Source of the DNA: a virus
IMG/VR virus record: IMGVR_UViG_3300025853_000004
Span: 1-59,977 of that record
Strand: one strand, 5' to 3'
DNA length: 59,977 bases
A program made the position numbers and the translations under genes. Shown piece by piece: positions 1 to 59,977 of the stretch (positions are counted from its first letter, which is position 1; every line of letters starts with the position of its first letter). The notes under the pieces are model-generated. The model was given only the letters and a program-made list of their open reading frames with translations. It was not told where the DNA came from and searched no databases.

Positions 1-41
1 CACCGCTGGATCCGCGGAAAGGTTGCGTCCGCTCTTCGTAG
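1..41. repeat. Terminal direct repeat, left copy
   Basis: These 41 bases are identical to the last 41 of the window. They lie inside the portal reading frame, which runs through without a stop when the ends are joined. The simplest reading is an assembly overlap of a circular or circularly permuted genome, not a biological terminal repeat. Confidence 0.95.
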
Positions 42-394
42 TTAAAGCCCAGTAGTTCCAAACCGCTGGCATAAGCGTCTTCCCACTCCTGCCTTGACGC
101 CTTATTGGAATCAAACTCTTCCAGAAGTTCCGAAGCAATCCGAGCCAGTTCACGATCCGGTAGCTCTTCAGCAAGGTTCGAGTAAAACCCGTCATCGCCC
201 AGCATCTCATCTTGTGGCTCAAAATCGACTTCAACCCCGCCATCGTCTGTTGGCGAGATTTCGATCTCTCCGATATCCTCGCCCTGAATCATGGCAAGCA
301 CATTGTTCTGTGAATCGGGAAGCTCGATCTCAATCTCAGCTTGTAAGTCCTCAACATCAAGTTGAGAAGGGACGTTGTTCTTTTCAATAGCCAT
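1..394 (-). CDS. Portal protein, N-terminal part (continues at right end)
   Basis: First 131 codons of the portal gene, starting at an ATG at 394 and reading off the left edge. The frame joins without a break to the large reading frame ending at 57913: 394 bases here plus 2024 at the right end make exactly 806 codons including the stop. The N-terminus is acidic (Asp/Glu-rich), then enters the conserved portal region ending RGSSGV before the junction. The start overlaps the 3' end of the upstream gene by 11 bases, indicating co-transcription with terL. The portal forms the dodecameric DNA gate at one capsid vertex. Confidence 0.9.
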   Translation of the reverse strand, partial: MAIEKNNVPSQLDVEDLQAEIEIELPDSQNNVLAMIQGEDIGEIEISPTDDGGVEVDFEPQDEMLGDDGFYSNLAEELPDRELARIASELLEEFDSNKASRQEWEDAYASGLELLGFNYEERTQPFRGSSG

Positions 395-2630
395 TCGTTG
401 CTCCGGTCATATAAGGAACGTATTGCATAATACCATTGGACCGCGGTCCGCGAGTCATGTTCACTGCTTTATCCTTCAAAGATACCACGCCGCCGTCCGC
501 AAACCGCTCATAAGGCGTCGTTTTTTCAATGCTCAAGTTGTCTGGATCAAAAACGACCATCATTTCTTTACCGCGTTGTTCAAATCGGTTGCCAATAATC
601 CCCAAATCAATTAACGCTTTTGTTGCTTCCTCTTCGCCGCCGAGCTTTTGCTTTAACTTTCCATAGAACTGACTGCCCGTAGCTTTATCGTCAAGCTCTA
701 CAAGACGACGAAGGTCCTGAATTTTTGATGCTACAAAATCAGGCTGTTTGAATAAAGGCTTTGAAAAATCTAAAAAATGTTCTTTTTCGGCGTTAACCAT
801 AACGTCGTACACGAACCCCGCGCCTTTCCCAAGAGGCTCAATAACTGGTCGCCCGTCTTGGGTAGGGTTTAAATTGCGGACTAACGTAGAGCCGTCTTCA
901 AAAAAGTACATGATTTTTCCGTTGTCCATATCGACAACTTTAGACTCTGCCCGACGATTTGCATCTTCTAGGACATCGCTTAACGCACGATCTGTGTCTT
1001 CTCTTAATTTTGGATCGTCAATAACGTCTGGATCGTATTTTTTAGGGTTAGCTCGCATATCCTCAATGTCCACCCCAAATGGAAAAGCTACGTCATAAGC
1101 AACATCTTCTTCTCCCGCAAAGTCCCTTTCTGCAAAACGACGAGCATAACCAACGGCAACTTCTTCGTCTCCGAGATAGGTTCCGGGGCCCGCAGTGCGT
1201 TCCCTAAGCAAAGTATAGTCACTTGTACTCTTAGGGTTTCTGGCAAAGAAATTAAACAAACGCCCTGATCCGTGTTTCATGGAAAAAGCGCCGAGCATGC
1301 CGGGTAACATTGCTGGGCCGAATGCGGTAGAAGCAATGCCCGCGCTGGTAGGAACAATGTCCGTAGCCGCACCAGCTAGTTGCTCGTCTGAAACAGGTAG
1401 TCCAGATAACTTGCGGTCAAAAGTCGATAAAGCACGGCTGGCCATGCCCATGATTCCGCCAGCAGGATCAAACTCGTAAGGCTCTTCGCTTGCCCCATAC
1501 AACGGGTGCTGTACAGATTCGGCACGGCTCATTGGGGTAAAAATGGTGTCGTATACGCGGCCCGGTTGTTGCGTAACGTCTTGCTCAAATTGGGAGGGTT
1601 CCACGCCATACTCACCTTCGGGGCGCTCAAAATACCCTATGCCTCCTCCGTTTTCGTATGCCCGTACTGCGGAGTCCCCTTCGCCAATCATGCGGGGACC
1701 CGTGATATCAATAGAACGGGAAAATGCGCGCTCAAAAGTAAACGCGGGGGCCGCCTTTAGCAAAGTGTTAAAATCTTCTTCTGACATTTCCGCCGCTTTT
1801 TCTGGCGTAATAATCATGTTGTCGAATTCAGGCTGTGGTTCTTCACCGGTTAATGATCCGAGGACCGAGGAGATCAGGCCGGGAGCCTGCTTGTACGCGT
1901 CAAAAGATTCTTGGAGTTCTGCTCTATCGACATCCGATAAGTCTTGAAACTGATCGTCGGTCATGGACATCGCGCCTTTCAGTGCCAAAACCCTTGCATT
2001 TCCAAGGCCGAAAGGTCTTGTGACGTCGTATCCAGCTTCTTCCAGAAGTTTTTGTGCTTCTGCGGAGTTACCGTAACGTTTCATACGGAAATAATCCAAA
2101 GCGCGCAACGCCGCCTCTTCCTCTTTCTTTGGTAGCTTAACAAGAGGGTGCATCCCTTCATGAATCGGTACCTGAGAAAACGCCGCTTGATTACCGGCAA
2201 CGTTAATGTCGCGAGAAATACCAAGACGTTCTGCCACTTCTGGAATCAAAGAGTTTCCTAAAACGCCTTTGCTACCTTGGGTATACAGATAGTTTGAATC
2301 CTCATAACCAAAGGGAACCTTGCCCGTATATACAGCTTCGTCAATTGCCCGTCGTTCCAAGATGTTGCTGGGGTCTTGTTCAAACTGCAAAAAGTTGTAG
2401 TAATCGATCATATCGTCAGTATTTTTATCGATCACGCTTCGTGCGGCTTCGGCGGCAAAAGGAGGAGCCGAGGGACCCAGTTGATAGTTTATCGCATCGG
2501 CGGTTTCTGCTAGACGGGCTTCGACGGCGGCGGGAAAGTCCGCTTCGGTACGCACCCGTTGCTGACCCAGCATTTGCTGTCTTAAATACTGCTGTAAGTT
2601 ATCTTCGGCGTTTTGAACTGGATCGGCCAT
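384..2630 (-). CDS. Large virion-associated protein with ADP-ribosyltransferase-like C-terminal domain
   Basis: A 748-residue protein between terL and portal. I chose the ATG at 2630; a TTG at 2654 would add eight residues. The C-terminal third (about 452-702) shows the layout of the ART domain of phage polyvalent and MuF-type proteins: KHGSGRLFNFF, then GTYLGDEEVAVGYARRFAE, FLDFSKPL, a FYGKLKQKLGG helix, IDLGIIGNRF and a closing MVVFDPDNLSI strand. Residues 157-161 read HEGMH, a zincin-type HExxH that may be fortuitous. The very end carries ADGGVVSL, common in marine phage virion proteins. Location suggests a protein packaged or injected with the DNA. The enzymatic assignment is by remembered motif pattern only. 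Confidence 0.6.
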   Translation of the reverse strand: MADPVQNAEDNLQQYLRQQMLGQQRVRTEADFPAAVEARLAETADAINYQLGPSAPPFAAEAARSVIDKNTDDMIDYYNFLQFEQDPSNILERRAIDEAVYTGKVPFGYEDSNYLYTQGSKGVLGNSLIPEVAERLGISRDINVAGNQAAFSQVPIHEGMHPLVKLPKKEEEAALRALDYFRMKRYGNSAEAQKLLEEAGYDVTRPFGLGNARVLALKGAMSMTDDQFQDLSDVDRAELQESFDAYKQAPGLISSVLGSLTGEEPQPEFDNMIITPEKAAEMSEEDFNTLLKAAPAFTFERAFSRSIDITGPRMIGEGDSAVRAYENGGGIGYFERPEGEYGVEPSQFEQDVTQQPGRVYDTIFTPMSRAESVQHPLYGASEEPYEFDPAGGIMGMASRALSTFDRKLSGLPVSDEQLAGAATDIVPTSAGIASTAFGPAMLPGMLGAFSMKHGSGRLFNFFARNPKSTSDYTLLRERTAGPGTYLGDEEVAVGYARRFAERDFAGEEDVAYDVAFPFGVDIEDMRANPKKYDPDVIDDPKLREDTDRALSDVLEDANRRAESKVVDMDNGKIMYFFEDGSTLVRNLNPTQDGRPVIEPLGKGAGFVYDVMVNAEKEHFLDFSKPLFKQPDFVASKIQDLRRLVELDDKATGSQFYGKLKQKLGGEEEATKALIDLGIIGNRFEQRGKEMMVVFDPDNLSIEKTTPYERFADGGVVSLKDKAVNMTRGPRSNGIMQYVPYMTGATNGY

Positions 2631-2650
2631 AAATGCGCTTTCCCGAGATG

Positions 2651-4123
2651 TCAATAGTATGCCGCAACTTTAACAGATTGATCGCTATCTTCCCAATCAT
2701 CTGTAGGCAACTGAATGAAATTCCCCTGCCGGTAGCGCATCAACGCCTGCGTCATGGAATCCACAAGGTCGTCATGCTCGCCGTTTGGAAAGGCCGCAAC
2801 CTCCTCAACAAGCTCTTCCGCCCAGACTTCGTCGGGGGCCCATACCATGCCGGCTTCAAACAAGGGTGAAACAGCATGTACGCGCGAGATCTTATCGTTG
2901 CCTTTAGAAGGGGTGAAGTTAACGACGGGGATCCCTGTCTGACGCATTTCGTGAGTCAACGGCATACCCGAAGCCTTGGCTTCCACGATGACGGTGTCGG
3001 GGTCCCAAAAATTATATTGTTCAAAAGCAATCGCCTTGAGTTCCGGAAAATCCCACCGCCCCTTCTTGGAGTCGAGCAAGATAATATTCGGCTGGGCTCC
3101 TTCGTTAGGATAGAACACACCCCACGTCGTAATCGCCGAATAGTCGGCCGTCTCGCGTTTTGAAAACGCCGTGTCATAACTCTGAATCACAAACTGCAAC
3201 TGAGGAACCGTATCCTTCTCCCAAACGTTCCACCACTCGCGTTTGATAATCGCGTTCTCTTCGCCCGTCGGATTCTGTTGATACTGAGCATTCCACTTGC
3301 TTGGCGGAATAGATGCCCGGACCCTTGATAAATCATCTAAAGACCAATACTCAGGCCAGCAGGGTTCCTCATTCTCCTCGCCAGAATTAAAAATTGCAGG
3401 TAATTCAACAACTTCCCACTGGTCAGCAAGGGGATCCTTAGCCATCGCTTTCAATAACTGACCCGTCATATCCTTCTCTGACCACCGGGTTTGTACCAAA
3501 ACAATACTTCCGCCCGGTTGCAAACGCTGACGGGGACCCCCTGTATACCAGTCCCAAGCATCATCAAAACCAGAATTCGACATCGCCGTCTGTTCCGAAT
3601 GCGGGTCATCAATAATAATCAGATCACCACCACGTCCCGCTAAGTTGGAACCAACACCCACGGCGTAGTACATCCCGCCCTTATTCGTGTCCCAACGTCC
3701 TGACGCTTTGGAGTCAGCCGCTAACTGCACTTCAGGGAAAATCTCTTGATAATCATCGGACTCGATTAGGTTTTTGGTCTTACGGCCAAAATTGACTGCT
3801 AATTCTGTCGTGTGTGTCGCTTGAATGATCTTCTTGGACGGAGCACGGCCCATGAACCACGCAGGAAACAAATACGAAGCAAACTCTGATTTGGTATGAC
3901 GGGGTGCCATGTTGATGATCAGACGCTTTAACTCGCCGTTAGCTACGCGTTCTAACTTTTCAGCAATGATTTTATGGTGCCGCCCTGCAATAAACTCGGG
4001 CCAAACGGTTTTAACAAACGCCAAAAAATTATTTTGGCACGTCTCTAACTTCTCTATCTGAGCAAGTCGCAAACGAAGTTTTAATTCTTTATCGGATAGC
4101 AGTTCTAAGTGCTCTGATTCCAT
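2651..4123 (-). CDS. terL: Terminase large subunit
   Basis: A 490-residue packaging motor. ATPase: a Walker A-like PRHTKSE (about 74-80) and Walker B LIIIDDP (168-174). RNase H-like nuclease: SYDTAF (Asp317), VIVEAKASG (Glu381) and EHDDLVDS (Asp451/452) supply the acidic triad. I chose the ATG at 4123 because the homologous part begins about there; the longer open frame to 4390 would run through the DnaA boxes and promoter elements and has low-complexity basic sequence. No strong Shine-Dalgarno precedes 4123. The stop is followed within 25 bases by the next gene's start. terS lies 5 kb upstream, an unusually wide separation. Confidence 0.95.
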   Translation of the reverse strand: MESEHLELLSDKELKLRLRLAQIEKLETCQNNFLAFVKTVWPEFIAGRHHKIIAEKLERVANGELKRLIINMAPRHTKSEFASYLFPAWFMGRAPSKKIIQATHTTELAVNFGRKTKNLIESDDYQEIFPEVQLAADSKASGRWDTNKGGMYYAVGVGSNLAGRGGDLIIIDDPHSEQTAMSNSGFDDAWDWYTGGPRQRLQPGGSIVLVQTRWSEKDMTGQLLKAMAKDPLADQWEVVELPAIFNSGEENEEPCWPEYWSLDDLSRVRASIPPSKWNAQYQQNPTGEENAIIKREWWNVWEKDTVPQLQFVIQSYDTAFSKRETADYSAITTWGVFYPNEGAQPNIILLDSKKGRWDFPELKAIAFEQYNFWDPDTVIVEAKASGMPLTHEMRQTGIPVVNFTPSKGNDKISRVHAVSPLFEAGMVWAPDEVWAEELVEEVAAFPNGEHDDLVDSMTQALMRYRQGNFIQLPTDDWEDSDQSVKVAAYY

Positions 4124-4137
4124 GCCGGGGGACCCTA

Positions 4138-4166
4138 AATGTATGCGAATGTATGGGTAAATATAA
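4138..4166 (-). promoter_or_regulatory. Candidate terL promoter resembling the RHH promoter
   Basis: On the minus strand: -35 TTATAT (4161-4166), 17-base spacer, -10 TACATT (4138-4143). It aligns without gaps to the RHH-gene promoter at 12343-12371, sharing the block CCCATAC-TTCGCATA. A transcript from here would start about 8 bases before the terL ATG, so either the mRNA is almost leaderless or the site works mainly as an operator. Confidence 0.5.
4142..4161. promoter_or_regulatory. Tandem operator, terL copy
   Basis: Two direct 10-bp units, TATGCGAATG and TATGGGTAAA, one helical turn apart. The pair at 12347-12366 (TATGCGAACG, TATGGGAACA) is nearly the same and sits inside the promoter of the phage's own RHH regulator. 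Tandem sites one turn apart suit cooperative RHH dimers. Binding is inferred. Confidence 0.55.
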
Positions 4167-4339
4167 GGTAGTAAGCGATCATATGGAATATCTGATGAAT
4201 ATTTGTGAAAAACATGGCCCTTGCCTCCGCCCCGGCGACCGCCGGCCGCGCGCCGCGAATCGCGGATTCTGGCTCGATCGATCGCGGATAGCCTCGATTG
4301 GGCGGGGAACCTTGCCGAAACCCGCGAACCGCTAGACGT

Positions 4340-4459
4340 TGTGGATAAGTCGCGGATCGCGGTGTGGATAACTTGAAATTTTATCCACAAGCTAAGTTAT
4401 TGATTTTATGCGAGAATCGCAACCCCTGGCGCTGCTTGCAGCTGCACGTTTTATCCACA
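4340..4459. other. Candidate DnaA-dependent replication origin
   Basis: Four perfect DnaA boxes (TTATCCACA): two on the minus strand at 4340-4348 and 4363-4371, two on the plus strand at 4381-4389 and 4451-4459. Between boxes 3 and 4 is an AT-rich stretch (4395-4412) that could unwind. A weaker match lies at 4628-4636. Four exact 9-mers in 120 bp is far above chance. The phage encodes no DnaA, so the host protein would be used. Confidence 0.6.
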
Positions 4460-4703
4460 AAAAATCGCGATTCACGGCACGATAAAAACGCGTCGCCAGT
4501 CTTACCGATCCGCACTGGATTAAGTCACCGATCCGCCGGCCTCGATCCGCTCGACTGGATAGCGCGCCACGCTCCGCCGATCCGATCCCCTGCCACGCCG
4601 AAAACGAACCGATAACCAGTGGCCAGTTATCCGTGGCTCACGGCTCGCGGTACGTTTGGCAGGGAGCGCGGCCGACGGCGCGGGGCTTGATTTACTACCG
4701 GCG

Positions 4704-4730
4704 AAAAAAAGCCCGCACGATGGCGGGCTT
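4704..4730 (-). terminator. Rho-independent terminator
   Basis: Minus-strand stem GCCCGC/GCGGGC (4711-4716 with 4723-4728) followed by seven Ts (complement of 4704-4710). It closes the single-gene unit 4747-5094. Confidence 0.85.
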
Positions 4731-4746
4731 GATTGGTTGAGACGGG

Positions 4747-5094
4747 TTAACCGGTCACGGGATCACAAAGCCGTTGAGTGACAATGTCAAAATACACCCG
4801 CTCAAATTCGCCGATCTCGATGACGTCGCGCCCGATAATCAACACTGGCTCCCAGTTGCGTTGAGCGAACCGGTAGTCGAACCCGTAGAAGTTGAGAACG
4901 CCGTTAAGCCGCTCCCGAGTGGTCACAGTGTTCCAACCTGCCAGAGTCAACGCGAGGGTATCAGTGTCGCCGGCTTTCCACGCGATAGCGTTACCGTGTA
5001 ACCAAATAGTCTCACCATCGGTTGCGGTGTTGCCAAGTATGCGGGGTTGAAACCGCGCCCAAGATTGGACGATTTCTCGTGTAACTTTTCTCAT
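4747..5094 (-). CDS. Conserved small phage protein
   Basis: A 115-residue protein of unknown function. The pattern LHGNAIAWK followed by GWNTVTTRERLNGV is one I recognise from small early proteins of many podoviruses and siphoviruses, none characterised. Start ATG at 5094 follows an AAAGGGAATAGAAA leader. It is a one-gene unit with its own promoter (5138-5167) and terminator (4704-4730). No membrane segment or cysteine cluster is visible. Confidence 0.7.
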   Translation of the reverse strand: MRKVTREIVQSWARFQPRILGNTATDGETIWLHGNAIAWKAGDTDTLALTLAGWNTVTTRERLNGVLNFYGFDYRFAQRNWEPVLIIGRDVIEIGEFERVYFDIVTQRLCDPVTG

Positions 5095-5137
5095 TTTCTA
5101 TTCCCTTTAAGTTGCCGGCCGTTATTGGCCAGTCGCC

Positions 5138-5167
5138 AGTATAAACAACGGTATGCGAGAAACGCAA
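5138..5167 (-). promoter_or_regulatory. sigma70-like promoter with TATGCGA site
   Basis: -35 TTGCGT (complement of 5162-5167), 18-base spacer, -10 TATACT (complement of 5138-5143). TATGCGA (plus strand) at 5152-5158 lies in the spacer. The -35 abuts the T-run of the preceding terminator, so one unit ends where the next begins. Confidence 0.65.
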
Positions 5168-5200
5168 TAAAAAGGCCGGCGGGATCGCTCCGGCCGGCCT
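5168..5200 (-). terminator. Rho-independent terminator
   Basis: Minus-strand hairpin with arms of GGCCGG type (5174-5179 and 5194-5199) and a T-run from 5168-5173. It ends the unit 5218-5709. An almost identical hairpin lies at 6438-6470. Confidence 0.85.
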
Positions 5201-5217
5201 CGCATATTGCGGACTGG

Positions 5218-5709
5218 TTAACTAACGTCTATCGATAAAACGATGTCGCCGTCGTTGATCATTTCGCGCACCACATCGCGCACCGCCGCATCGAATGAAC
5301 TGTCGCCGATGGCGTCCCCGATCCGCTCGTCTACATCGTCGCCGTCAATAAACGATGAACGATCAAAAGCATGCTCGATTTCTTTCTCGACTCGATCATC
5401 GACAATCGACTCGACGGCGTTTTGAAAATCGTTGCCGTTCAATACGTCATTCATCGCTTCATCAACCATCGACGTGAAGGCCGCCAGTATCTCAGGCTCA
5501 AGCAATGCGAACATGCCCGCCGTAATGTTCTGGTTTTTTTCAAGATACGAATTAGCACGGGTACGCTCCCGCTCGATCTCAATCTCAGCGACGTGAACTT
5601 TATTGCGGAGTTTCTCAATCTCAGCGCGTAAATCGTCCGGCGTAAACTCGGCGCGCTGTACTGGATCAAGTGAACCCAACTTATTCAATTCAGTTTTTAA
5701 ATCAGTCAT
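5218..5709 (-). CDS. Hypothetical coiled-coil protein
   Basis: 163 residues, not recognised. Residues 20-60 are a strongly charged heptad-type helix (EIEKLRNKVHVAEIEIERER); the second half is acidic with repeated DD and VDDRVEKEIEHAF-type helices. Expected to be a soluble, elongated oligomer. Monocistronic, with its own promoter at 5751-5780 and terminator at 5168-5200. Its leader (ACTGGCC...CGGCCG...GGGAATAGAAAA) matches that of 4747-5094, so the two units share a regulatory front end. Confidence 0.65.
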   Translation of the reverse strand: MTDLKTELNKLGSLDPVQRAEFTPDDLRAEIEKLRNKVHVAEIEIERERTRANSYLEKNQNITAGMFALLEPEILAAFTSMVDEAMNDVLNGNDFQNAVESIVDDRVEKEIEHAFDRSSFIDGDDVDERIGDAIGDSSFDAAVRDVVREMINDGDIVLSIDVS

Positions 5710-5750
5710 TTTTCTATTCCCTATGTTGCGGCCGGTAGTGGCCAGTCCTG

Positions 5751-5780
5751 ATTATGCGATAAACGCAACCGATAGTGCAA
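5751..5780 (-). promoter_or_regulatory. sigma70-like promoter with TATGCGA site
   Basis: -35 TTGCAC (complement of 5775-5780), 18-base spacer, -10 CATAAT (complement of 5751-5756). The plus-strand word TATGCGA (5753-5759) overlaps the -10. TTGCGTTTATCGCATAAT in this promoter resembles the block at 5144-5167. Confidence 0.65.
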
Positions 5781-5782
5781 AT

Positions 5783-5808
5783 AAAAAAGGCCGGAGTAAT
5801 TCCGGCCT
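5783..5808 (-). terminator. Rho-independent terminator
   Basis: Perfect 8-bp stem AGGCCGGA/TCCGGCCT (5788-5795 with 5801-5808), 5-base loop, then a T-run (complement of 5783-5788). Ends the three-gene unit 6374-5814. Confidence 0.88.
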
Positions 5809-5813
5809 ATTGG

Positions 5814-5990
5814 TTAGCTATGGGTATAGCCGTCGGGTTCGATCCCGAGCCACATACCACACCATCGGATCATATAACTGGTGTCGAAAGTGGCGCGCAT
5901 TGCACGTCGCCGAAACTCCAGAAACGATTGCGCTCCATCGGGATCGCGACAGAATACGCGGTGCAGTGATTCCAATTGCTGTCTGTTCAT
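5814..5990 (-). CDS. Conserved small phage protein
   Basis: 58 residues from the ATG at 5990, chosen because GAGAGGAG lies just upstream and the previous stop overlaps the leader as TGAGATG. The C-terminal WCGMWLGIEPDGYTHS is a widely conserved ending in small podovirus proteins of unknown role. Last gene of a three-gene unit, closed by the terminator at 5783-5808. Confidence 0.7.
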   Translation of the reverse strand: MNRQQLESLHRVFCRDPDGAQSFLEFRRRAMRATFDTSYMIRWCGMWLGIEPDGYTHS

Positions 5991-5991
5991 C

Positions 5992-6174
5992 TCACGCTCC
6001 TCTCGGATCATCGTCCGCTCGAATATATTCTTCTTTCAACCAGAAAGAATGGTGCGGGAATTCCTGCCGCATTTCCTGAACTGTTTCGAGCGCATCCTCT
6101 CGGTCACATAAACAAAACCGATCATCCTCAACGCCGTCGCAGTACAGCACCAGAACATGCCCTGTTAACCCCAT
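5992..6174 (-). CDS. Hypothetical small protein
   Basis: 60 residues (MGLTGHVLVLYCDG...). The start at 6174 shares a base with the stop of the preceding gene (TGATG), so translation is coupled; this favours it over the longer frame to 6207. A beta-rich beginning, then a helix DREDALETVQEMRQEF and a basic/acidic tail. Not recognised. Confidence 0.6.
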   Translation of the reverse strand: MGLTGHVLVLYCDGVEDDRFCLCDREDALETVQEMRQEFPHHSFWLKEEYIRADDDPRGA

Positions 6175-6374
6175 CACATTTCCCCCCAACCGGCCGAGCG
6201 CAACCAAGTGTTGTCGGCCTCGCTGTCGTCCATAATCCGGCGAACTCGATCCGAGTTCTCACAAGCTTCGCACCATACTGGACTGCCATCGATCCCCGTC
6301 GAGCCGCAACGGTATTCCACTTCGCGGTAGTCATAACCGCGCGGTACATACTTAACGACAATATTTTTGCACAT
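6174..6374 (-). CDS. Small cysteine-containing protein, possible zinc ribbon
   Basis: 66 residues starting MCKNIVVKYV. Cysteines at position 2, in YRCGSTG and in WCEACEN could bind one metal ion. The start at 6374 follows the shared leader AACTACGGGAG; the longer frame to 6458 would cross the promoter. First gene of a coupled three-gene unit. Function unknown. Confidence 0.65.
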   Translation of the reverse strand: MCKNIVVKYVPRGYDYREVEYRCGSTGIDGSPVWCEACENSDRVRRIMDDSEADNTWLRSAGWGEM

Positions 6375-6408
6375 CTCATTTTCTCCCGTAGTTATGAAAT
6401 GAATTGAC

Positions 6409-6437
6409 AATATCGCATAGCTATTTCTAGCGGTCAA
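6409..6437 (-). promoter_or_regulatory. sigma70-like promoter with TATGCGA site
   Basis: -35 TTGACC (complement of 6432-6437), 17-base spacer, -10 GATATT (complement of 6409-6414). On the minus strand TATGCGATA (6411-6419) spans the -10 boundary. The shared leader AACTACGGGAG follows (complement of 6383-6393). Confidence 0.75.
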
Positions 6438-6470
6438 TAAAAAGGCCGGCGGGATCACTCCGGCCGGCCT
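6438..6470 (-). terminator. Rho-independent terminator
   Basis: GGCCGG-type hairpin with a T-run complementary to 6439-6443, one base different in the loop from the terminator at 5168-5200. Ends the DUF932 unit. Confidence 0.85.
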
Positions 6471-6486
6471 GTATTAGTCGCGGTAA

Positions 6487-7680
6487 TTAAGCGGCGACTT
6501 TGTCCAATAGTTTACCGGCGCGACGCTCAATTTCGATCCGGTTATCTTGGTGCGGAATATCACGAGCAATAGCAGTGATCGCTTGAGCCGCATCCCACAC
6601 TGATTCCATAGGACGTCCCTCCTCTTTAACGTGGCGTTGCATCGCGGCCTTGGCCATGCGCTGAGACAGCCCCGCACGCTTGGTTAAGAAGTCGAGCCTA
6701 TCGTCGTCAGTTTTGGCCACGTTAGCTGACTTAGCTTTCTGCACGCCTTCCACAAAAGTAGACGTCGCACCAGTCGCAAACGATTGCAGGGCAGGGCGCG
6801 CCTCAATGGCGAAACGATCCGGAGCGAACTTAGTGTGGCGAATCTTGATCTCATGGAAATTCTCAACGCCCCATAAGTTGCGATTCATACATACGCCACG
6901 CAGGTACATGGCCGCCACGCCGGCGGTCTTACTGCCGGTCTCTGAATTCCACGCATAAAACCCGCGGAACATAAGGTCAGGTTCGCCGTTAGCTAGCTTG
7001 CCGACTTCAATCGGATTCCGATCATCAACCAAGAAAACAAAGATATCCCGATCACTGGCGAACAGCGTCGTGGTGTCTTTGGTGACTGGCACTTCCGGAT
7101 CATAGACGGCCATGCCGTTAGCCCCAGAACCAACCATCATCCCGGGTACTTTCCAACGCCCGCCGCTCGCATCAACCAAGTCTTTGATGGGCTTCAGGAT
7201 CTCATGATCGTAAATGCGGCCGTAGTCCGCACCAGTCGCCGCACGCAATTCGCCGTGATCGCCCTGACTGTACACCTTAACCAAGTCCCGAGACCGGTTA
7301 TGTTGCAAGCCCCACTGCAAGCAGTCCGCAACCATCGGGGCGGGCAGGTCTTTGAGATAACCGGCCGGCGCTCCCGCCAGTTGAGCTAACTGACCGAATG
7401 ACCAGTTGGTTGGCATGTTCTCACCCTCGATCCCGTTTTCATCACGATACTCAATGAACACGTCACCCCTCGATGGATTGTCAGCATCAACAGTGCCGAC
7501 GATATTCATCTTGTGAGTATCGACGATCCGAGACTTCATTTGACCGGCGTCGATCTTCTTGTGAGCCAACATGTCGTCGAGTGTAAGGAAGCGTTCATCT
7601 TCAGGGCGGTTGAACCAGTTAGATGAAACAGCAGAGTTGCCGATACCATGAGCAAAGGCGTTTGTTTGATAAGTTGCCAT
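6487..7680 (-). CDS. DUF932 family protein
   Basis: 397 residues, starting MATYQTNAF at 7680; the frame is open to 7746 but that runs through the promoter. The sequence follows the DUF932 phage/plasmid family: a central YGRIYDHEIL segment, VFVFLVDDRNPIE-type strand, FYAWNSETGSKTAGVAAMYLRGVCMNRNLWG and a helical C-terminus. DUF932 proteins are encoded by many phages and plasmids, often near recombination genes; the biochemical role is not established. Monocistronic, with promoter 7728-7756 and terminator 6438-6470, which suggests independent and probably abundant expression. Confidence 0.85.
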   Translation of the reverse strand: MATYQTNAFAHGIGNSAVSSNWFNRPEDERFLTLDDMLAHKKIDAGQMKSRIVDTHKMNIVGTVDADNPSRGDVFIEYRDENGIEGENMPTNWSFGQLAQLAGAPAGYLKDLPAPMVADCLQWGLQHNRSRDLVKVYSQGDHGELRAATGADYGRIYDHEILKPIKDLVDASGGRWKVPGMMVGSGANGMAVYDPEVPVTKDTTTLFASDRDIFVFLVDDRNPIEVGKLANGEPDLMFRGFYAWNSETGSKTAGVAAMYLRGVCMNRNLWGVENFHEIKIRHTKFAPDRFAIEARPALQSFATGATSTFVEGVQKAKSANVAKTDDDRLDFLTKRAGLSQRMAKAAMQRHVKEEGRPMESVWDAAQAITAIARDIPHQDNRIEIERRAGKLLDKVAA

Positions 7681-7727
7681 AACAAAATCTCCCGTAGTTA
7701 TTGGCCGAGCAAAATTGCTCACTGGTA

Positions 7728-7756
7728 ATAGTCTGATAAAACGCAACGATATGCAA
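7728..7756 (-). promoter_or_regulatory. sigma70-like promoter for DUF932 gene
   Basis: -35 TTGCAT (complement of 7751-7756), 17-base spacer, -10 GACTAT (complement of 7728-7733). It has the CGTTGCGTTT block of neighbouring promoters but only a degenerate TATGCAA in place of TATGCGA. The leader fuses both leader types: GGCCAATAAC and ACTACGGGAG. Confidence 0.6.
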
Positions 7757-7773
7757 GTAATTTTTTAGAAAAT

Positions 7774-7804
7774 AAAAAGGCCGGTTAGGTTGCCCCAACC
7801 GGCC
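7774..7804 (-). terminator. Rho-independent terminator
   Basis: Perfect 8-bp stem GGCCGGTT/AACCGGCC (7779-7786 with 7797-7804) followed by a five-T run. Ends the unit 7810-8031. Confidence 0.88.
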
Positions 7805-7809
7805 GTGGT

Positions 7810-8031
7810 TTAGTACGAACCTTCCCCGTTGTAGACACCAAGCTTTGCGAGTTCAAAGCCGTCTATGTCTGGCAACTCAACTCCGCGTTTAATTAGTTCA
7901 TCGGTATATGCTCGAAAGTAAGCATGGTTCCAATGGGATTTGTTATGCCCGATGCAACCGTAATCGGTAGCCAAGGCATTGCGGCGGAATTGTTCTAACT
8001 GTTCGTTAGAAAGGTTAGTCAAATCACGCAT
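7810..8031 (-). CDS. Hypothetical small protein from a strong promoter
   Basis: 73 residues (MRDLTNLSNEQLEQFRRN...), helical, with a His/Trp/Tyr-rich centre (GHNKSHWNHAYFRAYTDEL). Not recognised. Start supported by the leader AACTACGGGAGGA seven bases upstream. It is transcribed alone from the best consensus promoter in the early region (8113-8141) through a leader with two hairpins. Confidence 0.65.
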   Translation of the reverse strand: MRDLTNLSNEQLEQFRRNALATDYGCIGHNKSHWNHAYFRAYTDELIKRGVELPDIDGFELAKLGVYNGEGSY

Positions 8032-8067
8032 GGTGATTCCTCCCGTAGTTGATTGTTAAGTAGCTTT

Positions 8068-8106
8068 CTCAGGGGCTTCCTGAGATGACTGAGATTTCCC
8101 AGTCAT
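8068..8106 (-). promoter_or_regulatory. Two hairpins in the 5' leader of gene 7810-8031
   Basis: Stem CTCAGG/CCTGAG (8068-8073 with 8079-8084) and stem ATGACTG/CAGTCAT (8085-8091 with 8100-8106) lie between the promoter and the ribosome site. Neither has a T-run, so they are not simple terminators. They could stabilise the RNA or act as a regulatory leader. Confidence 0.5.
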
Positions 8107-8112
8107 GTGGCC

Positions 8113-8141
8113 ATTATCGCATACCTGATTCGGGTTGTCAA
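8113..8141 (-). promoter_or_regulatory. Strong sigma70-like promoter with TATGCGA site
   Basis: -35 TTGACA (complement of 8136-8141, perfect), 17-base spacer, -10 GATAAT (complement of 8113-8118). TATGCGA on the minus strand (8117-8123) touches the -10, so a bound regulator would block RNA polymerase. Confidence 0.85.
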
Positions 8142-8176
8142 GTTAATTTTTTAAAAAGTTATTTGGGGTTGGGTAC

Positions 8177-8199
8177 AAAAAAGCCCCGACTGGCGGGGC
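8177..8199 (-). terminator. Rho-independent terminator
   Basis: 6-bp stem GCCCCG/CGGGGC (8183-8188 with 8194-8199), 5-base loop, six Ts (complement of 8177-8182). Ends the operon that begins at 8955. Confidence 0.88.
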
Positions 8200-8206
8200 G
8201 TAGTGG

Positions 8207-8302
8207 TTAACGGCGACGTCGCCGCTTCACGGGTTTCTTCTGTGCTTGCTCCCAAGCGTCTTCGCCGTAGATCAACTTCATCACCCATTCAATCAAAAAC
8301 AT
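8207..8302 (-). CDS. 31-residue basic peptide
   Basis: MFLIEWVMKLIYGEDAWEQA followed by a tail ending KRRRRR. The ATG overlaps the stop of the preceding gene by one base (TAATG) and the stop lies just before the operon terminator. The hydrophobic N-terminus and penta-arginine end suggest a membrane- or nucleic acid-associated peptide. Support is positional only. Confidence 0.5.
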   Translation of the reverse strand: MFLIEWVMKLIYGEDAWEQAQKKPVKRRRRR

Positions 8303-8553
8303 TAAACATTCTCCCCTTTGGCGTAGTCCATGATAAAGCCGAGTTTCTCGCACAGTCCGATCACATCTGCCGGCAATTCATATACGCCGTCGTAGTCAAC
8401 CAGAACGACGCCGTCAAACCACAGACCGCCGCTCCCCCCTTCATCACCTAACTCAGCGTGTTCAAAACCAATCGGTGTTCCCTTTTCATCAAGGTATACC
8501 GTCCAGTCTTTCCGAGTTATGTAGCGATTCAAAAGCCCCTCATGAATTTGCAT
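8302..8553 (-). CDS. Hypothetical acidic protein
   Basis: 83 residues from ATG 8553, preceded by GGAGG seven bases upstream; the longer frame to 8607 would overlap its neighbour much more. Acidic, glycine-containing centre (HAELGDEGGSGGLWFDGVVL), probably beta-rich. Fourth gene of the five-gene unit 8955-8207. Not recognised. Confidence 0.6.
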   Translation of the reverse strand: MQIHEGLLNRYITRKDWTVYLDEKGTPIGFEHAELGDEGGSGGLWFDGVVLVDYDGVYELPADVIGLCEKLGFIMDYAKGENV

Positions 8554-8743
8554 CAGATTCCTCCACTGCATAAGTGTCGCACCAACCGATGGCTTCAAAG
8601 ATTTCATGGTCAGTCAGCGATGCGATTCGTTCAACGACAGCCAACCGAACTTGAGCCGGAGTGATATCACGGCCGTCTTCCTGATAAGAAAGGATAGTGA
8701 AGGCGATGTCGTACATGTGGTTGTACGCTGTTTGATCTTTCAT
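8540..8743 (-). CDS. Hypothetical small protein
   Basis: 67 residues from ATG 8743, which forms a 4-base ATGA overlap with the preceding stop. All-helical appearance (YDIAFTILSYQEDG, VRLAVVERIASLTDHEIFEAIGW). Not recognised; coupled to its neighbours in the 8955 operon. Confidence 0.6.
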   Translation of the reverse strand: MKDQTAYNHMYDIAFTILSYQEDGRDITPAQVRLAVVERIASLTDHEIFEAIGWCDTYAVEESDANS

Positions 8744-8955
8744 GACTGAAACTCCCAATCAACAGCCGAATCAATCACGTCCCAATTGATGCCGTAGTTA
8801 GCATCAAAGTCGTCACAAATTCTTTCCATGATTGATTCGATCTGATCCATAGTCAGATCAGAGTGACCCATCGCTTCCGCCCGTTCGCGGATATCATCTG
8901 GGTACCAAAGGTCTTCAATGACTAACGTGCCATTGCGTTTCACTAATTTACTCAT
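8740..8955 (-). CDS. Hypothetical small protein
   Basis: 71 residues, acidic and helical, first gene of its unit. Start supported by the leader AACTACGGGAGGA (complement of 8965-8975). Contains MDQIESIMERICDDFDANYG. Not recognised. Confidence 0.6.
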   Translation of the reverse strand: MSKLVKRNGTLVIEDLWYPDDIRERAEAMGHSDLTMDQIESIMERICDDFDANYGINWDVIDSAVDWEFQS

Positions 8956-8991
8956 CGCTAATTCCTCCCGTAGTTGTTAGCGAGTTTGCAG

Positions 8992-9018
8992 ATTATGCGA
9001 TTAACGGAAACAAATCAA
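8992..9018 (-). promoter_or_regulatory. Candidate promoter with TATGCGA site
   Basis: -10 CATAAT (complement of 8992-8997) in the context AATCGCATAATC, which matches the promoter at 5751. The best -35, TTGATT (complement of 9013-9018), is only 15 bases away. The plus-strand TATGCGA is at 8994-9000. It overlaps the 3' end of the nuclease gene. Confidence 0.5.
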
Positions 9019-9462
9019 CCCCCAAAGGCTTTTCCAATCTACTGGAAACCCGCTACGGAATACCGGATCTACCTTGGTGATTCCCTCCATCTTCAGATCA
9101 AGAGCATCTGCGCCCTTATAAAGCAAGATTTCTGGAGCGGCCGTTTTAGTTTGTCTTTTTATCAGAATCCATGTTGACGCATGGCTATGAGTATTTAGAA
9201 AGGCAACTTGATGTGGCCGCAAGTCCACGGTATTTCCCCGAGTAACTTTCAGTTCAATTAAGTGGAAGCGGCCTTGATCGTCACAAACAAGAAGGTCAGG
9301 TATCCCTGCGGTCAGCCAAGTTTCCAACCGCGTTAGGATTATCTTTTGATCAAGCTTCTTCGTCCCTTCCCGAATCTGCTTGTAGAAGTTGCTTTCCGTC
9401 GTATTCGTCTTCTTCTTCGTAGCTTCCTCCCACGGGAGTGACATCGACGATGCTTGACTCAT
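9001..9462 (-). CDS. VRR-NUC-like PD-(D/E)xK nuclease
   Basis: 153 residues. The core reads Glu24, then AGIPDLLV (52-59, Asp56), HLIELK (67-72, Glu70 and Lys72) and RPHQVAFL (82-89, Gln85): the VRR-NUC order of a G-x-P-D strand, an E-x-K strand and a helix with a conserved Gln. Such enzymes cut structured DNA, for example resolving branched replication or packaging intermediates. The first 38 codons overlap the end of terS in another frame by 113 bases; Glu24 lies in the overlapping part, so the overlap is probably real. A pairing with terS suggests a job at packaging. Confidence 0.8.
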   Translation of the reverse strand: MSQASSMSLPWEEATKKKTNTTESNFYKQIREGTKKLDQKIILTRLETWLTAGIPDLLVCDDQGRFHLIELKVTRGNTVDLRPHQVAFLNTHSHASTWILIKRQTKTAAPEILLYKGADALDLKMEGITKVDPVFRSGFPVDWKSLWGLICFR

Positions 9463-9940
9463 AACTCTTTCTCATTTCATCCAGTGCTTTCATGACTTCT
9501 TCTTTGCTCATTTGATCAATGGAGCCATGTCTAATTTCTGATTTATTTACATAGATATCGCCATGTGCTTGGCCACGCCGATATTCCGCTTGGACTGCCG
9601 CAGAGTAAGCCCCATTCTGCAAAGCTTCATCTCGAATACGCTGAAGGTCTCGCAGATGCCGCTGAAAGTTCACGCCATATTTAGCATCCAGTTCATCACG
9701 ATATTCTTTGATCGCCGCCACAACGTGGGGACAATATTGAGGGTTAGTCATTTCATGCGCTCGAACATGTGCGCTTGCCGGTGGATAGCCGGCATTGATT
9801 GCGGCTTCCCGCATAGTGATCTGGCCGTCATTGCTGACCAGTTCTTTCACAAAGAGTTCTTGCTTCCGCGTGAGCTTTCTTTGTCTCAACTTATCCAGTT
9901 CAGCCTTGTTCGCCACTGGATCTCTCTTAATTCTAGGCAT
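9350..9940 (-). CDS. terS: Terminase small subunit
   Basis: 196 residues. The N-terminal half has the Terminase_2-type DNA-binding arrangement: RKLTRKQELFVKELVSNDG, then TMREAAINAGY (helix-turn-helix), followed by a long helix (VAAIKEYRDELDAKYGVNF) that would form the oligomer core. The C-terminus is acidic. Start at 9940 follows GGAGGGG. It has its own promoter (9978-10006), and the GTTAC cluster upstream (10071-10313) is a candidate recognition site. It recognises phage DNA and loads TerL (encoded 5 kb away). Confidence 0.85.
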   Translation of the reverse strand: MPRIKRDPVANKAELDKLRQRKLTRKQELFVKELVSNDGQITMREAAINAGYPPASAHVRAHEMTNPQYCPHVVAAIKEYRDELDAKYGVNFQRHLRDLQRIRDEALQNGAYSAAVQAEYRRGQAHGDIYVNKSEIRHGSIDQMSKEEVMKALDEMRKSYESSIVDVTPVGGSYEEEDEYDGKQLLQADSGRDEEA

Positions 9941-9977
9941 TGCCCCTCCGAACAGTAAATGGTCGTATCAGAGTTAA

Positions 9978-10006
9978 AATATAGCCTTCTTTCTTATATA
10001 GAGCAA
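9978..10006 (-). promoter_or_regulatory. Candidate terS promoter
   Basis: -35 TTGCTC (complement of 10001-10006), 17-base spacer, -10 TATATT (complement of 9978-9983), in an AT-rich context. It lacks a TATGCGA site, unlike the other early promoters. About 30 bases separate it from the strong ribosome site GGAGGGG before terS. Confidence 0.6.
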
Positions 10007-10070
10007 AATTCAAAAGAAATATTTTTTGCATCTCCCCCCGCCTAACGCACTTTTGATTTATTGATTTCTT

Positions 10071-10313
10071 GGTTACATATTTGTAGTTACATGGTGTAAC
10101 AGTTTATGTAACCACTGAAAGTCTTGCTATATAAGGGATAGAGCGGTTCGGTTACACGGTTACACCGGTTACGGCTATTTTTTCAAAAAAATATTTTTCT
10201 AATTTCTGAGCCATATAAGTAACGTGTATTTTTTGTAACCAAAAACAAGAAAGCCCCGTGAGCCGTGGACTCCGGAGCTTTCCCCTCTGTTACACAATCT
10301 GTAAAAGTTACAC
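10071..10313. repeat. Cluster of eleven GTTAC/GTAAC elements upstream of terS
   Basis: Eleven copies of GTTAC or its complement in 243 bases. Part 1 is a nested dyad: GGTTACATA (10071-10079) pairs with TATGTAACC (10105-10113), enclosing GTTACA-TGG-TGTAAC (10086-10100). Part 2 is a tandem: GGTTACAC at 10150, GGTTACAC at 10158, GGTTAC at 10167. Part 3 is inverted copies at 10219-10223 and 10235-10240. Part 4 is GTTACAC at 10289 and 10307. About 0.5 would be expected by chance. Candidate pac/cos recognition site, origin iterons or partition site. Confidence 0.8.
10241..10282 (-). terminator. Rho-independent terminator
   Basis: 10-bp stem with one mismatch (10249-10258 with 10273-10282), 14-base loop, then a T-rich run complementary to 10241-10245. 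Ends the operon 11209-10308. It lies inside the GTTAC cluster. Confidence 0.7.
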
Positions 10314-10613
10314 CCAAACCGCTCCAAAGAGCGTTTTCTTATCAATAAACCTCGATGCCCACCGTTCGGGGTTCTTCTCAATTTCTTCAGTAATTTTAGG
10401 GTGGGAGCATGATCCGCGAAGCCCTAATTGCGATTGCATTAAGAATTGATTTGCTTCATTTCTCCAATAAAGGAGTTCTTCAGAGGGTTCGTCATCGCTT
10501 TCGACGTCGAGTTCGTTGGCCATGAACCGACAGAATTCGGCACAGGTATCGACAGTGTATAGACCGTTAAAGTCCAACAGAATTTGTGGAAGTTTTTCCA
10601 TAATCATTCCCAT
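10308..10613 (-). CDS. Hypothetical small protein
   Basis: 101 residues, helical, with an acidic centre (DVESDDEPSEELLYWRNEANQ) and a basic, aromatic end. Not recognised. Last gene of the operon starting at 11209; its stop codon falls within a GTTACAC copy of the cluster downstream. Confidence 0.6.
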   Translation of the reverse strand: MGMIMEKLPQILLDFNGLYTVDTCAEFCRFMANELDVESDDEPSEELLYWRNEANQFLMQSQLGLRGSCSHPKITEEIEKNPERWASRFIDKKTLFGAVWV

Positions 10614-10627
10614 AGTGTGTTTTGTAA

Positions 10628-10786
10628 TTATAGCAGACTGGAGTCGAAATTGAGTTCGATTCGGTCGCTGATTGTTGGATCGACGCGCTCGATGGGGAAG
10701 TGTTCCCCATCGGCGAGGTCATGAACATGCACCGGCAGATCGTCTGGCAGAGTCTCCAATTCTGCGATCAGTTCCTTAACCGTCAT
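10628..10786 (-). CDS. Hypothetical small protein
   Basis: 52 residues from ATG 10786 (MTVKELIAELETLPDDLPV...), preceded by a perfect AAGGAGG; the longer frame to 10831 lacks a site. The LIAELETLPDDLPV pattern recurs in small phage proteins of unknown function. Overlaps the upstream gene by 11 bases. Confidence 0.65.
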   Translation of the reverse strand: MTVKELIAELETLPDDLPVHVHDLADGEHFPIERVDPTISDRIELNFDSSLL

Positions 10787-10946
10787 CTTCGTCCTCCTTA
10801 TCTTCTTCGACTTCAAAGAAAGCACAGGCATCTTCGTGAGGCCAAGGCATCACAACGGCCAGTTCTTTTGCCTGTTCTTCGTTTTCTGCCTCAACGACAA
10901 AGCTTGGATAATAAGTCGTGACCCGAACGCGGTATTGCTTTTTCAT
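10776..10946 (-). CDS. Hypothetical acidic protein (56 residues)
   Basis: Starts MKKQYRVRVTTYYPSFVVEA; the ATG overlaps the previous stop (TAATG). Beta-alpha appearance with a very acidic tail (EVEEDKEDEDDG). The start pattern resembles small phage proteins that begin with a strand and an EAENEEQAKELA helix. Not recognised. The neighbouring reading frame 10628-10831 had hidden it. Confidence 0.6.
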   Translation of the reverse strand: MKKQYRVRVTTYYPSFVVEAENEEQAKELAVVMPWPHEDACAFFEVEEDKEDEDDG

Positions 10947-11209
10947 TACCGCATCTCCCGAGGGTTGAACTCTGCTTTAAGTTTCTGCAAGGCTGTTGTT
11001 AGACGGACGATATCGTCGAGCGTTAGTGGGTGGTAGCCGTGGCATACCCCATCGATCAACGATTCATGCACCTGATCCAACACTTTCATCGTTTCATCAA
11101 TCGCTTCGACGCACGTTTTTGGTAGCCGTGTTTCGCGGATCGAGGCCACTCGCTTGTTATGCTTGGCCACCATTTCGTTGTGCTTTTCAACCCATTCATT
11201 CTGGTTCAT
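10946..11209 (-). CDS. Hypothetical small protein
   Basis: 87 residues from ATG 11209, chosen because a leader variant (CAACTACACGGGAG) lies upstream. Two charged helices (EWVEKHNEMVAKHNKRVAS and LDDIVRLTTALQKLKAEF). Not recognised. First gene of a four-gene unit, promoter 11239-11267. Confidence 0.6.
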   Translation of the reverse strand: MNQNEWVEKHNEMVAKHNKRVASIRETRLPKTCVEAIDETMKVLDQVHESLIDGVCHGYHPLTLDDIVRLTTALQKLKAEFNPREMR

Positions 11210-11238
11210 TTCGGTTCTCCCGTGTAGTTGAGATTCGG

Positions 11239-11267
11239 ACATTAGTCGTTTATCGCATACATGTCAA
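11239..11267 (-). promoter_or_regulatory. sigma70-like promoter with TATGCGA site
   Basis: -35 TTGACA (complement of 11262-11267, perfect), 17-base spacer, -10 TAATGT (complement of 11239-11244). The minus-strand TATGCGATA (11251-11259) sits in the spacer. Confidence 0.7.
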
Positions 11268-11278
11268 CACCCCAGACG

Positions 11279-11318
11279 AAAAAAAGCCCCGAAAGTCATA
11301 GGGAACTAACGGGGCTTT
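11279..11318 (-). terminator. Rho-independent terminator
   Basis: 8-bp stem AAAGCCCC/GGGGCTTT (11283-11290 with 11311-11318), 20-base loop, T-run complementary to 11279-11285. Ends the RHH operon (12319-11348). Confidence 0.85.
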
Positions 11319-11347
11319 GGAGTCAACTACGGGAATAGTTGTGCAAA

Positions 11348-11554
11348 CTATATCGCTTTATGAGAATTGTGCAAACGTTTTCTTTCACTTTCTCTGGCAA
11401 TCTCACCCACAAGGCGCGCAAATTCTGTCAGTTCTTCCAGATTTGCAATGTAGCCACGGCAACCGTTCCGCAGGGCAAGTAGTGTTTTGTCTTCATCCTT
11501 GACGATACCGGCTTTGACCGCCAACTCATGAATTAAGTTTTGCTTGACGTCCAT
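11348..11554 (-). CDS. Hypothetical small helical protein
   Basis: 68 residues from ATG 11554 (a TTG one codon earlier is possible). Helical throughout (DEDKTLLALRNG, ANLEELTEFARLVGEIARES). Last gene of the RHH operon, overlapping the zinc-ribbon gene by 29 bases. Not recognised. Confidence 0.6.
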   Translation of the reverse strand: MDVKQNLIHELAVKAGIVKDEDKTLLALRNGCRGYIANLEELTEFARLVGEIARESERKRLHNSHKAI

Positions 11555-11744
11555 CAATATCGATCACCGTCATACGGCATTGCATACAGTAACGCCGCTC
11601 AGAACCGTGTTCCGTGATCCGCGCAAGGTCTCCGATGCAACGCGGACATTGGTTATTGCGGAGTCGTCTTCCGACTTCGTCAGCCAATTCGTTTTCCAGT
11701 GGTTGTGGATTGAGATCCAGTTGTTCTTCACTTGGTTTGCTCAT
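11526..11744 (-). CDS. Small zinc-ribbon protein
   Basis: 72 residues. CPRC (33-36) and CMQC (53-56) form a classic four-cysteine zinc ribbon, usual in nucleic acid- or protein-binding adaptors. GAGGATGCGAG gives a ribosome site before ATG 11744. Fifth gene of the RHH operon. Specific role unknown. Confidence 0.7.
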   Translation of the reverse strand: MSKPSEEQLDLNPQPLENELADEVGRRLRNNQCPRCIGDLARITEHGSERRYCMQCRMTVIDIDGRQAKLNS

Positions 11745-11859
11745 CTCGCATCCTCATTTCCAACCAGATCGCTTTTTCCTCGACGCGCTGTGCCTTCTTC
11801 AAGAGCCGGCGGGTCTTGGCCATCAAGTAGCGCAGATACAATCGTCTAATGAATCGCAC
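11728..11859 (-). CDS. Small basic protein (43 or 31 residues)
   Basis: From GTG 11859 it reads MRFIRRLYLRYLMAKTRRLL and continues to a helical KKAQRVEEKAIWLEMRMRDEQ end; from ATG 11823 it would have 31 residues. Strongly basic N-terminus. It fills the gap between two operon members and overlaps both ends. Support is positional and moderate. Confidence 0.45.
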   Translation of the reverse strand: MRFIRRLYLRYLMAKTRRLLKKAQRVEEKAIWLEMRMRDEQTK

Positions 11860-12037
11860 GGTACGCACGACAATTTAACTCTGCAATGAGCATTGTTGAG
11901 CCTTTGGGCATGTATCCGCCGCCGCTGACAAAGTATTTGCCTTTTTTATTCTTGAACAATCGGTGCGTGAGCCGTGTTTCGCGGACAAGGAACTCCAGTT
12001 CTTCAAACGCGTCGATTGGGTTATCAAACTTCGTCAT
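11846..12037 (-). CDS. Hypothetical small protein
   Basis: 63 residues with FKNKKGKYFVSGGGYMPKGS, a beta-hairpin-like centre, and a C-terminal helix. The ATG at 12037 makes an ATGA overlap with the preceding micro-gene. Not recognised. Confidence 0.6.
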   Translation of the reverse strand: MTKFDNPIDAFEELEFLVRETRLTHRLFKNKKGKYFVSGGGYMPKGSTMLIAELNCRAYRAIH

Positions 12038-12129
12038 CGTATCGCCTCAAAGTACAGCCAGTGGGTCGCATACAGTCCTGCCACGATCAGCGGGACGATC
12101 CAAATAAAGTCTGGATCAAACTTAATCAT
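12034..12129 (-). CDS. 31-residue single-span membrane peptide
   Basis: Reads MIKFDPDFIWIVPLIVAGLY and ends THWLYFEAIR. Residues 9-27 are a hydrophobic helix. The start overlaps the RHH stop by 8 bases and the stop overlaps the next start as ATGA, so it is in a coupled chain. Encoded between a repressor-like gene and small soluble proteins; a membrane modulator role is a guess. Confidence 0.55.
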   Translation of the reverse strand: MIKFDPDFIWIVPLIVAGLYATHWLYFEAIR

Positions 12130-12319
12130 ACACGTTCATGCGCCGTGGATCTTTCTTCGGGTCATACGAATGTTTTTTGTGGTAACCGTTATCGATGTAG
12201 GTTTCAAAAATCAGACGCAGTTGCCCAGAAATCGTTCGGCCTTCGGCTTGAGCGATCTCCTTGATGTCTTCGTACACATCACGAGGCACTAGGACGCTTT
12301 TCCAACGTTGGGTATCCAT
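12122..12319 (-). CDS. Ribbon-helix-helix (Arc/CopG-type) transcriptional regulator
   Basis: 65 residues: MDTQRWKSVLVPRDVYEDIK, continuing with EIAQAEGRTISGQLRLIFETY. A beta strand (RWKSVLVP), helix A (DVYEDIKEIAQAEG), the turn RTIS and helix B give the RHH fold. It would dimerise and read DNA with the strands. Its promoter (12343-12371) carries a tandem 10-bp operator in the spacer, so autorepression is likely, and a near copy lies before terL. GGAG before ATG 12319 is a good ribosome site. The only clear DNA-binding repressor-type protein in the phage, apart from a sigma4-like HTH at 16574. Target assignment is inference. Confidence 0.8.
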   Translation of the reverse strand: MDTQRWKSVLVPRDVYEDIKEIAQAEGRTISGQLRLIFETYIDNGYHKKHSYDPKKDPRRMNVYD

Positions 12320-12342
12320 AAAACTCTCCTAAGATATCTGCG

Positions 12343-12371
12343 ATTATATGCGAACGTATGGGAACATACAA
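12343..12371 (-). promoter_or_regulatory. RHH gene promoter
   Basis: -35 TTGTAT (complement of 12366-12371), 17-base spacer, -10 TATAAT (complement of 12343-12348, perfect). The spacer coincides with the tandem operator 12347-12366. Confidence 0.85.
12347..12366. promoter_or_regulatory. Tandem operator, RHH gene copy
   Basis: Direct units TATGCGAACG and TATGGGAACA. They fill the promoter spacer, so an occupied site would exclude RNA polymerase. The copy at 4142-4161 differs at five of twenty positions. Confidence 0.65.
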
Positions 12372-12382
12372 GATTTACGCAC

Positions 12383-12404
12383 AAAAAAGCCGCCCGAAGG
12401 CGGC
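12383..12404 (-). terminator. Rho-independent terminator after DNA polymerase
   Basis: 6-bp stem GCCGCC/GGCGGC (12389-12394 with 12399-12404), CGAA-type tetraloop, six Ts (complement of 12383-12388). Closes the replication operon and insulates it from the RHH operon promoter 12 bases downstream. Confidence 0.88.
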
Positions 12405-12449
12405 TATAAGGGAGTCACAAATGAAAAAATCCCGAAACGGCTAGCTTAT

Positions 12450-12465
12450 GTAGCCTAAAGGCTAC
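12450..12465 (-). other. Hairpin over DNA polymerase stop codon
   Basis: Perfect 6-bp stem GTAGCC/GGCTAC with a 4-base loop; the stop codon (12462-12464) is in the stem. No T-run. Possibly an RNA-stabilising 3' structure. Confidence 0.45.
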
Positions 12466-14354
12466 ACCGCTTCGCCCCAACTAGGCCCGATCTCGACATC
12501 GCACTTGTTAGGTACCTCTAAAGGTACAGCACACTCCATGATCTGTGCAATTTCTATTGCCTCATTTTTATCTTTGACCGACATGGCGATTTCATCATGC
12601 ACCTGTATTAGCGGGATCCGCCCTGTTTTGTACACGTTGACCATCGCTTGCTTGGTCATATCCGCCGCCGACGCTTGGATCAGTCGGTTCAAGGCTTTAT
12701 AAGTGAACGCACGCTTGAGTCGCGTGGTGTCACCGTACTCTTTCACGGCATCACGGTAGGGCAAGGCTTTGTGCATGGCGAAGCTGTCTGGCTCCCACAG
12801 GTCAAAGCGGCATTTCCTGCCTAGGATAGACCGGATCGATCCCGACGCATCCTTTTCGTTCAGCCGATTCATTACACCCGTCATCAATCCTTTCACAAAA
12901 GGTACGCGGTCGTGGTACTGGTTAATCAAGCTTTTGGCTTCTTCCACCGGAATGTCTAGCTGATCGGCCAGTTTGTTGACGCCCATGCCGTACATCATGC
13001 CCAAGTTAATGGTTTTCGCTTGCTTACGGCCGATGCCCGCCATGTCCGCAACCATCGTATGGAAGTCGGTGTCAGGGTCGTCGTTGTACTTTTGTACAAA
13101 ATCCTTGGCCCCTTGTAACGGGATGCCGCGCGATTTGCCATACACATGCGCGTAGTGAACCAAGATCCGTGGTTCCTGTTGCGAGAAATCAATTGCCGCC
13201 CACTGCTCATCTTCTTCCGGCAGGAACAAACTGCGGATCATCGGCCCCAGTTCAGGATCGCGGGCCGGTATCTGTTGTAGGTTGGGGTTGTTCATCGACA
13301 GCCGGCCAGACACCGTGCCACCTTGGTCGGAGCGGTTCTGGTTAATGTGACCGTGAATCCGCCCGTCCTTGTTGCAATATTTTAAAATGTTATTGATGAA
13401 CGTCCCTGACGTCTTGTTGATGTTACGCGCATCAACAATCAGTCGCGCGAATGGATGCTGTTGTTCCGCAAGGAACGTCTTCGTGAACGAAGGAGCGCCT
13501 TTCTCCGTTTTAGGATACGCAATCCCGAGTTCGTCGAACGCTTTGGATAATGATTGTGCCGCCCAGATTTCAACGCCAAACCCCGCTTGTCTTTTGATTT
13601 CTTTGTGTAACTCCGCCTCGCGCTTTAACAAGGCGTCGCGTGTACGCTCGGTCTTGTCCATATCAACGCGGACACCACGGTAGGTCATGTCTACCAAACA
13701 AGGCAGGAGGTCGAGTTCGAGGTTGACGATATCCCAAAGCCCCTGCTTGCCCACTTCTACACGCATGTAATTCCAGAGTTCGAGCGCTAACTGCGCGTCA
13801 ACTTCTGCATACGGGCCGACATACATGGCCGGCATCTTCCACATCTCTGCTTTTGGGTCGAGGCCGAAGGTGCGTGCCGCTTCAATTAAGTCTTTCTCTG
13901 ACTTAGTTTTGCCAAGCAAATCAAAGGACAAAGCATTGAGGCTGTAACTAAAGCGGTTCTCGTCCAATAAACTGGCGATCAGCATCGTATCAACAATGCG
14001 GCCGTTCAACTGAAAGCCTTCTCGCTTGATCCAACCGGCGTCGTACTGCGCGTTGTGCATCACTTTTTCACAAGGCAATTCAAAAACCTTCTTGAGCCAC
14101 TTGCTTATAATTCTTTTGTCTAAATTACCCCCGCCCTTATGCCCAACAGGAATATAACCAGACCAATCGTCGGTCGCGATGGCATAACCAACCACCTCGC
14201 CATTACCTGTGGCCCAACCCGGCCCCATCGTTTTGATGTCAGGGTCGCGCGTTTCCACGTCGATAGCAATACGAACCGCACTGCTCAGGTCAGGTAGCTC
14301 TGCCGGCGGCACCCATTCAGTCTTCGGCGTAAACATCGCCATTTGCAAACTCAT
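12462..14354 (-). CDS. Family A DNA polymerase with 3'-5' exonuclease
   Basis: 630 residues, the phage replicase. Exonuclease: DVE (32-34), HNAQYD (100-105) and YAEVD (182-186). Polymerase: motif A AIDFSQQEPR (Asp389), motif B RKQAKTINLGMMYG (Arg443, Lys447, Tyr455) and motif C VHDE (585-588). There is no 5'-3' exonuclease domain and no internal DnaJ-like insertion. The residue equivalent to E. coli Phe762 is Leu451; Leu at this site is common in marine viral polymerases and has been linked to slower, possibly temperate replication (from the literature, not shown here). The start overlaps the preceding stop as ATGA. Confidence 0.95.
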   Translation of the reverse strand: MSLQMAMFTPKTEWVPPAELPDLSSAVRIAIDVETRDPDIKTMGPGWATGNGEVVGYAIATDDWSGYIPVGHKGGGNLDKRIISKWLKKVFELPCEKVMHNAQYDAGWIKREGFQLNGRIVDTMLIASLLDENRFSYSLNALSFDLLGKTKSEKDLIEAARTFGLDPKAEMWKMPAMYVGPYAEVDAQLALELWNYMRVEVGKQGLWDIVNLELDLLPCLVDMTYRGVRVDMDKTERTRDALLKREAELHKEIKRQAGFGVEIWAAQSLSKAFDELGIAYPKTEKGAPSFTKTFLAEQQHPFARLIVDARNINKTSGTFINNILKYCNKDGRIHGHINQNRSDQGGTVSGRLSMNNPNLQQIPARDPELGPMIRSLFLPEEDEQWAAIDFSQQEPRILVHYAHVYGKSRGIPLQGAKDFVQKYNDDPDTDFHTMVADMAGIGRKQAKTINLGMMYGMGVNKLADQLDIPVEEAKSLINQYHDRVPFVKGLMTGVMNRLNEKDASGSIRSILGRKCRFDLWEPDSFAMHKALPYRDAVKEYGDTTRLKRAFTYKALNRLIQASAADMTKQAMVNVYKTGRIPLIQVHDEIAMSVKDKNEAIEIAQIMECAVPLEVPNKCDVEIGPSWGEAV

Positions 14355-14572
14355 AAACCATCCTCTGGTTCCGGCTCATCGTCTGGAACTTGTTTTTTAA
14401 CAAAATAAAATTTTAAGCTTGGCGCGGCGGGCGATGCGTCTGGCTTGCGTTTGTACGCATTAATCCAGTATTCGACACCGTCGATAGTCGCATTGCCTGT
14501 GAAATCCGCATGGGTTTCTTTTTCTTTGCGCTTATTTCCCCAGATCGCGCCTTCATTATTTCTGTCGGTCAT
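14351..14572 (-). CDS. Conserved small phage protein
   Basis: 73 residues: GAIWGNKRKEKETHADFTG then VEYWINAYKRK. This KxxxTHxDFTG...EYWxxAW pattern is common in small phage replication-region proteins of unknown function, possibly beta-barrel (OB-like). Directly coupled to the polymerase gene. Confidence 0.7.
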   Translation of the reverse strand: MTDRNNEGAIWGNKRKEKETHADFTGNATIDGVEYWINAYKRKPDASPAAPSLKFYFVKKQVPDDEPEPEDGL

Positions 14573-14870
14573 ACTGCTCTTCCTTCATTTGATCTACCGC
14601 TTGGAAAAACTCGTCTGCGATTTCGCCACCCAAGGCCGCATATCCGGCAATGTCTACCCAAGAATCTTCATGTTCCGGTGTCTGGCACAAACGGCTCATC
14701 TTGACCGCAATCATGCACAGCGCCACTTCTTCTGCTTTAACGTCGATCCCTAGAATCGCTGACCACATCTCCGCAATGCGCTCGTGGTTTCTTGCGGGGT
14801 CGCCGTAAATCTCGTCTCGTGAGGCAGAAATAAACTCATCTGCTCTTTCTAATATTTCTCTGCGGTTCAT
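14556..14870 (-). CDS. DUF6378-like protein
   Basis: 104 residues. ASRDEIYGDPARNHERIAEMW, then VALCMIAVKMSRLC and DSWVDIAGYAALGGEI is the DUF6378 signature, a helical family frequent near phage replication genes. The spaced acidic and His residues resemble MazG-like nucleotide hydrolases, so a nucleotide-metabolism role is possible but unproven. ATGA overlap with the upstream gene. Confidence 0.75.
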   Translation of the reverse strand: MNRREILERADEFISASRDEIYGDPARNHERIAEMWSAILGIDVKAEEVALCMIAVKMSRLCQTPEHEDSWVDIAGYAALGGEIADEFFQAVDQMKEEQYDRQK

Positions 14871-15118
14871 AAATACTCCACTTCGCTCACTTTTAACGGC
14901 ATACCGTCTTCATACACTGACTTCCACACGGGACTGCCTACCGACAGATCCAGATCGGGAGCATCCATTTCCTGCTCTTCAACTTCAATCGCTTCGAGCG
15001 AAACATAATCCGGCATCTCTGGGTAATTGCGTTCATGCAACCACGTCGCACAGATGACATACTCTCGATCCTCTGCGTCCCAATACCAGTGTGTCCCGTA
15101 GTATTTTCCAGACTTCAT
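14867..15118 (-). CDS. Hypothetical protein
   Basis: 83 residues, aromatic-rich at the start (YYGTHWYWDAEDREYVICATW) and acidic later. Not recognised. ATGA overlaps on both sides place it in the same polycistron as the helicase and polymerase. Confidence 0.6.
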   Translation of the reverse strand: MKSGKYYGTHWYWDAEDREYVICATWLHERNYPEMPDYVSLEAIEVEEQEMDAPDLDLSVGSPVWKSVYEDGMPLKVSEVEYL

Positions 15119-16626
15119 AGCTCGTAACTCCTTGATACGTCTTCCGGTTCTACAATAAATAAGTTTTGCCTTGCTCTGGTCACGCCAACGTAAAACACCC
15201 GATGCAAATCATCGGGGTTGTTGCGTGCCGCTTTTTCTGCCGCAGGGGATAAATCTGTAAAAAGTACAACGTTGTCCGCTTCACCGCCCTTTGACCCGTG
15301 GATCGTGGACACCGTAATGCGAGGCTCGCCATTGAACTTTTCTCCGCGACGCAAGAGCGCAATGATGTAAGCCCGATCCTGCTCTGGCAGTTTGTCCATC
15401 GCGACGTGCCAGATCATCTCTTTGTTTGCATTAAGCCCGTGATCCGCGATTAGCGTATCCAGATCAACCATGTCCTCATCGCCAAGCGCAGGCAGTTTTT
15501 TAAACCCCCTCGCCACACGTTCTTTGCCGCTCATGAACGCGTAGATGTTCCGCGCTGTCTTGCCTGAGATTTCACGGCCCTTGCGTAATGCTTCCCAACC
15601 ATTGACGGCGTCGGCTACTTTCTCAGAAATAGACCGGTGTCCGCGGTAGTTGAACAGATAACCGTTTGACTTGAGGTCGGTCGCAACGGGCGACAACTGG
15701 TAACCCGCTTGTGACAGGATCAGCCACGATCCGTTAGCCATGTCGATTCCATCAATGGTCGAGATGCTGCTAACTTGCCCACGATCTGTTTTTGGTTCGT
15801 AGCGTTTCGGGAACCGTCGGCTAATCCGGTTGGAAATGTTTTCCGCCACGGCATGAACTGAAGACGGCACACGATACGACTGCGCTAAGATCTCAGAACC
15901 GCCGTCCAGATTGATGAAATGATCGACGTCTGCCCCTGCCCAACGGTAGATCGCTTGGTCGTCATCTCCCGCGCAATACATCTTGTCGGACATGTCATCC
16001 AGAATATGCGCGATATCCCACTGCAACGGGGACAAATCCTGCGCTTCATCCAGAAACGTCAGCTTAAACCGGTGCTTGAACGTCGGTGCTTGTTCCACAA
16101 ACAGTTCCAGCATGTCGGTGAAATCGCATAGATTGTACAAAGTCTTGTACTTGCGTAACGATTTATCGACGTAATTGACCGTATTCCAGTCAACATCCAG
16201 TTCGCTTTCGTTGTACTGCTCGCGCAATGGCACCTTACGAAGCCGCGCAAGGTTAATCAAACCGAGCAAGGGGTCGTTTGTTTTAGCCAGATCCATGAAA
16301 TCATCCGAACCTTGTTTGGAACCAAAGAGTTCCACGCCGATGGCATGGCTTAGTTCCTTGTAATGCTCTGGTTGCATGATCTGCTCAGAGCTAATGTCGG
16401 TCATGGACAAGGCAAGGCTGTGCAACGTCCTGAAAAATATCAGATCGTTCTTGGCATCAAGGCTGAACCTTTCGGCCGCACGCTCTTTTGCTTCTGTCGC
16501 CGCTTTCTTAGTGAAGGCAAGGAAGGCAATCTCTTGAGGCAATACGCCTGATTCGAGCGCCTTATCTACCATATTAAGTAGCGTTGTTGTTTTTCCGGTT
16601 CCCGGTGGTCCGAAGATTCTGAACAT
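15115..16626 (-). CDS. UvrD/PcrA-like superfamily 1 DNA helicase
   Basis: 503 residues. Walker A GPPGTGKTTT at the extreme N-terminus (6-15), then FLAFTKKAATEAKERA (motif Ia), FLDEAQDLSPLQWD (motif II), AGDDDQAIYRWAGAD (motif III), ILAQSYR (IV), ISTIHGSKGGEADNV (V) and YVGVTRARQNLFIVEP (VI). Shorter than UvrD (about 720), lacking much of subdomain 1B/2B. Probably unwinds the template for the polymerase or processes recombination forks. GACTACGGGA, a variant of the shared leader, lies immediately before ATG 16626. Confidence 0.92.
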   Translation of the reverse strand: MFRIFGPPGTGKTTTLLNMVDKALESGVLPQEIAFLAFTKKAATEAKERAAERFSLDAKNDLIFFRTLHSLALSMTDISSEQIMQPEHYKELSHAIGVELFGSKQGSDDFMDLAKTNDPLLGLINLARLRKVPLREQYNESELDVDWNTVNYVDKSLRKYKTLYNLCDFTDMLELFVEQAPTFKHRFKLTFLDEAQDLSPLQWDIAHILDDMSDKMYCAGDDDQAIYRWAGADVDHFINLDGGSEILAQSYRVPSSVHAVAENISNRISRRFPKRYEPKTDRGQVSSISTIDGIDMANGSWLILSQAGYQLSPVATDLKSNGYLFNYRGHRSISEKVADAVNGWEALRKGREISGKTARNIYAFMSGKERVARGFKKLPALGDEDMVDLDTLIADHGLNANKEMIWHVAMDKLPEQDRAYIIALLRRGEKFNGEPRITVSTIHGSKGGEADNVVLFTDLSPAAEKAARNNPDDLHRVFYVGVTRARQNLFIVEPEDVSRSYEL

Positions 16627-16783
16627 TCCCGTAGTCCTTTGGATTGTCTTCTACCTTTTTAATAATCTGACGCACACGTTCGCGCGACAGCCCCATGCGT
16701 TTTCCGATAGCGGTCAAAGTCATGTAATACTTCGTTCGCATCTCGTAAATCTGAAAGTCTCTTTCACGGTTGTCCATTGGCAT
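16574..16783 (-). CDS. Sigma factor region 4-like helix-turn-helix protein
   Basis: 69 residues. MTLTAIGKRMGLSRERVRQI is the helix-turn-helix of sigma70 region 4, which normally contacts the -35 element. There is no region 2, so it cannot be a full sigma factor; it may be an anti-sigma, a -35 competitor or a plain DNA-binding regulator. Start ATG 16783 has GAGGAG upstream. It overlaps the helicase by 53 bases. Confidence 0.65.
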   Translation of the reverse strand: MPMDNRERDFQIYEMRTKYYMTLTAIGKRMGLSRERVRQIIKKVEDNPKDYGNVQNLRTTGNRKNNNAT

Positions 16784-17024
16784 CCACCCACTCCTCTAAT
16801 TCTTTAATGCCCTGTACGCGTTCTACAAATATCGGCGTGTGTTCCCCGATGTAAGAACCCAAAATATTAAAGTTGAAATACTCAACGGCTTCCCAGATCT
16901 CGCACTTCAATTCTCTTTGAACCGCCTGTATCGCCAAGTCGATGTCGTACACGACAACTGCCGGTTCTCCGCATCGGTGACCAACACCAATAATCGCATC
17001 GTCTAATCCGTCTGCTTTTAACAT
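16764..17024 (-). CDS. Conserved hypothetical protein
   Basis: 86 residues. GVGHRCGEPAVVVYDIDLAI followed by EAVEYFNFNILGSYIGEHTP matches a small phage family seen in replication clusters (A-x-EYFxFNxxGxxxGxxTP). No known activity. The start shares a base with the primase stop. Confidence 0.7.
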   Translation of the reverse strand: MLKADGLDDAIIGVGHRCGEPAVVVYDIDLAIQAVQRELKCEIWEAVEYFNFNILGSYIGEHTPIFVERVQGIKELEEWVDANGQP

Positions 17025-18556
17025 CAGAATGGGGCCTCTTCTTGGTCAAACTTAGGTTTCAGATCTATGTCTGCTGATTCAAAGGATGGGATAGACCACA
17101 CGCGGACTGCCCGCCCCTTAATCTTTAACACGGTGCTTTCGCCGCTGATATCCCGCAAGCGTTGAGCAATCTTGTGCGATTTAAATTCAAAAAACTTATT
17201 CTTTCGCAGATGTGCTTCAAAATCCCGTAGTCTGAAATAGGTCTTGTTAGTGTCCTCGTCGGTCCAAGGGCGGCGGAGCAAGATCTCTTCTTTGTCCTGC
17301 GCTTGCTGTAAATGCCGGCAAAACTCTTCGAGGTAGTCGTAGAACTGGCCGGAGGTCGAAGCATCCTGTGCCACTTCCATGATTGCGCTTTCATTATCGC
17401 GCATCTCGCTCATGAGCGCGCTAATCCGACTCTCCCAGTTTTGTTTTGATGCTGTGCGAGGCATGAAATTGAGTTGTTCCATGCACGCTTTTTGGAAAGT
17501 TGCTTGAGACAATAGCGCATCTGTATCGAGTTCGAGAGGCTCGCCATTGACGTCCATGAACCAGACGGGAGGTGTGGAGTTATACTTTCTAAGATTTGCG
17601 ATAGCCGCACCCTGACTTGCGGCGCCAATCCCAAATTTACGCGTTTGACAGAGGTCTTTGTTGCAGTGGGCGCAGATCGGCGCATCACTGCACTTGTAAG
17701 CGTAATCCTTTTTTTCAAGTTGCTTCGCAACGATATTAACTTCGTTGAGTGGTAAGGGCGGAGCCAAATACTGGGCATTGTACTCAAGTATCTTACTTTC
17801 CCATTCGTCCGGATACGCCTTGCGGAGGTAGACCCCCAGATTGAATAGCCCATTGTTACGTCCCCCTTCTGAGATTTTTTCTTTACACAGGTACTGTAAG
17901 CATGGCGGCCCGTCTTTAACGATAATCTCTGGGCCATTGGTGTTCTGCGTCAGAGCCTTAACTTGCTCCGGAGTCTGCACATGCGCGTCGTAGAGCGCAA
18001 AAAACTCTTCCAGAGTAGCTGAGGTGCCGTCGTCTTTAATCGCGTAGCGTAGGCCGTCTTCTGCGTCGTAGTACGGCAGATTCAAAAAGTTACCGATGTC
18101 GCCACGATCCAGATGGAGCTTCACCTGCTTTGGAAAAATTTCGCTGTTACCGTAGCCGAGAGCCGTCGAGATGCTTTGCAGAGTTTCCTGCATTAGCTTG
18201 GCTTCAATCCACTCGGTTGAAAACAAAAAGCAATGCGCGCCGCCAGATTTGGAGCGACACACAACTAAAGGCAGTTTGGCCTGACGGATCTTGGAGACGA
18301 GATCAGTGTGGTCCAAAGGGTACTGATCGATATCAATACAGCCCCAGACACAACTGTTGTCTTCGTTAATCGGAATAATACCGATGCCCTTGCCAGTTCC
18401 AGACAAGTGACCTTCCCATAGTTCCGTGGTCCGTGTTTCTCGAACGACGGCCGCTTTACCGGCGCTCTTGCCGCTTTGCGTCTTCTTCTCAATTTTAAAA
18501 GTTCCATACGCCTGTTCCAGACCGGCGAAGATAGAACTAAATTTTTCGACTGACAT
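17024..18556 (-). CDS. Archaeo-eukaryotic-type primase (TOTE-like)
   Basis: 510 residues. The N-terminal domain is AEP-like: WGCIDID (71-77, catalytic Asp75/Asp77), SKSGGAHCFLF (102-112, His108) and a third element about FPKQVKLHLDRGDIGNFLNL. This is the arrangement of the primase domain in TOTE conflict systems. In the middle, CSDAPICAHCNKDLCQ gives a four- or five-cysteine zinc cluster. The C-terminal part is helical and charged, with no helicase motifs, so unwinding would come from the SF1 or SNF2 helicase. It probably makes primers for the family A polymerase. Preceded by an attenuator-like hairpin. Confidence 0.8.
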   Translation of the reverse strand: MSVEKFSSIFAGLEQAYGTFKIEKKTQSGKSAGKAAVVRETRTTELWEGHLSGTGKGIGIIPINEDNSCVWGCIDIDQYPLDHTDLVSKIRQAKLPLVVCRSKSGGAHCFLFSTEWIEAKLMQETLQSISTALGYGNSEIFPKQVKLHLDRGDIGNFLNLPYYDAEDGLRYAIKDDGTSATLEEFFALYDAHVQTPEQVKALTQNTNGPEIIVKDGPPCLQYLCKEKISEGGRNNGLFNLGVYLRKAYPDEWESKILEYNAQYLAPPLPLNEVNIVAKQLEKKDYAYKCSDAPICAHCNKDLCQTRKFGIGAASQGAAIANLRKYNSTPPVWFMDVNGEPLELDTDALLSQATFQKACMEQLNFMPRTASKQNWESRISALMSEMRDNESAIMEVAQDASTSGQFYDYLEEFCRHLQQAQDKEEILLRRPWTDEDTNKTYFRLRDFEAHLRKNKFFEFKSHKIAQRLRDISGESTVLKIKGRAVRVWSIPSFESADIDLKPKFDQEEAPF

Positions 18557-18567
18557 AGTTGATCCTC

Positions 18568-18591
18568 AAAAACGAGGCGCGCGAACGCGCC
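18568..18591 (-). terminator. Rho-independent terminator or attenuator before primase
   Basis: 6-bp GC stem GGCGCG/CGCGCC (18576-18581 with 18586-18591), TTCG tetraloop on the RNA strand, then a five-T run (complement of 18568-18572). It lies between the ssDNA-binding-like gene and the primase inside one operon, so it probably reduces primase expression. Confidence 0.75.
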
Positions 18592-18601
18592 CCGCATGTC
18601 G

Positions 18602-19378
18602 TTAAAACGCAGGGTTAGTGTTTGTTTCCTCATCCGCCCCGTGTTTAACAACAACGTCACCGGCCATAATGCTTTCTGCAAACTGCTTGGCTTGCATATA
18701 CAAAGCACCGTCAGACACTGGCTCTAAACGTGACATTTCCCACCCGTGCCATGAACCTTTTGAGTTTTCTTCTGACAGGGTTTTCAGCAGGTAAGTGTAA
18801 GCAAATCGCGCCGGAGTGAATGGCCCATTGGCTCCCTGCATCTTTGCGGATGCAACCATTGAGTTCCACTTGCGTGATTTCTTCAACTGCGTTGATTTCA
18901 TTGCAAGTAACGCTGTTTCAGCCGAACCGTCCTCATTGAGTACGATAACGAAATGCTGATGCGTTTCTTCAATGTATTCGCCGTTCCCGCCGTCTACATA
19001 CTCGCGGTTATCGGATGGATCGCGAGTTGTCTTTGGACGATCTTCGTTTGGCGCGTAGATCGCTTGTGGAGCACCACTACCTTGACCACGGGGAGCCCAC
19101 TGAATAAAACGACGCTGATAGGCACAGGGGATCACCCGAATACCTTCCTTGCCGCTGTACACCGTACCGCTGACCGTGTTGTAGATGTCGCCCTTGCGTC
19201 CTTCAAAGTTTTCGTCGTCGAGCAATGGGTCGAGCGCCGAAACAATTTTCAGGAAAGGTAGGGCAAGATCTTCTTGCTCCATGCGAGTTCCGATGCCGGC
19301 ATCGGCCTCGAACATTGTTGGGTCAAATTCCGCAATTGCCCCTGATTGCTTTTCAGCTACTGCTTTTGATGTTGCCAT
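18602..19378 (-). CDS. Putative single-stranded DNA-binding protein
   Basis: 258 residues. GTRMEQEDLALPFLKIVSAL, then GTVYSGKEGIRVIPCAYQRRF resembles a marine phage family often placed with SSB-like proteins beside primase and polymerase. The acidic N-terminal and Asn/Glu-rich C-terminal tails fit a DNA-binding core with protein-contact ends. No diagnostic motif is visible. A terminator follows at once, suggesting higher expression than the primase. Alternative: another replication accessory factor. Confidence 0.5.
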   Translation of the reverse strand: MATSKAVAEKQSGAIAEFDPTMFEADAGIGTRMEQEDLALPFLKIVSALDPLLDDENFEGRKGDIYNTVSGTVYSGKEGIRVIPCAYQRRFIQWAPRGQGSGAPQAIYAPNEDRPKTTRDPSDNREYVDGGNGEYIEETHQHFVIVLNEDGSAETALLAMKSTQLKKSRKWNSMVASAKMQGANGPFTPARFAYTYLLKTLSEENSKGSWHGWEMSRLEPVSDGALYMQAKQFAESIMAGDVVVKHGADEETNTNPAF

Positions 19379-19965
19379 TATTTAGTCCTCTTGATTACTG
19401 CACGTTGTCCTACCCAAGCGCCGAATAGCTCCATTGGGAAGTCGTCACCGTTTTCTACGCGTTCCTTAATGAAGGCACGCAATGTCTGCGGATGAATATC
19501 AGTCTTCTGCTCCGCCACTAATCCCTGCTGTGATGCAAGGGCCTTGAAGGCAGATGCCTGATCGTCTTCGCCGCGGCCAAAGATACACATCACTTGATTC
19601 TTGATGATGTCGTCATAGCCGTTATCGCGGAGCCACTCGAAAGCCTGCGGCTTATCGTCAATGCGGATTGATGCCCCATACGTTTGCTTTACAGTAACGT
19701 TTGAGCCGTCGTCCAAAGTTATTGATGAAAAACCAATTTCGGTCAACATGGTCGGCAAGTCTTCGTCAGTCATTTTTAAAAGAGCGTTTTTCTCTTTCTT
19801 GAGTTTGGCCTCAAGATCTTCGATTTCTGCTTCTTTATTTCTTATTGCTACGGCCATTGAGGCAACAGTTTTAAGCCTTTCTTGGTCTAGCGTTTCTAGT
19901 TTTGATTCGGCAGTGTCCTGCTCCATCATTCTCAGCAGATCTGCTGATTCGTTTAGATCGCTCAT
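19378..19965 (-). CDS. Conserved replication-region protein with coiled coil
   Basis: 195 residues. Residues 20-65 are a coiled coil (AVAIRNKEAEIEDLEAKLKK). The following DLPTMLTEIGFSSITLDDGS, FEWLRDNGYDDIIKNQV and IHPQTLRAFIKERVENGDD belong to a phage family that I recognise only as conserved and uncharacterised. First gene of the leftward replication operon; GGAGGAAA precedes ATG 19965. Confidence 0.65.
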   Translation of the reverse strand: MSDLNESADLLRMMEQDTAESKLETLDQERLKTVASMAVAIRNKEAEIEDLEAKLKKEKNALLKMTDEDLPTMLTEIGFSSITLDDGSNVTVKQTYGASIRIDDKPQAFEWLRDNGYDDIIKNQVMCIFGRGEDDQASAFKALASQQGLVAEQKTDIHPQTLRAFIKERVENGDDFPMELFGAWVGQRAVIKRTK

Positions 19966-20001
19966 GCGCTTTCCTCCGTTATTAAAGGCACCGTTTGGGC
20001 C

Positions 20002-20029
20002 TTGACATTTCTATATATAATCCTATGAT
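20002..20029 (+). promoter_or_regulatory. Promoter of the SNF2 helicase gene in a divergent intergenic region
   Basis: -35 TTGACA (20002-20007), 16-base spacer, -10 TATGAT (20024-20029). The 89-base gap must also contain the start of the leftward replication operon, but no good minus-strand promoter stands out. ATATAATCCTATGAT (20015-20029) is nearly repeated at 55209-55223. Confidence 0.75.
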
Positions 20030-20054
20030 TAGCAAGAGTCAAGGGGAAAGTGAC

Positions 20055-21509
20055 ATGAATTTTGAAAACTATGAATTTAAGACTAAGCCGTATGATCATC
20101 AGCTTAACGCGCTACGCGACTCGTGGGCCGCGGAATACTATGCGCTGTTCATGGAGATGGGAACGGGTAAGTCGAAAGTTACAATTGATACGATGGGTAT
20201 GTTGTATGAAAAAGGTCATATCGACGCGGCGCTCATCATTGCTCCGAAGGGCGTCTACGATAACTGGGTTCGCAAAGAATTAGAAGCCCATTTGCCTGAG
20301 CGCATTGCAACGCAGGTCGTCCGTTGGACGCCTTCTGGTGCCAAGAGTTATCAGGACGAGCTAGTCAAGTTAGTCTACGAAGCCTTTGAAGGGCTTAAAA
20401 TTTTTGTGATGAACGTTGAGGCGTTTTCTACCCCACGGGGTACGCGAGCCGCGTATGAATTCTGCAAAAAGAATCCTGATAATTTAGTGATTGTTGATGA
20501 ATCGACGACGATTAAGAACAGAAAAGCACAGCGGACCGCGAACATTGTAGAACTGTTGAAGGTCAGCAAGTACCGTCGCATCCTCACAGGTTCTCCTATT
20601 ACAAAGTCCCCGATGGATTTGTTTAGCCAGTGCGCGTTCCTGTCCCCCAAGGCGCTTGGTATTAACTCGTACTACGGCTACCAGAACCGTTACGCCGTTG
20701 TACAGAAGCGCACGATGGGTCACAAAAGCTTTAATGAGATCACCGGCTACCGTCGTCTGGATGAGCTAAACGAAAAACTCGATAAGTTCAGCAATCGCGT
20801 ACTGAAGTCAGACTGTCTGGATTTGCCAGATAAAGTGTACATGCGGCGCAACGTCAGCCTGACCGATGAGCAAGCCAAAGCCTACAAACAAATGCAGAAA
20901 CTTGCTTTGGCAAAGCTGGAGTCTGGAGAGTTATCCACAACTGCGTCGGTATTAACCCAAATTATGCGATTACAGCAAATTTGTTGTGGACATCTTCCTG
21001 ACGATGCCGGTGATTTGCATACTTTAAAGAGCAATCGTTTGTCAGAACTGCTTGATATTATTGAAGAAACTTCTGGCAAGATCATTATATGGGCAACCTT
21101 TACGCATGATCTGAAGATTATTTATTCAGAGCTAACCAAGAAGTATGGCGAAGGCTCGTCCCGCATTTACTTTGGCGAGACGCCGCAGGATGAACGGCAA
21201 GAGATTGTTGAAACGTTCCAAGATCCTAACAGCGAGCTACGATTCTTTGTTGGCCAACCCCGCACAGGGGGCTACGGCATTACCCTGACCGAAGCAGGTA
21301 CTATGATCTACTACAATAACGGTTACGACTTAGAGATACGCTTGCAGTCAGAAGATCGCGCTCACCGCATTGGGCAAGAAAAGAACGTCACTTACATTGA
21401 TATTGTCACGCCAAACACCGTAGATGAAAAAATCCTCGGTGCTTTACGAGACAAGATTGATATCGCAGGTCAGGTCTTAGGTGAAGATACTAAGACTTGG
21501 TTGATCTAG
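20055..21509 (+). CDS. SNF2-family DEAD-like helicase
   Basis: 484 residues, the only plus-strand gene. Motif I MGTGKSK (35-41), motif II VDES, motif III ILTGSPITKSPMDLF, and the C-terminal RecA lobe with WATFTHDLKI, GYGITLTEAGTMIYY and RAHRIGQEKNVTYIDIV (motif VI). It moves along duplex DNA, displacing proteins or remodelling forks. I chose the ATG at 20055, with AAGGGGAAA upstream; the frame to 19995 would cross the promoter. The 3' end overlaps the convergent gene 21490-22212 by 20 bases with no terminator. Confidence 0.92.
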   Translation: MNFENYEFKTKPYDHQLNALRDSWAAEYYALFMEMGTGKSKVTIDTMGMLYEKGHIDAALIIAPKGVYDNWVRKELEAHLPERIATQVVRWTPSGAKSYQDELVKLVYEAFEGLKIFVMNVEAFSTPRGTRAAYEFCKKNPDNLVIVDESTTIKNRKAQRTANIVELLKVSKYRRILTGSPITKSPMDLFSQCAFLSPKALGINSYYGYQNRYAVVQKRTMGHKSFNEITGYRRLDELNEKLDKFSNRVLKSDCLDLPDKVYMRRNVSLTDEQAKAYKQMQKLALAKLESGELSTTASVLTQIMRLQQICCGHLPDDAGDLHTLKSNRLSELLDIIEETSGKIIIWATFTHDLKIIYSELTKKYGEGSSRIYFGETPQDERQEIVETFQDPNSELRFFVGQPRTGGYGITLTEAGTMIYYNNGYDLEIRLQSEDRAHRIGQEKNVTYIDIVTPNTVDEKILGALRDKIDIAGQVLGEDTKTWLI

Positions 21510-22212
21510 GCCGCATCTGCAAGCCCAGTGATCCGATGCCCGCGGTCACAGGGCCGCCTTGTGCGAAAGCCCTATCAAACTGAAAGCCGAAACCTCCGGG
21601 GACCTTACCCATAGAGAATCCACCGCCAAGACCTACGCGGCCATCACCAAACTGGCCGGCACCTAAAGCTTGTTCCATGGCTTCTTGAGGAGTTGTTGGA
21701 TTACCCATGGGCGTATTGATGGAATCCATTAATCTTCTTTCTTGCGGAGTCAAATCATCGACGTTTGGAACAGTCACGTTTGGCATATTGATCGCTAGAT
21801 TGTCGTAAAGACCACCCATTGGTGTCGTGGGCGTAACTGGCGCCGATGCAAAAGCCGAGCGTTGTGTAGATAAGTCTGTTACTTCAGGAGTACCGCGGTT
21901 AGATAGGTTGACCTGCCCTGCAAACGGACGCGAAAAATCTTCGACAACAACGCCGTTAGGTAGCGTTTTTGTATAGTTAGGAGTGCTTGTTACCGTAGCA
22001 GGCGTCGTGTTGAAGTTCACGGTGTTTCCACGGCTATCTGTACGCGTATTAGGTCCGGGTTGCGTGGTCCGCGATCCCTGCCCTGTTTGCTGATTTGAAT
22101 ACGCGCTATCGCTAGTGGAGTTATTTCCACCGCCACCACCACCGAAGCAGTACATGGACGTCTCTGGATCAAAACCGATTTGTTTTTTTCTTACGATGCC
22201 ATCTTCAAACAT
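21490..22212 (-). CDS. Hypothetical virion-region protein, last of the structural operon
   Basis: 240 residues. Begins MFEDGIVRKKQIGFDPETSM, then a CFGGGGGGN stretch and a low-complexity Ser/Thr/Asn/Gly region, ending with GVGGGFSMGKVPGGF-like sequence and GGPVTAGIG. The Gly-Gly-rich ends are typical of marine podovirus internal virion proteins. Overlaps the acyltransferase gene by 22 bases. It ends inside the convergent helicase 3' end. Confidence 0.6.
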   Translation of the reverse strand: MFEDGIVRKKQIGFDPETSMYCFGGGGGGNNSTSDSAYSNQQTGQGSRTTQPGPNTRTDSRGNTVNFNTTPATVTSTPNYTKTLPNGVVVEDFSRPFAGQVNLSNRGTPEVTDLSTQRSAFASAPVTPTTPMGGLYDNLAINMPNVTVPNVDDLTPQERRLMDSINTPMGNPTTPQEAMEQALGAGQFGDGRVGLGGGFSMGKVPGGFGFQFDRAFAQGGPVTAGIGSLGLQMRPRSTKS

Positions 22213-22625
22213 AATTCATCTCGTCTCTTTGCTATGCGTCCCAAGCGGTCTTTTGCGTACCGGAAAAAATGACATTCGCCTTTGACTGTCCCATATTGGG
22301 CCTGCAAAGTCTTGCCTGCATCCTTTACACATTGTCTCACATTTTTAAACGCAATAAAGTCGATGGCGTATAAACGGCCATCCTCTGGTCCGGTTTGCCA
22401 GTCGCTTGGTTGCAACTTATCTGTTTTTGTCAGATACCCAAGCTCTGTACACTCCGTTAAAAACGTGTAGGTAAAGAAGCCTATTGGCTCCTCACCGTCG
22501 TAGAAAAACTGAATCCTGTTGTTTTCAATCGCAGGAGTTATCCAGTCTTCCAGATCAGAAATAAACCACGGGCGATGGAAGTCGGACCGCATCATCAAGC
22601 TGACTGCCAGTCCGAGTTCGTTCAC
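22191..22625 (-). CDS. HlyC-like toxin-activating lysine acyltransferase
   Basis: 144 residues. LGLAVSLMMRSDFHRPW aligns with the HlyC N-terminus, His17 corresponding to catalytic His23; ITPAIENNRIQFFYDGEEPI, then FFTYTFLTECTE, LQPSDWQTGPEDG and LYAIDFIAF (Asp89, matching HlyC Asp92) follow in the family order. HlyC-type enzymes use acyl-ACP to attach fatty acid to lysines of RTX toxins. There is no RTX gene in the phage. The gene overlaps the 1403-residue internal protein gene by 4 bases, so that protein, or its product in the host envelope, is the natural candidate substrate. The substrate is inference; the family call is from visible motifs. Confidence 0.75.
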   Translation of the reverse strand: MNELGLAVSLMMRSDFHRPWFISDLEDWITPAIENNRIQFFYDGEEPIGFFTYTFLTECTELGYLTKTDKLQPSDWQTGPEDGRLYAIDFIAFKNVRQCVKDAGKTLQAQYGTVKGECHFFRYAKDRLGRIAKRRDELCLKMAS

Positions 22626-25600
22626 GAGAACAAGGTTCCTATGCCGCCGGCCGCTCCCAAGATCGGATCGTTAGGGAACATCGCCGCTAACTGCTGACGT
22701 TGCTGTGGATTTGCTCCGCCTTGTGGTGGTGCGGGGGCCTGTGCAACAGGAGCGGGAGCCGCGGGCCGTGCTTGAGAAAGCGGCTGATATTGAGGCAATA
22801 TCGAAGGTGCCGGCCTATCCTGCGGCCTTTGAGGTAACAACTGAAGCGGGGAAATAGGAAGGTCTGCGGGATCGGATCTGGTTGGATCTTGTTCATCGCG
22901 CGTTGCTTCGCGTGGAATTGTCCGCGTTGCACGGCGCGGAACGATCATTCCGTAGTCCATTAACTTAGCTTCTAACAATCCCGCAATTCGTATTCCTTCT
23001 TTAGAATCGGGTTTATATTCGCGAAGTAACAGAGCTAACAAGTCAGGGTCCGTCATAATTTTGTGCATGACATCTCCGGCAAGAGCTTCCGGCAATCTAT
23101 CTACAAGATCTGAAACTGCTTTAGAACCAATGCCTGCCGCGGTAATCGAACCCGGTCCACCTTGGCCGCCAGTCAACAAGCTATATACACGCGTACCGGC
23201 CGCAGAACCAGAAATCTTGAACCATACAGCCAAACCGGCGTTCATTTTCTTTGTAAGTTCTGCGATGTCTTTGCCTTCTGACATACCGGCCTCAAATTTA
23301 ACGCCGTTCGTAACAAATTTGCGTAAGCGGTCTGCTTCGGATTGAGGCATCGCTTTGTTTTGAACAAGTAAGTCTATTAAAGGAACGGTAAATCGAGGCG
23401 CTACACCCTCTTTAACGCCAATTTCTGGCGGAACAAACAGCTTATTGTAAAGAACTTTGAAATTAATCATTCCGCCACTTGAGCCGGATTCCGTTAAAGC
23501 CCATTCAATTACTGCGTTTTTATATCCGCGTAATGCAGATTCGCGTATTTTTTCTGGCGCGTTTTCCGCGTAGCTCAGTAATCTGAGCATGTTAGGAAGA
23601 CGATTCTTTTTATCTTTCATTGCGCGCTCTATGGCAATCGCAGGATTGGTAACTCCTGTCCCTTCGCCATAAATACCCGCTGGCAAAAGATCCATGAAAG
23701 TAATCAAACTTTTTACTTTGGCGGTCTGCTCTTTCTGTGAAAGACGTCTACCATCTAACAAGGCCGCTCTACGCTCGACATTTTGCAAGTCACGATATAG
23801 TCCGGGAAATTGAGACAATATTTGTTCATGCTGTCTCATCCATTTTTGGAATTGACCTTCGTTAAAACTACCGTCCGTATTTCGGCCTACACTAAAATGA
23901 GCGTCGCGTAAGAGACTTTCGATAGCCATTTCTGTTGAAGCTTGAGCCGCTTTAGGGTCAAAACTAATTTCAGCCCCAGTCAAGGGGTCAGACAATCGTT
24001 GTTTTCCAACGTTGTTTGCTAAAGCAAATTTAGGAATGTCTAGTATTTGCTCTAATCGCAGAGTTGTAGCGTCTTCTGTACCCGCGCCCGTCTTCTGCCA
24101 CATAAGTTCCGGGGCTCCGCGATAAGCACCTGACGGAGATTTCTTTAATGCTTCTCCCGCATAACTACGGGTAAACGTATCGTTCAAAGCCCGAGAATAC
24201 GATCTAGCAATGTTATATGCCGCACCAGCTTCGGTGGCAGAAATGCTGTTCATGTCCTCAAGTAACGCATCAGCAAACTCAAAAACAATTCGCGCTTCAT
24301 CCACATCACCAGATGCGGCCAATTTTCTTCCACGAGCAAGGGCCGAGGACCGTGCTGATTGAAGCTCTTGTAGCGTTAAACCTTCTTTTGGTCGCGCAGT
24401 TACATCAAACTGACGAAGACGTTCTGTTCCTTCTGCGGCAACTTCGGCTGTCTCCTGTGCAACTTCGTCAGACGCTCCTGAAACTTCGTCAACGGTTGAC
24501 GTTGGGGCAAAGTTAAAATCGCCTTCGGAAGACATGCGAACCCGTGTCATCGCCACGGCTTCTTGCACATTGTTTGGTCCGGCTAAGGGTACCGTGCTAG
24601 ATGTAGCTCCTGCTCGAAAAGCGTCTGGACCGGTGCCGTTAATAATTGTTGCCGTATACGGAGTTATCCTATCCGAAGGGTCTAGTCGTAACTCCACCTT
24701 GTTGCCCATAGAGTCAACAACGGTTGTGACAAATCCGCCCTCTTCCCCTTTCCTTTGGAAAACTTTAAATCCGGAAGGGTCATCTCCCCGATCAGGCATC
24801 ATGTTTAATGCGGGCTGATAAAGTTTAGTTTTTTCTTTACCTAATCCGGACAAAGGCCCTGCATCTGCGGCTTGACGTGTAGCGGCTTGTGCCCCGTCCG
24901 TAGCTCCATCCGCTAATGGATCTACAAATTCAAATCCGTAATCTCGGGCTCTTCGACGAACCCAATTGTCTATCCAACGAAGACCGCCTTCTGTTAACGC
25001 TTCTTGTTCAAACTCAATTGCACCTTTTGCAGTCAAGTCTGACCACCGTGCAATAAATCCGGGGATGTCTGAAACATTACCATCGGCATCAGCAAACTGC
25101 GTTAAAGACGTGTTTGGCACGGCCTGCCAAAGCTGTCTTTCTTTTGCGCGGGCCGCATCCAACTGAACGCCCACAACTTCAAACAATTTTACAGACAACT
25201 CTCGCGTTCTTTTTCGGGCCTCTTCTTCGGGAGCGCCCATGATTAACTTGTTGTAAGCTTGGACTAAGTTTCTTTGCGCTCGGTCTACTTTATATTTAAG
25301 CGATTCATCAAAAGCCTCTTTTGCAAGCTGACCCGCAAGTTGTAACGCGTCGGAATCCTTTGAAATAGCCAGAGCATAAATCGTGTTCTGAAGCGCCATT
25401 AAAGCTTGTCGATTGGCTTCGTTTCTTGTTTCACCAATTTTCGAGTTAATTTGTTCAAGCGCCGCTTCTACTGCAAGCAATCCGGGACTTCCAGACTTGG
25501 CTCCAGCAGTTAGCTTAATCTTCTTACCGCTCTCATCGTACATGACCTGAGAAAGATCGTCGGAAGATAGCCGAGCGATTACCTCATCGATATCTTCTCC

Positions 25601-26833
25601 GTAAGTTTCTAAAACTTCTAAGATTTGCTCAATTGCCTTACGTTCACGACGGCCGCCAATTTTTTCTGCAAGCTCTTTACCCGTTTGTTTAAAGCCCTTG
25701 TCTCGAATATTGGTATATACCTGCTTAATGTCCGGGGCAAGACCCACTAATTTAGGAACTATAGTTGCCCCGAGAAGAGTGGGAGCAACGGCTCCTACCG
25801 TTTCGTAACCAATTCGAGTTGCAGGATCATTTGGATCAGACTCTTGAGCGTAGCCCGCCCCAATAGTAGATCCAGCAATGGGCAAAGATTCGACGCCTAA
25901 CGTCGTTTTTGGTTTTGTGCGCGCCGTTTGACCAAACGAAGTTAATCCTTTCTCTAATCCTGCGGCCATTTTCGCAGACCGGGGGACAGGGACAAATTGA
26001 TCCCCTTTAATTGATTTAACGGTTTTTTCCAACCCGCGTTTGTTCAATGTTGAAAGCGCGTCCTTGGTTAAAGGACCTACAGGAACCTGATCTGTCAGCA
26101 ATTTACGAACATAATCTTGAGCCGCGGTCACCGGTTTAACAGCGGTCATAAACGGATAAGGCAACCAAGCAAGGTTGCCCATCAAAGTTCGACCCATTTC
26201 ATAGTTTTTAAGCGCGCCCGGAGTCATTACGTCTTCTGGACCGGCCAAGTAACTACGCGTTAAATCAACACCTAAATAAGTTAAAACAGAAGAACCTAAT
26301 CCGGCTACCGCCGCGGCAGGGTAAAGCACTTGCGGAACCATTTTACCGGCCCCTGCTTGTAAAACTTTCTGACCCGTTTTAAAACCCGCATAGGCACTAG
26401 CTATAGCACTAGGCGCTTCACGAGCGGCCCCTTTCGCAAAATCTGTCAGGGTTCCTTCCGATAAAGGATTGCCTTCGGGATCCGTTGCAAAAGAAGAAAT
26501 AACAAGGCTAGGAGTATAAAGCGCACGTTCAGCAGGGGGTTTATCAGCATATTCTGCAATACGGTCAAAAATCGGGTTAGTGCCGTCGGCTAGCGTATCG
26601 TAATCAAGTTCCGGATGATCTAATTGTTGCTCTTGAATAATCTGACGAGCAAGAACTTCCGCGTACCCTTCGCCATAAGCATCAGCAAATTCTCTAACCT
26701 GATCGTTAGTTAACGTGACCGGATTAATTACCGGTTCACTAATCCCCGGAATTCCAGCGGAAGGATTGCTTTGTTGAACCGGGAGATCGGGATTGATTTC
26801 AACCACCACCCCAGCTTGTTCAGCTTCTGTCAT
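22622..26833 (-). CDS. Giant internal virion (ejection) protein
   Basis: 1403 residues, the largest gene. Ala/Gln/Glu-rich helices dominate. Around residue 165-190 a hydrophobic segment (LYPAAAVAGLGSSVLTYLGV) could span a membrane. The last 120 residues are Pro/Gln/Ala-rich (PISPLQLLPQRPQDRPAPS...). No lytic transglycosylase or polymerase motif was seen. Size, position after the tail genes and composition fit podovirus internal core proteins (like T7 gp15/gp16 or P22 gp16/gp20) that cross the host envelope at ejection. Coupled by ATGA to the acyltransferase gene. Confidence 0.7.
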   Translation of the reverse strand: MTEAEQAGVVVEINPDLPVQQSNPSAGIPGISEPVINPVTLTNDQVREFADAYGEGYAEVLARQIIQEQQLDHPELDYDTLADGTNPIFDRIAEYADKPPAERALYTPSLVISSFATDPEGNPLSEGTLTDFAKGAAREAPSAIASAYAGFKTGQKVLQAGAGKMVPQVLYPAAAVAGLGSSVLTYLGVDLTRSYLAGPEDVMTPGALKNYEMGRTLMGNLAWLPYPFMTAVKPVTAAQDYVRKLLTDQVPVGPLTKDALSTLNKRGLEKTVKSIKGDQFVPVPRSAKMAAGLEKGLTSFGQTARTKPKTTLGVESLPIAGSTIGAGYAQESDPNDPATRIGYETVGAVAPTLLGATIVPKLVGLAPDIKQVYTNIRDKGFKQTGKELAEKIGGRRERKAIEQILEVLETYGEDIDEVIARLSSDDLSQVMYDESGKKIKLTAGAKSGSPGLLAVEAALEQINSKIGETRNEANRQALMALQNTIYALAISKDSDALQLAGQLAKEAFDESLKYKVDRAQRNLVQAYNKLIMGAPEEEARKRTRELSVKLFEVVGVQLDAARAKERQLWQAVPNTSLTQFADADGNVSDIPGFIARWSDLTAKGAIEFEQEALTEGGLRWIDNWVRRRARDYGFEFVDPLADGATDGAQAATRQAADAGPLSGLGKEKTKLYQPALNMMPDRGDDPSGFKVFQRKGEEGGFVTTVVDSMGNKVELRLDPSDRITPYTATIINGTGPDAFRAGATSSTVPLAGPNNVQEAVAMTRVRMSSEGDFNFAPTSTVDEVSGASDEVAQETAEVAAEGTERLRQFDVTARPKEGLTLQELQSARSSALARGRKLAASGDVDEARIVFEFADALLEDMNSISATEAGAAYNIARSYSRALNDTFTRSYAGEALKKSPSGAYRGAPELMWQKTGAGTEDATTLRLEQILDIPKFALANNVGKQRLSDPLTGAEISFDPKAAQASTEMAIESLLRDAHFSVGRNTDGSFNEGQFQKWMRQHEQILSQFPGLYRDLQNVERRAALLDGRRLSQKEQTAKVKSLITFMDLLPAGIYGEGTGVTNPAIAIERAMKDKKNRLPNMLRLLSYAENAPEKIRESALRGYKNAVIEWALTESGSSGGMINFKVLYNKLFVPPEIGVKEGVAPRFTVPLIDLLVQNKAMPQSEADRLRKFVTNGVKFEAGMSEGKDIAELTKKMNAGLAVWFKISGSAAGTRVYSLLTGGQGGPGSITAAGIGSKAVSDLVDRLPEALAGDVMHKIMTDPDLLALLLREYKPDSKEGIRIAGLLEAKLMDYGMIVPRRATRTIPREATRDEQDPTRSDPADLPISPLQLLPQRPQDRPAPSILPQYQPLSQARPAAPAPVAQAPAPPQGGANPQQRQQLAAMFPNDPILGAAGGIGTLFS

Positions 26834-26842
26834 ACCCTTTCC

Positions 26843-28846
26843 TTACTCTTCTTCTTTAAACAAACGTTGGAAACCACCGGCACCTGCCTTCGGAGCATTT
26901 TTTATGTCATACGCTTTTTGGAAAACTTGGTAGCCCTGTCTGATTTGATACAGTTTATCTATTTTTTCTTGAACTTCCGAATACCGTTTGCTGTCCGCGG
27001 GATAGTCTTGAGAACTGATTTCTAACAAATTGATAGAATCGTCTGCGATAGCAATCAGTTGTCTTATCTTTGATGCCGCGGCATCATCTCCAACGAAGAA
27101 ACTTGCCGGATTTGCAGTGAGCTTTTTAAGTAACTCTAACTGCGCTACGCTATCTCTCAACTCAGCGGCATCCTGTAGGAGTTGAATATATCGTGTGTTA
27201 AGTGCTGTTGCGGCAGTGATCGCGTCTTTTTCAGGCGTGAAGGGTGCTCCGATTGCACCAAAACTTATACCTTCAACAAGGTTGTTTACGAGATTTTTAG
27301 CCAAGGCGTCTGAACCAAAGGCCGCGGCCGGATCTTTAAGACCCTTCGTAATTGAACTGGTCATCTCATTTCGGCGTTTTTGCCGTTGACTGGCAATAGA
27401 TCCCGGATCTGAAGGCGTTAATAAGTCATCCACTTTAACGTTTGGCACAGAAAGATCGCCATCACGACGCTTTCTAATCGCTCCGATCAATTCGTTAGAC
27501 AACGGATTTCCGGGGGAGAGCTTATAAACCTTGTTTTGTTCGTCCCAAACCTGCTTAGGATTGTTGTAATAAGCAATCGACTGGTTTAACTCTAACGTCT
27601 CTTCTGGGCCTAAAGTACCGTCGGCATAAGCTTTGATAGTTGCTGGATCTGAAATAAGAGTCGTGATCCGTGCTTCGATACTACCGCCAAGACGTCCAAG
27701 TCTTGCGGCCGCCGCGTCTATTTCTAGCTTCCGGATCTTATATGCTTGATCAAACGCTTGGTTTTGAATCTCAAGTTCTTGCGCTTGTCTTTCAAGCCGT
27801 AGCTTTTCCTCACCTTGTGAGGCGTTAGCTAACGTTCTTAATTCTTCAAGTTGAAGTCCTCGGTCTTTACGCTCAAGCTCAAGGCTTTGCATTTCGCGTT
27901 TCAAGGTTTGTTCTGAATTTAGAAGCTCTTGCGCCTGCTCATGCTTTAGTTCAATTTGCTCAATGTCGTAGCCGTTAGCCACGCCCATGCGATTCAGTTC
28001 AAGATCGGCTTTGATCTGAATGTTTTCTTTTTCTAATTGATCGGCAAGAACAAGGCTCGCTTCACTACCGTCTTGTCTTAATCTTTCGATGGATGTTCGG
28101 TTTGTTTGCTGAACATTTTCTAAAGCGACGCGGTTAACTTGACGACGATCTTCTAAACCTAAATCGTCAATGCTTTTAACATCTTGTAGTTCTATCCGCC
28201 CTGTTTGTTTCAATTTCTCCAATGCTTGATTAGAGGCAGATCCTAGCCGATCTTCAAGTTTGATCTTTGCAAAGTCCTGACTGCCTTTTAATTTTTGTAA
28301 CTTAATGTCTTCTTGTGCTTTTGCTTCAGCCGTAAATTGCGCTTCGGCAGACTGCAATGCCGCAAGTTGTGCTTTCTTAGTTTCACCTTCAACAGCTTGC
28401 TTAGATTCAAGTTGTTTTTGTGCGCGAGCAGAAATCGTTGGGAATAATTGCGTTTGCTGTGACGCTTCCGCCAAGCGTTCCGCAGGAGACATACCCGGCC
28501 GTGACCCGGCTGTACTAAACGCAAGCGCGGTGTTTGCAATGTCAAACAGCATTTGTGCCTGCGTTAAATCTTTCTGCTCTTTTAAACGGCTGGCCTGATC
28601 GGTTCCCATGATTCTTTCGTACAAAGGAACTTTTTGCTCATAAATTTGAGTCAACCGGTCAGGCTGTGGAGCGGGAGGAGCAACCACCGGCTCTTGAATA
28701 GAGCGTTGAGCCTTTGCCGTACCACGAAGAGAAGCCCCTAGCGACTCCGCAGGAGTAAGACCTATTGGTCTTCCTATTACTTGTTCGATAGGCTCGTTAT
28801 AAAAAGGTAAAGATCCAATACCGAAACGATCTACGGGCTGAGACAT
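26843..28846 (-). CDS. Internal virion protein with long coiled coil
   Basis: 667 residues. Residues about 130-400 are a nearly uninterrupted coiled coil rich in Gln, Glu, Lys and Leu (ELERKDRGLQLEELRTLANA and similar). The N-terminus is Pro-rich (VVAPPAPQPDRL). Elongated structure typical of an internal core or tail needle-associated protein. Sits between the giant protein and the Met-rich protein, 10 bases from the former. Confidence 0.6.
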   Translation of the reverse strand: MSQPVDRFGIGSLPFYNEPIEQVIGRPIGLTPAESLGASLRGTAKAQRSIQEPVVAPPAPQPDRLTQIYEQKVPLYERIMGTDQASRLKEQKDLTQAQMLFDIANTALAFSTAGSRPGMSPAERLAEASQQTQLFPTISARAQKQLESKQAVEGETKKAQLAALQSAEAQFTAEAKAQEDIKLQKLKGSQDFAKIKLEDRLGSASNQALEKLKQTGRIELQDVKSIDDLGLEDRRQVNRVALENVQQTNRTSIERLRQDGSEASLVLADQLEKENIQIKADLELNRMGVANGYDIEQIELKHEQAQELLNSEQTLKREMQSLELERKDRGLQLEELRTLANASQGEEKLRLERQAQELEIQNQAFDQAYKIRKLEIDAAAARLGRLGGSIEARITTLISDPATIKAYADGTLGPEETLELNQSIAYYNNPKQVWDEQNKVYKLSPGNPLSNELIGAIRKRRDGDLSVPNVKVDDLLTPSDPGSIASQRQKRRNEMTSSITKGLKDPAAAFGSDALAKNLVNNLVEGISFGAIGAPFTPEKDAITAATALNTRYIQLLQDAAELRDSVAQLELLKKLTANPASFFVGDDAAASKIRQLIAIADDSINLLEISSQDYPADSKRYSEVQEKIDKLYQIRQGYQVFQKAYDIKNAPKAGAGGFQRLFKEEE

Positions 28847-28847
28847 G

Positions 28848-29531
28848 TTAGCCTCCCATCATTGACATAATCCCGCCGGCCATGTTGCCTTCTACGGGTT
28901 GTTGCATCTCTTGTTCTGCGAGTCCACCAATACCTTCGTCAACCAAGGACATTTGTACAACAGGCTGTACTAAGGCAAGAACAGATTCGGGAGTTTGCAT
29001 AGCGTCTTCTTCCCCGACTAAAGAAGCAAGCTCCATCCGACGTTGTTCGACAGACGCTTCATCGCCGCGAACAGAATTCATCATCGTTTCAAAATCTTCG
29101 GCTTCTTCTGGATTACCGATTTCTGGAGCAACTTCGCCCAACATTTGTTCAATTGTTGCAGGATCAACTTCGCCTACGCCCATACTCGCCATGTCCATTG
29201 CAGGTTCCGCGGGCATTGCTTCTTGAGGCATCATTGACGCAACACCTTGATCGACAGGTGCAGGCTGTGCCATTGCCGCCATCATCGGATCACCGCCCAT
29301 TTGCATACCGACAGGTGCTTGTTGAGGAGTATCCATAACAAACCCTGCGGAAACAAGCTGATCCATCATTTGAACATCTGCTTCGTTGGCCATGTCCAAC
29401 GTGACGCGCTCGCCGCTTTGTGGGTTAACCAAGGTCGCCATCTGGCCTGTAGGCGCACCGCCTCGTTCCATCATCTTGACGGGGCCGCCGTACCTAAACA
29501 TTTGCCGTTGCATTACGCTTCTGTTCATCAT
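28848..29531 (-). CDS. Methionine-rich virion-region protein
   Basis: 227 residues with an unusually high Met content (MMNRSVMQRQMFRYGGPVKM at the start, MSMMGG at the end, many MQMGG and MMAAMAQ segments). The RYGGPVKMMERGG opening is typical of marine podovirus virion proteins. Possibly a flexible, oxidisable or membrane-interacting component of the ejected core. Function unknown. Confidence 0.55.
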   Translation of the reverse strand: MMNRSVMQRQMFRYGGPVKMMERGGAPTGQMATLVNPQSGERVTLDMANEADVQMMDQLVSAGFVMDTPQQAPVGMQMGGDPMMAAMAQPAPVDQGVASMMPQEAMPAEPAMDMASMGVGEVDPATIEQMLGEVAPEIGNPEEAEDFETMMNSVRGDEASVEQRRMELASLVGEEDAMQTPESVLALVQPVVQMSLVDEGIGGLAEQEMQQPVEGNMAGGIMSMMGG

Positions 29532-30385
29532 CCGAATAGTCCTGCTTTACTTGCGCCTGCCGCGGCGGAAAGCCCTGCAATACCTAGCCCGAGGTATTGT
29601 TGAGCCGGTGAAACACTTGGTGCTGTTGCGGACGCAATAGATTGTTGCGTCGATGGTGCACCTTTATAAATATCTGATAAATATGAGAATCTTTGGTATG
29701 GCTCATACAACTGTGCAAGGTCGCTTTGACGCTGTGCTTCCAGTTCTGCCTGCTGTTGTGCTTGTTGACGCTGACCAATATCGAATAAGAATTGAGATTC
29801 TTGCTGACCCATTTTTTGGCCAAGCTCGCCAAGGCTTGCCTGACGTAAGCCTAATGTGCCCAATAGTTCGCCTTGTTGCTGAACTCGGGCTAATTCATTT
29901 GCGGCCGCTTGTTGTGCCTGCATAAAGTTTTGCGCTTGTGATTGAGCAAGAGCCGCGGCACGATTGCGGTCAATCTCGTTTTGCGCTACCTGCGCTCGGG
30001 ATCCGCCAAAAGCTCCTGCCCCTACGGCCTGCCCTGCCGCTTGGTTTTGTTGAATATCAAAAGACCGGTTGATTTCAGCTTGAACTGCATCCTGAAAAGG
30101 ATTCATGTAGCGTTCAATCATTTCACCCGTTACTTGTTGAGGGCCAGCTAACGACTGATAAGCATCGCCCATCGTATAGCCGCCTTCTGTTAAGTACGGC
30201 ATAAAGGACCCAATGCCCGCTGATGCGAGGTCCGCGGCGCGTTGCTGAAGGGCTGATTGTTCAGCAATTTGCTGAACGGGAAGCGTAATCGGCCTATCCG
30301 CAAGATCTTTTGCGGATTTTAGAAGCCCTAGTTTATAGGCTTCAATCTCGGGGGCTTCGCGAACAATTTCAGTAGTAGTTGCCAT
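29528..30385 (-). CDS. Internal virion protein (ejection protein-like)
   Basis: 285 residues. Centre rich in Ala/Gln helices (AALAQSQAQNFMQAQQAAAN), with GAGAFGGSRAQ and a hydrophobic C-terminus (LGLGIAGLSAAAGASKAGLF). The composition resembles P22 gp7/gp20-type ejection proteins. ATGA overlap with the Met-rich gene. Moderate confidence in class, none in detail. Confidence 0.6.
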   Translation of the reverse strand: MATTTEIVREAPEIEAYKLGLLKSAKDLADRPITLPVQQIAEQSALQQRAADLASAGIGSFMPYLTEGGYTMGDAYQSLAGPQQVTGEMIERYMNPFQDAVQAEINRSFDIQQNQAAGQAVGAGAFGGSRAQVAQNEIDRNRAAALAQSQAQNFMQAQQAAANELARVQQQGELLGTLGLRQASLGELGQKMGQQESQFLFDIGQRQQAQQQAELEAQRQSDLAQLYEPYQRFSYLSDIYKGAPSTQQSIASATAPSVSPAQQYLGLGIAGLSAAAGASKAGLFG

Positions 30386-32181
30386 TACGCCACCTGTCCT
30401 CGTGTTTCAAGGTTACGCATCATCGAATACATGTTGTTGATGCCTTGATTTAAGTTCCCGCCACCTAGACCGCGAACCGCGTCCTTGGTCATGACAAACT
30501 CACCCGGCATCAGCAATGCTCGAACGCTGTCTTGGTCTGGGATGCCTTCGTTTGGCATGATGCCGCCATTACGACGTGGATACACTTCGCCGCCTGCCGC
30601 CGCCCGCATTTGCGGAGCTTGGTAACGCATAAACGGGTTACTAAAGAGCGTTTGTTGTGGGGTCAAGCCATACTGACTTCCAACAACATACTGACCTTGC
30701 GAGTACCGTGGGTCGCGGCCCGCGAGCATAAATTGCTCTGGGTTTTGTGCGACAAGATCAACCCCGGTTTGTTGGAACTCTTCGGCTAATTCGTTTGTTT
30801 CTTCTTCTGGCGTTTCAAAGAATCCACCGGCTGTCGCGCCTAAAGTGGCTAGACCTGCGATTGGGGCATAACGGGAGATCATACTTGGAGTCGCTTTTGC
30901 AATATTTTCTTGAGCTATTTTATAAGCAACATCATCCGTATAATTTAACCCTTTTAATCGAGCCACTTCCGCTTCAAGTCCGGGAACTGTGTCGGGAACA
31001 CGCGGATCAAAAAAGTCTAATGCCTTTTGACCATACCCTTTAGCCGTGTCAAGGAGACTTGTTTCTGCTCCAGTGCTACCCGCAGTGCTACCCGCCTGTT
31101 CTGCAAAGCTGGCTACACGATCCGGAGTTGGTCCGCCTGTTCCACCGAAGCGGTAGTCGTAACCTACCCCATCCGTGCTAGCACTCCTAGCTCCCTTGAA
31201 GCCCGTGTAATTTCGTCCGGTTGGATCAAAGTTGCCAGAAGCGTCTTGAAAATAAGGGTCGTTCATCATTGCAACGTCTGGATCTAAAGACGGAGCTTTA
31301 CCTCGAATATCAACCGCTTGTGTATATTCTTCCATTGGCGTAGTTCCCGCAAGCTCTTGAGCTTCGCTCACGCCTGCATCAGCACGGCCCGCGGCAATAT
31401 CATCAGCAATTTGATCGCCCGTTGGAGCGAAGCTTCTGAACGGATCTCCAGCACCTAGCGCCTTTCCTGTCTGACTCAAACGGCCCATTGGGTTTGCCGC
31501 CGCTTCTTTAATGCCCTCAGTAAATGTACCGCCGCCAAGCTTGGAAGAAACACCGGAGAACACGGCGCCAGAAACTCCAGAAATCAAAGCTGATTTCAAA
31601 GCGTCTTTAATATTACCGCCTTGAATCAAGGTACCAATACCTGATCCGAGGGCCGCGCCATAAATTGCACCAAGCGGGGTCATCGCTAACGCGATTGGAA
31701 GAACAACCGGGGCAACTTTTTTCAGTACCTTACCGACTTTGCTTACCGCTTTGCTAACGCCTTTAGCAACGTTAGAAACAGTTTTTCTAACGCCGCGGAA
31801 AATTTTCTTCAAAAAGAATTCGGGCATACCCGTGTCTGGGTTAATGGAGTTTGCACTCGATCCAACCACATACCGATCAGGATCTTCAATCCCCATATCG
31901 CGCAGGTGGCTGAAAATAGATTCTTTAAGTTCAGGGCTTTGTTCTAATAAGGCCCGTGGTACGAGAAGCTCGCCTGTTTCAGCGTGAACGACTTGATCAT
32001 CGCCATAACGGCCATAAGATGCCATGCGTTTTGCAATTGGTTCAAAACGCGCAATCCCCGAATCACCAAACTCTTCACGGGCTTCTTCTGCTTCGAGAGC
32101 CGCGATCTCTGCATCAGACATTACAAAGTCTGCGATGCCGCCTGCTGGGATCAGTTCTTCTTGAAGTTGTGCCTGTGCCAT
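30385..32181 (-). CDS. Large virion protein with glycine-rich hydrophobic core
   Basis: 598 residues. The first 125 include VVHAETGELLVPRALLEQSP, seen in marine phage virion proteins; then a basic helix (GVRKTVSNVAKGVSKAVSKV) and hydrophobic glycine-rich helices (PVVLPIALAMTPLGAIYGAAL) able to enter membranes. The C-terminal part has GEVYPRRNGGIMPNEGIPD and LMPGEFVMTKDAVRGLGGG, a motif of tail-associated marine phage proteins. Probably ejected or tail-internal. Confidence 0.6.
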   Translation of the reverse strand: MAQAQLQEELIPAGGIADFVMSDAEIAALEAEEAREEFGDSGIARFEPIAKRMASYGRYGDDQVVHAETGELLVPRALLEQSPELKESIFSHLRDMGIEDPDRYVVGSSANSINPDTGMPEFFLKKIFRGVRKTVSNVAKGVSKAVSKVGKVLKKVAPVVLPIALAMTPLGAIYGAALGSGIGTLIQGGNIKDALKSALISGVSGAVFSGVSSKLGGGTFTEGIKEAAANPMGRLSQTGKALGAGDPFRSFAPTGDQIADDIAAGRADAGVSEAQELAGTTPMEEYTQAVDIRGKAPSLDPDVAMMNDPYFQDASGNFDPTGRNYTGFKGARSASTDGVGYDYRFGGTGGPTPDRVASFAEQAGSTAGSTGAETSLLDTAKGYGQKALDFFDPRVPDTVPGLEAEVARLKGLNYTDDVAYKIAQENIAKATPSMISRYAPIAGLATLGATAGGFFETPEEETNELAEEFQQTGVDLVAQNPEQFMLAGRDPRYSQGQYVVGSQYGLTPQQTLFSNPFMRYQAPQMRAAAGGEVYPRRNGGIMPNEGIPDQDSVRALLMPGEFVMTKDAVRGLGGGNLNQGINNMYSMMRNLETRGQVA

Positions 32182-32414
32182 TAGCCTGCTCCGCCGCCCA
32201 GTTGTTCAGGTACTGTTACCTGTATGATTGTACTGCGTTTCTCGGACCCCGTCCAAGGGTTGCCGCAATCCGGGCAGTTCCCCGAAGGGTAAGACAAAAT
32301 TTCTTCTGGGGTATCAACTTCGTTATCGCAAGAAACGCAACTAACAATGTCTCTGCTAGTTGAAGGTTTCCAACGCGTGCCGTCAGCCATTATCAATACG
32401 TTATCATCGCTCAT
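32181..32414 (-). CDS. Small zinc-ribbon protein in the virion operon
   Basis: 77 residues. CVSC (26-29) and CPDC (46-49) form a zinc ribbon; the spacer is NEVDTPEEILSYPSGN. ATGA overlap upstream and one-base overlap downstream. Could be a minor virion component or an assembly factor. Confidence 0.6.
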   Translation of the reverse strand: MSDDNVLIMADGTRWKPSTSRDIVSCVSCDNEVDTPEEILSYPSGNCPDCGNPWTGSEKRSTIIQVTVPEQLGGGAG

Positions 32415-32641
32415 GTTTTATCCTCTGCTCGAACGACTTTTACAAAGCCGTTGTCTTCATATAAATCGCCAACTTCTAAACTGGCAATTGCGTTTACATT
32501 TGGCAAACTGTTAATTCCTGTTAACGGATTGCGGACTTCGTTAATTAAGTTTTCCAAAGACCGTGCTAACTGATGCACATAAACGGGGTCGTATTGCGCC
32601 GGTGCCGCAGGGAGTAATGGACGTATTGTTTTGATACTCAC
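32411..32641 (-). CDS. Hypothetical small protein
   Basis: 76 residues: YDPVYVHQLARSLENLINEV then SLEVGDLYEDNGFVKVV. The helix plus beta-hairpin resembles small tail proteins of marine podoviruses that follow the hub gene. No known function. Confidence 0.55.
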   Translation of the reverse strand: MSIKTIRPLLPAAPAQYDPVYVHQLARSLENLINEVRNPLTGINSLPNVNAIASLEVGDLYEDNGFVKVVRAEDKT

Positions 32642-34191
32642 CGTCTACCATCCGCTCTTGCGTCGAGTCGTGGCGCCCCTAACCGCCACTGCACACCGCT
32701 CGTGTCTGATTCAACTTTTAAGGCGAGTTGACGACCACGGGCTCGCATATATAGTTGATTAGTATAATCGTGTGTCCCACCAACTAATGTTTGACGAACA
32801 ACCGTCCCAGACGCTTCATCATCTATTACGGCTCCGCTAAAGTTTTTTGCAGTGACGGTGAAATCTACTTCAGGGTTGTCCGCAGTAGATCCTCGGAAGG
32901 ACAGATCCGGGAGCAGTCGTCTTATTAACATAAACTGGTCACCGTCACCAATGTCAAAATCAGACGACGTGATAAATGCTTCTAACGGAGAACCGTCCGC
33001 TTCTAATCCGCGCTCATGATCATATATATAGCCATCTGGTCCCGTGGCTTGCGGATAAGAACGTTGCCCCGATGCGCGGTCATTCCAGCAAGTCCGAGCT
33101 AATGTCCCGTAATACCACAGGTTTTCTGCATAATTATAAACCACATAACGGTCATTTTCTTCCGATCCGGCTGACGGATAAAACCACCAGACCTCGTTTG
33201 CTGAACCAAGAGATCCCGCAAAAATCTTGAAAGATTGCTGTGTATTGATGTCTGAAAAAACATAGTCACGAACAGAACAAGGGATTGGCTGAATTCGACC
33301 ATCAAACATGTAAAAGTTGCTTTGACCCATCCAGTACACGGTGTCATTAACGCTAAGAGCGGCGTTAGGACCTGCGATTCGGATGTTGTCACCAAGTAGT
33401 GCGGTACCGAAGGTAAACGGAGGCCCGATAAACTGTAGCGAGTGTAGGCTGGAGTCTGTCCACACCAAGATTTGTCGTGAAGTACGGACAGCGGTAATAA
33501 TCTCTGAACCCTGAGATAGCCGTAAATCACCGGCCGTGTTGGTTGCTGTTGGATTCCAATCAGCCGGATTCTCTTGGTCAGAGAAACGAATCAGTAACGG
33601 GTCTTGTACTGTCGATCCAATCGGGTTGGCGCCAAATGCAATGACATGCCGGTCAGCTTCTGAAACAAGGGTTTTACGCGCAACGACTGGAACTTCGTTT
33701 GCTCCAGATAAAGAAATAAGAGGTATTGCGCGAGTGTTTACACCACTTGTTGCGTCCCAATAATAAATCTGATTATCAGCGTTAACCATAATAAGGTCTT
33801 CACCGAAATTGTCCGCAAACCATATACGCAATGTTTCACCCGCCAGTGACGGCACGGCAGAACCCCAAGTAAATCGACCCCATGTTCCCGCTCCCCAGCC
33901 CGGTCCAAGAATTGTGGTTGCCAAACCCGTGCTTAATAAATAAAAAGCAGAGGCTTGCCCTTGTTCCGAAAAATCGCCATCGGCCGGATTAGCCAGTTCT
34001 AAGGTATAAGTGTCTGTGGTCACAGACGTAATAACGTGCGGAACACTTGAGTTTTCAATATCGGTGTTTAACTGAGAAGTCAGGCCGGAAACGCTTTCAA
34101 ACTCGACAAAATCTCCGGTAGAAGATCCGTGCGACGGGTCGTGGACCGTGAGCGTTGCATCACCGTTTGTTGCTGAAAAACTAATTGCCAT
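32638..34191 (-). CDS. Tail hub (P22 gp10-like), C-terminal fragment of a split gene
   Basis: 517 residues. GWGAGTWGRFTWG, LRIWFADNFGEDLIMVNADN, IYYWDATSGV and VYWMGQSNFYMFDG are the body of the gp10-like tail stabilisation (hub) protein. The family's N-terminal segment is missing here; it is in the next gene upstream (34193-34819). In the relatives I recall, ISFSATNGDATLTVHDPSHG follows directly after the DITP segment in one polypeptide. The ATG at 34191 lies one base after the upstream TGA with GGTGAG before it, so reinitiation is likely. The two chains probably assemble together. Confidence 0.8.
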   Translation of the reverse strand: MAISFSATNGDATLTVHDPSHGSSTGDFVEFESVSGLTSQLNTDIENSSVPHVITSVTTDTYTLELANPADGDFSEQGQASAFYLLSTGLATTILGPGWGAGTWGRFTWGSAVPSLAGETLRIWFADNFGEDLIMVNADNQIYYWDATSGVNTRAIPLISLSGANEVPVVARKTLVSEADRHVIAFGANPIGSTVQDPLLIRFSDQENPADWNPTATNTAGDLRLSQGSEIITAVRTSRQILVWTDSSLHSLQFIGPPFTFGTALLGDNIRIAGPNAALSVNDTVYWMGQSNFYMFDGRIQPIPCSVRDYVFSDINTQQSFKIFAGSLGSANEVWWFYPSAGSEENDRYVVYNYAENLWYYGTLARTCWNDRASGQRSYPQATGPDGYIYDHERGLEADGSPLEAFITSSDFDIGDGDQFMLIRRLLPDLSFRGSTADNPEVDFTVTAKNFSGAVIDDEASGTVVRQTLVGGTHDYTNQLYMRARGRQLALKVESDTSGVQWRLGAPRLDARADGRR

Positions 34192-34192
34192 A

Positions 34193-34819
34193 TCAACTCA
34201 CCGAAACCGTAACTGTACCAACCGAAGATACGATAGGTTGAGTGTACTCTGTAATGTGAATAGAGTCTTCTGCGCTGTAGCTTCGGACATCGACTGTTAC
34301 ATTGCGATTATCATAATCCAGCCAAGTCACTGTGCCGACTTCGCCGGTCATTTGAACAGCCGTTTCAGTAAATGTTTGCGTGGTAACTGCTTCAAGAATA
34401 CCTAGCTCTGCGGTTGCAGATACGCCTGTTACTTCAAGCACGCCGTCTTCAAACGGTAGACCAAGTTGCACGGTCACCGTGCCGACGAATCCACCAGCAT
34501 CGACACCTGTTACTCCAAAAGGTAACCAAACGGTCCTTCGGTACGGGGTGATGTCGTACAGGGTCCCCGATTCTTCGAGATATGCTTTTTTCTCGGTGCC
34601 GACAAATAAAAAGTCCTGCGAAGCAAGTGTCGTGAAGTCATGAATACCACGGGGAGTACCGTCAAGCGCACTCTGGTTGACCTTTTCCCAACCGCCTAGC
34701 TTTTCGACGTAGCCGTAGCGAAAACGGATTTTATCGCCATCGTGCCAGCCGCCTTCGTTCGAGTAGTTAGTCCCTTCTCGATTGATTCCGGGTTTAAAGA
34801 CGAGCTTGCTTAGGGGCAT
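34193..34819 (-). CDS. Tail hub N-terminal fragment fused to repeat-type insert
   Basis: 208 residues. Residues 1-95 (MPLSKLVFKPGINREGTNYS, GWHDGDKIRFRYGYVEKLGG, LYDITPYR) are the start of the gp10-like hub. Residues 96-208 are foreign to that family: VTGVDAGGFVGTVTV, VTGVSATAELG, MTGEVGTVTW, VSSVGTVTVSVS, the same beta-repeat style as in gene 43847-46507. The insert (about 34193-34534) ends at the stop codon, and the hub resumes in the next gene. It looks like a domain cassette dropped into the hub gene. Confidence 0.75.
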   Translation of the reverse strand: MPLSKLVFKPGINREGTNYSNEGGWHDGDKIRFRYGYVEKLGGWEKVNQSALDGTPRGIHDFTTLASQDFLFVGTEKKAYLEESGTLYDITPYRRTVWLPFGVTGVDAGGFVGTVTVQLGLPFEDGVLEVTGVSATAELGILEAVTTQTFTETAVQMTGEVGTVTWLDYDNRNVTVDVRSYSAEDSIHITEYTQPIVSSVGTVTVSVS

Positions 34820-34834
34820 GAAGATTCCTTTAAG

Positions 34835-35869
34835 TTAAGCTATGTATGTACCGGAGTCTTTGTAGATCAAAATTGTATCCGCCCCGTCCGTGACTACTGT
34901 CGGAGATCCTGTAACTGCGCCTGAGTAGTTTGCTGTGAGCATTCTTAAAATAACTACACCTGAACCACCCGCAGATGCGGCTGGACCATCGTAAGCGGCT
35001 CCGCCGCCACCGCCAGTGTTAGGAGAACCCGCAGTCGATGCCGTACCTCCGGATACTGTACTTGCATTACCGCCACCGCCTAAGCCTCCGGGGCCAACAC
35101 TACCGTTAGAAGCACCACCGCCGCCTCCGGCGTAGTAAACATCAGATCCTGAGACTTCTCCTACGGATTGTGCTGTTGCAATAGTAGACGAGATAATTGT
35201 GGAGATAGCTCCAATGCCGCCAGTAGAACCTGCCGTACCTGCCGGGTTTCCTCCGCCTACTGCTCCGGCACCACCGCCTGCACCGCCACCGTTAGTACCA
35301 GATGTAGCATTGCCGCCATTATTACCTTGTCCCGCAGTACCTGATCCTCCAAGACCTGCGCTATAACCGCCGCCTCCACCAGATCCACCACTTTTACCGG
35401 TTCTTGCGGCACCACCCGCACCACCGCCTCCGCCTCCTACAGCGGTATAGATTGAAAAAACACTGTCTTCACCGTTAGTGCCATCACCGGCGGCTGTATT
35501 GGTATCGGCAGTTCCTTGCGCCCCGCCGCCTCCAACAGTAATAACGTATGTAGTGCCTTGGGATAATGACTCATCAGTAAGTGAGCGCATTCCGCCTGCA
35601 CCACCGCCTCCGCCACCACCGCTTCCTGATCCTGCACCACCCCCGCCTCCTGCGACAAGCAACGCATCAACAGTATAAGTAACTGCTTGCGTACCTACTG
35701 TGACCCACTCAGTACCGTTATAGGTTTCTACAACATTTTCGGTAGTGTTTTGACGTATCATTCCCTCAACAGGCGAACTTGGACGTTGAGCAGTCGTGCC
35801 CGCAGGCAAATAAACCGCGTCGGTTTTTGAATCAGGGCTAATGCTTGACAGGCCGCGAGCTTTGGTCAT
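34835..35869 (-). CDS. Glycine-rich receptor-binding/tail fibre protein
   Basis: 344 residues. The N-terminus has LPAGTTAQRPSSPVEGMIRQ, a common tail-fibre junction motif. Then VDALLVAGGGGGAGSGSGGG and long polyglycine tracts alternate with YVITVGGGGAQG-type strands, as in glycine-rich adhesins (T4-like gp38, polyglycine-II sandwiches). Paralogue of 36666-37724. Expected at the tail tip, binding the host surface. Confidence 0.75.
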   Translation of the reverse strand: MTKARGLSSISPDSKTDAVYLPAGTTAQRPSSPVEGMIRQNTTENVVETYNGTEWVTVGTQAVTYTVDALLVAGGGGGAGSGSGGGGGGGAGGMRSLTDESLSQGTTYVITVGGGGAQGTADTNTAAGDGTNGEDSVFSIYTAVGGGGGGAGGAARTGKSGGSGGGGGYSAGLGGSGTAGQGNNGGNATSGTNGGGAGGGAGAVGGGNPAGTAGSTGGIGAISTIISSTIATAQSVGEVSGSDVYYAGGGGGASNGSVGPGGLGGGGNASTVSGGTASTAGSPNTGGGGGAAYDGPAASAGGSGVVILRMLTANYSGAVTGSPTVVTDGADTILIYKDSGTYIA

Positions 35870-35872
35870 GGA

Positions 35873-36271
35873 TTATTCCTCGGTGATTTGAACCCAGTTG
35901 GTTGTGTCTTCGTCCCACTCGTACAGATTGCCGTCATCAGGGTGTGCAACAGGTGCTTCCCAGAGACATGATGTTTCGTTCAGAGTCCACGAAGCGTAAG
36001 GCTGTGGTGGAATAAATGCGTTGCGTGTTGAGTCATAAGTATAACCCTTACCAGCGTAGTTCTTACGCTCACGGCCCTCGTCCCCTGTAATGACAGATTG
36101 ATCCGCCGCAGGTTGGTTAGTTGCGGGATCGTAGTAAACACCGCCGCGCATATTGTAGCTGGTCTTTAGCCAACGACCGGGTGAGTCATCAACAAATGTG
36201 TCGAAGAATTCTGGTTCGGCAACAATGACCCTAGTCACGATGCCGTCTTGTACTTTTGCAAAATGTGCCAT
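35873..36271 (-). CDS. Conserved marine-phage tail-region protein, copy 1
   Basis: 132 residues, MAHFAKVQDGIVTRVIVAEP. The second half (KNYAGKGYTYDSTRNAFIPP, SWTLNETSCLWEAPV) is conserved in cyanophages and other marine phages as a fibre-associated protein of unknown role. Copy 2 (36284-36655) is adjacent and nearly identical in its last 60 residues, while the N-terminal halves differ. Tandem duplication with divergence of one half. Confidence 0.75.
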   Translation of the reverse strand: MAHFAKVQDGIVTRVIVAEPEFFDTFVDDSPGRWLKTSYNMRGGVYYDPATNQPAADQSVITGDEGRERKNYAGKGYTYDSTRNAFIPPQPYASWTLNETSCLWEAPVAHPDDGNLYEWDEDTTNWVQITEE

Positions 36272-36283
36272 TGCTTGTCTCCT

Positions 36284-36655
36284 TTACTCCTCAGTGATTT
36301 CAACCCAGTTGGTTGTGTCTTCGTCCCAGCGATACATATTACCGTCATCAGGGTATGCAACAGGTGCTTCCCAGAGGCACGATGTTTCGTTCAGTGCCCA
36401 GCTTGCGTAAGGCTGTGGTGGAATGAACGCATCACGAGTAGCGTCATAAGTGTATCCGATGCCTGCGTAATTTTTACGAAATGGTGTGCCACCTGATCCG
36501 TGTATTCCGCCGTGCGTGTTGTAGCTAGTGCGCTTACAAGCCTGACCACGGAAAGCACCATAGTGCGATTCCCAATCAATCAGTCCGCCTTCCGTATTTC
36601 CGGCAATTACCTCGGTTACGACATTGTTTTCATCTAAAAAAGCATAGTGAGCCAT
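36284..36655 (-). CDS. Conserved marine-phage tail-region protein, copy 2
   Basis: 123 residues, MAHYAFLDENNVVTEVIAGN. N-terminal half as in the T4-like cyanophage version (GAFRGQACKRTSYNTHGGI), C-terminal half matching copy 1. The DNA of the shared part (about 36288-36475 versus 35877-36060) is still clearly similar. No function known; position suggests fibre assembly or attachment. Confidence 0.75.
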   Translation of the reverse strand: MAHYAFLDENNVVTEVIAGNTEGGLIDWESHYGAFRGQACKRTSYNTHGGIHGSGGTPFRKNYAGIGYTYDATRDAFIPPQPYASWALNETSCLWEAPVAYPDDGNMYRWDEDTTNWVEITEE

Positions 36656-36665
36656 TGCTGTTTTC

Positions 36666-37724
36666 CTACAAGCTAAACTGTATATTGCCAGTTCCAGCGG
36701 TAAATGTGGTTATCTTATTCCCGCCTGAAGACGCGGTGCTAAACGTCAAACCGCCGCCCGGGTTAGAAACGCTAATTGTGTCTGAATACTTAATGACCAC
36801 AACACCCGATCCACCGGCTCCAGAAGTACCTCCACCGGCTCCTGCGCCACCGCCACCGCCACCGGTGTTAGTCGTTCCGCTAGTTGCCGTTCCAGTTGTG
36901 GATCCAGCGCCACCTCCGCTACTTGCAGTGCCCGGAGTATCTGCGGCGACACAACCCCCGCCGCCACCACCTGCCCTTGCTACTGAGTCAATAGAGCTTG
37001 TTAAACCGGCACCGCCATTACCACCGCCTGAACTTGTCCCCGCGCTTCCATTGCCACCAGCACCGCCGCCACCGCCACCAGCGCCGTTATTGGCAGATGT
37101 GTGTCCTGCGCCGCCGTCACCACCTTGGTTAGACGTACCAGAAGCACCGGAAGTATTAGTACCGCCTGCACCACCACCAGATCCACCAGTGTTACCTGTA
37201 CCGTTAGTACCACCGCCCCCGCCACCAGTAGATGTAATGGTGGAAAATACAGAATTAGTACCATTTTCTCCGACTGCGTCAGAACCGGATCTTGCGGCAC
37301 CGCCCCCGCCAACAGTAACGGTATATGAGGTGTCTAACGCTAAAGATAAAGTTGATTCCGCTGAAGAATTGTCACCAGAAGTACCAACCGATGTACGATA
37401 ACCCCCGGCACCACCACCGCCAGCGCCAGCGCCATATCTACCCCCGGAAGCGCCACCAGCAACAACTAAAAAATCTACCGAGATACTACGATTAGGCTCG
37501 TCACTAAAATTAACCCAAGAGCTTGAAAATTCGTCATACCATTCCGGCTCAGACGTTGATGTATTAAACCGCACATAACCATCAGCAGGAGACCCCGGAC
37601 GCTGTGCCGTAGTTCCTGATGGAAGAGCAAAGAATCCTGTAGAGGTGTTGGCTGAGTCAGACACCCCTGTGGCATCAACCGCGCCAGCTTCTAAAGCATC
37701 TGATCCAATCTTACTGATCGCCAT
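36666..37724 (-). CDS. Glycine-rich receptor-binding/tail fibre protein, second copy
   Basis: 352 residues. LPSGTTAQRPGSPADGYVRF, then SVDFLVVAGGASGGRYGAGA, polyglycine tracts and VTVGGGGAARSG, closing with SGVVVIKYSDTI. Same domain plan as 34835-35869, so the two are paralogues flanking the duplicated MAH gene pair. The proline-rich open frame on the opposite strand (36655-37401) is only its mirror image. Confidence 0.75.
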   Translation of the reverse strand: MAISKIGSDALEAGAVDATGVSDSANTSTGFFALPSGTTAQRPGSPADGYVRFNTSTSEPEWYDEFSSSWVNFSDEPNRSISVDFLVVAGGASGGRYGAGAGGGGAGGYRTSVGTSGDNSSAESTLSLALDTSYTVTVGGGGAARSGSDAVGENGTNSVFSTITSTGGGGGGTNGTGNTGGSGGGAGGTNTSGASGTSNQGGDGGAGHTSANNGAGGGGGGAGGNGSAGTSSGGGNGGAGLTSSIDSVARAGGGGGGCVAADTPGTASSGGGAGSTTGTATSGTTNTGGGGGGAGAGGGTSGAGGSGVVVIKYSDTISVSNPGGGLTFSTASSGGNKITTFTAGTGNIQFSL

Positions 37725-38275
37725 TAGATCGTCTCCGGCCAGTCATTGATCGGTGCGTTTCCAGCATTGTTACCGTCAGCATCCACAGGAGCGTTGTAGA
37801 GAGCCATAAATGCCGCATGATCTGCCGCGCCTGTGATTGCAGTCTCGATGGTATTCGATGCTGTACGCACTGCCGCACGATAAGTTGTTACTTCAGCAGG
37901 GACAGTGTATCCCGATACCTCTGCCGCCTTGATGACCATCCAATCAGTCGGAGCAAGCAAGCCGCTAGCAGTCACTTTCGTCTGTGCGATGGCATTGCTC
38001 TTGAGTCCTTTGGTGACGATCTGTACACCGTCAGGATCTAGTGCAGGATTGCCGTCCTCGTCTACTTCATTGACATCATCTAATGCCTTTGGAACTCCTG
38101 CTGACCAGTAGAAGCGATTGTCGAACGGTACAGGCTGTAAGTCCTGATTCCACACCAGACCTCTAGCGGCTTTTTCGTCTGCTGACCAAGATGACCAGTT
38201 CGTTGGATGCTTTACGCCAGAATCGTCAGCCCAACTTCTGCCGACTCTGATTGTGCGTCCATTATATGTCCACAT
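37724..38275 (-). CDS. Tail fibre assembly-like protein
   Basis: 183 residues. MWTYNGRTIRVGRSWADDSG, then LLAPTDWMVIKAAEVSGYTV and YRAAVRTASNTIETAITGAA match marine phage fibre-associated proteins with a TDW(Y/M)VI-x-A-E helix. Such proteins resemble tail-fibre assembly factors. Its stop touches the start of the glycine-rich fibre gene. Confidence 0.6.
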   Translation of the reverse strand: MWTYNGRTIRVGRSWADDSGVKHPTNWSSWSADEKAARGLVWNQDLQPVPFDNRFYWSAGVPKALDDVNEVDEDGNPALDPDGVQIVTKGLKSNAIAQTKVTASGLLAPTDWMVIKAAEVSGYTVPAEVTTYRAAVRTASNTIETAITGAADHAAFMALYNAPVDADGNNAGNAPINDWPETI

Positions 38276-38290
38276 TGTTTCTATCTCCTA

Positions 38291-40801
38291 TCAGCGAGCG
38301 TTGCTGTACTTAAACGGGTTTTCGGCAAATGCCATGTAGATGAAGCTGTTTGTTCCATTATCAAAGTTAGAGTTGTTTCTAATTTTAATGCCGTTTGATA
38401 ATGCATCAACGTACCAAGATGCATCTGCACCGCTGTCTTCTCCTGCGGTTGTATCCCACGCTATTGGCTGTCCTTGTGATCCCATGACGTTGTAGTCCAA
38501 CCTAGTTGTATCATAGCAATACCAAGAGCCTGTCGTGTTTTTACACTTCACCATGAACAATGCGGGCCTGAAGCCCAAGTAGATAAATGGCCCGTCCGTA
38601 GAATTATTTCCCGAAAATGAGCCAAACTTTGAGAAGCCTTCGACACTGTGGAAGCAATAAACTACAAATGTCCTGCCGTTGGTGTTTAGTGTTGAACTAC
38701 CTATGCTAAAAACAGTGCTTGTTGGTGCAGTGTTTTGAAAGAAAGTTGTGTTTGAATTTTCGGCGTCCGTATTATTGTGTCGCAAGTTTTTACCCGCACC
38801 TAACGCACTATGATAGACAAGGTGATCTGTTCCATCTGCATCTCTACGTCTAAAAACAAGCATCTCAGGTGCTTGTGACAGACCGTGAGCAATAGTTCCG
38901 TCAGAGCCAGTTCCAGTGTAGGTCACGATACTACAACCACTTGTTGTGTTTGCACTGAGCCTTGTTGCAGGAATTGACCCCGCCAAAGCTGATCCGTAAT
39001 TTGACCCGTTTACTTTTACACTACCTGCTGTTGGGGTAGCTCCTGCACCTGCACTGTTGTCTACCGTAGGCGCACCACCTAAATTCCAAAGCCATCCTAC
39101 ATAAGTACCACCAGATTGGTTAATTCCTTCTAGCGTATGGCTTGGATCACTACCTTTCTGAACAGTAAACCCATCAGTTGTGTACGCATTAATGTCGCCA
39201 AAGTTAGTCCAAGCTGACCCTGCCTGAGTTTTACCTTCAGCCCGTGTGCCATCAGGCGATGGGCCATTAGAAACTAAAGCATTGAACGAACCGACACCAC
39301 GAACAGCGTCCAATAGCATATGATCACTACCATTGCTCGATCCGTTTCTGCGCTTAACCCAAGAGAAGTCGGGTGTGAAGTTAATGTCCCCTGTTACACC
39401 AGAGCCTCCTGCTTGAATAGTGCGTGTTGCGTTGTCGTCTCCAGACCACGTTAGCGTCCCAAAGTAATCCACAGGACTACTACCCTGTGCAGGGTCTATC
39501 TCAGGGTCGGGTAGGTTGGCTGTCGAAAGTGCAAGGTGATTTGATGGCGGTGTGTAGGTGAAATCTTGTTGGCCGAAATTGACTCTTCCTGCACCATTTG
39601 ATGCCCCAGATGAGTTTCCAATCAAAAATGAAACATCACTATCCACAGTTATATTTGCCGATCCAACAGATGTACCATTTTTGTAAAACTCAATAGTATT
39701 GGTTGCAGACTCCATATCTAGTGCTATACCAATCACATCATTTGTCGTATAGGTTCCTGATACTGTACTAGATGAAGTTGACCAACCACCGTTGCTAGTC
39801 AAGTTTCCTTGTGAAGTATAAACAATGGTTTTAGGGTTTGCTTCTTGGCTTGAGTTCCACCCTTTTGAGTACGGTGCGCCAATACCAACAACAAAATAAC
39901 CTGCGATAGTTGTTGGAACCATCTCGCAGTACCACTTACCAGAATTAACTGCAAAAGTAGAAACTCTAGCTCCATTTACAGGGGCGATGGTTGCTTCGAG
40001 ATTACCATTAGATGTGGTAGATGATCCGCCAGTTAGAGGATTCAACGTAGCAAAGTTATTCGTCGGACTATCACTCACATAATCATCTGATGTGATGTTA
40101 TTCGCAGTCCAGTTGTTACCCTCCCCAGAGCTATCGTTGACGTTACCGTCAAACTCTAGGTGAAACCCATTCGTACCGTAGGTAACCGATGGAGTCTTAG
40201 CCACCCACACATTTTCCTTGAATTCCCCGAACGCATCAGCATCGTAGGCTGTACCGTCTGTGAAGTGGACTTCGGCTAGATAGCCGTCTAAGTGATAAGT
40301 TCCTATTGAATTAGAAAAGACACCCATCGTGTGCAGTGCGGCACTGTTTATTGCATAATTAGTATCGAATGACCAAGTGCGAGTTTTAGTCAGTGTTATT
40401 TCTTCGCCATTAATCCAGATACGACTCCTGTTCGCACCTGTTCCATCAAGAGTATTAAAACGCCAAACAAGATGATACCAAGCTGATGGATCACGAAAGA
40501 CCGCAACAGATTGATCATATGCCCCAGTTCCGCCTAAGTCAGTGATTAAATTGCCACCACTGCTTTTGTATAAAGCAACACGGCCAGTGCTTGAGCCACC
40601 GCTAAAAATAGTCGAGTTGGCTGATATGTTTCCAATCTTAACCCAACCACTCCAAGTCCAAGTCTTTTGGTCACCCGCCGCAAAAGTCCGACTCAGATAC
40701 GCAGAGTCATTATCGTTAAACCGTAGCGATTGTTCTATCGTCGTAGGATAGAAGTCCGTCGCTTGTCCTGCCGATCCTGCTATGAGGTTGTTGATAAACA
40801 T
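38291..40801 (-). CDS. Tail spike/fibre protein with LamG and SPRY-like domains
   Basis: 836 residues. First domain LamG/concanavalin-like (SLRFNDNDSAYLSRTFAAGD, TWTWSGWVKIGN, LDGYLAEVHFTDG). Centre: NGKWYCEMVPT-like SPRY strand set (YFVVGIGAPYS, IGIALDMESATNTIEFYKNG). C-terminal: GTIAHGLSQAPEMLVFRRRD, the DUF7483-type module, and GFRPALFMVKC. Likely binds carbohydrate on the host. Part of the fibre block. Confidence 0.7.
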   Translation of the reverse strand: MFINNLIAGSAGQATDFYPTTIEQSLRFNDNDSAYLSRTFAAGDQKTWTWSGWVKIGNISANSTIFSGGSSTGRVALYKSSGGNLITDLGGTGAYDQSVAVFRDPSAWYHLVWRFNTLDGTGANRSRIWINGEEITLTKTRTWSFDTNYAINSAALHTMGVFSNSIGTYHLDGYLAEVHFTDGTAYDADAFGEFKENVWVAKTPSVTYGTNGFHLEFDGNVNDSSGEGNNWTANNITSDDYVSDSPTNNFATLNPLTGGSSTTSNGNLEATIAPVNGARVSTFAVNSGKWYCEMVPTTIAGYFVVGIGAPYSKGWNSSQEANPKTIVYTSQGNLTSNGGWSTSSSTVSGTYTTNDVIGIALDMESATNTIEFYKNGTSVGSANITVDSDVSFLIGNSSGASNGAGRVNFGQQDFTYTPPSNHLALSTANLPDPEIDPAQGSSPVDYFGTLTWSGDDNATRTIQAGGSGVTGDINFTPDFSWVKRRNGSSNGSDHMLLDAVRGVGSFNALVSNGPSPDGTRAEGKTQAGSAWTNFGDINAYTTDGFTVQKGSDPSHTLEGINQSGGTYVGWLWNLGGAPTVDNSAGAGATPTAGSVKVNGSNYGSALAGSIPATRLSANTTSGCSIVTYTGTGSDGTIAHGLSQAPEMLVFRRRDADGTDHLVYHSALGAGKNLRHNNTDAENSNTTFFQNTAPTSTVFSIGSSTLNTNGRTFVVYCFHSVEGFSKFGSFSGNNSTDGPFIYLGFRPALFMVKCKNTTGSWYCYDTTRLDYNVMGSQGQPIAWDTTAGEDSGADASWYVDALSNGIKIRNNSNFDNGTNSFIYMAFAENPFKYSNAR

Positions 40802-41205
40802 TATGAATACGCCAAAGTTACGACAGCGTGAATGGATGTTGATGTGCGAACGATGTAATCAATGCGATCTACCGCAGAGGCGGTTGTAGTTAGCGTAGGA
40901 GCAGTACCACCTGCAAAATCCCAGTAAGTGCCAAAAGACAGTGTGCGTGAACCAGTACCGTCCTGTACAACAAAGATCGAACCAGTCTGTCCAACTACCA
41001 TGTTTGATGGATTTTCAAGGGTCCTGCCACCTCCGAGGGTTACAGTGAAGTTTTGGTTCGCCCCAAAATCAGGGGTGATCGAAGCGCCATCAGTCAGTGT
41101 CGCAACCTCGACCGCGTACCGTCCTTCGAGTTGATCGGATGAAGTTGTTTCGCCAAGCGCCGTGACATCCGAACCTGTGTATATGGATTTGACTAACTTA
41201 GCCAT
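40801..41205 (-). CDS. Tail fibre-region protein
   Basis: 134 residues: GRYAVEVATLTDGASITPDFG then FTVTLGGGRTLENPSN, VVGQTGSIFVVQDGTG and FGTYWDFAGGTAPT. This beta-rich pattern is common in marine phage fibre proteins. Its stop abuts the LamG gene start. Confidence 0.6.
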   Translation of the reverse strand: MAKLVKSIYTGSDVTALGETTSSDQLEGRYAVEVATLTDGASITPDFGANQNFTVTLGGGRTLENPSNMVVGQTGSIFVVQDGTGSRTLSFGTYWDFAGGTAPTLTTTASAVDRIDYIVRTSTSIHAVVTLAYS

Positions 41206-41213
41206 TTTTCACC

Positions 41214-41630
41214 TCAAGCCGTTAAAGAAATATTGTCTTCTGCACCGCTTGCGTCAAAGAAGGGGACCTGCTGTAACGCATTTAACGGTATTGTATCAAG
41301 AGTTGAATCCGCCTTGTAGAACGGAACAACCATCGTGTTCGAGTAGTTTGCCAGATTCGCTACTGAAAAAAGTTCATAAGCGACTATTTCAACAACGTCA
41401 TCGGCACTCGCGCCTGTGGTCAAAACCACCGAAGTACCCGTTCCCGCCGTATAGTCCGTGCCCGCAACCAAAGACACTCCGTTTAAGTACACATCCGTGT
41501 ACTTTGAATCTGCGTACTTGAGCGTCTGACCATTATCATCAGATCCAGAAAACGATGTTTGACTTGCTGTCGCCGTAAAGTAGAAGCGATTTCGGATTCC
41601 GAACCCCGGTGCTTTGCCGATATAGCTCAT
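41214..41630 (-). CDS. Tail fibre-region protein
   Basis: 138 residues. MSYIGKAPGFGIRNRFYFTA and YTDVYLNGVSLVAGTDYTAG, VVEIVAYELFSVAN are the standard small beta-barrel module of cyanophage/pelagiphage fibres. Probably a fibre adaptor or shaft domain as a separate gene. Confidence 0.65.
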   Translation of the reverse strand: MSYIGKAPGFGIRNRFYFTATASQTSFSGSDDNGQTLKYADSKYTDVYLNGVSLVAGTDYTAGTGTSVVLTTGASADDVVEIVAYELFSVANLANYSNTMVVPFYKADSTLDTIPLNALQQVPFFDASGAEDNISLTA

Positions 41631-41977
41631 GGCTTTGGATACTCCGCTTTAACAGCCGCGATGGTTTCTTTCCATGCGTCAATGCCTTCATGGTAAATCT
41701 GATCCAGTTGCTCTGCGATGGATGGGTAGGCTTTCTTGCGATCCAGTTTGTATGGTGCATTGGCTTCATCGTATGCCGCTTGGAGTTCTGCTACCTTGGC
41801 ATCAAATTCTTCTTTGGTTGGCTTGGTCACACCGTCCTGAATAACAATGGCGTGTTCCCAACACATACGCTGATCGTTTGGAATTGTGTTCCCGTCTGCG
41901 TCAACCTTTGCCCATCCATACCAGTTAGGAGTGTCAGGACGCAGGGCTTTCAGAGCTTGTTGTACAAAGTCCGTCAT
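41627..41977 (-). CDS. Conserved phage protein (XkdW-like)
   Basis: 116 residues. AYPSIAEQLDQIYHEGIDAW then IAAVKAEYPKP is the C-terminal signature of a family found beside cyanophage and other marine phage fibre genes (XkdW-like). Role unknown; possibly tail fibre assembly. ATGA overlap upstream and downstream. Confidence 0.7.
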   Translation of the reverse strand: MTDFVQQALKALRPDTPNWYGWAKVDADGNTIPNDQRMCWEHAIVIQDGVTKPTKEEFDAKVAELQAAYDEANAPYKLDRKKAYPSIAEQLDQIYHEGIDAWKETIAAVKAEYPKP

Positions 41978-42921
41978 ACTTCCGCTACCTTAAATGTGCT
42001 AAATCCTGTTGCCGACCTGTCAGTCGCCCCAATGAACTCAGTTCCACTTCCTGCCGCTGTATCCATTACAAATCTAATTTTTTGATTAGCCGTATCCGTT
42101 ATTTTGAACATAAACACACCGGAAGAATTTGATCTGTAATTTGTAGTTGGAACGGTACTCCGAGATTCTACTGCATCGGAATAAGTTGAGTTGTTACTTG
42201 TATATTGTAAAACCATACAAATATACTGCGTATTCGCATTGGTTCTGTTGCCTTCAGCAAAAAAGTTAATCCACCAATAACCCGTAGACGGGAAAGTAAA
42301 TACTCCAGAACTTTGCGACAATCCAGTTCCCAAAACAACAAAGCCGTCAGTATCAACTTGTTCCCAGTTAGTGGATATCACAGCCCCATTAGCCGCTGAT
42401 GTTGTTGTGGATATTCTCCAAGAATCAGCTTCAGTAATCCCAAGCGATCCAGTGATCTGGCTGGACGGGATAGATGACGCACTCGTCAACACCGTCCCCG
42501 TCTCATCCGGCAGAGTCAGTGTGCGGTTAGTTGCTGTGTCTGTACCTGTGACGGTATAAGTCCCGCCAGAAGAAACGTCTACTTTTAAGTCACCGCTGGT
42601 GCTTACATTTCCGCTAAAAGTACCGGACGTTGCTTCCAGCGCAGTGCCCGAAGGATGCGTGATCGTAGAAACAGGAGTGCCTGAGTTCACAACATAAATG
42701 TTATCTGTGCCTGTGACCGGTGCCGCTGTGAATGTTAGTGTGGTTCCAGACACCGTATAAGCATCTGTTGGCTCCTGCCTTACGTTTTCAACAAAGACCT
42801 GTACGCCGTTTGTTGTCGCAGGATTAGTAAGGGTAAATGCTGTGGTACTGCCGTTACCAGAAAAAGTGTCTTTGGTAATCGCAGTAAAACTGTCGGCAGG
42901 TGTGTTACCAAAATAAGCCAT
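41974..42921 (-). CDS. Tail fibre protein
   Basis: 315 residues. MAYFGNTPADSFTAITKDTF and VFVENVRQEPTDAYTVSGTT form the N-terminal attachment module; GTDTATNRTLTLPDETGTV is a fibre shaft motif. The C-terminal half (WWINFFAEGNRTNANTQY, FMFKITDTANQKIRFVMD) is a C1q/TNF-like jelly-roll receptor-binding tip. Confidence 0.7.
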   Translation of the reverse strand: MAYFGNTPADSFTAITKDTFSGNGSTTAFTLTNPATTNGVQVFVENVRQEPTDAYTVSGTTLTFTAAPVTGTDNIYVVNSGTPVSTITHPSGTALEATSGTFSGNVSTSGDLKVDVSSGGTYTVTGTDTATNRTLTLPDETGTVLTSASSIPSSQITGSLGITEADSWRISTTTSAANGAVISTNWEQVDTDGFVVLGTGLSQSSGVFTFPSTGYWWINFFAEGNRTNANTQYICMVLQYTSNNSTYSDAVESRSTVPTTNYRSNSSGVFMFKITDTANQKIRFVMDTAAGSGTEFIGATDRSATGFSTFKVAEV

Positions 42922-43253
42922 TAGGTGATCTCCAGAATCGACATAATCGCATCAACAGATGACGCAGTGTCGGACTTAACCTTAATGCTGTCGTTTGTTG
43001 TTAAAACCACTTTCTGATCGCCGCCCACAATAACGAGCGATGACCCAGCAGGGACAGGCGCGTCTTTTACAATGTAAGTGTCGTTTGAGCCGTCGTTCAG
43101 TGTGGCATCCACAAGAACCTGAGAAGCTGTCCTGTTTGCGACAGTCAAACCAATGACTGTGACATCCGTAGAAGACCCCACCGTGTACGAGCCAACAGCC
43201 GTCAGTGAAGTGCCGATGCTCCGAGAAAGTTTGCGTGTAAAGGTATTTGCCAT
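42921..43253 (-). CDS. Tail fibre-region protein
   Basis: 110 residues: FTRKLSRSIGTSLTAVGSYT, then VSAP-free beta sequence DGSNDTYIVKDAPVPAGSSL, VIVGGDQKVVLTTNDSIKV. This corresponds to a conserved virion protein of T4-like cyanophages and marine podoviruses; role unknown. Confidence 0.6.
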   Translation of the reverse strand: MANTFTRKLSRSIGTSLTAVGSYTVGSSTDVTVIGLTVANRTASQVLVDATLNDGSNDTYIVKDAPVPAGSSLVIVGGDQKVVLTTNDSIKVKSDTASSVDAIMSILEIT

Positions 43254-43258
43254 TTATC

Positions 43259-43837
43259 TCACCCTAGTGCAATTGCCAGTGCCACGGCTGTACCAGCAGG
43301 TTCGGCACCTAAGTTAGTTAATGCGGCGGAAGCTGTACTCGCTCCGGTCCCGCCATCCGCGATAGCGAGGTCTGTAATTCCTGTCACACTGCCGCCTGTC
43401 ACCTTGATCGAGGATGAGGCAAGGTTGGCTGTGAAATCTGAGACCGCGGCACCCGCTCCCGCGCCATCGCAATAAATAATCTTTGTGTCGCCATCGGCTA
43501 CTGTGACGTTGGCTCCAGACCCCTGACTAAATATCGCAGATTGACCTGAGTTATTGTAAACCATGTAGATCTTTTGCGCGTTATTTGGAGAGACGGTGAT
43601 CGTGTTTGTTCCAGATGGGGAACCACCTAAAACTAAAGTCTTAAACATACCGTCGCTTAACGTACCGTCGGTTGTTGATAACGTGTGAGTCGTCCCAGAT
43701 AGTGTAATATTGCCCACGCCGTTAAGAGCACGGTCCACAATCTGTAGGTTTGTGTTTGTTGTTGCACCCCAAGTTCCGGACTGTTCGCCCGTAGCGATTA
43801 GCTCAATTCCGGTGTTTGTGGTATATGTGCTCGCCAT
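43259..43837 (-). CDS. Tail fibre protein, short
   Basis: 192 residues. GIELIATGEQSGTWGATTNT, LQIVDRALNGVGNITLSGTT are a standard marine phage fibre N-terminus; ends GITDLAIADGGTGASTASAA, the ADGGTGAST motif usually found before a fibre tip that is absent here, so the gene may be a truncated fibre. Confidence 0.65.
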   Translation of the reverse strand: MASTYTTNTGIELIATGEQSGTWGATTNTNLQIVDRALNGVGNITLSGTTHTLSTTDGTLSDGMFKTLVLGGSPSGTNTITVSPNNAQKIYMVYNNSGQSAIFSQGSGANVTVADGDTKIIYCDGAGAGAAVSDFTANLASSSIKVTGGSVTGITDLAIADGGTGASTASAALTNLGAEPAGTAVALAIALG

Positions 43838-43846
43838 TTAGTTCTC

Positions 43847-46507
43847 CTATGCGGCGTCTTCCCAACCCGGTGTTTGAGAAGGTGTTACGCCTGTCCAACT
43901 CGGTGTTTGACTCGGTGTCTCTTCAGACCAACTCGGAAGTTGATCCGGCACAACCTCACCCCACACAAAGACATTGCCTACCTGCGCGGATAGACTTTCA
44001 CCCGTTAAGGATACATTAGCTGTTCCTGTAATGGAAACAGTACCTACACTACCCGTAACAGGAAGTCCAGTGGTCGGAACATTGGCGTCGCCGCTAATCT
44101 CGGGCGTTCCTACTTCGCCGGTTGCATCCACTCCTGTTGGGAATACATTGGCATCCGCCGTAACAATTACCGCTTGTACAAATCCACTGTTTGTAAATGT
44201 AGTAGAGCCGTTAGCCCCGTCAAAATGCAATAAAACAGGGGTATCTTCAATTTCTGTGTATGCCGAAGTTGGCGGGGTAAAGTCGTTCCCGTCATATCTG
44301 TCTACCGCAGATACACGAAGTTCGTCTATATACCCTTCCCAAGTATTAGAGCCATTAAAATCTGAACCAATATGTATATTCGCGGCAGTGGCCGTTGTTC
44401 CAAAAAGTGTATCCTCTACTTTAACGCCATCTACAAAAACAGAGTAAGTATTACCAAAAGGATCACCTCTAGTAACCGCAATATGAACCCAAGTATTTGC
44501 TGAAAACACGCCGTTTATATTAAACAGCGTTCCGTTTGCTCGAATAACTAACAGATTATCCGTTGCTTGGCGGAGAGCTAACGCATTGTTAGATGTGGAA
44601 TCCCTAGAGTCAAAGAAAACTGCATCTTGTGCCCCGCTGGTTGGTCTGACCCACATATCTATTGTAAAAGGGTCACTTCCAAAGTTGTATGTTTCCTGAG
44701 ACTCTAAATAATCTCCGGAGCCGTCTAAAAGTAAACTTGCCCCGCCAAACTTTGACTGAGCCGTAGATATTTGAGCATCCCCAAAACCAGAAAACGAAAT
44801 TGGCGCTGGGAGAATAACAGAAGCAGATACACCGGTAACCGAGGCAGTTATTCCAATACCTACCTCAACGGTGCCGACCTGACCAGTAGCCGATAGCCCT
44901 GTTTGTGGAACATTAACGTCAATAACGATAGTCGAATCGCCAACCTGACCAGTGGCTGACTCGCCTGTAACAGAAACATCTACGTCCGCAAACGCAGTGG
45001 CTGTTCCTACTTGACCAGTGGCTGACTCGCCCGTTGGAGATATAACCGCGGTGCCCGTTATTGAAACGGTGCCGACTTGACCAGTGGCCGCCAGACCTGT
45101 TTCGGGGACATTCGCGTCAGCGGTAACTGTGACGCTGTTAATGCCTGTTGTGGCAGAGACACCTGTAACGATGACGTTTGCATCAGCAATAACCGTTTCA
45201 TCGCCAACTGCTGTTGTAGCACTAATACCTGTCGGACTGACATTCGCAGTAGCGGTGATAGTGACACTGCCTACATTTGTAGTAGCGGCTAACCCTGTTT
45301 CAGTGACGTTTGCATCCGCGGTAATCGATACGCTACCAACTCCGCCTGTAGCAAATAACCCGGTCTCTGGAACATTCGCATCGGCAGTTATAGTGACTGA
45401 GCCGAGTTGACCTGTGCCTGCAACGCCGGTGACGGAAATATCAGCATCAGCAATCGTTGTGACAGAACCGACTTGCCCTGTACCCGATACACCAGTTTCA
45501 GTGACGTTTGCATCCGCGGTAATCGTAACTGAACCAGTTTGACCTGTACCAGCTAGGCCAGTCTCTGGGACGTTTGCGTCCGCTTCGATAGTGACAGAGC
45601 CGACTTGCCCTGTAGCAGAAACCCCAGAAACAGTGACAGATGTTCCGGTTAGTACATTAACCGTCGCACCGAAGTCGGGAAGTTCACCTGCGTAGTAACG
45701 GAGGGCTGATACGATTGTTCCTGACCATGCGGTTGTCGCTTGATATTGGGTAGTGCCGGAATCGTAAGTGGATGTTCCACCGGCAATAGAAGAAAACCCT
45801 TCGCCCCACCCGCCTACGTTTCCTCCAGACCAACCACCGGTTTCAAGCTCAGTAGTCTTTTGCGTATTGATAACTTCACGCCCATCAATCCACAATAAGA
45901 TCTGACTTTTAACAGTGCCCCCGTTAGGCTTAATGCTGAAAACAACTGTATGAGTGTTACCATCAAATTCTGGTATATTGGATATAGCTACATTTTGTAA
46001 GCAAATGTCCCCGGGTGTATTGTCTTGTACAGTGTCAACACCTTCGCCCGCTCTGAAGCGTAGGTAATAAGTATTAAGTATCTTGGAAACGCCAAGCCAA
46101 GAACCTACCCCCTCTCCACCATGTTCCCACAAACATTCTGTTTGACTGAATGAAGAAGGAAGTTGAACTTCCCCTGCAAACGTAATGCTTTGATATCTGC
46201 CAGTAAAATTTCCGTCTATCTGGCCGGAAGGCAGTGCACCGTCAAGCGTTAGGTCGTATTCAGGTGAGAAGTTCTGGGTAAGTTGATTTCCGCTTAGGCT
46301 AACATTCGTAACAGCGACAATCGTAACAGAGCCGACCCCACCTGTAGCAAACAGGCCAGTCTCTGGTACATTAGCCTCCGCGGCAACGGAGACTGTTCCG
46401 ACGCCTCCGGTTGCAGAGACGCCAGTAACTGGTACGTTGACCGAGACACTGGTAGGTTCCCCCCAAGTGCCGGACGACCAAGTATCGCGCCCCCAACCGG
46501 ATGCCAT
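43847..46507 (-). CDS. Large adhesin with 22-residue tandem repeats and LamG-like domains
   Basis: 886 residues. Order: a short GWGRDTWSSGTWGE head, two repeats, a LamG-like domain (about 70-275), about twelve 22-residue repeats (consensus VxxTGxxATGQVGSVTITADAN, encoded about 44850-45655), a second LamG domain (about 565-760, LLLDGSGDYLESQETYNFGS, ELRVSAVDRYDG), three more repeats and a PSQTPSW tail. Likely a surface-exposed fibre or head adhesin, the repeats forming a stiff beta stalk of variable length. The same repeat style splits the hub gene. Confidence 0.75.
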   Translation of the reverse strand: MASGWGRDTWSSGTWGEPTSVSVNVPVTGVSATGGVGTVSVAAEANVPETGLFATGGVGSVTIVAVTNVSLSGNQLTQNFSPEYDLTLDGALPSGQIDGNFTGRYQSITFAGEVQLPSSFSQTECLWEHGGEGVGSWLGVSKILNTYYLRFRAGEGVDTVQDNTPGDICLQNVAISNIPEFDGNTHTVVFSIKPNGGTVKSQILLWIDGREVINTQKTTELETGGWSGGNVGGWGEGFSSIAGGTSTYDSGTTQYQATTAWSGTIVSALRYYAGELPDFGATVNVLTGTSVTVSGVSATGQVGSVTIEADANVPETGLAGTGQTGSVTITADANVTETGVSGTGQVGSVTTIADADISVTGVAGTGQLGSVTITADANVPETGLFATGGVGSVSITADANVTETGLAATTNVGSVTITATANVSPTGISATTAVGDETVIADANVIVTGVSATTGINSVTVTADANVPETGLAATGQVGTVSITGTAVISPTGESATGQVGTATAFADVDVSVTGESATGQVGDSTIVIDVNVPQTGLSATGQVGTVEVGIGITASVTGVSASVILPAPISFSGFGDAQISTAQSKFGGASLLLDGSGDYLESQETYNFGSDPFTIDMWVRPTSGAQDAVFFDSRDSTSNNALALRQATDNLLVIRANGTLFNINGVFSANTWVHIAVTRGDPFGNTYSVFVDGVKVEDTLFGTTATAANIHIGSDFNGSNTWEGYIDELRVSAVDRYDGNDFTPPTSAYTEIEDTPVLLHFDGANGSTTFTNSGFVQAVIVTADANVFPTGVDATGEVGTPEISGDANVPTTGLPVTGSVGTVSITGTANVSLTGESLSAQVGNVFVWGEVVPDQLPSWSEETPSQTPSWTGVTPSQTPGWEDAA
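44850..45655 (-). repeat. About twelve 66-bp tandem repeats
   Basis: In-frame 66-bp units encode TG-(L/V/E)-x-(A/G)-T-x-x-x-G-x-V repeats ending DAN or similar. Units are diverged, with recurring short identities such as the GACCTG, GTTTGCATC and GGAACATTCGCATC classes. Repeat number may vary between relatives by recombination. Confidence 0.85.
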
Positions 46508-46520
46508 CAGAGCACCCTAA

Positions 46521-46961
46521 TCAGGCAATACGAATAATAGCGTTAGAAGCGTCAGCAGTAGGAAACTGAATAGTAAAGTCACCAGACGTTGCTGTCTTAT
46601 CCGCTCCAAAATCCAATACAACAACTGAGTCCGTTGTGCTAGATCCACCGCCTGTCGTTGTGTTGTAAATCAACGCGCCACGAGCAGTCACGGTGACGTT
46701 TGAAAAAACTTCATCCGCAAAGTCTGTGAACGCAGTTGTTCCAGACGTTGTAGGGTTGACGTTAGAAAGCGCCTGTCCCCCAGCAGAATAGTTTGTTCCA
46801 GACGCCTCATTTGTTGTCGAGTAGTCAGTTGTTGACGCTCCTAATGTTGCAGACGAAGTAAACAACGCAATGTTAAACGTATGCCCACCAGACAGGAAGT
46901 TGTGCTTACCTTCGAGCAACTCTTGCTTGAAAGATGTGCACATTGCTTGAGAAATTGCCAT
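46521..46961 (-). CDS. Conserved marine-phage virion protein
   Basis: 146 residues. MAISQAMCTSFKQELLEGKH, FNIALFTSSATLGASTTDYS and GGQALSNVNPTTSGTTAFTD match a structural protein family widespread in marine phages. Beta-rich; role unknown, perhaps head- or tail-surface. Confidence 0.7.
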   Translation of the reverse strand: MAISQAMCTSFKQELLEGKHNFLSGGHTFNIALFTSSATLGASTTDYSTTNEASGTNYSAGGQALSNVNPTTSGTTAFTDFADEVFSNVTVTARGALIYNTTTGGGSSTTDSVVVLDFGADKTATSGDFTIQFPTADASNAIIRIA

Positions 46962-47263
46962 TACAGTCTCCTTATGGCTTCAGCTAATTTCGGATGACCC
47001 GCATCCTTCAATGCATTATATATGGTTGTACGGTCAGAGCGAATCGCTTGCCGCATGTAATACGCAATCAATTGGTTTGCTTGTTTTTTAAAAGCATGTG
47101 CTTGATCGCGCAATGCGGGATCAGCCGTATCAGATATACTGATTAACTTTTCCACACATCTCTCTGCGACTTCTTCGGGAGTACACCCGCGTCCATCGGT
47201 CGTATGAACCGTTACAATCGGTTCTTTTGGTAAATCAAAAACTAAAGCGTTTGATGTAATCAT
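46961..47263 (-). CDS. Conserved small phage protein
   Basis: 100 residues. GCTPEEVAERCVEKLISISD, ALRDQAHAFKKQANQLIAYY, MRQAIRSDRTTIYNALKDAG: a helical family that follows head-tail connector genes in marine phages. No known function. Confidence 0.65.
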   Translation of the reverse strand: MITSNALVFDLPKEPIVTVHTTDGRGCTPEEVAERCVEKLISISDTADPALRDQAHAFKKQANQLIAYYMRQAIRSDRTTIYNALKDAGHPKLAEAIRRL

Positions 47264-47907
47264 GTTTTCTCTCTAATAATTAATCCGGTACGGTAAGCGT
47301 CGGTATCTTCGACCGCTTCCCCGTAATTTTTTAAACGAGATACAGAGTCCGCAAACTGCTGGAAATAGTTCTGAATAACATCCTGCTCGCCTTTCATGAA
47401 AGTGTAGGCTTCAATTAAAGACCCATACAGCATTGCAAGCGGCGCATTTGTGCTTAACCACGTTGTTCCGCCATCTGATCCAGCCGTTAAGCTTGGTGGA
47501 CGATAATAATAATGAAGTTCTACGGCGTAGTTAGAGTCTGGCGTTGGCGCTACAAGAAAGTTAGTCACATCAAAAAACGCATAATATTTTGGGACGCCTG
47601 TGGTTGAAGCGTCCGGAGTGTACTCTTGCAAGAAATTAACGTCTTTGTACAACAGAAATTCTTTGTTGCTTCCGTTTGTCACAGAAAGCGAATAAGGCGC
47701 CAAAAAATCACTAGGGCAGTTAAGGTATTGATTGGAGGCCGTTAAAGTACCCGTTTGATTTCTACGGAAAAAATTAAGCTGAACAGACTTAAAGATGCGC
47801 TCTTCTGCGCCTTTAATGAAAACGTCCAAGTTATTAACGAACGTTGTCTCTTGGTTTTCGCAATAATCTTGAATAGCCGTTTTTAGTTGAGCGTATGTAA
47901 AACTCAT
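47260..47907 (-). CDS. Head-tail connector-like virion protein
   Basis: 215 residues. TYAQLKTAIQDYCENQETTF, VFIKGAEERIFKSVQLNFFR and ELHYYYRPPSLTAGSDGGTT are conserved in marine podoviruses immediately downstream of the gp4-like gene. Probably a tail adaptor or completion protein. ATGA overlaps on both sides. Confidence 0.65.
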   Translation of the reverse strand: MSFTYAQLKTAIQDYCENQETTFVNNLDVFIKGAEERIFKSVQLNFFRRNQTGTLTASNQYLNCPSDFLAPYSLSVTNGSNKEFLLYKDVNFLQEYTPDASTTGVPKYYAFFDVTNFLVAPTPDSNYAVELHYYYRPPSLTAGSDGGTTWLSTNAPLAMLYGSLIEAYTFMKGEQDVIQNYFQQFADSVSRLKNYGEAVEDTDAYRTGLIIREKT

Positions 47908-48206
47908 GCAATCACCACTGTAACCGTTCCAACCTCACCAAAGGATCTTGTTGCTATTCCCCTGTCAGGGAACCCCCCGGCTCCAACAGGAACTACGAGA
48001 GGCTCTATCCGATCAGGGCGAGCATCTTTCAAAGCTTGTGCATCAACAGGGCTACGAAAAGGCCCTAATTGTGGATGCTTCGGCTCATACTCGTCTTTCC
48101 CAACCAGCAACCCGTTCCATTCTCGACGCATGTCTTTGTACTTGTAGCGAACCCCTGATCGGTCTGAGGTCGCATATGCAAATTTGCCTTGAGCAAACTT
48201 AGACAT
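47904..48206 (-). CDS. Conserved small virion-region protein
   Basis: 100 residues. FAYATSDRSGVRYKYKDMRR, GLLVGKDEYEPKHPQLGPFR and ALKDARPDRIEPL recur in marine phages as a small protein by the tail adaptor. The C-terminus GEVGTVTVVIA echoes the VGTVTV element of the repeat modules elsewhere in this genome. Confidence 0.65.
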   Translation of the reverse strand: MSKFAQGKFAYATSDRSGVRYKYKDMRREWNGLLVGKDEYEPKHPQLGPFRSPVDAQALKDARPDRIEPLVVPVGAGGFPDRGIATRSFGEVGTVTVVIA

Positions 48207-48874
48207 TACGTTGTCCTAAAGTATTCATATTGAGGAACAACGTTGAAAGAAGCTCGATCTCGATCCTCTGTCATTGCTCGCTCAAATTCTTCTTCGTAAA
48301 CAGCTTTTAAAAGCTGAAGACGTTGAGGCGCACGTTTCATCGCAATATAGTACGCCAGACCTGCGGCCAAGCACGGATAAAACCGAAACGGTATTTCCAT
48401 TGTATTTACAGGCGCATCAGCGTCTTGAATTCGAGTCAACGCATCGTAAATGATGATATCGGTTGAATTTTCAGGTGCCGGCCAAATTTTTAAGTTTGGC
48501 GTAATCTGACGATCCAAGAAAAATTGCGTAGGACGACCTTGCGTTGTTTTGCTTGGAATGTTTAAAAACTCGTCTCGACTAACTCGGTCCAAAGAATAAT
48601 CGGTACCGCTACGACGAACTACGACAGACAGAATGTCAATAACGTCTGCGCCTAAAGAAACGTCGGAGTCCGCCTGCGTTACTGTAAATTGACGTTGTTC
48701 AATCGTCCATTGATTCAAACCACGATTAGCCCACTCAGCTAGCATAAGGTTAAGCGAACGCCGTGCAGTTTTAAGGTCATACCCTGTACGAACTTCAAGA
48801 CCGCAACGCTCAAACGCTTCCTCAATGTAGTCGGCTACATTGAGTTCAAAATCAGTTGAACCGGAGGTCGCCAT
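48206..48874 (-). CDS. P22 gp4-like tail adaptor
   Basis: 222 residues. IEEAFERCGLEVRTGYDLKT, ARRSLNLMLAEWANRGLNQW and the later AAGLAYYIAMKRAPQRLQLL are typical of the gp4-like tail accessory factor in podoviruses. It binds the portal after packaging and carries the hub. Together with the P22-like portal and gp10-like hub it defines the tail type. Confidence 0.8.
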   Translation of the reverse strand: MATSGSTDFELNVADYIEEAFERCGLEVRTGYDLKTARRSLNLMLAEWANRGLNQWTIEQRQFTVTQADSDVSLGADVIDILSVVVRRSGTDYSLDRVSRDEFLNIPSKTTQGRPTQFFLDRQITPNLKIWPAPENSTDIIIYDALTRIQDADAPVNTMEIPFRFYPCLAAGLAYYIAMKRAPQRLQLLKAVYEEEFERAMTEDRDRASFNVVPQYEYFRTT

Positions 48875-48877
48875 TAT

Positions 48878-49015
48878 TTAACACTCACCCTTACGTTTGC
48901 CACATTTCACGCAACCGCCTTTGGACATCTTTTTGACTTCGCCGCCGTACTTCATTTTTTTAGGTTTAACGAAACCGCCATTGCCTAAACGAACCGCGCA
49001 TCCTGAACCTTTCAT
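48878..49015 (-). CDS. Small Gly/Lys/Cys protein (45 residues)
   Basis: Starts MKGSGCAVRLGNGGFVKPKK; ends with CVKCGKRKGEC. ATG 49015 overlaps the previous stop as ATGA. The KxGGEVKKMSKGGCVKCG pattern is common in small marine phage proteins near tail genes and resembles the N-terminal part of 49263-49493. Three C-terminal cysteines might bind zinc. Function unknown. Confidence 0.6.
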   Translation of the reverse strand: MKGSGCAVRLGNGGFVKPKKMKYGGEVKKMSKGGCVKCGKRKGEC

Positions 49016-49263
49016 GCTTTGCTCCTACGAGTTACTTTGGCTTTCTTCGTGTTAGCCACAACTTGTTTACCTTGTGCGCCAGCCTTCTTTTTCTTTCTAG
49101 CTGTCGCCGCTCGCTCTGACTTTGTCAGGCTTTGTGCTTTTTTCTTTGGCAAGCAACGGTCGGGGTTCTTTTTGTTTTTTGAAGTCCCACATTCGCCAAC
49201 AATGTTTCCTTTGCTGTCAATTCTAACCCACTTTTGATCTCGCCACTCTTTTAGCTGTCCCAT
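49012..49263 (-). CDS. DUF5872-like basic protein
   Basis: 83 residues. EWRDQKWVRIDSKGNIVGEC, NPDRCLPKKKAQSLTKSERA then a lysine-rich tail is the DUF5872 pattern frequent in cyanophages. Probably nucleic acid-binding or virion-associated. The stop overlaps the next start. Confidence 0.7.
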   Translation of the reverse strand: MGQLKEWRDQKWVRIDSKGNIVGECGTSKNKKNPDRCLPKKKAQSLTKSERAATARKKKKAGAQGKQVVANTKKAKVTRRSKA

Positions 49264-49493
49264 TACTTTTTCTTCTTAGATTTCTTAGCGTAATTAGGGT
49301 CTTTGCAATACTTAGAAGCGGCCATGTTTGCATACGCACTCGGATAGGTATCAAAGGTGCGTTTTGCCCAAGCCTTACCTGCGGGGCATATTTTACCCCC
49401 AGACTTTACTTCGCCGCCTTTAGCCATGCGACGAACCGGTTTAGCGCGTTTAACCGAACACGCGCCATTTCCAAGATTCACTCGGCTTGTCAT
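49263..49493 (-). CDS. Small basic Cys-containing protein
   Basis: 76 residues from ATG 49493, in an ATGA overlap with the upstream gene; the longer frame to 49544 is less likely. GNGACSVKRAKPVRRMAKGG then KICPAGKAWAKRTFDTYPSA and a poly-Lys end. A known small marine phage family (ICPAGKAWAKRTFD...YPSAYAN) of unknown function. Confidence 0.65.
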   Translation of the reverse strand: MTSRVNLGNGACSVKRAKPVRRMAKGGEVKSGGKICPAGKAWAKRTFDTYPSAYANMAASKYCKDPNYAKKSKKKK

Positions 49494-49720
49494 GCAAGCT
49501 TCTCCGCTAAAAACGTAGCTATGATTAACGCGGCTATACCCCACATACGCATGTCCAGCGTTTTAAGAGTTTCGCTTTGACTAGCTAACTTTTCATTTAT
49601 CGCCTCATATCGAATATTGCATTCCGATTCATGGCGCTCTAAAAGTAGCAAAACATCCTTGGCCTGCAACTCTTTGTCTTCCAATGACAAAGTTACAACT
49701 GTTTCTTCTTTCTTTACCAT
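49490..49720 (-). CDS. Small protein with coiled coil and C-terminal membrane anchor
   Basis: 76 residues. A charged helix (LEDKELQAKDVLLLLERHES, IRYEAINEKLASQSETLKTL) followed by a C-terminal membrane helix MWGIAALIIATFLAEKLA. The layout is XhlA-like (hemolysin-type), a family linked to phage lysis. Encoded far from the lysozyme, so a lysis role is only possible. Confidence 0.55.
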   Translation of the reverse strand: MVKKEETVVTLSLEDKELQAKDVLLLLERHESECNIRYEAINEKLASQSETLKTLDMRMWGIAALIIATFLAEKLA

Positions 49721-49998
49721 TTCTTACAAGACCAATACCGTGCTGAAAATTTATCCTTTGCCGTGTCACATTTGTGACGTGCCCGAAAGCTTTTACGACG
49801 ATCCGGCTGATCTTTTTTAATCGTCATGTTTGGATCCCCAAACCGGACCAGTTTAATTTCAGAGCCTTTTTTCGCCAAAACTGCAAACTTTTTGTTACCG
49901 CCGCTAGTACGTTTTGGTTTGTTGTAACCAGAAAACGTTTCACCGCGATAAGTTATCCGACCAGAAGGACTACGTTTTACATTTTTGGTGGTGGCCAT
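49714..49998 (-). CDS. DUF5754 protein
   Basis: 94 residues. GYNKPKRTSGGNKKFAVLAK, IKLVRFGDPNMTIKKDQPDR and RRKSFRARHKCDTAKDKFSA, ARYWSCKKW are the DUF5754 signature, a small basic family widespread in marine phages. Unknown role; basic charge suggests DNA or capsid interior. Confidence 0.8.
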   Translation of the reverse strand: MATTKNVKRSPSGRITYRGETFSGYNKPKRTSGGNKKFAVLAKKGSEIKLVRFGDPNMTIKKDQPDRRKSFRARHKCDTAKDKFSARYWSCKKW

Positions 49999-50795
49999 TA
50001 CAGGTCACTCCCGTTTTTAATATAAGTGATGTCTAGCGTTGCGGATGCGGTGATTGTACCTCCCACAGAATCTGCTTCTGCGCGAACCTCAATATCTGTT
50101 TTTTCGTTAAAAACAATTGGATTCCAATACGGGATACTGGTTGAGTTATTGGCTAATGTTACCCGGTCCTTGACGTTAAATACGCCACCGTCAGGTCTTG
50201 ATACCAACGTAAAGATAGCGAACTTGCCAGCAGAAGATGAGGCTGAGACATCTTTTTGATGAAGATACGCAGTGTACCCTCTTGGCACCGTCCAAAGGCA
50301 CATAAGTGTTTGGTTGTCACCGATAGCGACCGTGGCGTACTTATTTGTTGGAACGCCGCCCGTAGGCGTAGCCTCTGTACCTACATACAAAACGCCTGCA
50401 TTAACTCCGCCAGAGCCAGCGGTGTTTACAGCAATGCGATTGACTCGATACCAGTTCAAAGCCCCGTTTAACTGAACCCCTGTTTGACCATTCAGCGAGA
50501 CTGTTTCACTTATCTCATCAAAATTTGCATCCAATCCAGAAACAGTAGCTGTTCTAGCCCCTGTCCCCGCAGAAGTGTCAGCAGTAGAACTGCTAGAAAT
50601 ATACATAGTGGAAGCGGAAGTGGGATAAGTATATAAGCCGCCTTGAGACCAAACGGTCTCATTTGAATCTGCAATATCCGGATTATAGCCAAACTTGTGG
50701 ATAAATTCGTGGTATGCAATTTGACCGCGAGAAACCTGAAGCTCAAAAGGCTCCGAAGTTCCTATACGAGTAATCGAACTTACCTCGCGAGCCAT
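49998..50795 (-). CDS. Conserved virion protein
   Basis: 265 residues. FELQVSRGQIAYHEFIHKFG, NPDIADSNETVWSQGGLYTY, WTVPRGYTAYLHQKDVSASS are conserved in marine T7-like and HMO-2011-like phages as a structural protein downstream of the capsid gene. Beta-rich; possibly a decoration or tail-sheath-like layer. Role not established. Confidence 0.65.
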   Translation of the reverse strand: MAREVSSITRIGTSEPFELQVSRGQIAYHEFIHKFGYNPDIADSNETVWSQGGLYTYPTSASTMYISSSSTADTSAGTGARTATVSGLDANFDEISETVSLNGQTGVQLNGALNWYRVNRIAVNTAGSGGVNAGVLYVGTEATPTGGVPTNKYATVAIGDNQTLMCLWTVPRGYTAYLHQKDVSASSSAGKFAIFTLVSRPDGGVFNVKDRVTLANNSTSIPYWNPIVFNEKTDIEVRAEADSVGGTITASATLDITYIKNGSDL

Positions 50796-50803
50796 ACAAC
50801 CCC

Positions 50804-51076
50804 CTAGTTATAAAAGATTGTTACGGCAGTGATCGCAGTAAGCGCCGAAACATGTATATCGCCTACGCGTATCCCCTCCGCAGGGATATTCACCGAATGC
50901 GAATCAGACGCCAAAAAATCAAGGTCTAATACAGTTGCTCCTCCGTTGCCATCTGTAATGGTCAAACGTGGAGTTCCTGTTGTAGATAAAACTTGTATTT
51001 GACGAATACGCGCAGGACCGACAGCCGCCGATCCCGTGCTTGTGATTCGCTTGGCTTTTACATCAGAGCCAGCCAT
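50804..51076 (-). CDS. Small virion-region protein
   Basis: 90 residues, beta-rich: KRITSTGSAAVGPARIRQIQ, LTITDGNGGATVLDLDFLA, IPAEGIRVGDIHVSALTAIT. Resembles small decoration or fibre proteins of marine podoviruses. Not identified further. Confidence 0.6.
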   Translation of the reverse strand: MAGSDVKAKRITSTGSAAVGPARIRQIQVLSTTGTPRLTITDGNGGATVLDLDFLASDSHSVNIPAEGIRVGDIHVSALTAITAVTIFYN

Positions 51077-51079
51077 TCA

Positions 51080-51214
51080 TCAGTCCCCTTTTTTCTTTGC
51101 CGCAGGTTTTTTAGTAGGAGCTTTCTTTGGAGCTTCTTTAACCATTGGTGTTCCGTCTGGATTTAGACCGCGAGCGGCCAATTCTTCCGCAGAAGCCGGC
51201 TTAAAACGACTCAT
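51080..51214 (-). CDS. Small basic protein (44 residues)
   Basis: MSRFKPASAEELAARGLNPD, then a Lys/Pro/Ala tail (EAPKKAPTKKPAAKKKGD) like histone tails. GGGGGTGACTT before ATG 51214 is a workable ribosome site and it fills the gap between two virion genes. Possibly packaged with DNA. Confidence 0.6.
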   Translation of the reverse strand: MSRFKPASAEELAARGLNPDGTPMVKEAPKKAPTKKPAAKKKGD

Positions 51215-51227
51215 AAGTCACCCCCAA

Positions 51228-51452
51228 TTATGACGCCGCGATAGTTGCGCCAGTATCAGAACGCTTCCAGTTAGTACCGTCAGAAAAAGCAAGAATTGCT
51301 GAACCTGCCGCACCGTTAGAAACATAGATAAGAGTACCTGCGCCCGCATCAGAAGCTGATGGAGCAGAAGCTACGGTATAAGTAGGAACTTGAATGTCAC
51401 CAACAAAGCCATTGGTTGCTGTGACTGGACCTGAAAAGGTAGTGCTTGCCAT
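51228..51452 (-). CDS. Small fibre/decoration-like protein
   Basis: 74 residues. MASTTFSGPVTATNGFVGDI, AGTLIYVSNGAAGSAILAFS, DGTNWKRSDTG: the GxxxYVxNGAxGxxxLAFSDGTNWxR module is a common phage fibre or decoration element. First gene after the capsid terminator. Confidence 0.65.
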   Translation of the reverse strand: MASTTFSGPVTATNGFVGDIQVPTYTVASAPSASDAGAGTLIYVSNGAAGSAILAFSDGTNWKRSDTGATIAAS

Positions 51453-51552
51453 GATAGATTTTCCTCACATGCGAGTTTAGTGCGCCTGTCTGCATGTTGT
51501 CTGCTAGGTCAGTCCGACGCACCCATTTCCTAGATATTGAAATCTTACAGAT
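51453..51552. other. Gap between the capsid unit terminator and the tail unit
   Basis: About 100 bases with no gene. A promoter is expected here because a strong terminator lies upstream, but I could not find a convincing -35/-10 pair on the minus strand; read-through or an unrecognised late promoter are the alternatives. Confidence 0.5.
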
Positions 51553-51580
51553 AAAAAAAGGGGGCGTCTAGCGCCCCCTT
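51553..51580 (-). terminator. Strong Rho-independent terminator after major capsid gene
   Basis: Perfect 9-bp stem AAGGGGGCG/CGCCCCCTT (51558-51566 with 51572-51580), 5-base loop, long T-run (complement of 51553-51559). A terminator directly after the capsid gene is the T7-like way to boost capsid relative to tail genes. Confidence 0.93.
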
Positions 51581-51584
51581 CTTC

Positions 51585-52493
51585 TTATGCCGCTCCGGGA
51601 GTTCCGAAGACAGCGCGCCAATCAGAGACGCCGAAGCTGTAACGCTCACGGGCCTTGAACCGCATATTTCCAGTGTCAAAGTCACCTTCCATTGCAGTTT
51701 TGATTGGTGAACGGTTGAAGTATTTGAAACCGTTCGGTGCGTCAGTCAAGACGAAGAACGCGTCAGTGTCAGTCAAGAAATGGTTGACTACTGCCCCTTC
51801 AGGCAACATTCCCATGTTCTTCATTGCATTGGCGTCGTTATCCGCTGTACCCGGACGCAGGTTAGAGTTCAGAACGCGCTCTGCAACAAACTGAAGTTCC
51901 TTTGGAATAATCAGCTTAGTGCCACGAACTGCGATCTTCAGTCCACGCTCGTCAGTCAAGCCAGCGATGTCGATCAGCATTTGCTCAAGCGATGTTTCGT
52001 TGAGGTCAGCCGCGACAGACAACTGGTTGCGCTGGTTACCAGACAGAGATGGGTGCGCTGATGAACAAAGTGCCGCACCGTCACCTACAGGTGCTCCAGT
52101 GTCGAACGCGTTGTTCAAAATAGACGCCGCCTTGATCTGCTTAGTCTGGGCCATTGAACGAGCAAGTGCCTTGGTGTAACGAGATGCTAGACGATCATAC
52201 AGATTGTCCTCGATGGCTTCCTCTGTAATAGAGAACGCCAGAGCGATTGTCTCGTGAGTGTAACGTGCTGTGAATGTTTCTTGTGCATCGTCAAATGTGA
52301 TGGCAGAGCCTTCACCCTTAACTGGTGCAGTTGAGAAACCACCCAACATTACTTCTTCCTCGAACGCACGATCTGAAGATTCTTCAGTGAAGATTTCAGC
52401 GTGTTCGTTCTCGTAACGTGAGTATTCCATCCCGAACAGGGCATTAAGGCCCGGTTCAAGCTCTTTCGCTAACTGTGCGCGAGAGATTGCCAT
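51585..52493 (-). CDS. Major capsid protein
   Basis: 302 residues. MAISRAQLAKELEPGLNALF, EIFTEESSDRAFEEEVMLGG, YTHETIALAFSITEEAIEDN and LYDRLASRYTKALARSMAQT match the Mu major head subunit-like (HK97-fold) capsid proteins of marine podoviruses. Preceded by scaffold and head proteins, followed immediately by a strong terminator, as expected for the most abundant virion protein. No N-terminal delta domain, consistent with a separate scaffold gene. Confidence 0.88.
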   Translation of the reverse strand: MAISRAQLAKELEPGLNALFGMEYSRYENEHAEIFTEESSDRAFEEEVMLGGFSTAPVKGEGSAITFDDAQETFTARYTHETIALAFSITEEAIEDNLYDRLASRYTKALARSMAQTKQIKAASILNNAFDTGAPVGDGAALCSSAHPSLSGNQRNQLSVAADLNETSLEQMLIDIAGLTDERGLKIAVRGTKLIIPKELQFVAERVLNSNLRPGTADNDANAMKNMGMLPEGAVVNHFLTDTDAFFVLTDAPNGFKYFNRSPIKTAMEGDFDTGNMRFKARERYSFGVSDWRAVFGTPGAA

Positions 52494-52504
52494 AACCCTT
52501 CTCC

Positions 52505-53152
52505 TTAAATACCTGTTGAATCAGCAGTTGTCTGAGATGTAGACGTACTTGCTGGCGAGTTGTAATGGAAGTTGAAGCGAACTACGAAATTTACGCCTGC
52601 CGCGTCCCAATCGTTGTTTGCAACGTCATCGACGATGCCAACGATACGCATAGCAAGAGTAGCTGTAGTTGCCGCTGTGCTAATGTCTAACTGTGCAGTT
52701 GAACGCCCGGTTGCTGTAGAACCAGAAGTTGCAGTTGCTAGTGAACAGTTTGAAAACACGTCTGCCAAGGCAGTTGCGCGATCTGTTACTGATTCATCAG
52801 CCGCTACACGGAACAATTGCATTGGGTTATCAGCAACGAAAGCTTTAACAGGATAGTTTGTATCCACGCTTACGCTGTTGGCACCCGGCCAGTAGTTACT
52901 GTAAACCGGCTTCTTTGAAACCGAGTCAACATATTCAACACCCATCAGGACACCGAGGAAAGGAACAGTTCCGCCATTTGCGTTACCAACAATGTCGATA
53001 ACACCAGCCGCCAGTGGAATTACTGGCGAAAACTGATAAATAGCGTTCGTGTTTGCCGCCGCAATCTCATACTGAGTTACCCCAGTAGAGTTTGTTGCGC
53101 TTCCGTTCAACCCGATAGGACGTAGACCAAAAGAAGTATCTTGGTTTGCCAT
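52505..53152 (-). CDS. Head-associated (decoration-like) protein
   Basis: 215 residues. MANQDTSFGLRPIGLNGSAT, FLGVLMGVEYVDSVSKKPVY, NNDWDAAGVNFVVRFNFHYN: conserved next to this type of capsid gene in marine phages. The beta-rich sequence and its place 12 bases upstream of the capsid gene suggest a capsid decoration or stabilising protein. Confidence 0.65.
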   Translation of the reverse strand: MANQDTSFGLRPIGLNGSATNSTGVTQYEIAAANTNAIYQFSPVIPLAAGVIDIVGNANGGTVPFLGVLMGVEYVDSVSKKPVYSNYWPGANSVSVDTNYPVKAFVADNPMQLFRVAADESVTDRATALADVFSNCSLATATSGSTATGRSTAQLDISTAATTATLAMRIVGIVDDVANNDWDAAGVNFVVRFNFHYNSPASTSTSQTTADSTGI

Positions 53153-53179
53153 AAGGCTATCTCCTAATCAGGGTGACCC

Positions 53180-53656
53180 CTATTTATTACGAGGGCCACC
53201 AAAAGTTACACGTTGTTGCCGATCAGGGTTACTGATCCGCATCGTCGAATGTTGATTCTCTCGCATCATATCGTGATCCACAGCTTCCATCTGATCCGAG
53301 TTACGGTTGCGGAAATAATCCGTCCGTTCCTGAACAGTTTCTTCAGGGATCCTTGCGAGGATCAACCCGCCAACGCCGAACACACCTTCATATTTACCTG
53401 AGTCGATCACCGGTGCTTCAAAGTCCGGATATTCGTCCGCACGGACCAATTCCCATCCTTCTCGTAGCTTTGCACTGATATTCTTGCGGTCATCAAAACC
53501 GCGAGTTTCAGCGCGAATCCACCGATGCTTAAATCCATCTGGTGCAGGTGGTGCGTCTAACATAGACGGTGGAGCCCACGGCTTACGCTGTGCCGTTTTC
53601 TCTCTAGTTTCATTTGCGCGGGAAGCACGGCTTCCATTCTTCATGTCTTCAGCCAT
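53180..53656 (-). CDS. Conserved head-region protein
   Basis: 158 residues from ATG 53656, with TTAGGGAG upstream; the longer frame to 53692 would overlap the scaffold gene. KHRWIRAETRGFDDRKNISA, KLREGWELVRADEYPDF, GVGGLILARIPEETVQERTD: a recognised but uncharacterised marine podovirus family between scaffold and capsid genes. Confidence 0.65.
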   Translation of the reverse strand: MAEDMKNGSRASRANETREKTAQRKPWAPPSMLDAPPAPDGFKHRWIRAETRGFDDRKNISAKLREGWELVRADEYPDFEAPVIDSGKYEGVFGVGGLILARIPEETVQERTDYFRNRNSDQMEAVDHDMMRENQHSTMRISNPDRQQRVTFGGPRNK

Positions 53657-53657
53657 T

Positions 53658-54551
53658 TTATTGCTCCCTAACGTATTTCGCGTATTCTTCAAGTGGCACT
53701 CCGAGTTTTTTAGCCATAGTGACTTGGGTCTTGGAGAGTCGGACCTTTCCTGTGCGCCCAGTTGCTTTTCCGCGGGATACTGAAGCTACCGTCTGAGCGG
53801 GACGGCGGGCTCCACCCGAATTCTTCAACTTATGGGGAAATTCATCCGCCATACGTCTGTCAAGCTCATTGTAGTAATCATCTGACTGCGGGTCAAATCC
53901 TTCTCTTTCAACGAGTTTTTTATGAATTCCAAAAGCGGCATAAGTCATCGCTTCGTCGGAACCAAACCAATCATTCCGTTCTGCCCAATCTTCAGCTTTT
54001 GGATCAGGCCGACGCGGCTGTTGAGCCGGCATTGGTTGCTGAACTTGAGCTTGCTGTTGTGCGGCCGTTTGTTGGGCATACCGTTCTTGTTGAATCTTAG
54101 CTTGACGTGCGCGATCACTTTCGATTGCCAATGCAGTAATCTTGCGCTGTGCTTCAATAACTCCATTGGTATCCCCCATCTCAATTGCGCGAGCCAGTTC
54201 TTGCTCTGCCGCGGTTGTCTGGGTTTCTATGCGCCCGCTGTATTCTGCAACATAATTGTCGCTTAGGCTGTTCATCCGCTGTTTAATTGCTTCAGCTTCC
54301 TGTTGCACTTGTTGTGCATACCGGATCGCTTCTTCGCGCTCGCGCTCGGCAGAACGCATTTTTTTGGTCAGTCGATCAATGCGCTTTTGCGTTGCATTAT
54401 TCGCTTTCTCAAAATTATCCTCTTCGTCGGCATCCGACGCTTCAAAAGCCGCAGATCCTCCAGACTCTTCGGGAGTCTCAAAGGAGACCTCGGTTTCTTC
54501 TGCATCACCAACGTCCAGTTCGATTTGGTCGTCGTCTCTTTCTTCAGCCAT
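53658..54551 (-). CDS. Capsid scaffolding protein
   Basis: 297 residues. Acidic N-terminus (residues 1-50), central coiled coil (residues 55-160, ending in a Gln/Ala-rich stretch), then PDPKAEDWAERNDWFGSDEA, FDPQSDDYYNELDRRMADEF and a basic C-terminus, the usual capsid-binding end. Upstream of the capsid gene, as expected. It guides procapsid assembly and is lost before or during packaging. Confidence 0.78.
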   Translation of the reverse strand: MAEERDDDQIELDVGDAEETEVSFETPEESGGSAAFEASDADEEDNFEKANNATQKRIDRLTKKMRSAEREREEAIRYAQQVQQEAEAIKQRMNSLSDNYVAEYSGRIETQTTAAEQELARAIEMGDTNGVIEAQRKITALAIESDRARQAKIQQERYAQQTAAQQQAQVQQPMPAQQPRRPDPKAEDWAERNDWFGSDEAMTYAAFGIHKKLVEREGFDPQSDDYYNELDRRMADEFPHKLKNSGGARRPAQTVASVSRGKATGRTGKVRLSKTQVTMAKKLGVPLEEYAKYVREQ

Positions 54552-54562
54552 GTTTTATCTCC

Positions 54563-54982
54563 TTAGAAATGAAGAACGTCTTCTGGGGAACTAATCCTCG
54601 CCAGAATTTCGTCGTCGTTAAGAATCCGCACTTCCCCGCCATCAATATTGAAACGAGACCCGGAATAGCGGGCAAACATTACCCAGTCTTTTTCCGCGCA
54701 CCAAGGCCCGCTAGGGAACTTGTCTTCGTCTTGATAGGCTAAAGGTCCAACTTTAAGCACATAGCCTACTTGCGTAGACACTTGTTGTTGCTCAAGAGTT
54801 TTGTCGGCCAAAAGGATTCCGCCTTCTGTTTTGCCTTTACCACGGTAGGGAAGAATAAGAATACGCCACCCGGTAGGGGTCGGTAGTCTTTCTAAGAGAG
54901 ATCCGCCAATGGCTTCTGGATCAAGGAACTTTGCGCGTTCCTCTTTATACGCTTCTTCAAGCGTCGCGACTTCTTCAGTCAT
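54563..54982 (-). CDS. GroES-like co-chaperonin
   Basis: 139 residues. The GroES beta barrel begins at GWRILILPYRGKGKTEGGIL, whose GKTEGGILLADKT is the mobile-loop pattern that contacts GroEL; GYVLKVGPLAYQ, DWVMFARYSGSRFNIDGGEV and ILNDDEILARI complete it. A 35-residue N-terminal extension precedes it. Analogous to T4 gp31, it may adapt host GroEL for folding the capsid protein encoded 2 kb downstream in the same unit. Confidence 0.85.
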   Translation of the reverse strand: MTEEVATLEEAYKEERAKFLDPEAIGGSLLERLPTPTGWRILILPYRGKGKTEGGILLADKTLEQQQVSTQVGYVLKVGPLAYQDEDKFPSGPWCAEKDWVMFARYSGSRFNIDGGEVRILNDDEILARISSPEDVLHF

Positions 54983-55172
54983 CTATATGCTCCTGTTTAT
55001 CTAGCAGGCTCTTGAGTTCCTGTTCGACATGATTGAGGGCAGTCAACATGCCCATCAATTCACGATAATGTTCCATCGTCTTGACTCCATCGTATTCGAG
55101 GCAGTCAGTGATGGCCTTCTTCTGCTCACGGATAATCCGATACACAGCTTCAGCTAAGTATATATCACTCAT
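54975..55172 (-). CDS. Hypothetical small helical protein
   Basis: 65 residues, entirely helical (YLAEAVYRIIREQKKAITDC, YRELMGMLTALNHVEQELKS). First gene of the head morphogenesis unit, overlapping the GroES start by 8 bases. Not recognised. Confidence 0.6.
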   Translation of the reverse strand: MSDIYLAEAVYRIIREQKKAITDCLEYDGVKTMEHYRELMGMLTALNHVEQELKSLLDKQEHIDD

Positions 55173-55199
55173 TCTCTTATATCACCGCATTTTATCTTA

Positions 55200-55235
55200 G
55201 ATAGTCCGATATAATCCTATCATATCTTATATACG
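55200..55235 (-). promoter_or_regulatory. Candidate promoter/regulatory region of the head operon
   Basis: AT-rich 74-base gap between the lysozyme gene and 55172. On the minus strand a TTGCCG -35 is followed by ATATAAGATATGATAGGATTA; the exact -10 is uncertain. It contains ATATAATCCTATCAT (plus strand, 55209-55223), 14 of 15 bases identical to a motif in the divergent promoter at 20015-20029. Confidence 0.5.
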
Positions 55236-55246
55236 GCAAGAGCTTT

Positions 55247-55687
55247 TTAAACGTTACGCATCCTTGTAACAAGACGATCCGCACGGTTGGTGACTTGGCG
55301 GTACCATTTGCTATCAACCATCTCGTCTGCGGCTTGATTCCAGTCGCGCGCATCAACCCCGGCTTTCATGCCTTTAAACTGGCTCAAACGCGGCCGGCCC
55401 ATGTTAAACATCATGTTTGCAATAATCAGTTGTACTTCTTCTGGAAGGTCGTCGAAGTCTTCGTACAAACGCTGACATTCGTCTAAAGTTACTTCGATGT
55501 CTTGTTCAAAAACTTCGGCAACGCGCTCTGCTGATACTTCTGTTCCAACTTCTTCGCCATACTCTTCATCGTCTTCTGTAACGAGGTGGCCAATTCCGAA
55601 AGTCGGGTAACCAAGGTGGTCCAAATAGATTTCATATTTGCATCCTTCGTCTTCTTCCAGTTCTACTCTTAATTTTTCTAAATTCAT
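55247..55687 (-). CDS. T4-type lysozyme (endolysin)
   Basis: 146 residues. The catalytic triad has T4 lysozyme spacing: Glu14 in EDEGCKYEIY, Asp23 in LDHLG, Thr29 in YPTFGIGH (T4: Glu11, Asp20, Thr26). ANMMFNMGRPRLSQFKGMKA is the C-terminal lobe signature. It cleaves the glycan strands of peptidoglycan after holin opening. No signal peptide or SAR segment, so it needs the holin encoded immediately upstream. Confidence 0.92.
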   Translation of the reverse strand: MNLEKLRVELEEDEGCKYEIYLDHLGYPTFGIGHLVTEDDEEYGEEVGTEVSAERVAEVFEQDIEVTLDECQRLYEDFDDLPEEVQLIIANMMFNMGRPRLSQFKGMKAGVDARDWNQAADEMVDSKWYRQVTNRADRLVTRMRNV

Positions 55688-56064
55688 TATTTGCCCTTCT
55701 TCATTGCCATAAGTTTGTCTGCGCCCTTAACGCCGAATGACGCGCTGACCGCGATAAATAAGAGGTATTGATACCATTCCGGTAGAGAGTTGAGTGCGCT
55801 GAACGCCTCATCCATGCGAGCAATGATGGCTTGATCGTCCATTGCCACGCTGTAAGCAACAGCAATCAAAGGCGCACTGAGGATCAAACTGAACCATTCA
55901 TCCTTCCAAGATGACTTGGTTGCATCAGCCATAGATGCTTCCCAGTTAGCATCATTGTTTATCTTATGGATCTTAGCTTGCTGAATTGCTTTCTTCTCTT
56001 CAGCCTTCCCTTTGATAAAGTCTTTGCCTAGCTCAAGTGCTGGACCAAGTAGCATATTTAACAT
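55687..56064 (-). CDS. Holin of the 3-TM (GTA-holin) type
   Basis: 125 residues. Amphipathic N-terminal helix, then WKDEWFSLILSAPLIAVAYS (TM1), a loop and LPEWYQYLLFIAVSASFGVK (TM2), with a basic end. The WKDEW...P sequence is the GTA_holin_3TM pattern. Stop and lysozyme start overlap at 55687, a typical holin-lysin pair. Confidence 0.8.
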   Translation of the reverse strand: MLNMLLGPALELGKDFIKGKAEEKKAIQQAKIHKINNDANWEASMADATKSSWKDEWFSLILSAPLIAVAYSVAMDDQAIIARMDEAFSALNSLPEWYQYLLFIAVSASFGVKGADKLMAMKKGK

Positions 56065-56068
56065 GACA

Positions 56069-56146
56069 TCACCCCACTAAAAGGCTAAGTAAAAAAGAGC
56101 AAGCCGAAGCTATTGCTATGAATTGAATATCTATTGCTTTCAACAT
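56069..56146 (-). CDS. 25-residue membrane peptide
   Basis: MLKAIDIQFIAIASACSFLL and SLLVG. A single hydrophobic helix. The ATG overlaps the upstream stop as TGATG, and the stop region provides the ribosome site (GGGGTGA) of the holin. A holin modulator or accessory pore peptide is possible. Confidence 0.55.
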   Translation of the reverse strand: MLKAIDIQFIAIASACSFLLSLLVG

Positions 56147-56268
56147 CACTTCTTCTCCTGCGGCTTTTTACCGCATTTGTCGCATTTTTGTTTCGGGCGA
56201 AAAATGAACTTAGAGCCGCAAGCTGTCTGGTACATCCCTTCCTTGTAGGTGTACTCGCAGATTTTCAT
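56146..56268 (-). CDS. 40-residue zinc-ribbon peptide
   Basis: MKICEYTYKEGMYQTACGSK, then a basic stretch with CDKCGKK. Four cysteines (4, 17, 29, 32) suggest a Com-like zinc ribbon. TGATG overlaps at both ends link it to the two membrane peptides, so it is almost certainly translated. Confidence 0.6.
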   Translation of the reverse strand: MKICEYTYKEGMYQTACGSKFIFRPKQKCDKCGKKPQEKK

Positions 56269-56345
56269 CAGTCATCCTTCGGTGGAATACTCATGATTCC
56301 CCAAATTGCTAAAATTGCTAAAATAAGCGCGGCGACAAATTCCAT
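56268..56345 (-). CDS. 25-residue membrane peptide
   Basis: MEFVAALILAILAIWGIMSI, then PPKDD. One hydrophobic helix. Starts one base after the upstream stop (TGATATG) and overlaps the next start by one base. The third member of the micro-gene chain before the holin. Confidence 0.55.
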   Translation of the reverse strand: MEFVAALILAILAIWGIMSIPPKDD

Positions 56346-56346
56346 A

Positions 56347-56658
56347 TCAGCCGTCCTTTTTCTTGGAGCCCAATGCGGATGCACCAAAGAACGCGCTTAC
56401 TAATACAGCAATAGACGCAAAGTATGTCGGCGCAATATCAGCAATTAGATTCGCGGCTGTATCCATACCGAAGGCATTAGCAAGAAAAATACCAAATGGA
56501 TACAGTAGAAGACCAAAAAGAGCAAACCAAGCCATTTTGCGAATGGAATCACGCTGGGCATCTTCGTCTTCCATTTTGCGGCGCATGTCTTCCAACATGA
56601 TTCTACGTTCGACTTCATCGATCACACCGTCACCGTTTAAGTCATATTGTTCCGTCAT
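56347..56658 (-). CDS. EF-hand-containing two-TM membrane protein
   Basis: 103 residues from ATG 56658, which forms an ATGA overlap with the upstream stop and has GGAG before it. DLNGDGVIDEVE (residues 5-16) is a canonical EF-hand calcium loop. Two membrane helices follow (MAWFALFGLLLYPFGIFLAN and YFASIAVLVSAFFGASALG). Related proteins occur in marine phages as holin-like genes. A longer frame exists to 56880 but is less supported. Confidence 0.7.
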   Translation of the reverse strand: MTEQYDLNGDGVIDEVERRIMLEDMRRKMEDEDAQRDSIRKMAWFALFGLLLYPFGIFLANAFGMDTAANLIADIAPTYFASIAVLVSAFFGASALGSKKKDG

Positions 56659-56864
56659 ATCAATATCTCCAACATATTGTTCTTCGTTTCTATAACTTGA
56701 GCAGTCTTTCCGTATGTTATTGATTCTATTGTGTATTGATTCGAGAGTTTTTGCCAGTTTATATATGGAAGTTCCTTTGACTTCTGCTGGTACTCCGTAA
56801 CCGGACACCATGCGTCGGGCTTCCTGTAAACGGGATGAAAAGGACTTATAAAGAGGTCGCTCAC
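56655..56864 (-). CDS. Hypothetical protein with GTG start
   Basis: 69 residues, MSDLFISPFHPVYRKPDAWC then PVTEYQQKSKELPYINWQKL. GTG 56864 overlaps the previous stop (GTGA) and its own stop overlaps the next ATG (ATGA), so the chain of couplings selects this frame over the overlapping frame from 56880. Not recognised. Confidence 0.55.
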   Translation of the reverse strand: MSDLFISPFHPVYRKPDAWCPVTEYQQKSKELPYINWQKLSNQYTIESITYGKTAQVIETKNNMLEILI

Positions 56865-57046
56865 AATCCACCCATTTCATTCGTCTGTACGCAGACTACC
56901 TCATAATTCAATTTTGGCTTTGATGCCTGCGCTAAGACGTACTCTCGTACTTCAAAACACCTGTCCATTTCTACAAAAGCTCCCAGCGGTTTTGTAAAGA
57001 CTTGTGATCCTTGCACAAGGATTCCCACCAAGAGCCAGACGGTCAA
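56861..57046 (-). CDS. Small protein with N-terminal hydrophobic segment
   Basis: 61 residues from a TTG at 57046, immediately after the preceding stop, with AAAGGG upstream. MTVWLLVGILVQGSQVFTKP looks like a signal or anchor; the rest has two cysteines (CFEVREY, VVCVQTN). Could be an exported small protein or outer spanin-like component. No lipobox is visible. Confidence 0.5.
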   Translation of the reverse strand: MTVWLLVGILVQGSQVFTKPLGAFVEMDRCFEVREYVLAQASKPKLNYEVVCVQTNEMGGL

Positions 57047-57496
57047 CTAAGACCCTTTAAGGCTAATAAGCCAAAGTAAAAGGGCCACGGCCCCGCCAAC
57101 CACACCGAGAACAGCAATGCCAACAGCCACATACAAAAATCCATTCTGTACGGCTTTTTTACGAGCCAGTGCTTTAGCTTCTGCACGTTTCTTTTCGTTC
57201 TCCCGCATTTGCTTACGGTTGGCTATGAACTTTTGGTAGTCATCCCACAGTCCGGCCCTACCGTTATAGATAAACATTTGTTTTATTTCAGCTTCTTTCT
57301 TGCGAATGTCTTCTAAGGCAAAGAAAGCATCCATGTCACCATCTTTGGCTTTCTTTTCTATTTCGCCTTTAGCGTCAGCAAGTTTGGTAAGTTGGGGACC
57401 CATTTCACCGACCGACGAAACGTGACCGGCAAACTCTTTGATTGCGCCGATAGCCTCATTTGCTATTTTAATTGCGGCTATGGCTTCAAAGATCAT
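57047..57496 (-). CDS. Coiled-coil membrane protein (spanin- or holin-like)
   Basis: 149 residues. Long charged helices (KLADAKGEIEKKAKDGDMDA, ENEKKRAEAKALARKKAVQN) and a C-terminal membrane span (GFLYVAVGIAVLGVVGGAVA, LLLWLISLKGS). Similar proteins occur in cyanophages without a proven role. Neighbouring lysis genes suggest involvement in envelope disruption, or a virion membrane contact. Confidence 0.55.
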   Translation of the reverse strand: MIFEAIAAIKIANEAIGAIKEFAGHVSSVGEMGPQLTKLADAKGEIEKKAKDGDMDAFFALEDIRKKEAEIKQMFIYNGRAGLWDDYQKFIANRKQMRENEKKRAEAKALARKKAVQNGFLYVAVGIAVLGVVGGAVALLLWLISLKGS

Positions 57497-57498
57497 AG

Positions 57499-57714
57499 CT
57501 AGAACACTCCTTTAAACCTTTGCGGTCGAGCAATCTTGCTAAAGCGGGGTACAACCCCGCCCTTGGCCGCTTTCATATCTAACTTTTCAGATTTTATCTT
57601 ACCCGCGTTAGATAGTGCAATTGCAACGGCTTGTTTATGCTTATAGCCTTCGCCCATCAGCTTACTAATGTTGTCGCTGATGGTTTTCTTGCTAGAGCCT
57701 TTTTTGAGGGGCAT
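57499..57714 (-). CDS. Small conserved phage protein (DUF6496-like)
   Basis: 71 residues. [20 protein letters not shown] then [15 protein letters not shown] is the DUF6496-like pattern very common just downstream of portal genes in marine phages. Basic, helical; function unknown. Confidence 0.7.
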
Positions 57715-57911
57715 TAGTAACAGCCTTTGTAGCTACCACCACGCTTCGCCGCTCCCATACCACGCGCAGTGCCGCCGGGTACGTCCATTGGCGCTTCCGG
57801 AAGCGTTTCTCCGCCCTTGTAAGGAATCTTGCCTTGGCCTGCGATATCGGCATAGTTCACAGCTTTTGGGGCCGCGCCCGGAGTGTTTGTAACGATCTTC
57901 ACTTTTGACAT
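57714..57911 (-). CDS. Small Gly-rich protein downstream of portal
   Basis: 65 residues. [20 protein letters not shown] and [18 protein letters not shown]. The RGMGAAxRGGxxKGC ending is a frequent small marine phage protein motif; role unknown. One base separates it from the portal stop. Confidence 0.6.
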
Positions 57912-57912
57912 C

Positions 57913-59977
57913 TTACTGTCCTCTCATTTTAAGTAGTTCACGCTCACGACCTGCGTCGATCCGAGCTTGAGTTTGTGCCGCTTGCGCTTGTAACCGGTCG
58001 TAGAACTGGCGGTCACGCATCTGCAACGTCTGCTGATCCAATTGTAACTTAGCCGCATCCAACTGTGCATCTTGCTGTTCAGCCTGCGCCTTGAGTTGCA
58101 ATTCCTGTTCCTTGAGTTGCACAACAGGATCTGGCCCTTGCCCAGATACTTGCTGAGACAACTGCTTGACCTGTTGCATCCCTTCGGCAATGTATTGAGC
58201 GACTAAGCCCTCAAACTCCATCATGCGCTGTTCAGGGTTCGCCGCAGGTCCTTGTTGCGCGGTAATTTGCTCAAACTCAGCCGAAGCGCGCTCCCGAGCA
58301 GATATCTGAACGTGCTCCATGATGTGTTTCTGCAAAGCCATCGCCACAGGAGGCATACCAGCAACCATCGGCGTTGAACCAAAAACCATATGTGACATGA
58401 TATGTGCTTGATGGTTTTGACCCTCGAAGGCTTCGAGTTTGGCCATGTCGAGTGCATCGATATTCTCCTGTGCAGGGTCCGCGGGCCGCGAGTCGTCTTC
58501 CGGTGCCGCCTTCATGATCCTGTCAATATCCCTCACGCCCAACGCATCGTACATATCGCGGTAGACTTCATACATGTTGTGGAGTTCCGGAGCGGCGCCC
58601 GCCAACTGTAGTTTTGTCTGCGCCAGTACAATCCGCTGTGCCTGACTGAATACGTTCGGATCGGAGACAGGAATGACGTCTACGCGATCATCAAAATCTG
58701 TTGCCATGACCGAAGAGTCTTCGCCTTCCACAGAGTACGGATACTCTGGGGGCAAGCTCTCTGCCATGACGCGAGCCAAAATCTTAAACTCAAGACGCAT
58801 TGCATAATGCAACCGTTTGTGGATAGCCGACATGACCCGCGAGCCTTGCTCCAGCATTGCGATTGTCGTGCCCACAGCGGCGTTCTGATTGCCGTCGCCT
58901 ACCTTCATATCTGTAATGGTCGCGAACCGCTGTCCGGCCTCTACAACGAAGCCTAGCAACTGGAACAGCGTCTGGTCTGGGCCTTTGAACGGCAGAGGCA
59001 TCAAGCTGTCGCGAATCGCACCGCCGGGGGCGTCCACATCTCGGAATTCACCGGGCTGGAGTGGATCATCATCGTCCCTGATCCGCAGACCACGGGCTTT
59101 GAAACCTGCGGGCAGGTTCGAGAGCGTACCGGCGTCGATCAACTGCCGTAATGCCGAGGTTGCTGTGCGGGACAGGCCGCCAATGGTGTGGATCAAGCCC
59201 AAGCCATAGAAACCAAAGCCCGGTAAGAACTTGTAATGCACAAAATATTGAATTTTCTTACGGAATTCGTCGTCTTCAGCGTAATTCCGACGGATAGCGA
59301 GGATTTCGCCCGTGTCATAGCTTAATGTAACGACGTATGGGATCTTGATACCCGTCAATTCGCCTTCGTCATCGACATCTTCATAGCCTTCGAGGTCCAA
59401 ATCGACGTGACACTCCAACAAAGTTGCGTCGTAATCAATCTGAGAGGCGGTTACGCCATCAATCCGGTTGATTTCGTCGGTAACAGAGTCGCTCTGACCC
59501 TCGCCCGGAGTAACCGGAACGTCCAGATAGAAGCCTGAAACCTGCTGTTTCCGCAAATCGTTGAGCGACATCCGCACAACTTGCGTAATATTCGGGCAAG
59601 TTTCCAGATCGGAGGTTTCGTAAGGCACGACGAGGTTTTCTGCGGGGACAAATTTGCTCACCGCGCGGTTTAAGTTCTCGTCGAAATACACTTTCTTAAA
59701 GGTAGAACCCGCCAGTGGGAGGTAGAACAGCATCTGATCCATGTCTGGCGTGTAGTCTTCCATCACGTTGGTGATGTAATAATTCATAAACTGACGAACA
59801 CGACGTGCCTGACCCTCTTTTTCCTTGGTCTTATCGCCCATAACGGTGGTGCGAACAGGCCCAGAAGCCGGCAATAATTCGTTAAACGCCTGTGCTTGGA
59901 ACTGCGTCGCCGCTTCGGCCAGCAAAGGATGCGTTACACCGCTGGATCCGCGGAAAGGTTGCGTCCGCTCTTCGTAG
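57913..59977 (-). CDS. Portal protein, main part (P22-like podovirus portal)
   Basis: C-terminal portion of the 805-residue portal; the true start is at 394 across the circular junction. The sequence after the junction (THPLLAEAATQF) and the later segment GDKTKEKEGQARRVRQFMNY are typical of P22-like portal proteins of marine podoviruses. The last 130 or so residues are very Gln/Ala-rich and should form long helices, as in the portal barrel. It is followed closely by a run of small genes (57911 downward). It docks terminase during packaging and the gp4-like adaptor afterwards. The length is in the usual range for P22-like portals (about 700-800). Confidence 0.93.
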   Translation of the reverse strand, partial: YEERTQPFRGSSGVTHPLLAEAATQFQAQAFNELLPASGPVRTTVMGDKTKEKEGQARRVRQFMNYYITNVMEDYTPDMDQMLFYLPLAGSTFKKVYFDENLNRAVSKFVPAENLVVPYETSDLETCPNITQVVRMSLNDLRKQQVSGFYLDVPVTPGEGQSDSVTDEINRIDGVTASQIDYDATLLECHVDLDLEGYEDVDDEGELTGIKIPYVVTLSYDTGEILAIRRNYAEDDEFRKKIQYFVHYKFLPGFGFYGLGLIHTIGGLSRTATSALRQLIDAGTLSNLPAGFKARGLRIRDDDDPLQPGEFRDVDAPGGAIRDSLMPLPFKGPDQTLFQLLGFVVEAGQRFATITDMKVGDGNQNAAVGTTIAMLEQGSRVMSAIHKRLHYAMRLEFKILARVMAESLPPEYPYSVEGEDSSVMATDFDDRVDVIPVSDPNVFSQAQRIVLAQTKLQLAGAAPELHNMYEVYRDMYDALGVRDIDRIMKAAPEDDSRPADPAQENIDALDMAKLEAFEGQNHQAHIMSHMVFGSTPMVAGMPPVAMALQKHIMEHVQISARERASAEFEQITAQQGPAANPEQRMMEFEGLVAQYIAEGMQQVKQLSQQVSGQGPDPVVQLKEQELQLKAQAEQQDAQLDAAKLQLDQQTLQMRDRQFYDRLQAQAAQTQARIDAGRERELLKMRGQ
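59937..59977. repeat. Terminal direct repeat, right copy
   Basis: Exact copy of bases 1-41. With one copy removed the circle is 59,936 bp. The exact 41-base length carries no visible inverted repeat or cos-like feature, so a true packaging terminus here is unlikely. Confidence 0.95.

Follow-up and report, generated by a model that had tools for sequence, protein, structure and literature searches.

A GTTAC repeat array upstream of terS as a probable phage replication origin recognised by the phage's own primase

A cluster of GTTAC words upstream of terS in a viral genome most probably forms the iterons of the phage's replication origin, and the protein that reads them is probably its own AEP-type primase, through a C-terminal winged helix. 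The DNA analysed, a stretch of 59,977 nucleotides (the window), is one viral record (IMGVR_UViG_3300025853_000004) that begins and ends with the same 41 bases (1-41 and 59937-59977), which makes the assembly a circle of 59,936 bp. The identified genes lie nearly all on the minus strand, one exception being that of an SNF2-like helicase (19995-21509). They include terS (9350-9940; PHROG 51, Pfam Terminase_2), which is the next gene downstream of the array, and genes for a family A DNA polymerase (PolA, 12462-14354), a UvrD-like SF1 helicase (15115-16626; annotation including Pfam), and an AEP-type primase of 510 residues (17024-18556; PHROG 21866, Pfam AEP-TOTE, Foldseek match to the CRISPR-associated prim-pol 7nqe/7nqf); the polymerase is taken as a partner of the primase in the replisome and the helicase as a probable one. 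A small ribbon-helix-helix protein (RHH_5, 12122-12319, minus strand) is kept beside PolA in many relatives. Further along the same strand, a 144-residue protein (22191-22625) has a Pfam match to the HlyC-type acyltransferases (PF02794, E 3e-16), and its gene adjoins that of a 1403-residue protein that has no Pfam match.

Eleven exact copies of GTTAC/GTAAC (on either strand) lie at 10072-10311, within 243 bp. The whole window holds 131 copies of GTTAC on both strands, these 11 among them, and at this average density a segment of 243 bp would be expected to hold 0.53. In 2000 shuffles of the region that preserved its dinucleotides, the mean was 1.3 copies and the maximum 6, and the densest other 243 bp anywhere in the window contains 5. 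The cluster described in an earlier reading of the sequence alone is thus real and far above both expectations, and the tandem triplet with an 8-9 base period, the dyads, and the position 5' of terS that this reading also described were all found again.

The core of the array consists of an AT-rich tract, a direct triplet (GTAACCGGTGTAACCGTGTAACC), about 38 bp of spacer, and then inverted copies. The triplet (10151-10172, minus strand) reads GTAACCGGTGTAACCGTGTAAC on the terS strand, with spacings of 9 and 8 bp, and the spacer (10114-10150) contains TTATATAG. The terS-proximal sites (10072-10112) comprise two inverted copies (10108-10112 and 10096-10100) and two direct copies (10086-10090 and 10072-10076), and dyads such as TGGTTACATA/TATGTAACCA are present at 10070-10114. 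On the other side of the triplet, the adjoining tract (10173-10210) is 79% A+T, rising to 95% at 10185-10205, and is a candidate DNA-unwinding element; past it lie an outer pair of sites at 10219-10239 (10219-10223 and 10235-10239) and an outermost pair at 10289-10311 (10289-10293 and 10307-10311). A second AT-rich stretch in the gap between the array and terS (9965-10035, 73% A+T) holds a CTCTATATAAG motif and is possibly a second unwinding region or the terS promoter. As at iteron origins, a short word thus occurs in direct and inverted copies at a fixed layout, next to a region that is AT-rich by base composition. No switch in GC skew marks its position.

Conservation of the repeats in relatives had been proposed as a check, and both the sites and their spacings are conserved. 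A scan with the window's TerS collected 80 loci, and a scan for the triplet pattern found it in at least 119 viral contigs; the contigs are metagenomic and possibly chimeric. Bacterial and archaeal genomes totalling 257 Gb gave only 11 matches to the same pattern, mostly in nonphage or distant contexts, the informative ones being DUF927 prophages and one distant contig from a metagenome-assembled genome (MAG), L281. Of 141 distinct array loci, 114 have terS after the array, at a median distance of 232 bp, and wherever terS is present, the orientation of the triplet towards it is constant. Site spacing is kept almost to the base within the window's lineage. Other lineages retain the triplet and inverted copies, most of them keeping an inverted pair; the spacer between triplet and inverted sites measures about 38-43 bp across lineages with variable letters, and the AT-rich tract beside the triplet is found in nearly all relatives. 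The outer pair at 10219-10239 is present in the window's lineage and missing from most others, and the outermost pair at 10289-10311 is lineage specific (L010 is without it). In the cultured Pelagibacter phage HTVC023P (L565, 11600-11800), a cluster of TAGGAAA repeats lies upstream of terS at the array's position.

Comparison of close relatives revealed that the 5-bp word is exchanged in every copy of an array at once, with the frame and the spacers unchanged. In many relatives GTTAC replaces GTAAC in all copies at the same positions, and the words seen are GTAAC, GTTAC, GGTAC, GGGAC, GGGAT, and GGAAC, and elsewhere GTGAT. TerS is identical at 214 of 214 residues across phages whose arrays carry GGGAT (L078), GGTAC (L079), and GGGAC (L080). 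Because the word changes as a set while TerS stays identical, the array appears to have a sequence-specific reader other than TerS. One array near terS (L322) has GGGAC in its left triplet and GGTAC in its right pair, and looks like a recombinant or a word-switching intermediate. A group of phages whose primases are about 40% identical to that of G025 (L523, L531, L541, L550, L551, and L560) has arrays upstream of terS with the same layout as the window's and the words GAGTAC, GTAAAC, TGAGTC, and GGATAC. In L069 and its relatives, an HNH endonuclease-like gene located some 1.7 kb upstream of the array shares only 74-77% identity between phages that have 98-100% identical replication proteins.

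Six conserved protein families (primase, UvrD, PolA, gp33, gp34, and SNF2) were compared column by column among whole or partial contigs with known words. Residue 476 of the primase (V476 in the window; codon at 17129-17131, minus strand) had a column score of 1.0, and no other column in any of the six families scored above 0.64. In this first set the residue was L with GTTAC (7/7), V with GTAAC (17/17), Q with GGGAC or GGTAC (2/2), and K with GGAAC (5/5), and it differed in all 9 of the nearest pairs that switch word and in none of 13 same-word pairs. When the set was enlarged by further primase scans, 51 of 53 distinct phages fitted the code (V-GTAAC 31, L-GTTAC 10, K-GGAAC 5, Q-GGGAC 4, Q-GGTAC 1). 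The two exceptions, S-GTAAC (L247) and T-GTTAC (L470), involve residues otherwise unseen in that set. Of 13 switch pairs, 12 differed at residue 476, as did 8% of the 25 pairs that share a word. A tree constructed without the winged-helix domain shows 13 changes of the word and 13 of the residue, and independent pairs on supported branches changed concordantly in 5-6 of 7 cases and in the opposite sense in none, in a run that included one spurious row (L448). The GGGAC triplet of L448, on a contig without terS or any surrounding array layout, appears to have arisen by chance or from coding sequence and was rejected. As judged from these alignments, then, the word covaries strongly with a residue of the phage's presumptive initiator.

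The closest natural pairs narrow the difference further. Between L496 (GTAAC) and the near-identical L493, L291, and L262 (GTTAC), the primases differ at 4-6 of 512 residues, and the only changes common to all three comparisons are M475T, L476V, and V499L, near the C terminus; TerS is identical across this set (204/204), and PolA of L496 is 99% identical to that of L493. None of the other families examined as readers (UvrD, PolA, SNF2, gp33, and gp34) has a column near primase 476 in score, and the ribbon-helix-helix protein and the product of the hypervariable HNH gene were rejected as readers, being identical or nearly so across words.

With primases only about 29-30% identical to the window's, cultured phages of Acinetobacter, Salmonella, Klebsiella, Pseudomonas, and Providencia follow the code as well. 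Five of these (PMBT28, VLCpiS6a, K21lambda1, PSA28, and Kokobel2) combine K with GGAAC, the Acinetobacter phages JeffCo and Barton combine V with GTAAC, and the distant contig L281 combines L with GTTAC, with a less certain alignment of the wing. Acinetobacter phages with A or S at the position of residue 476 have GCAAC or arrays that are degenerate at position 2. In the cultured relatives the array fills the gap immediately ahead of the primase gene rather than that ahead of terS, and in one MAG contig it lies between the primase and UvrD genes. The isolated relative DSL-LC04 had no qualifying triplet within the stretch examined. In the branch of primases about 40% identical to that of G025, V goes with GTAAAC or GTTCTC, and neither for this branch nor for the DUF927 proteins is the wing code clearly valid. 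Firmicutes phages or prophages (L221, L263, L278, and L283) encode DUF927-HTH_56 proteins, akin to the SaPI Rep and SCC Cch2 replication proteins, and GTTAC/GTAAC triplets directly adjoin the genes, an adjacency that supports a tie between such words and origin-binding domains.

AlphaFold models of the primase predict, with moderate confidence, an AEP core resembling CRISPR-associated prim-pols and a C-terminal winged helix at about residues 438-490 (17087-17245, minus strand), with V476 in the first strand of the wing; the protein would thus carry the C-terminal winged helix of an initiator-type replication protein. The nearest solved fold to the isolated domain was TcpK (probability 0.98-0.99, E 0.04-0.09), a match that is weak because of its E value. 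The domain had no match to Pfam HTH_56 and no sequence match in the PDB, and the origin-binding domain of P4 was absent among the best 50 fold matches listed. A Pfam search with the whole primase found only AEP-TOTE and no fused helicase; the UvrD-like helicase is encoded by a separate gene. The acidic C-terminal tip of the primase (17024-17060, minus strand) and of its relatives (...EEAPF or DDVPF) resembles the tips of single-strand binding proteins, and the primases of the cultured relatives end in SEF.

The sequence-only reading had preferred a site at which TerS starts DNA packaging (a pac or cos region). TerS often binds near its own gene, and the array does lie directly upstream of terS in most relatives, but we consider this reading improbable: TerS is 100% identical among phages with GGGAT, GGTAC, and GGGAC arrays, as it is between GTAAC and GTTAC phages; the array of the cultured relatives, and that of the MAG contig, stands beside the primase gene instead; and the assembly is circular with a 41-bp overlap, its ends lying away from the array. 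We found the array neither to covary with TerS nor to depend on it. Packaging may begin from a pac or cos site elsewhere in the same intergenic region. What survives of the earlier interpretation is the protein-binding array, which the exchange of words in concert and the covariation with residue 476 support, and the origin, which it had named as an alternative.

The position of the array, in a promoter-bearing gap ahead of the late genes with several CTATATA motifs, would also suit a transcriptional operator that separates early replication genes from late packaging genes and, bound by the primase or some other regulator, controls expression of terS and the late genes. Replication initiators commonly autoregulate. 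We regard an operator as unlikely, however, given that the best covarying residue belongs to a replication enzyme, that sigma-70-like promoter matches are no more frequent than chance, and that the array of the cultured relatives is not ahead of terS. If the repeats acted as RNA or single-stranded DNA, the inverted arrangement of the left and right copies would keep any shared word complementary, and words would change together to preserve pairing. Such pairing does not predict the link to primase residue 476, leaves three left copies against two or three right partners, and is contradicted by the noncomplementary halves of L322; in a search of curated RNA families, none scored above its own threshold. 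We think this explanation very unlikely. Equally little speaks for a plasmid-style partition site, or another target of a small DNA-binding protein, for example the ribbon-helix-helix protein at 12122-12319: its gene is located near the replication genes and proteins of this type often bind short tandem repeats, but it is identical between GTAAC and GTTAC phages, and we noticed nothing ParA-like among the proteins that we examined. A role of either kind is highly improbable.

The reading that we favour remains an origin recognised by the wing of the primase. The winged helix would bind each 5-bp site, with residue 476 helping to select the word, and several primase molecules would occupy the direct triplet and the inverted copies. 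Bound primase would then position itself, the UvrD-like helicase, and the family A polymerase next to the AT-rich tract; there the strands would open, the first primers would be made, and the origin would fire. We count in favour of an origin the AT-rich tract that flanks the array and the replication genes nearby, and against it the silent GC skew, the distance of about 7 kb between the array and the primase gene in the window, the imperfect code, the mixed array of L322, and the weak fold match in the PDB.

Several known systems share parts of this arrangement. Iteron plasmid and lambdoid phage origins also have tandem repeats beside an AT-rich tract, but their iterons are longer and are read by dedicated initiators, whereas the window's words are of 5 bp at a spacing of 8-9 bp. 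NrS-1 and CRISPR-associated prim-pols have an AEP-type primase core, as does the window's primase, and we know of no origin-iteron array read by a C-terminal wing in those proteins. The alpha protein of P4, as outlined in PMC4234260 (citing Ziegelin and Lanka, 1995; Yeo et al., 2002), is a primase-bearing protein whose winged-helix domain binds origin repeats (ori and crr), and to that extent it resembles the proposed reader; it differs in that a single protein combines a TOPRIM-type primase of the bacterial kind with a helicase, where the window has an AEP-type primase and encodes its UvrD-like helicase separately, and P4 also has other repeat words. The SaPI Rep and SCC Cch2 proteins likewise read short iterons (in SCC, three copies of the 5-nt AAGTG) through a C-terminal domain (PMC7581432), but these readers are initiator helicases with the origin beside their own gene, whereas in the window's lineage the reader would be a primase and the origin lies about 7 kb off, before terS. 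As the primase has no detectable fused helicase and no HTH_56 match, we class it as probably working like the P4, SaPI, and SCC proteins without being a member of their groups. TcpK of plasmid pCW3, whose winged helix places its wing in the major groove at tandem 9-nt boxes of oriT (PMC6137059), is a conjugation accessory protein and not a primase, and its fold match is the weak one described above. Our search of the open-access literature, with most subscription papers outside its scope, found no description of a code linking array and primase.

A wider generalisation is plausible but distinctly tentative: stand-alone AEP-type phage primases may carry their own origin-recognition wing with a near one-to-one code (V-GTAAC, L-GTTAC, K-GGAAC, and Q-GGKAC), with the residue and all iterons swapping together and giving private origin identities to near-identical genomes. 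If so, private origins would possibly bar co-infecting relatives or satellites from each other's replication machinery. The origin and its reader, proposed to be a primase without a fused helicase, could be predicted from sequence in a large and mostly uncultured group of phages and in the cultured phages of the five bacterial genera named above. As specificity switches in many independent lineages, and natural pairs stand only a few residues apart, the evolution of origin recognition would be directly testable in these phages.
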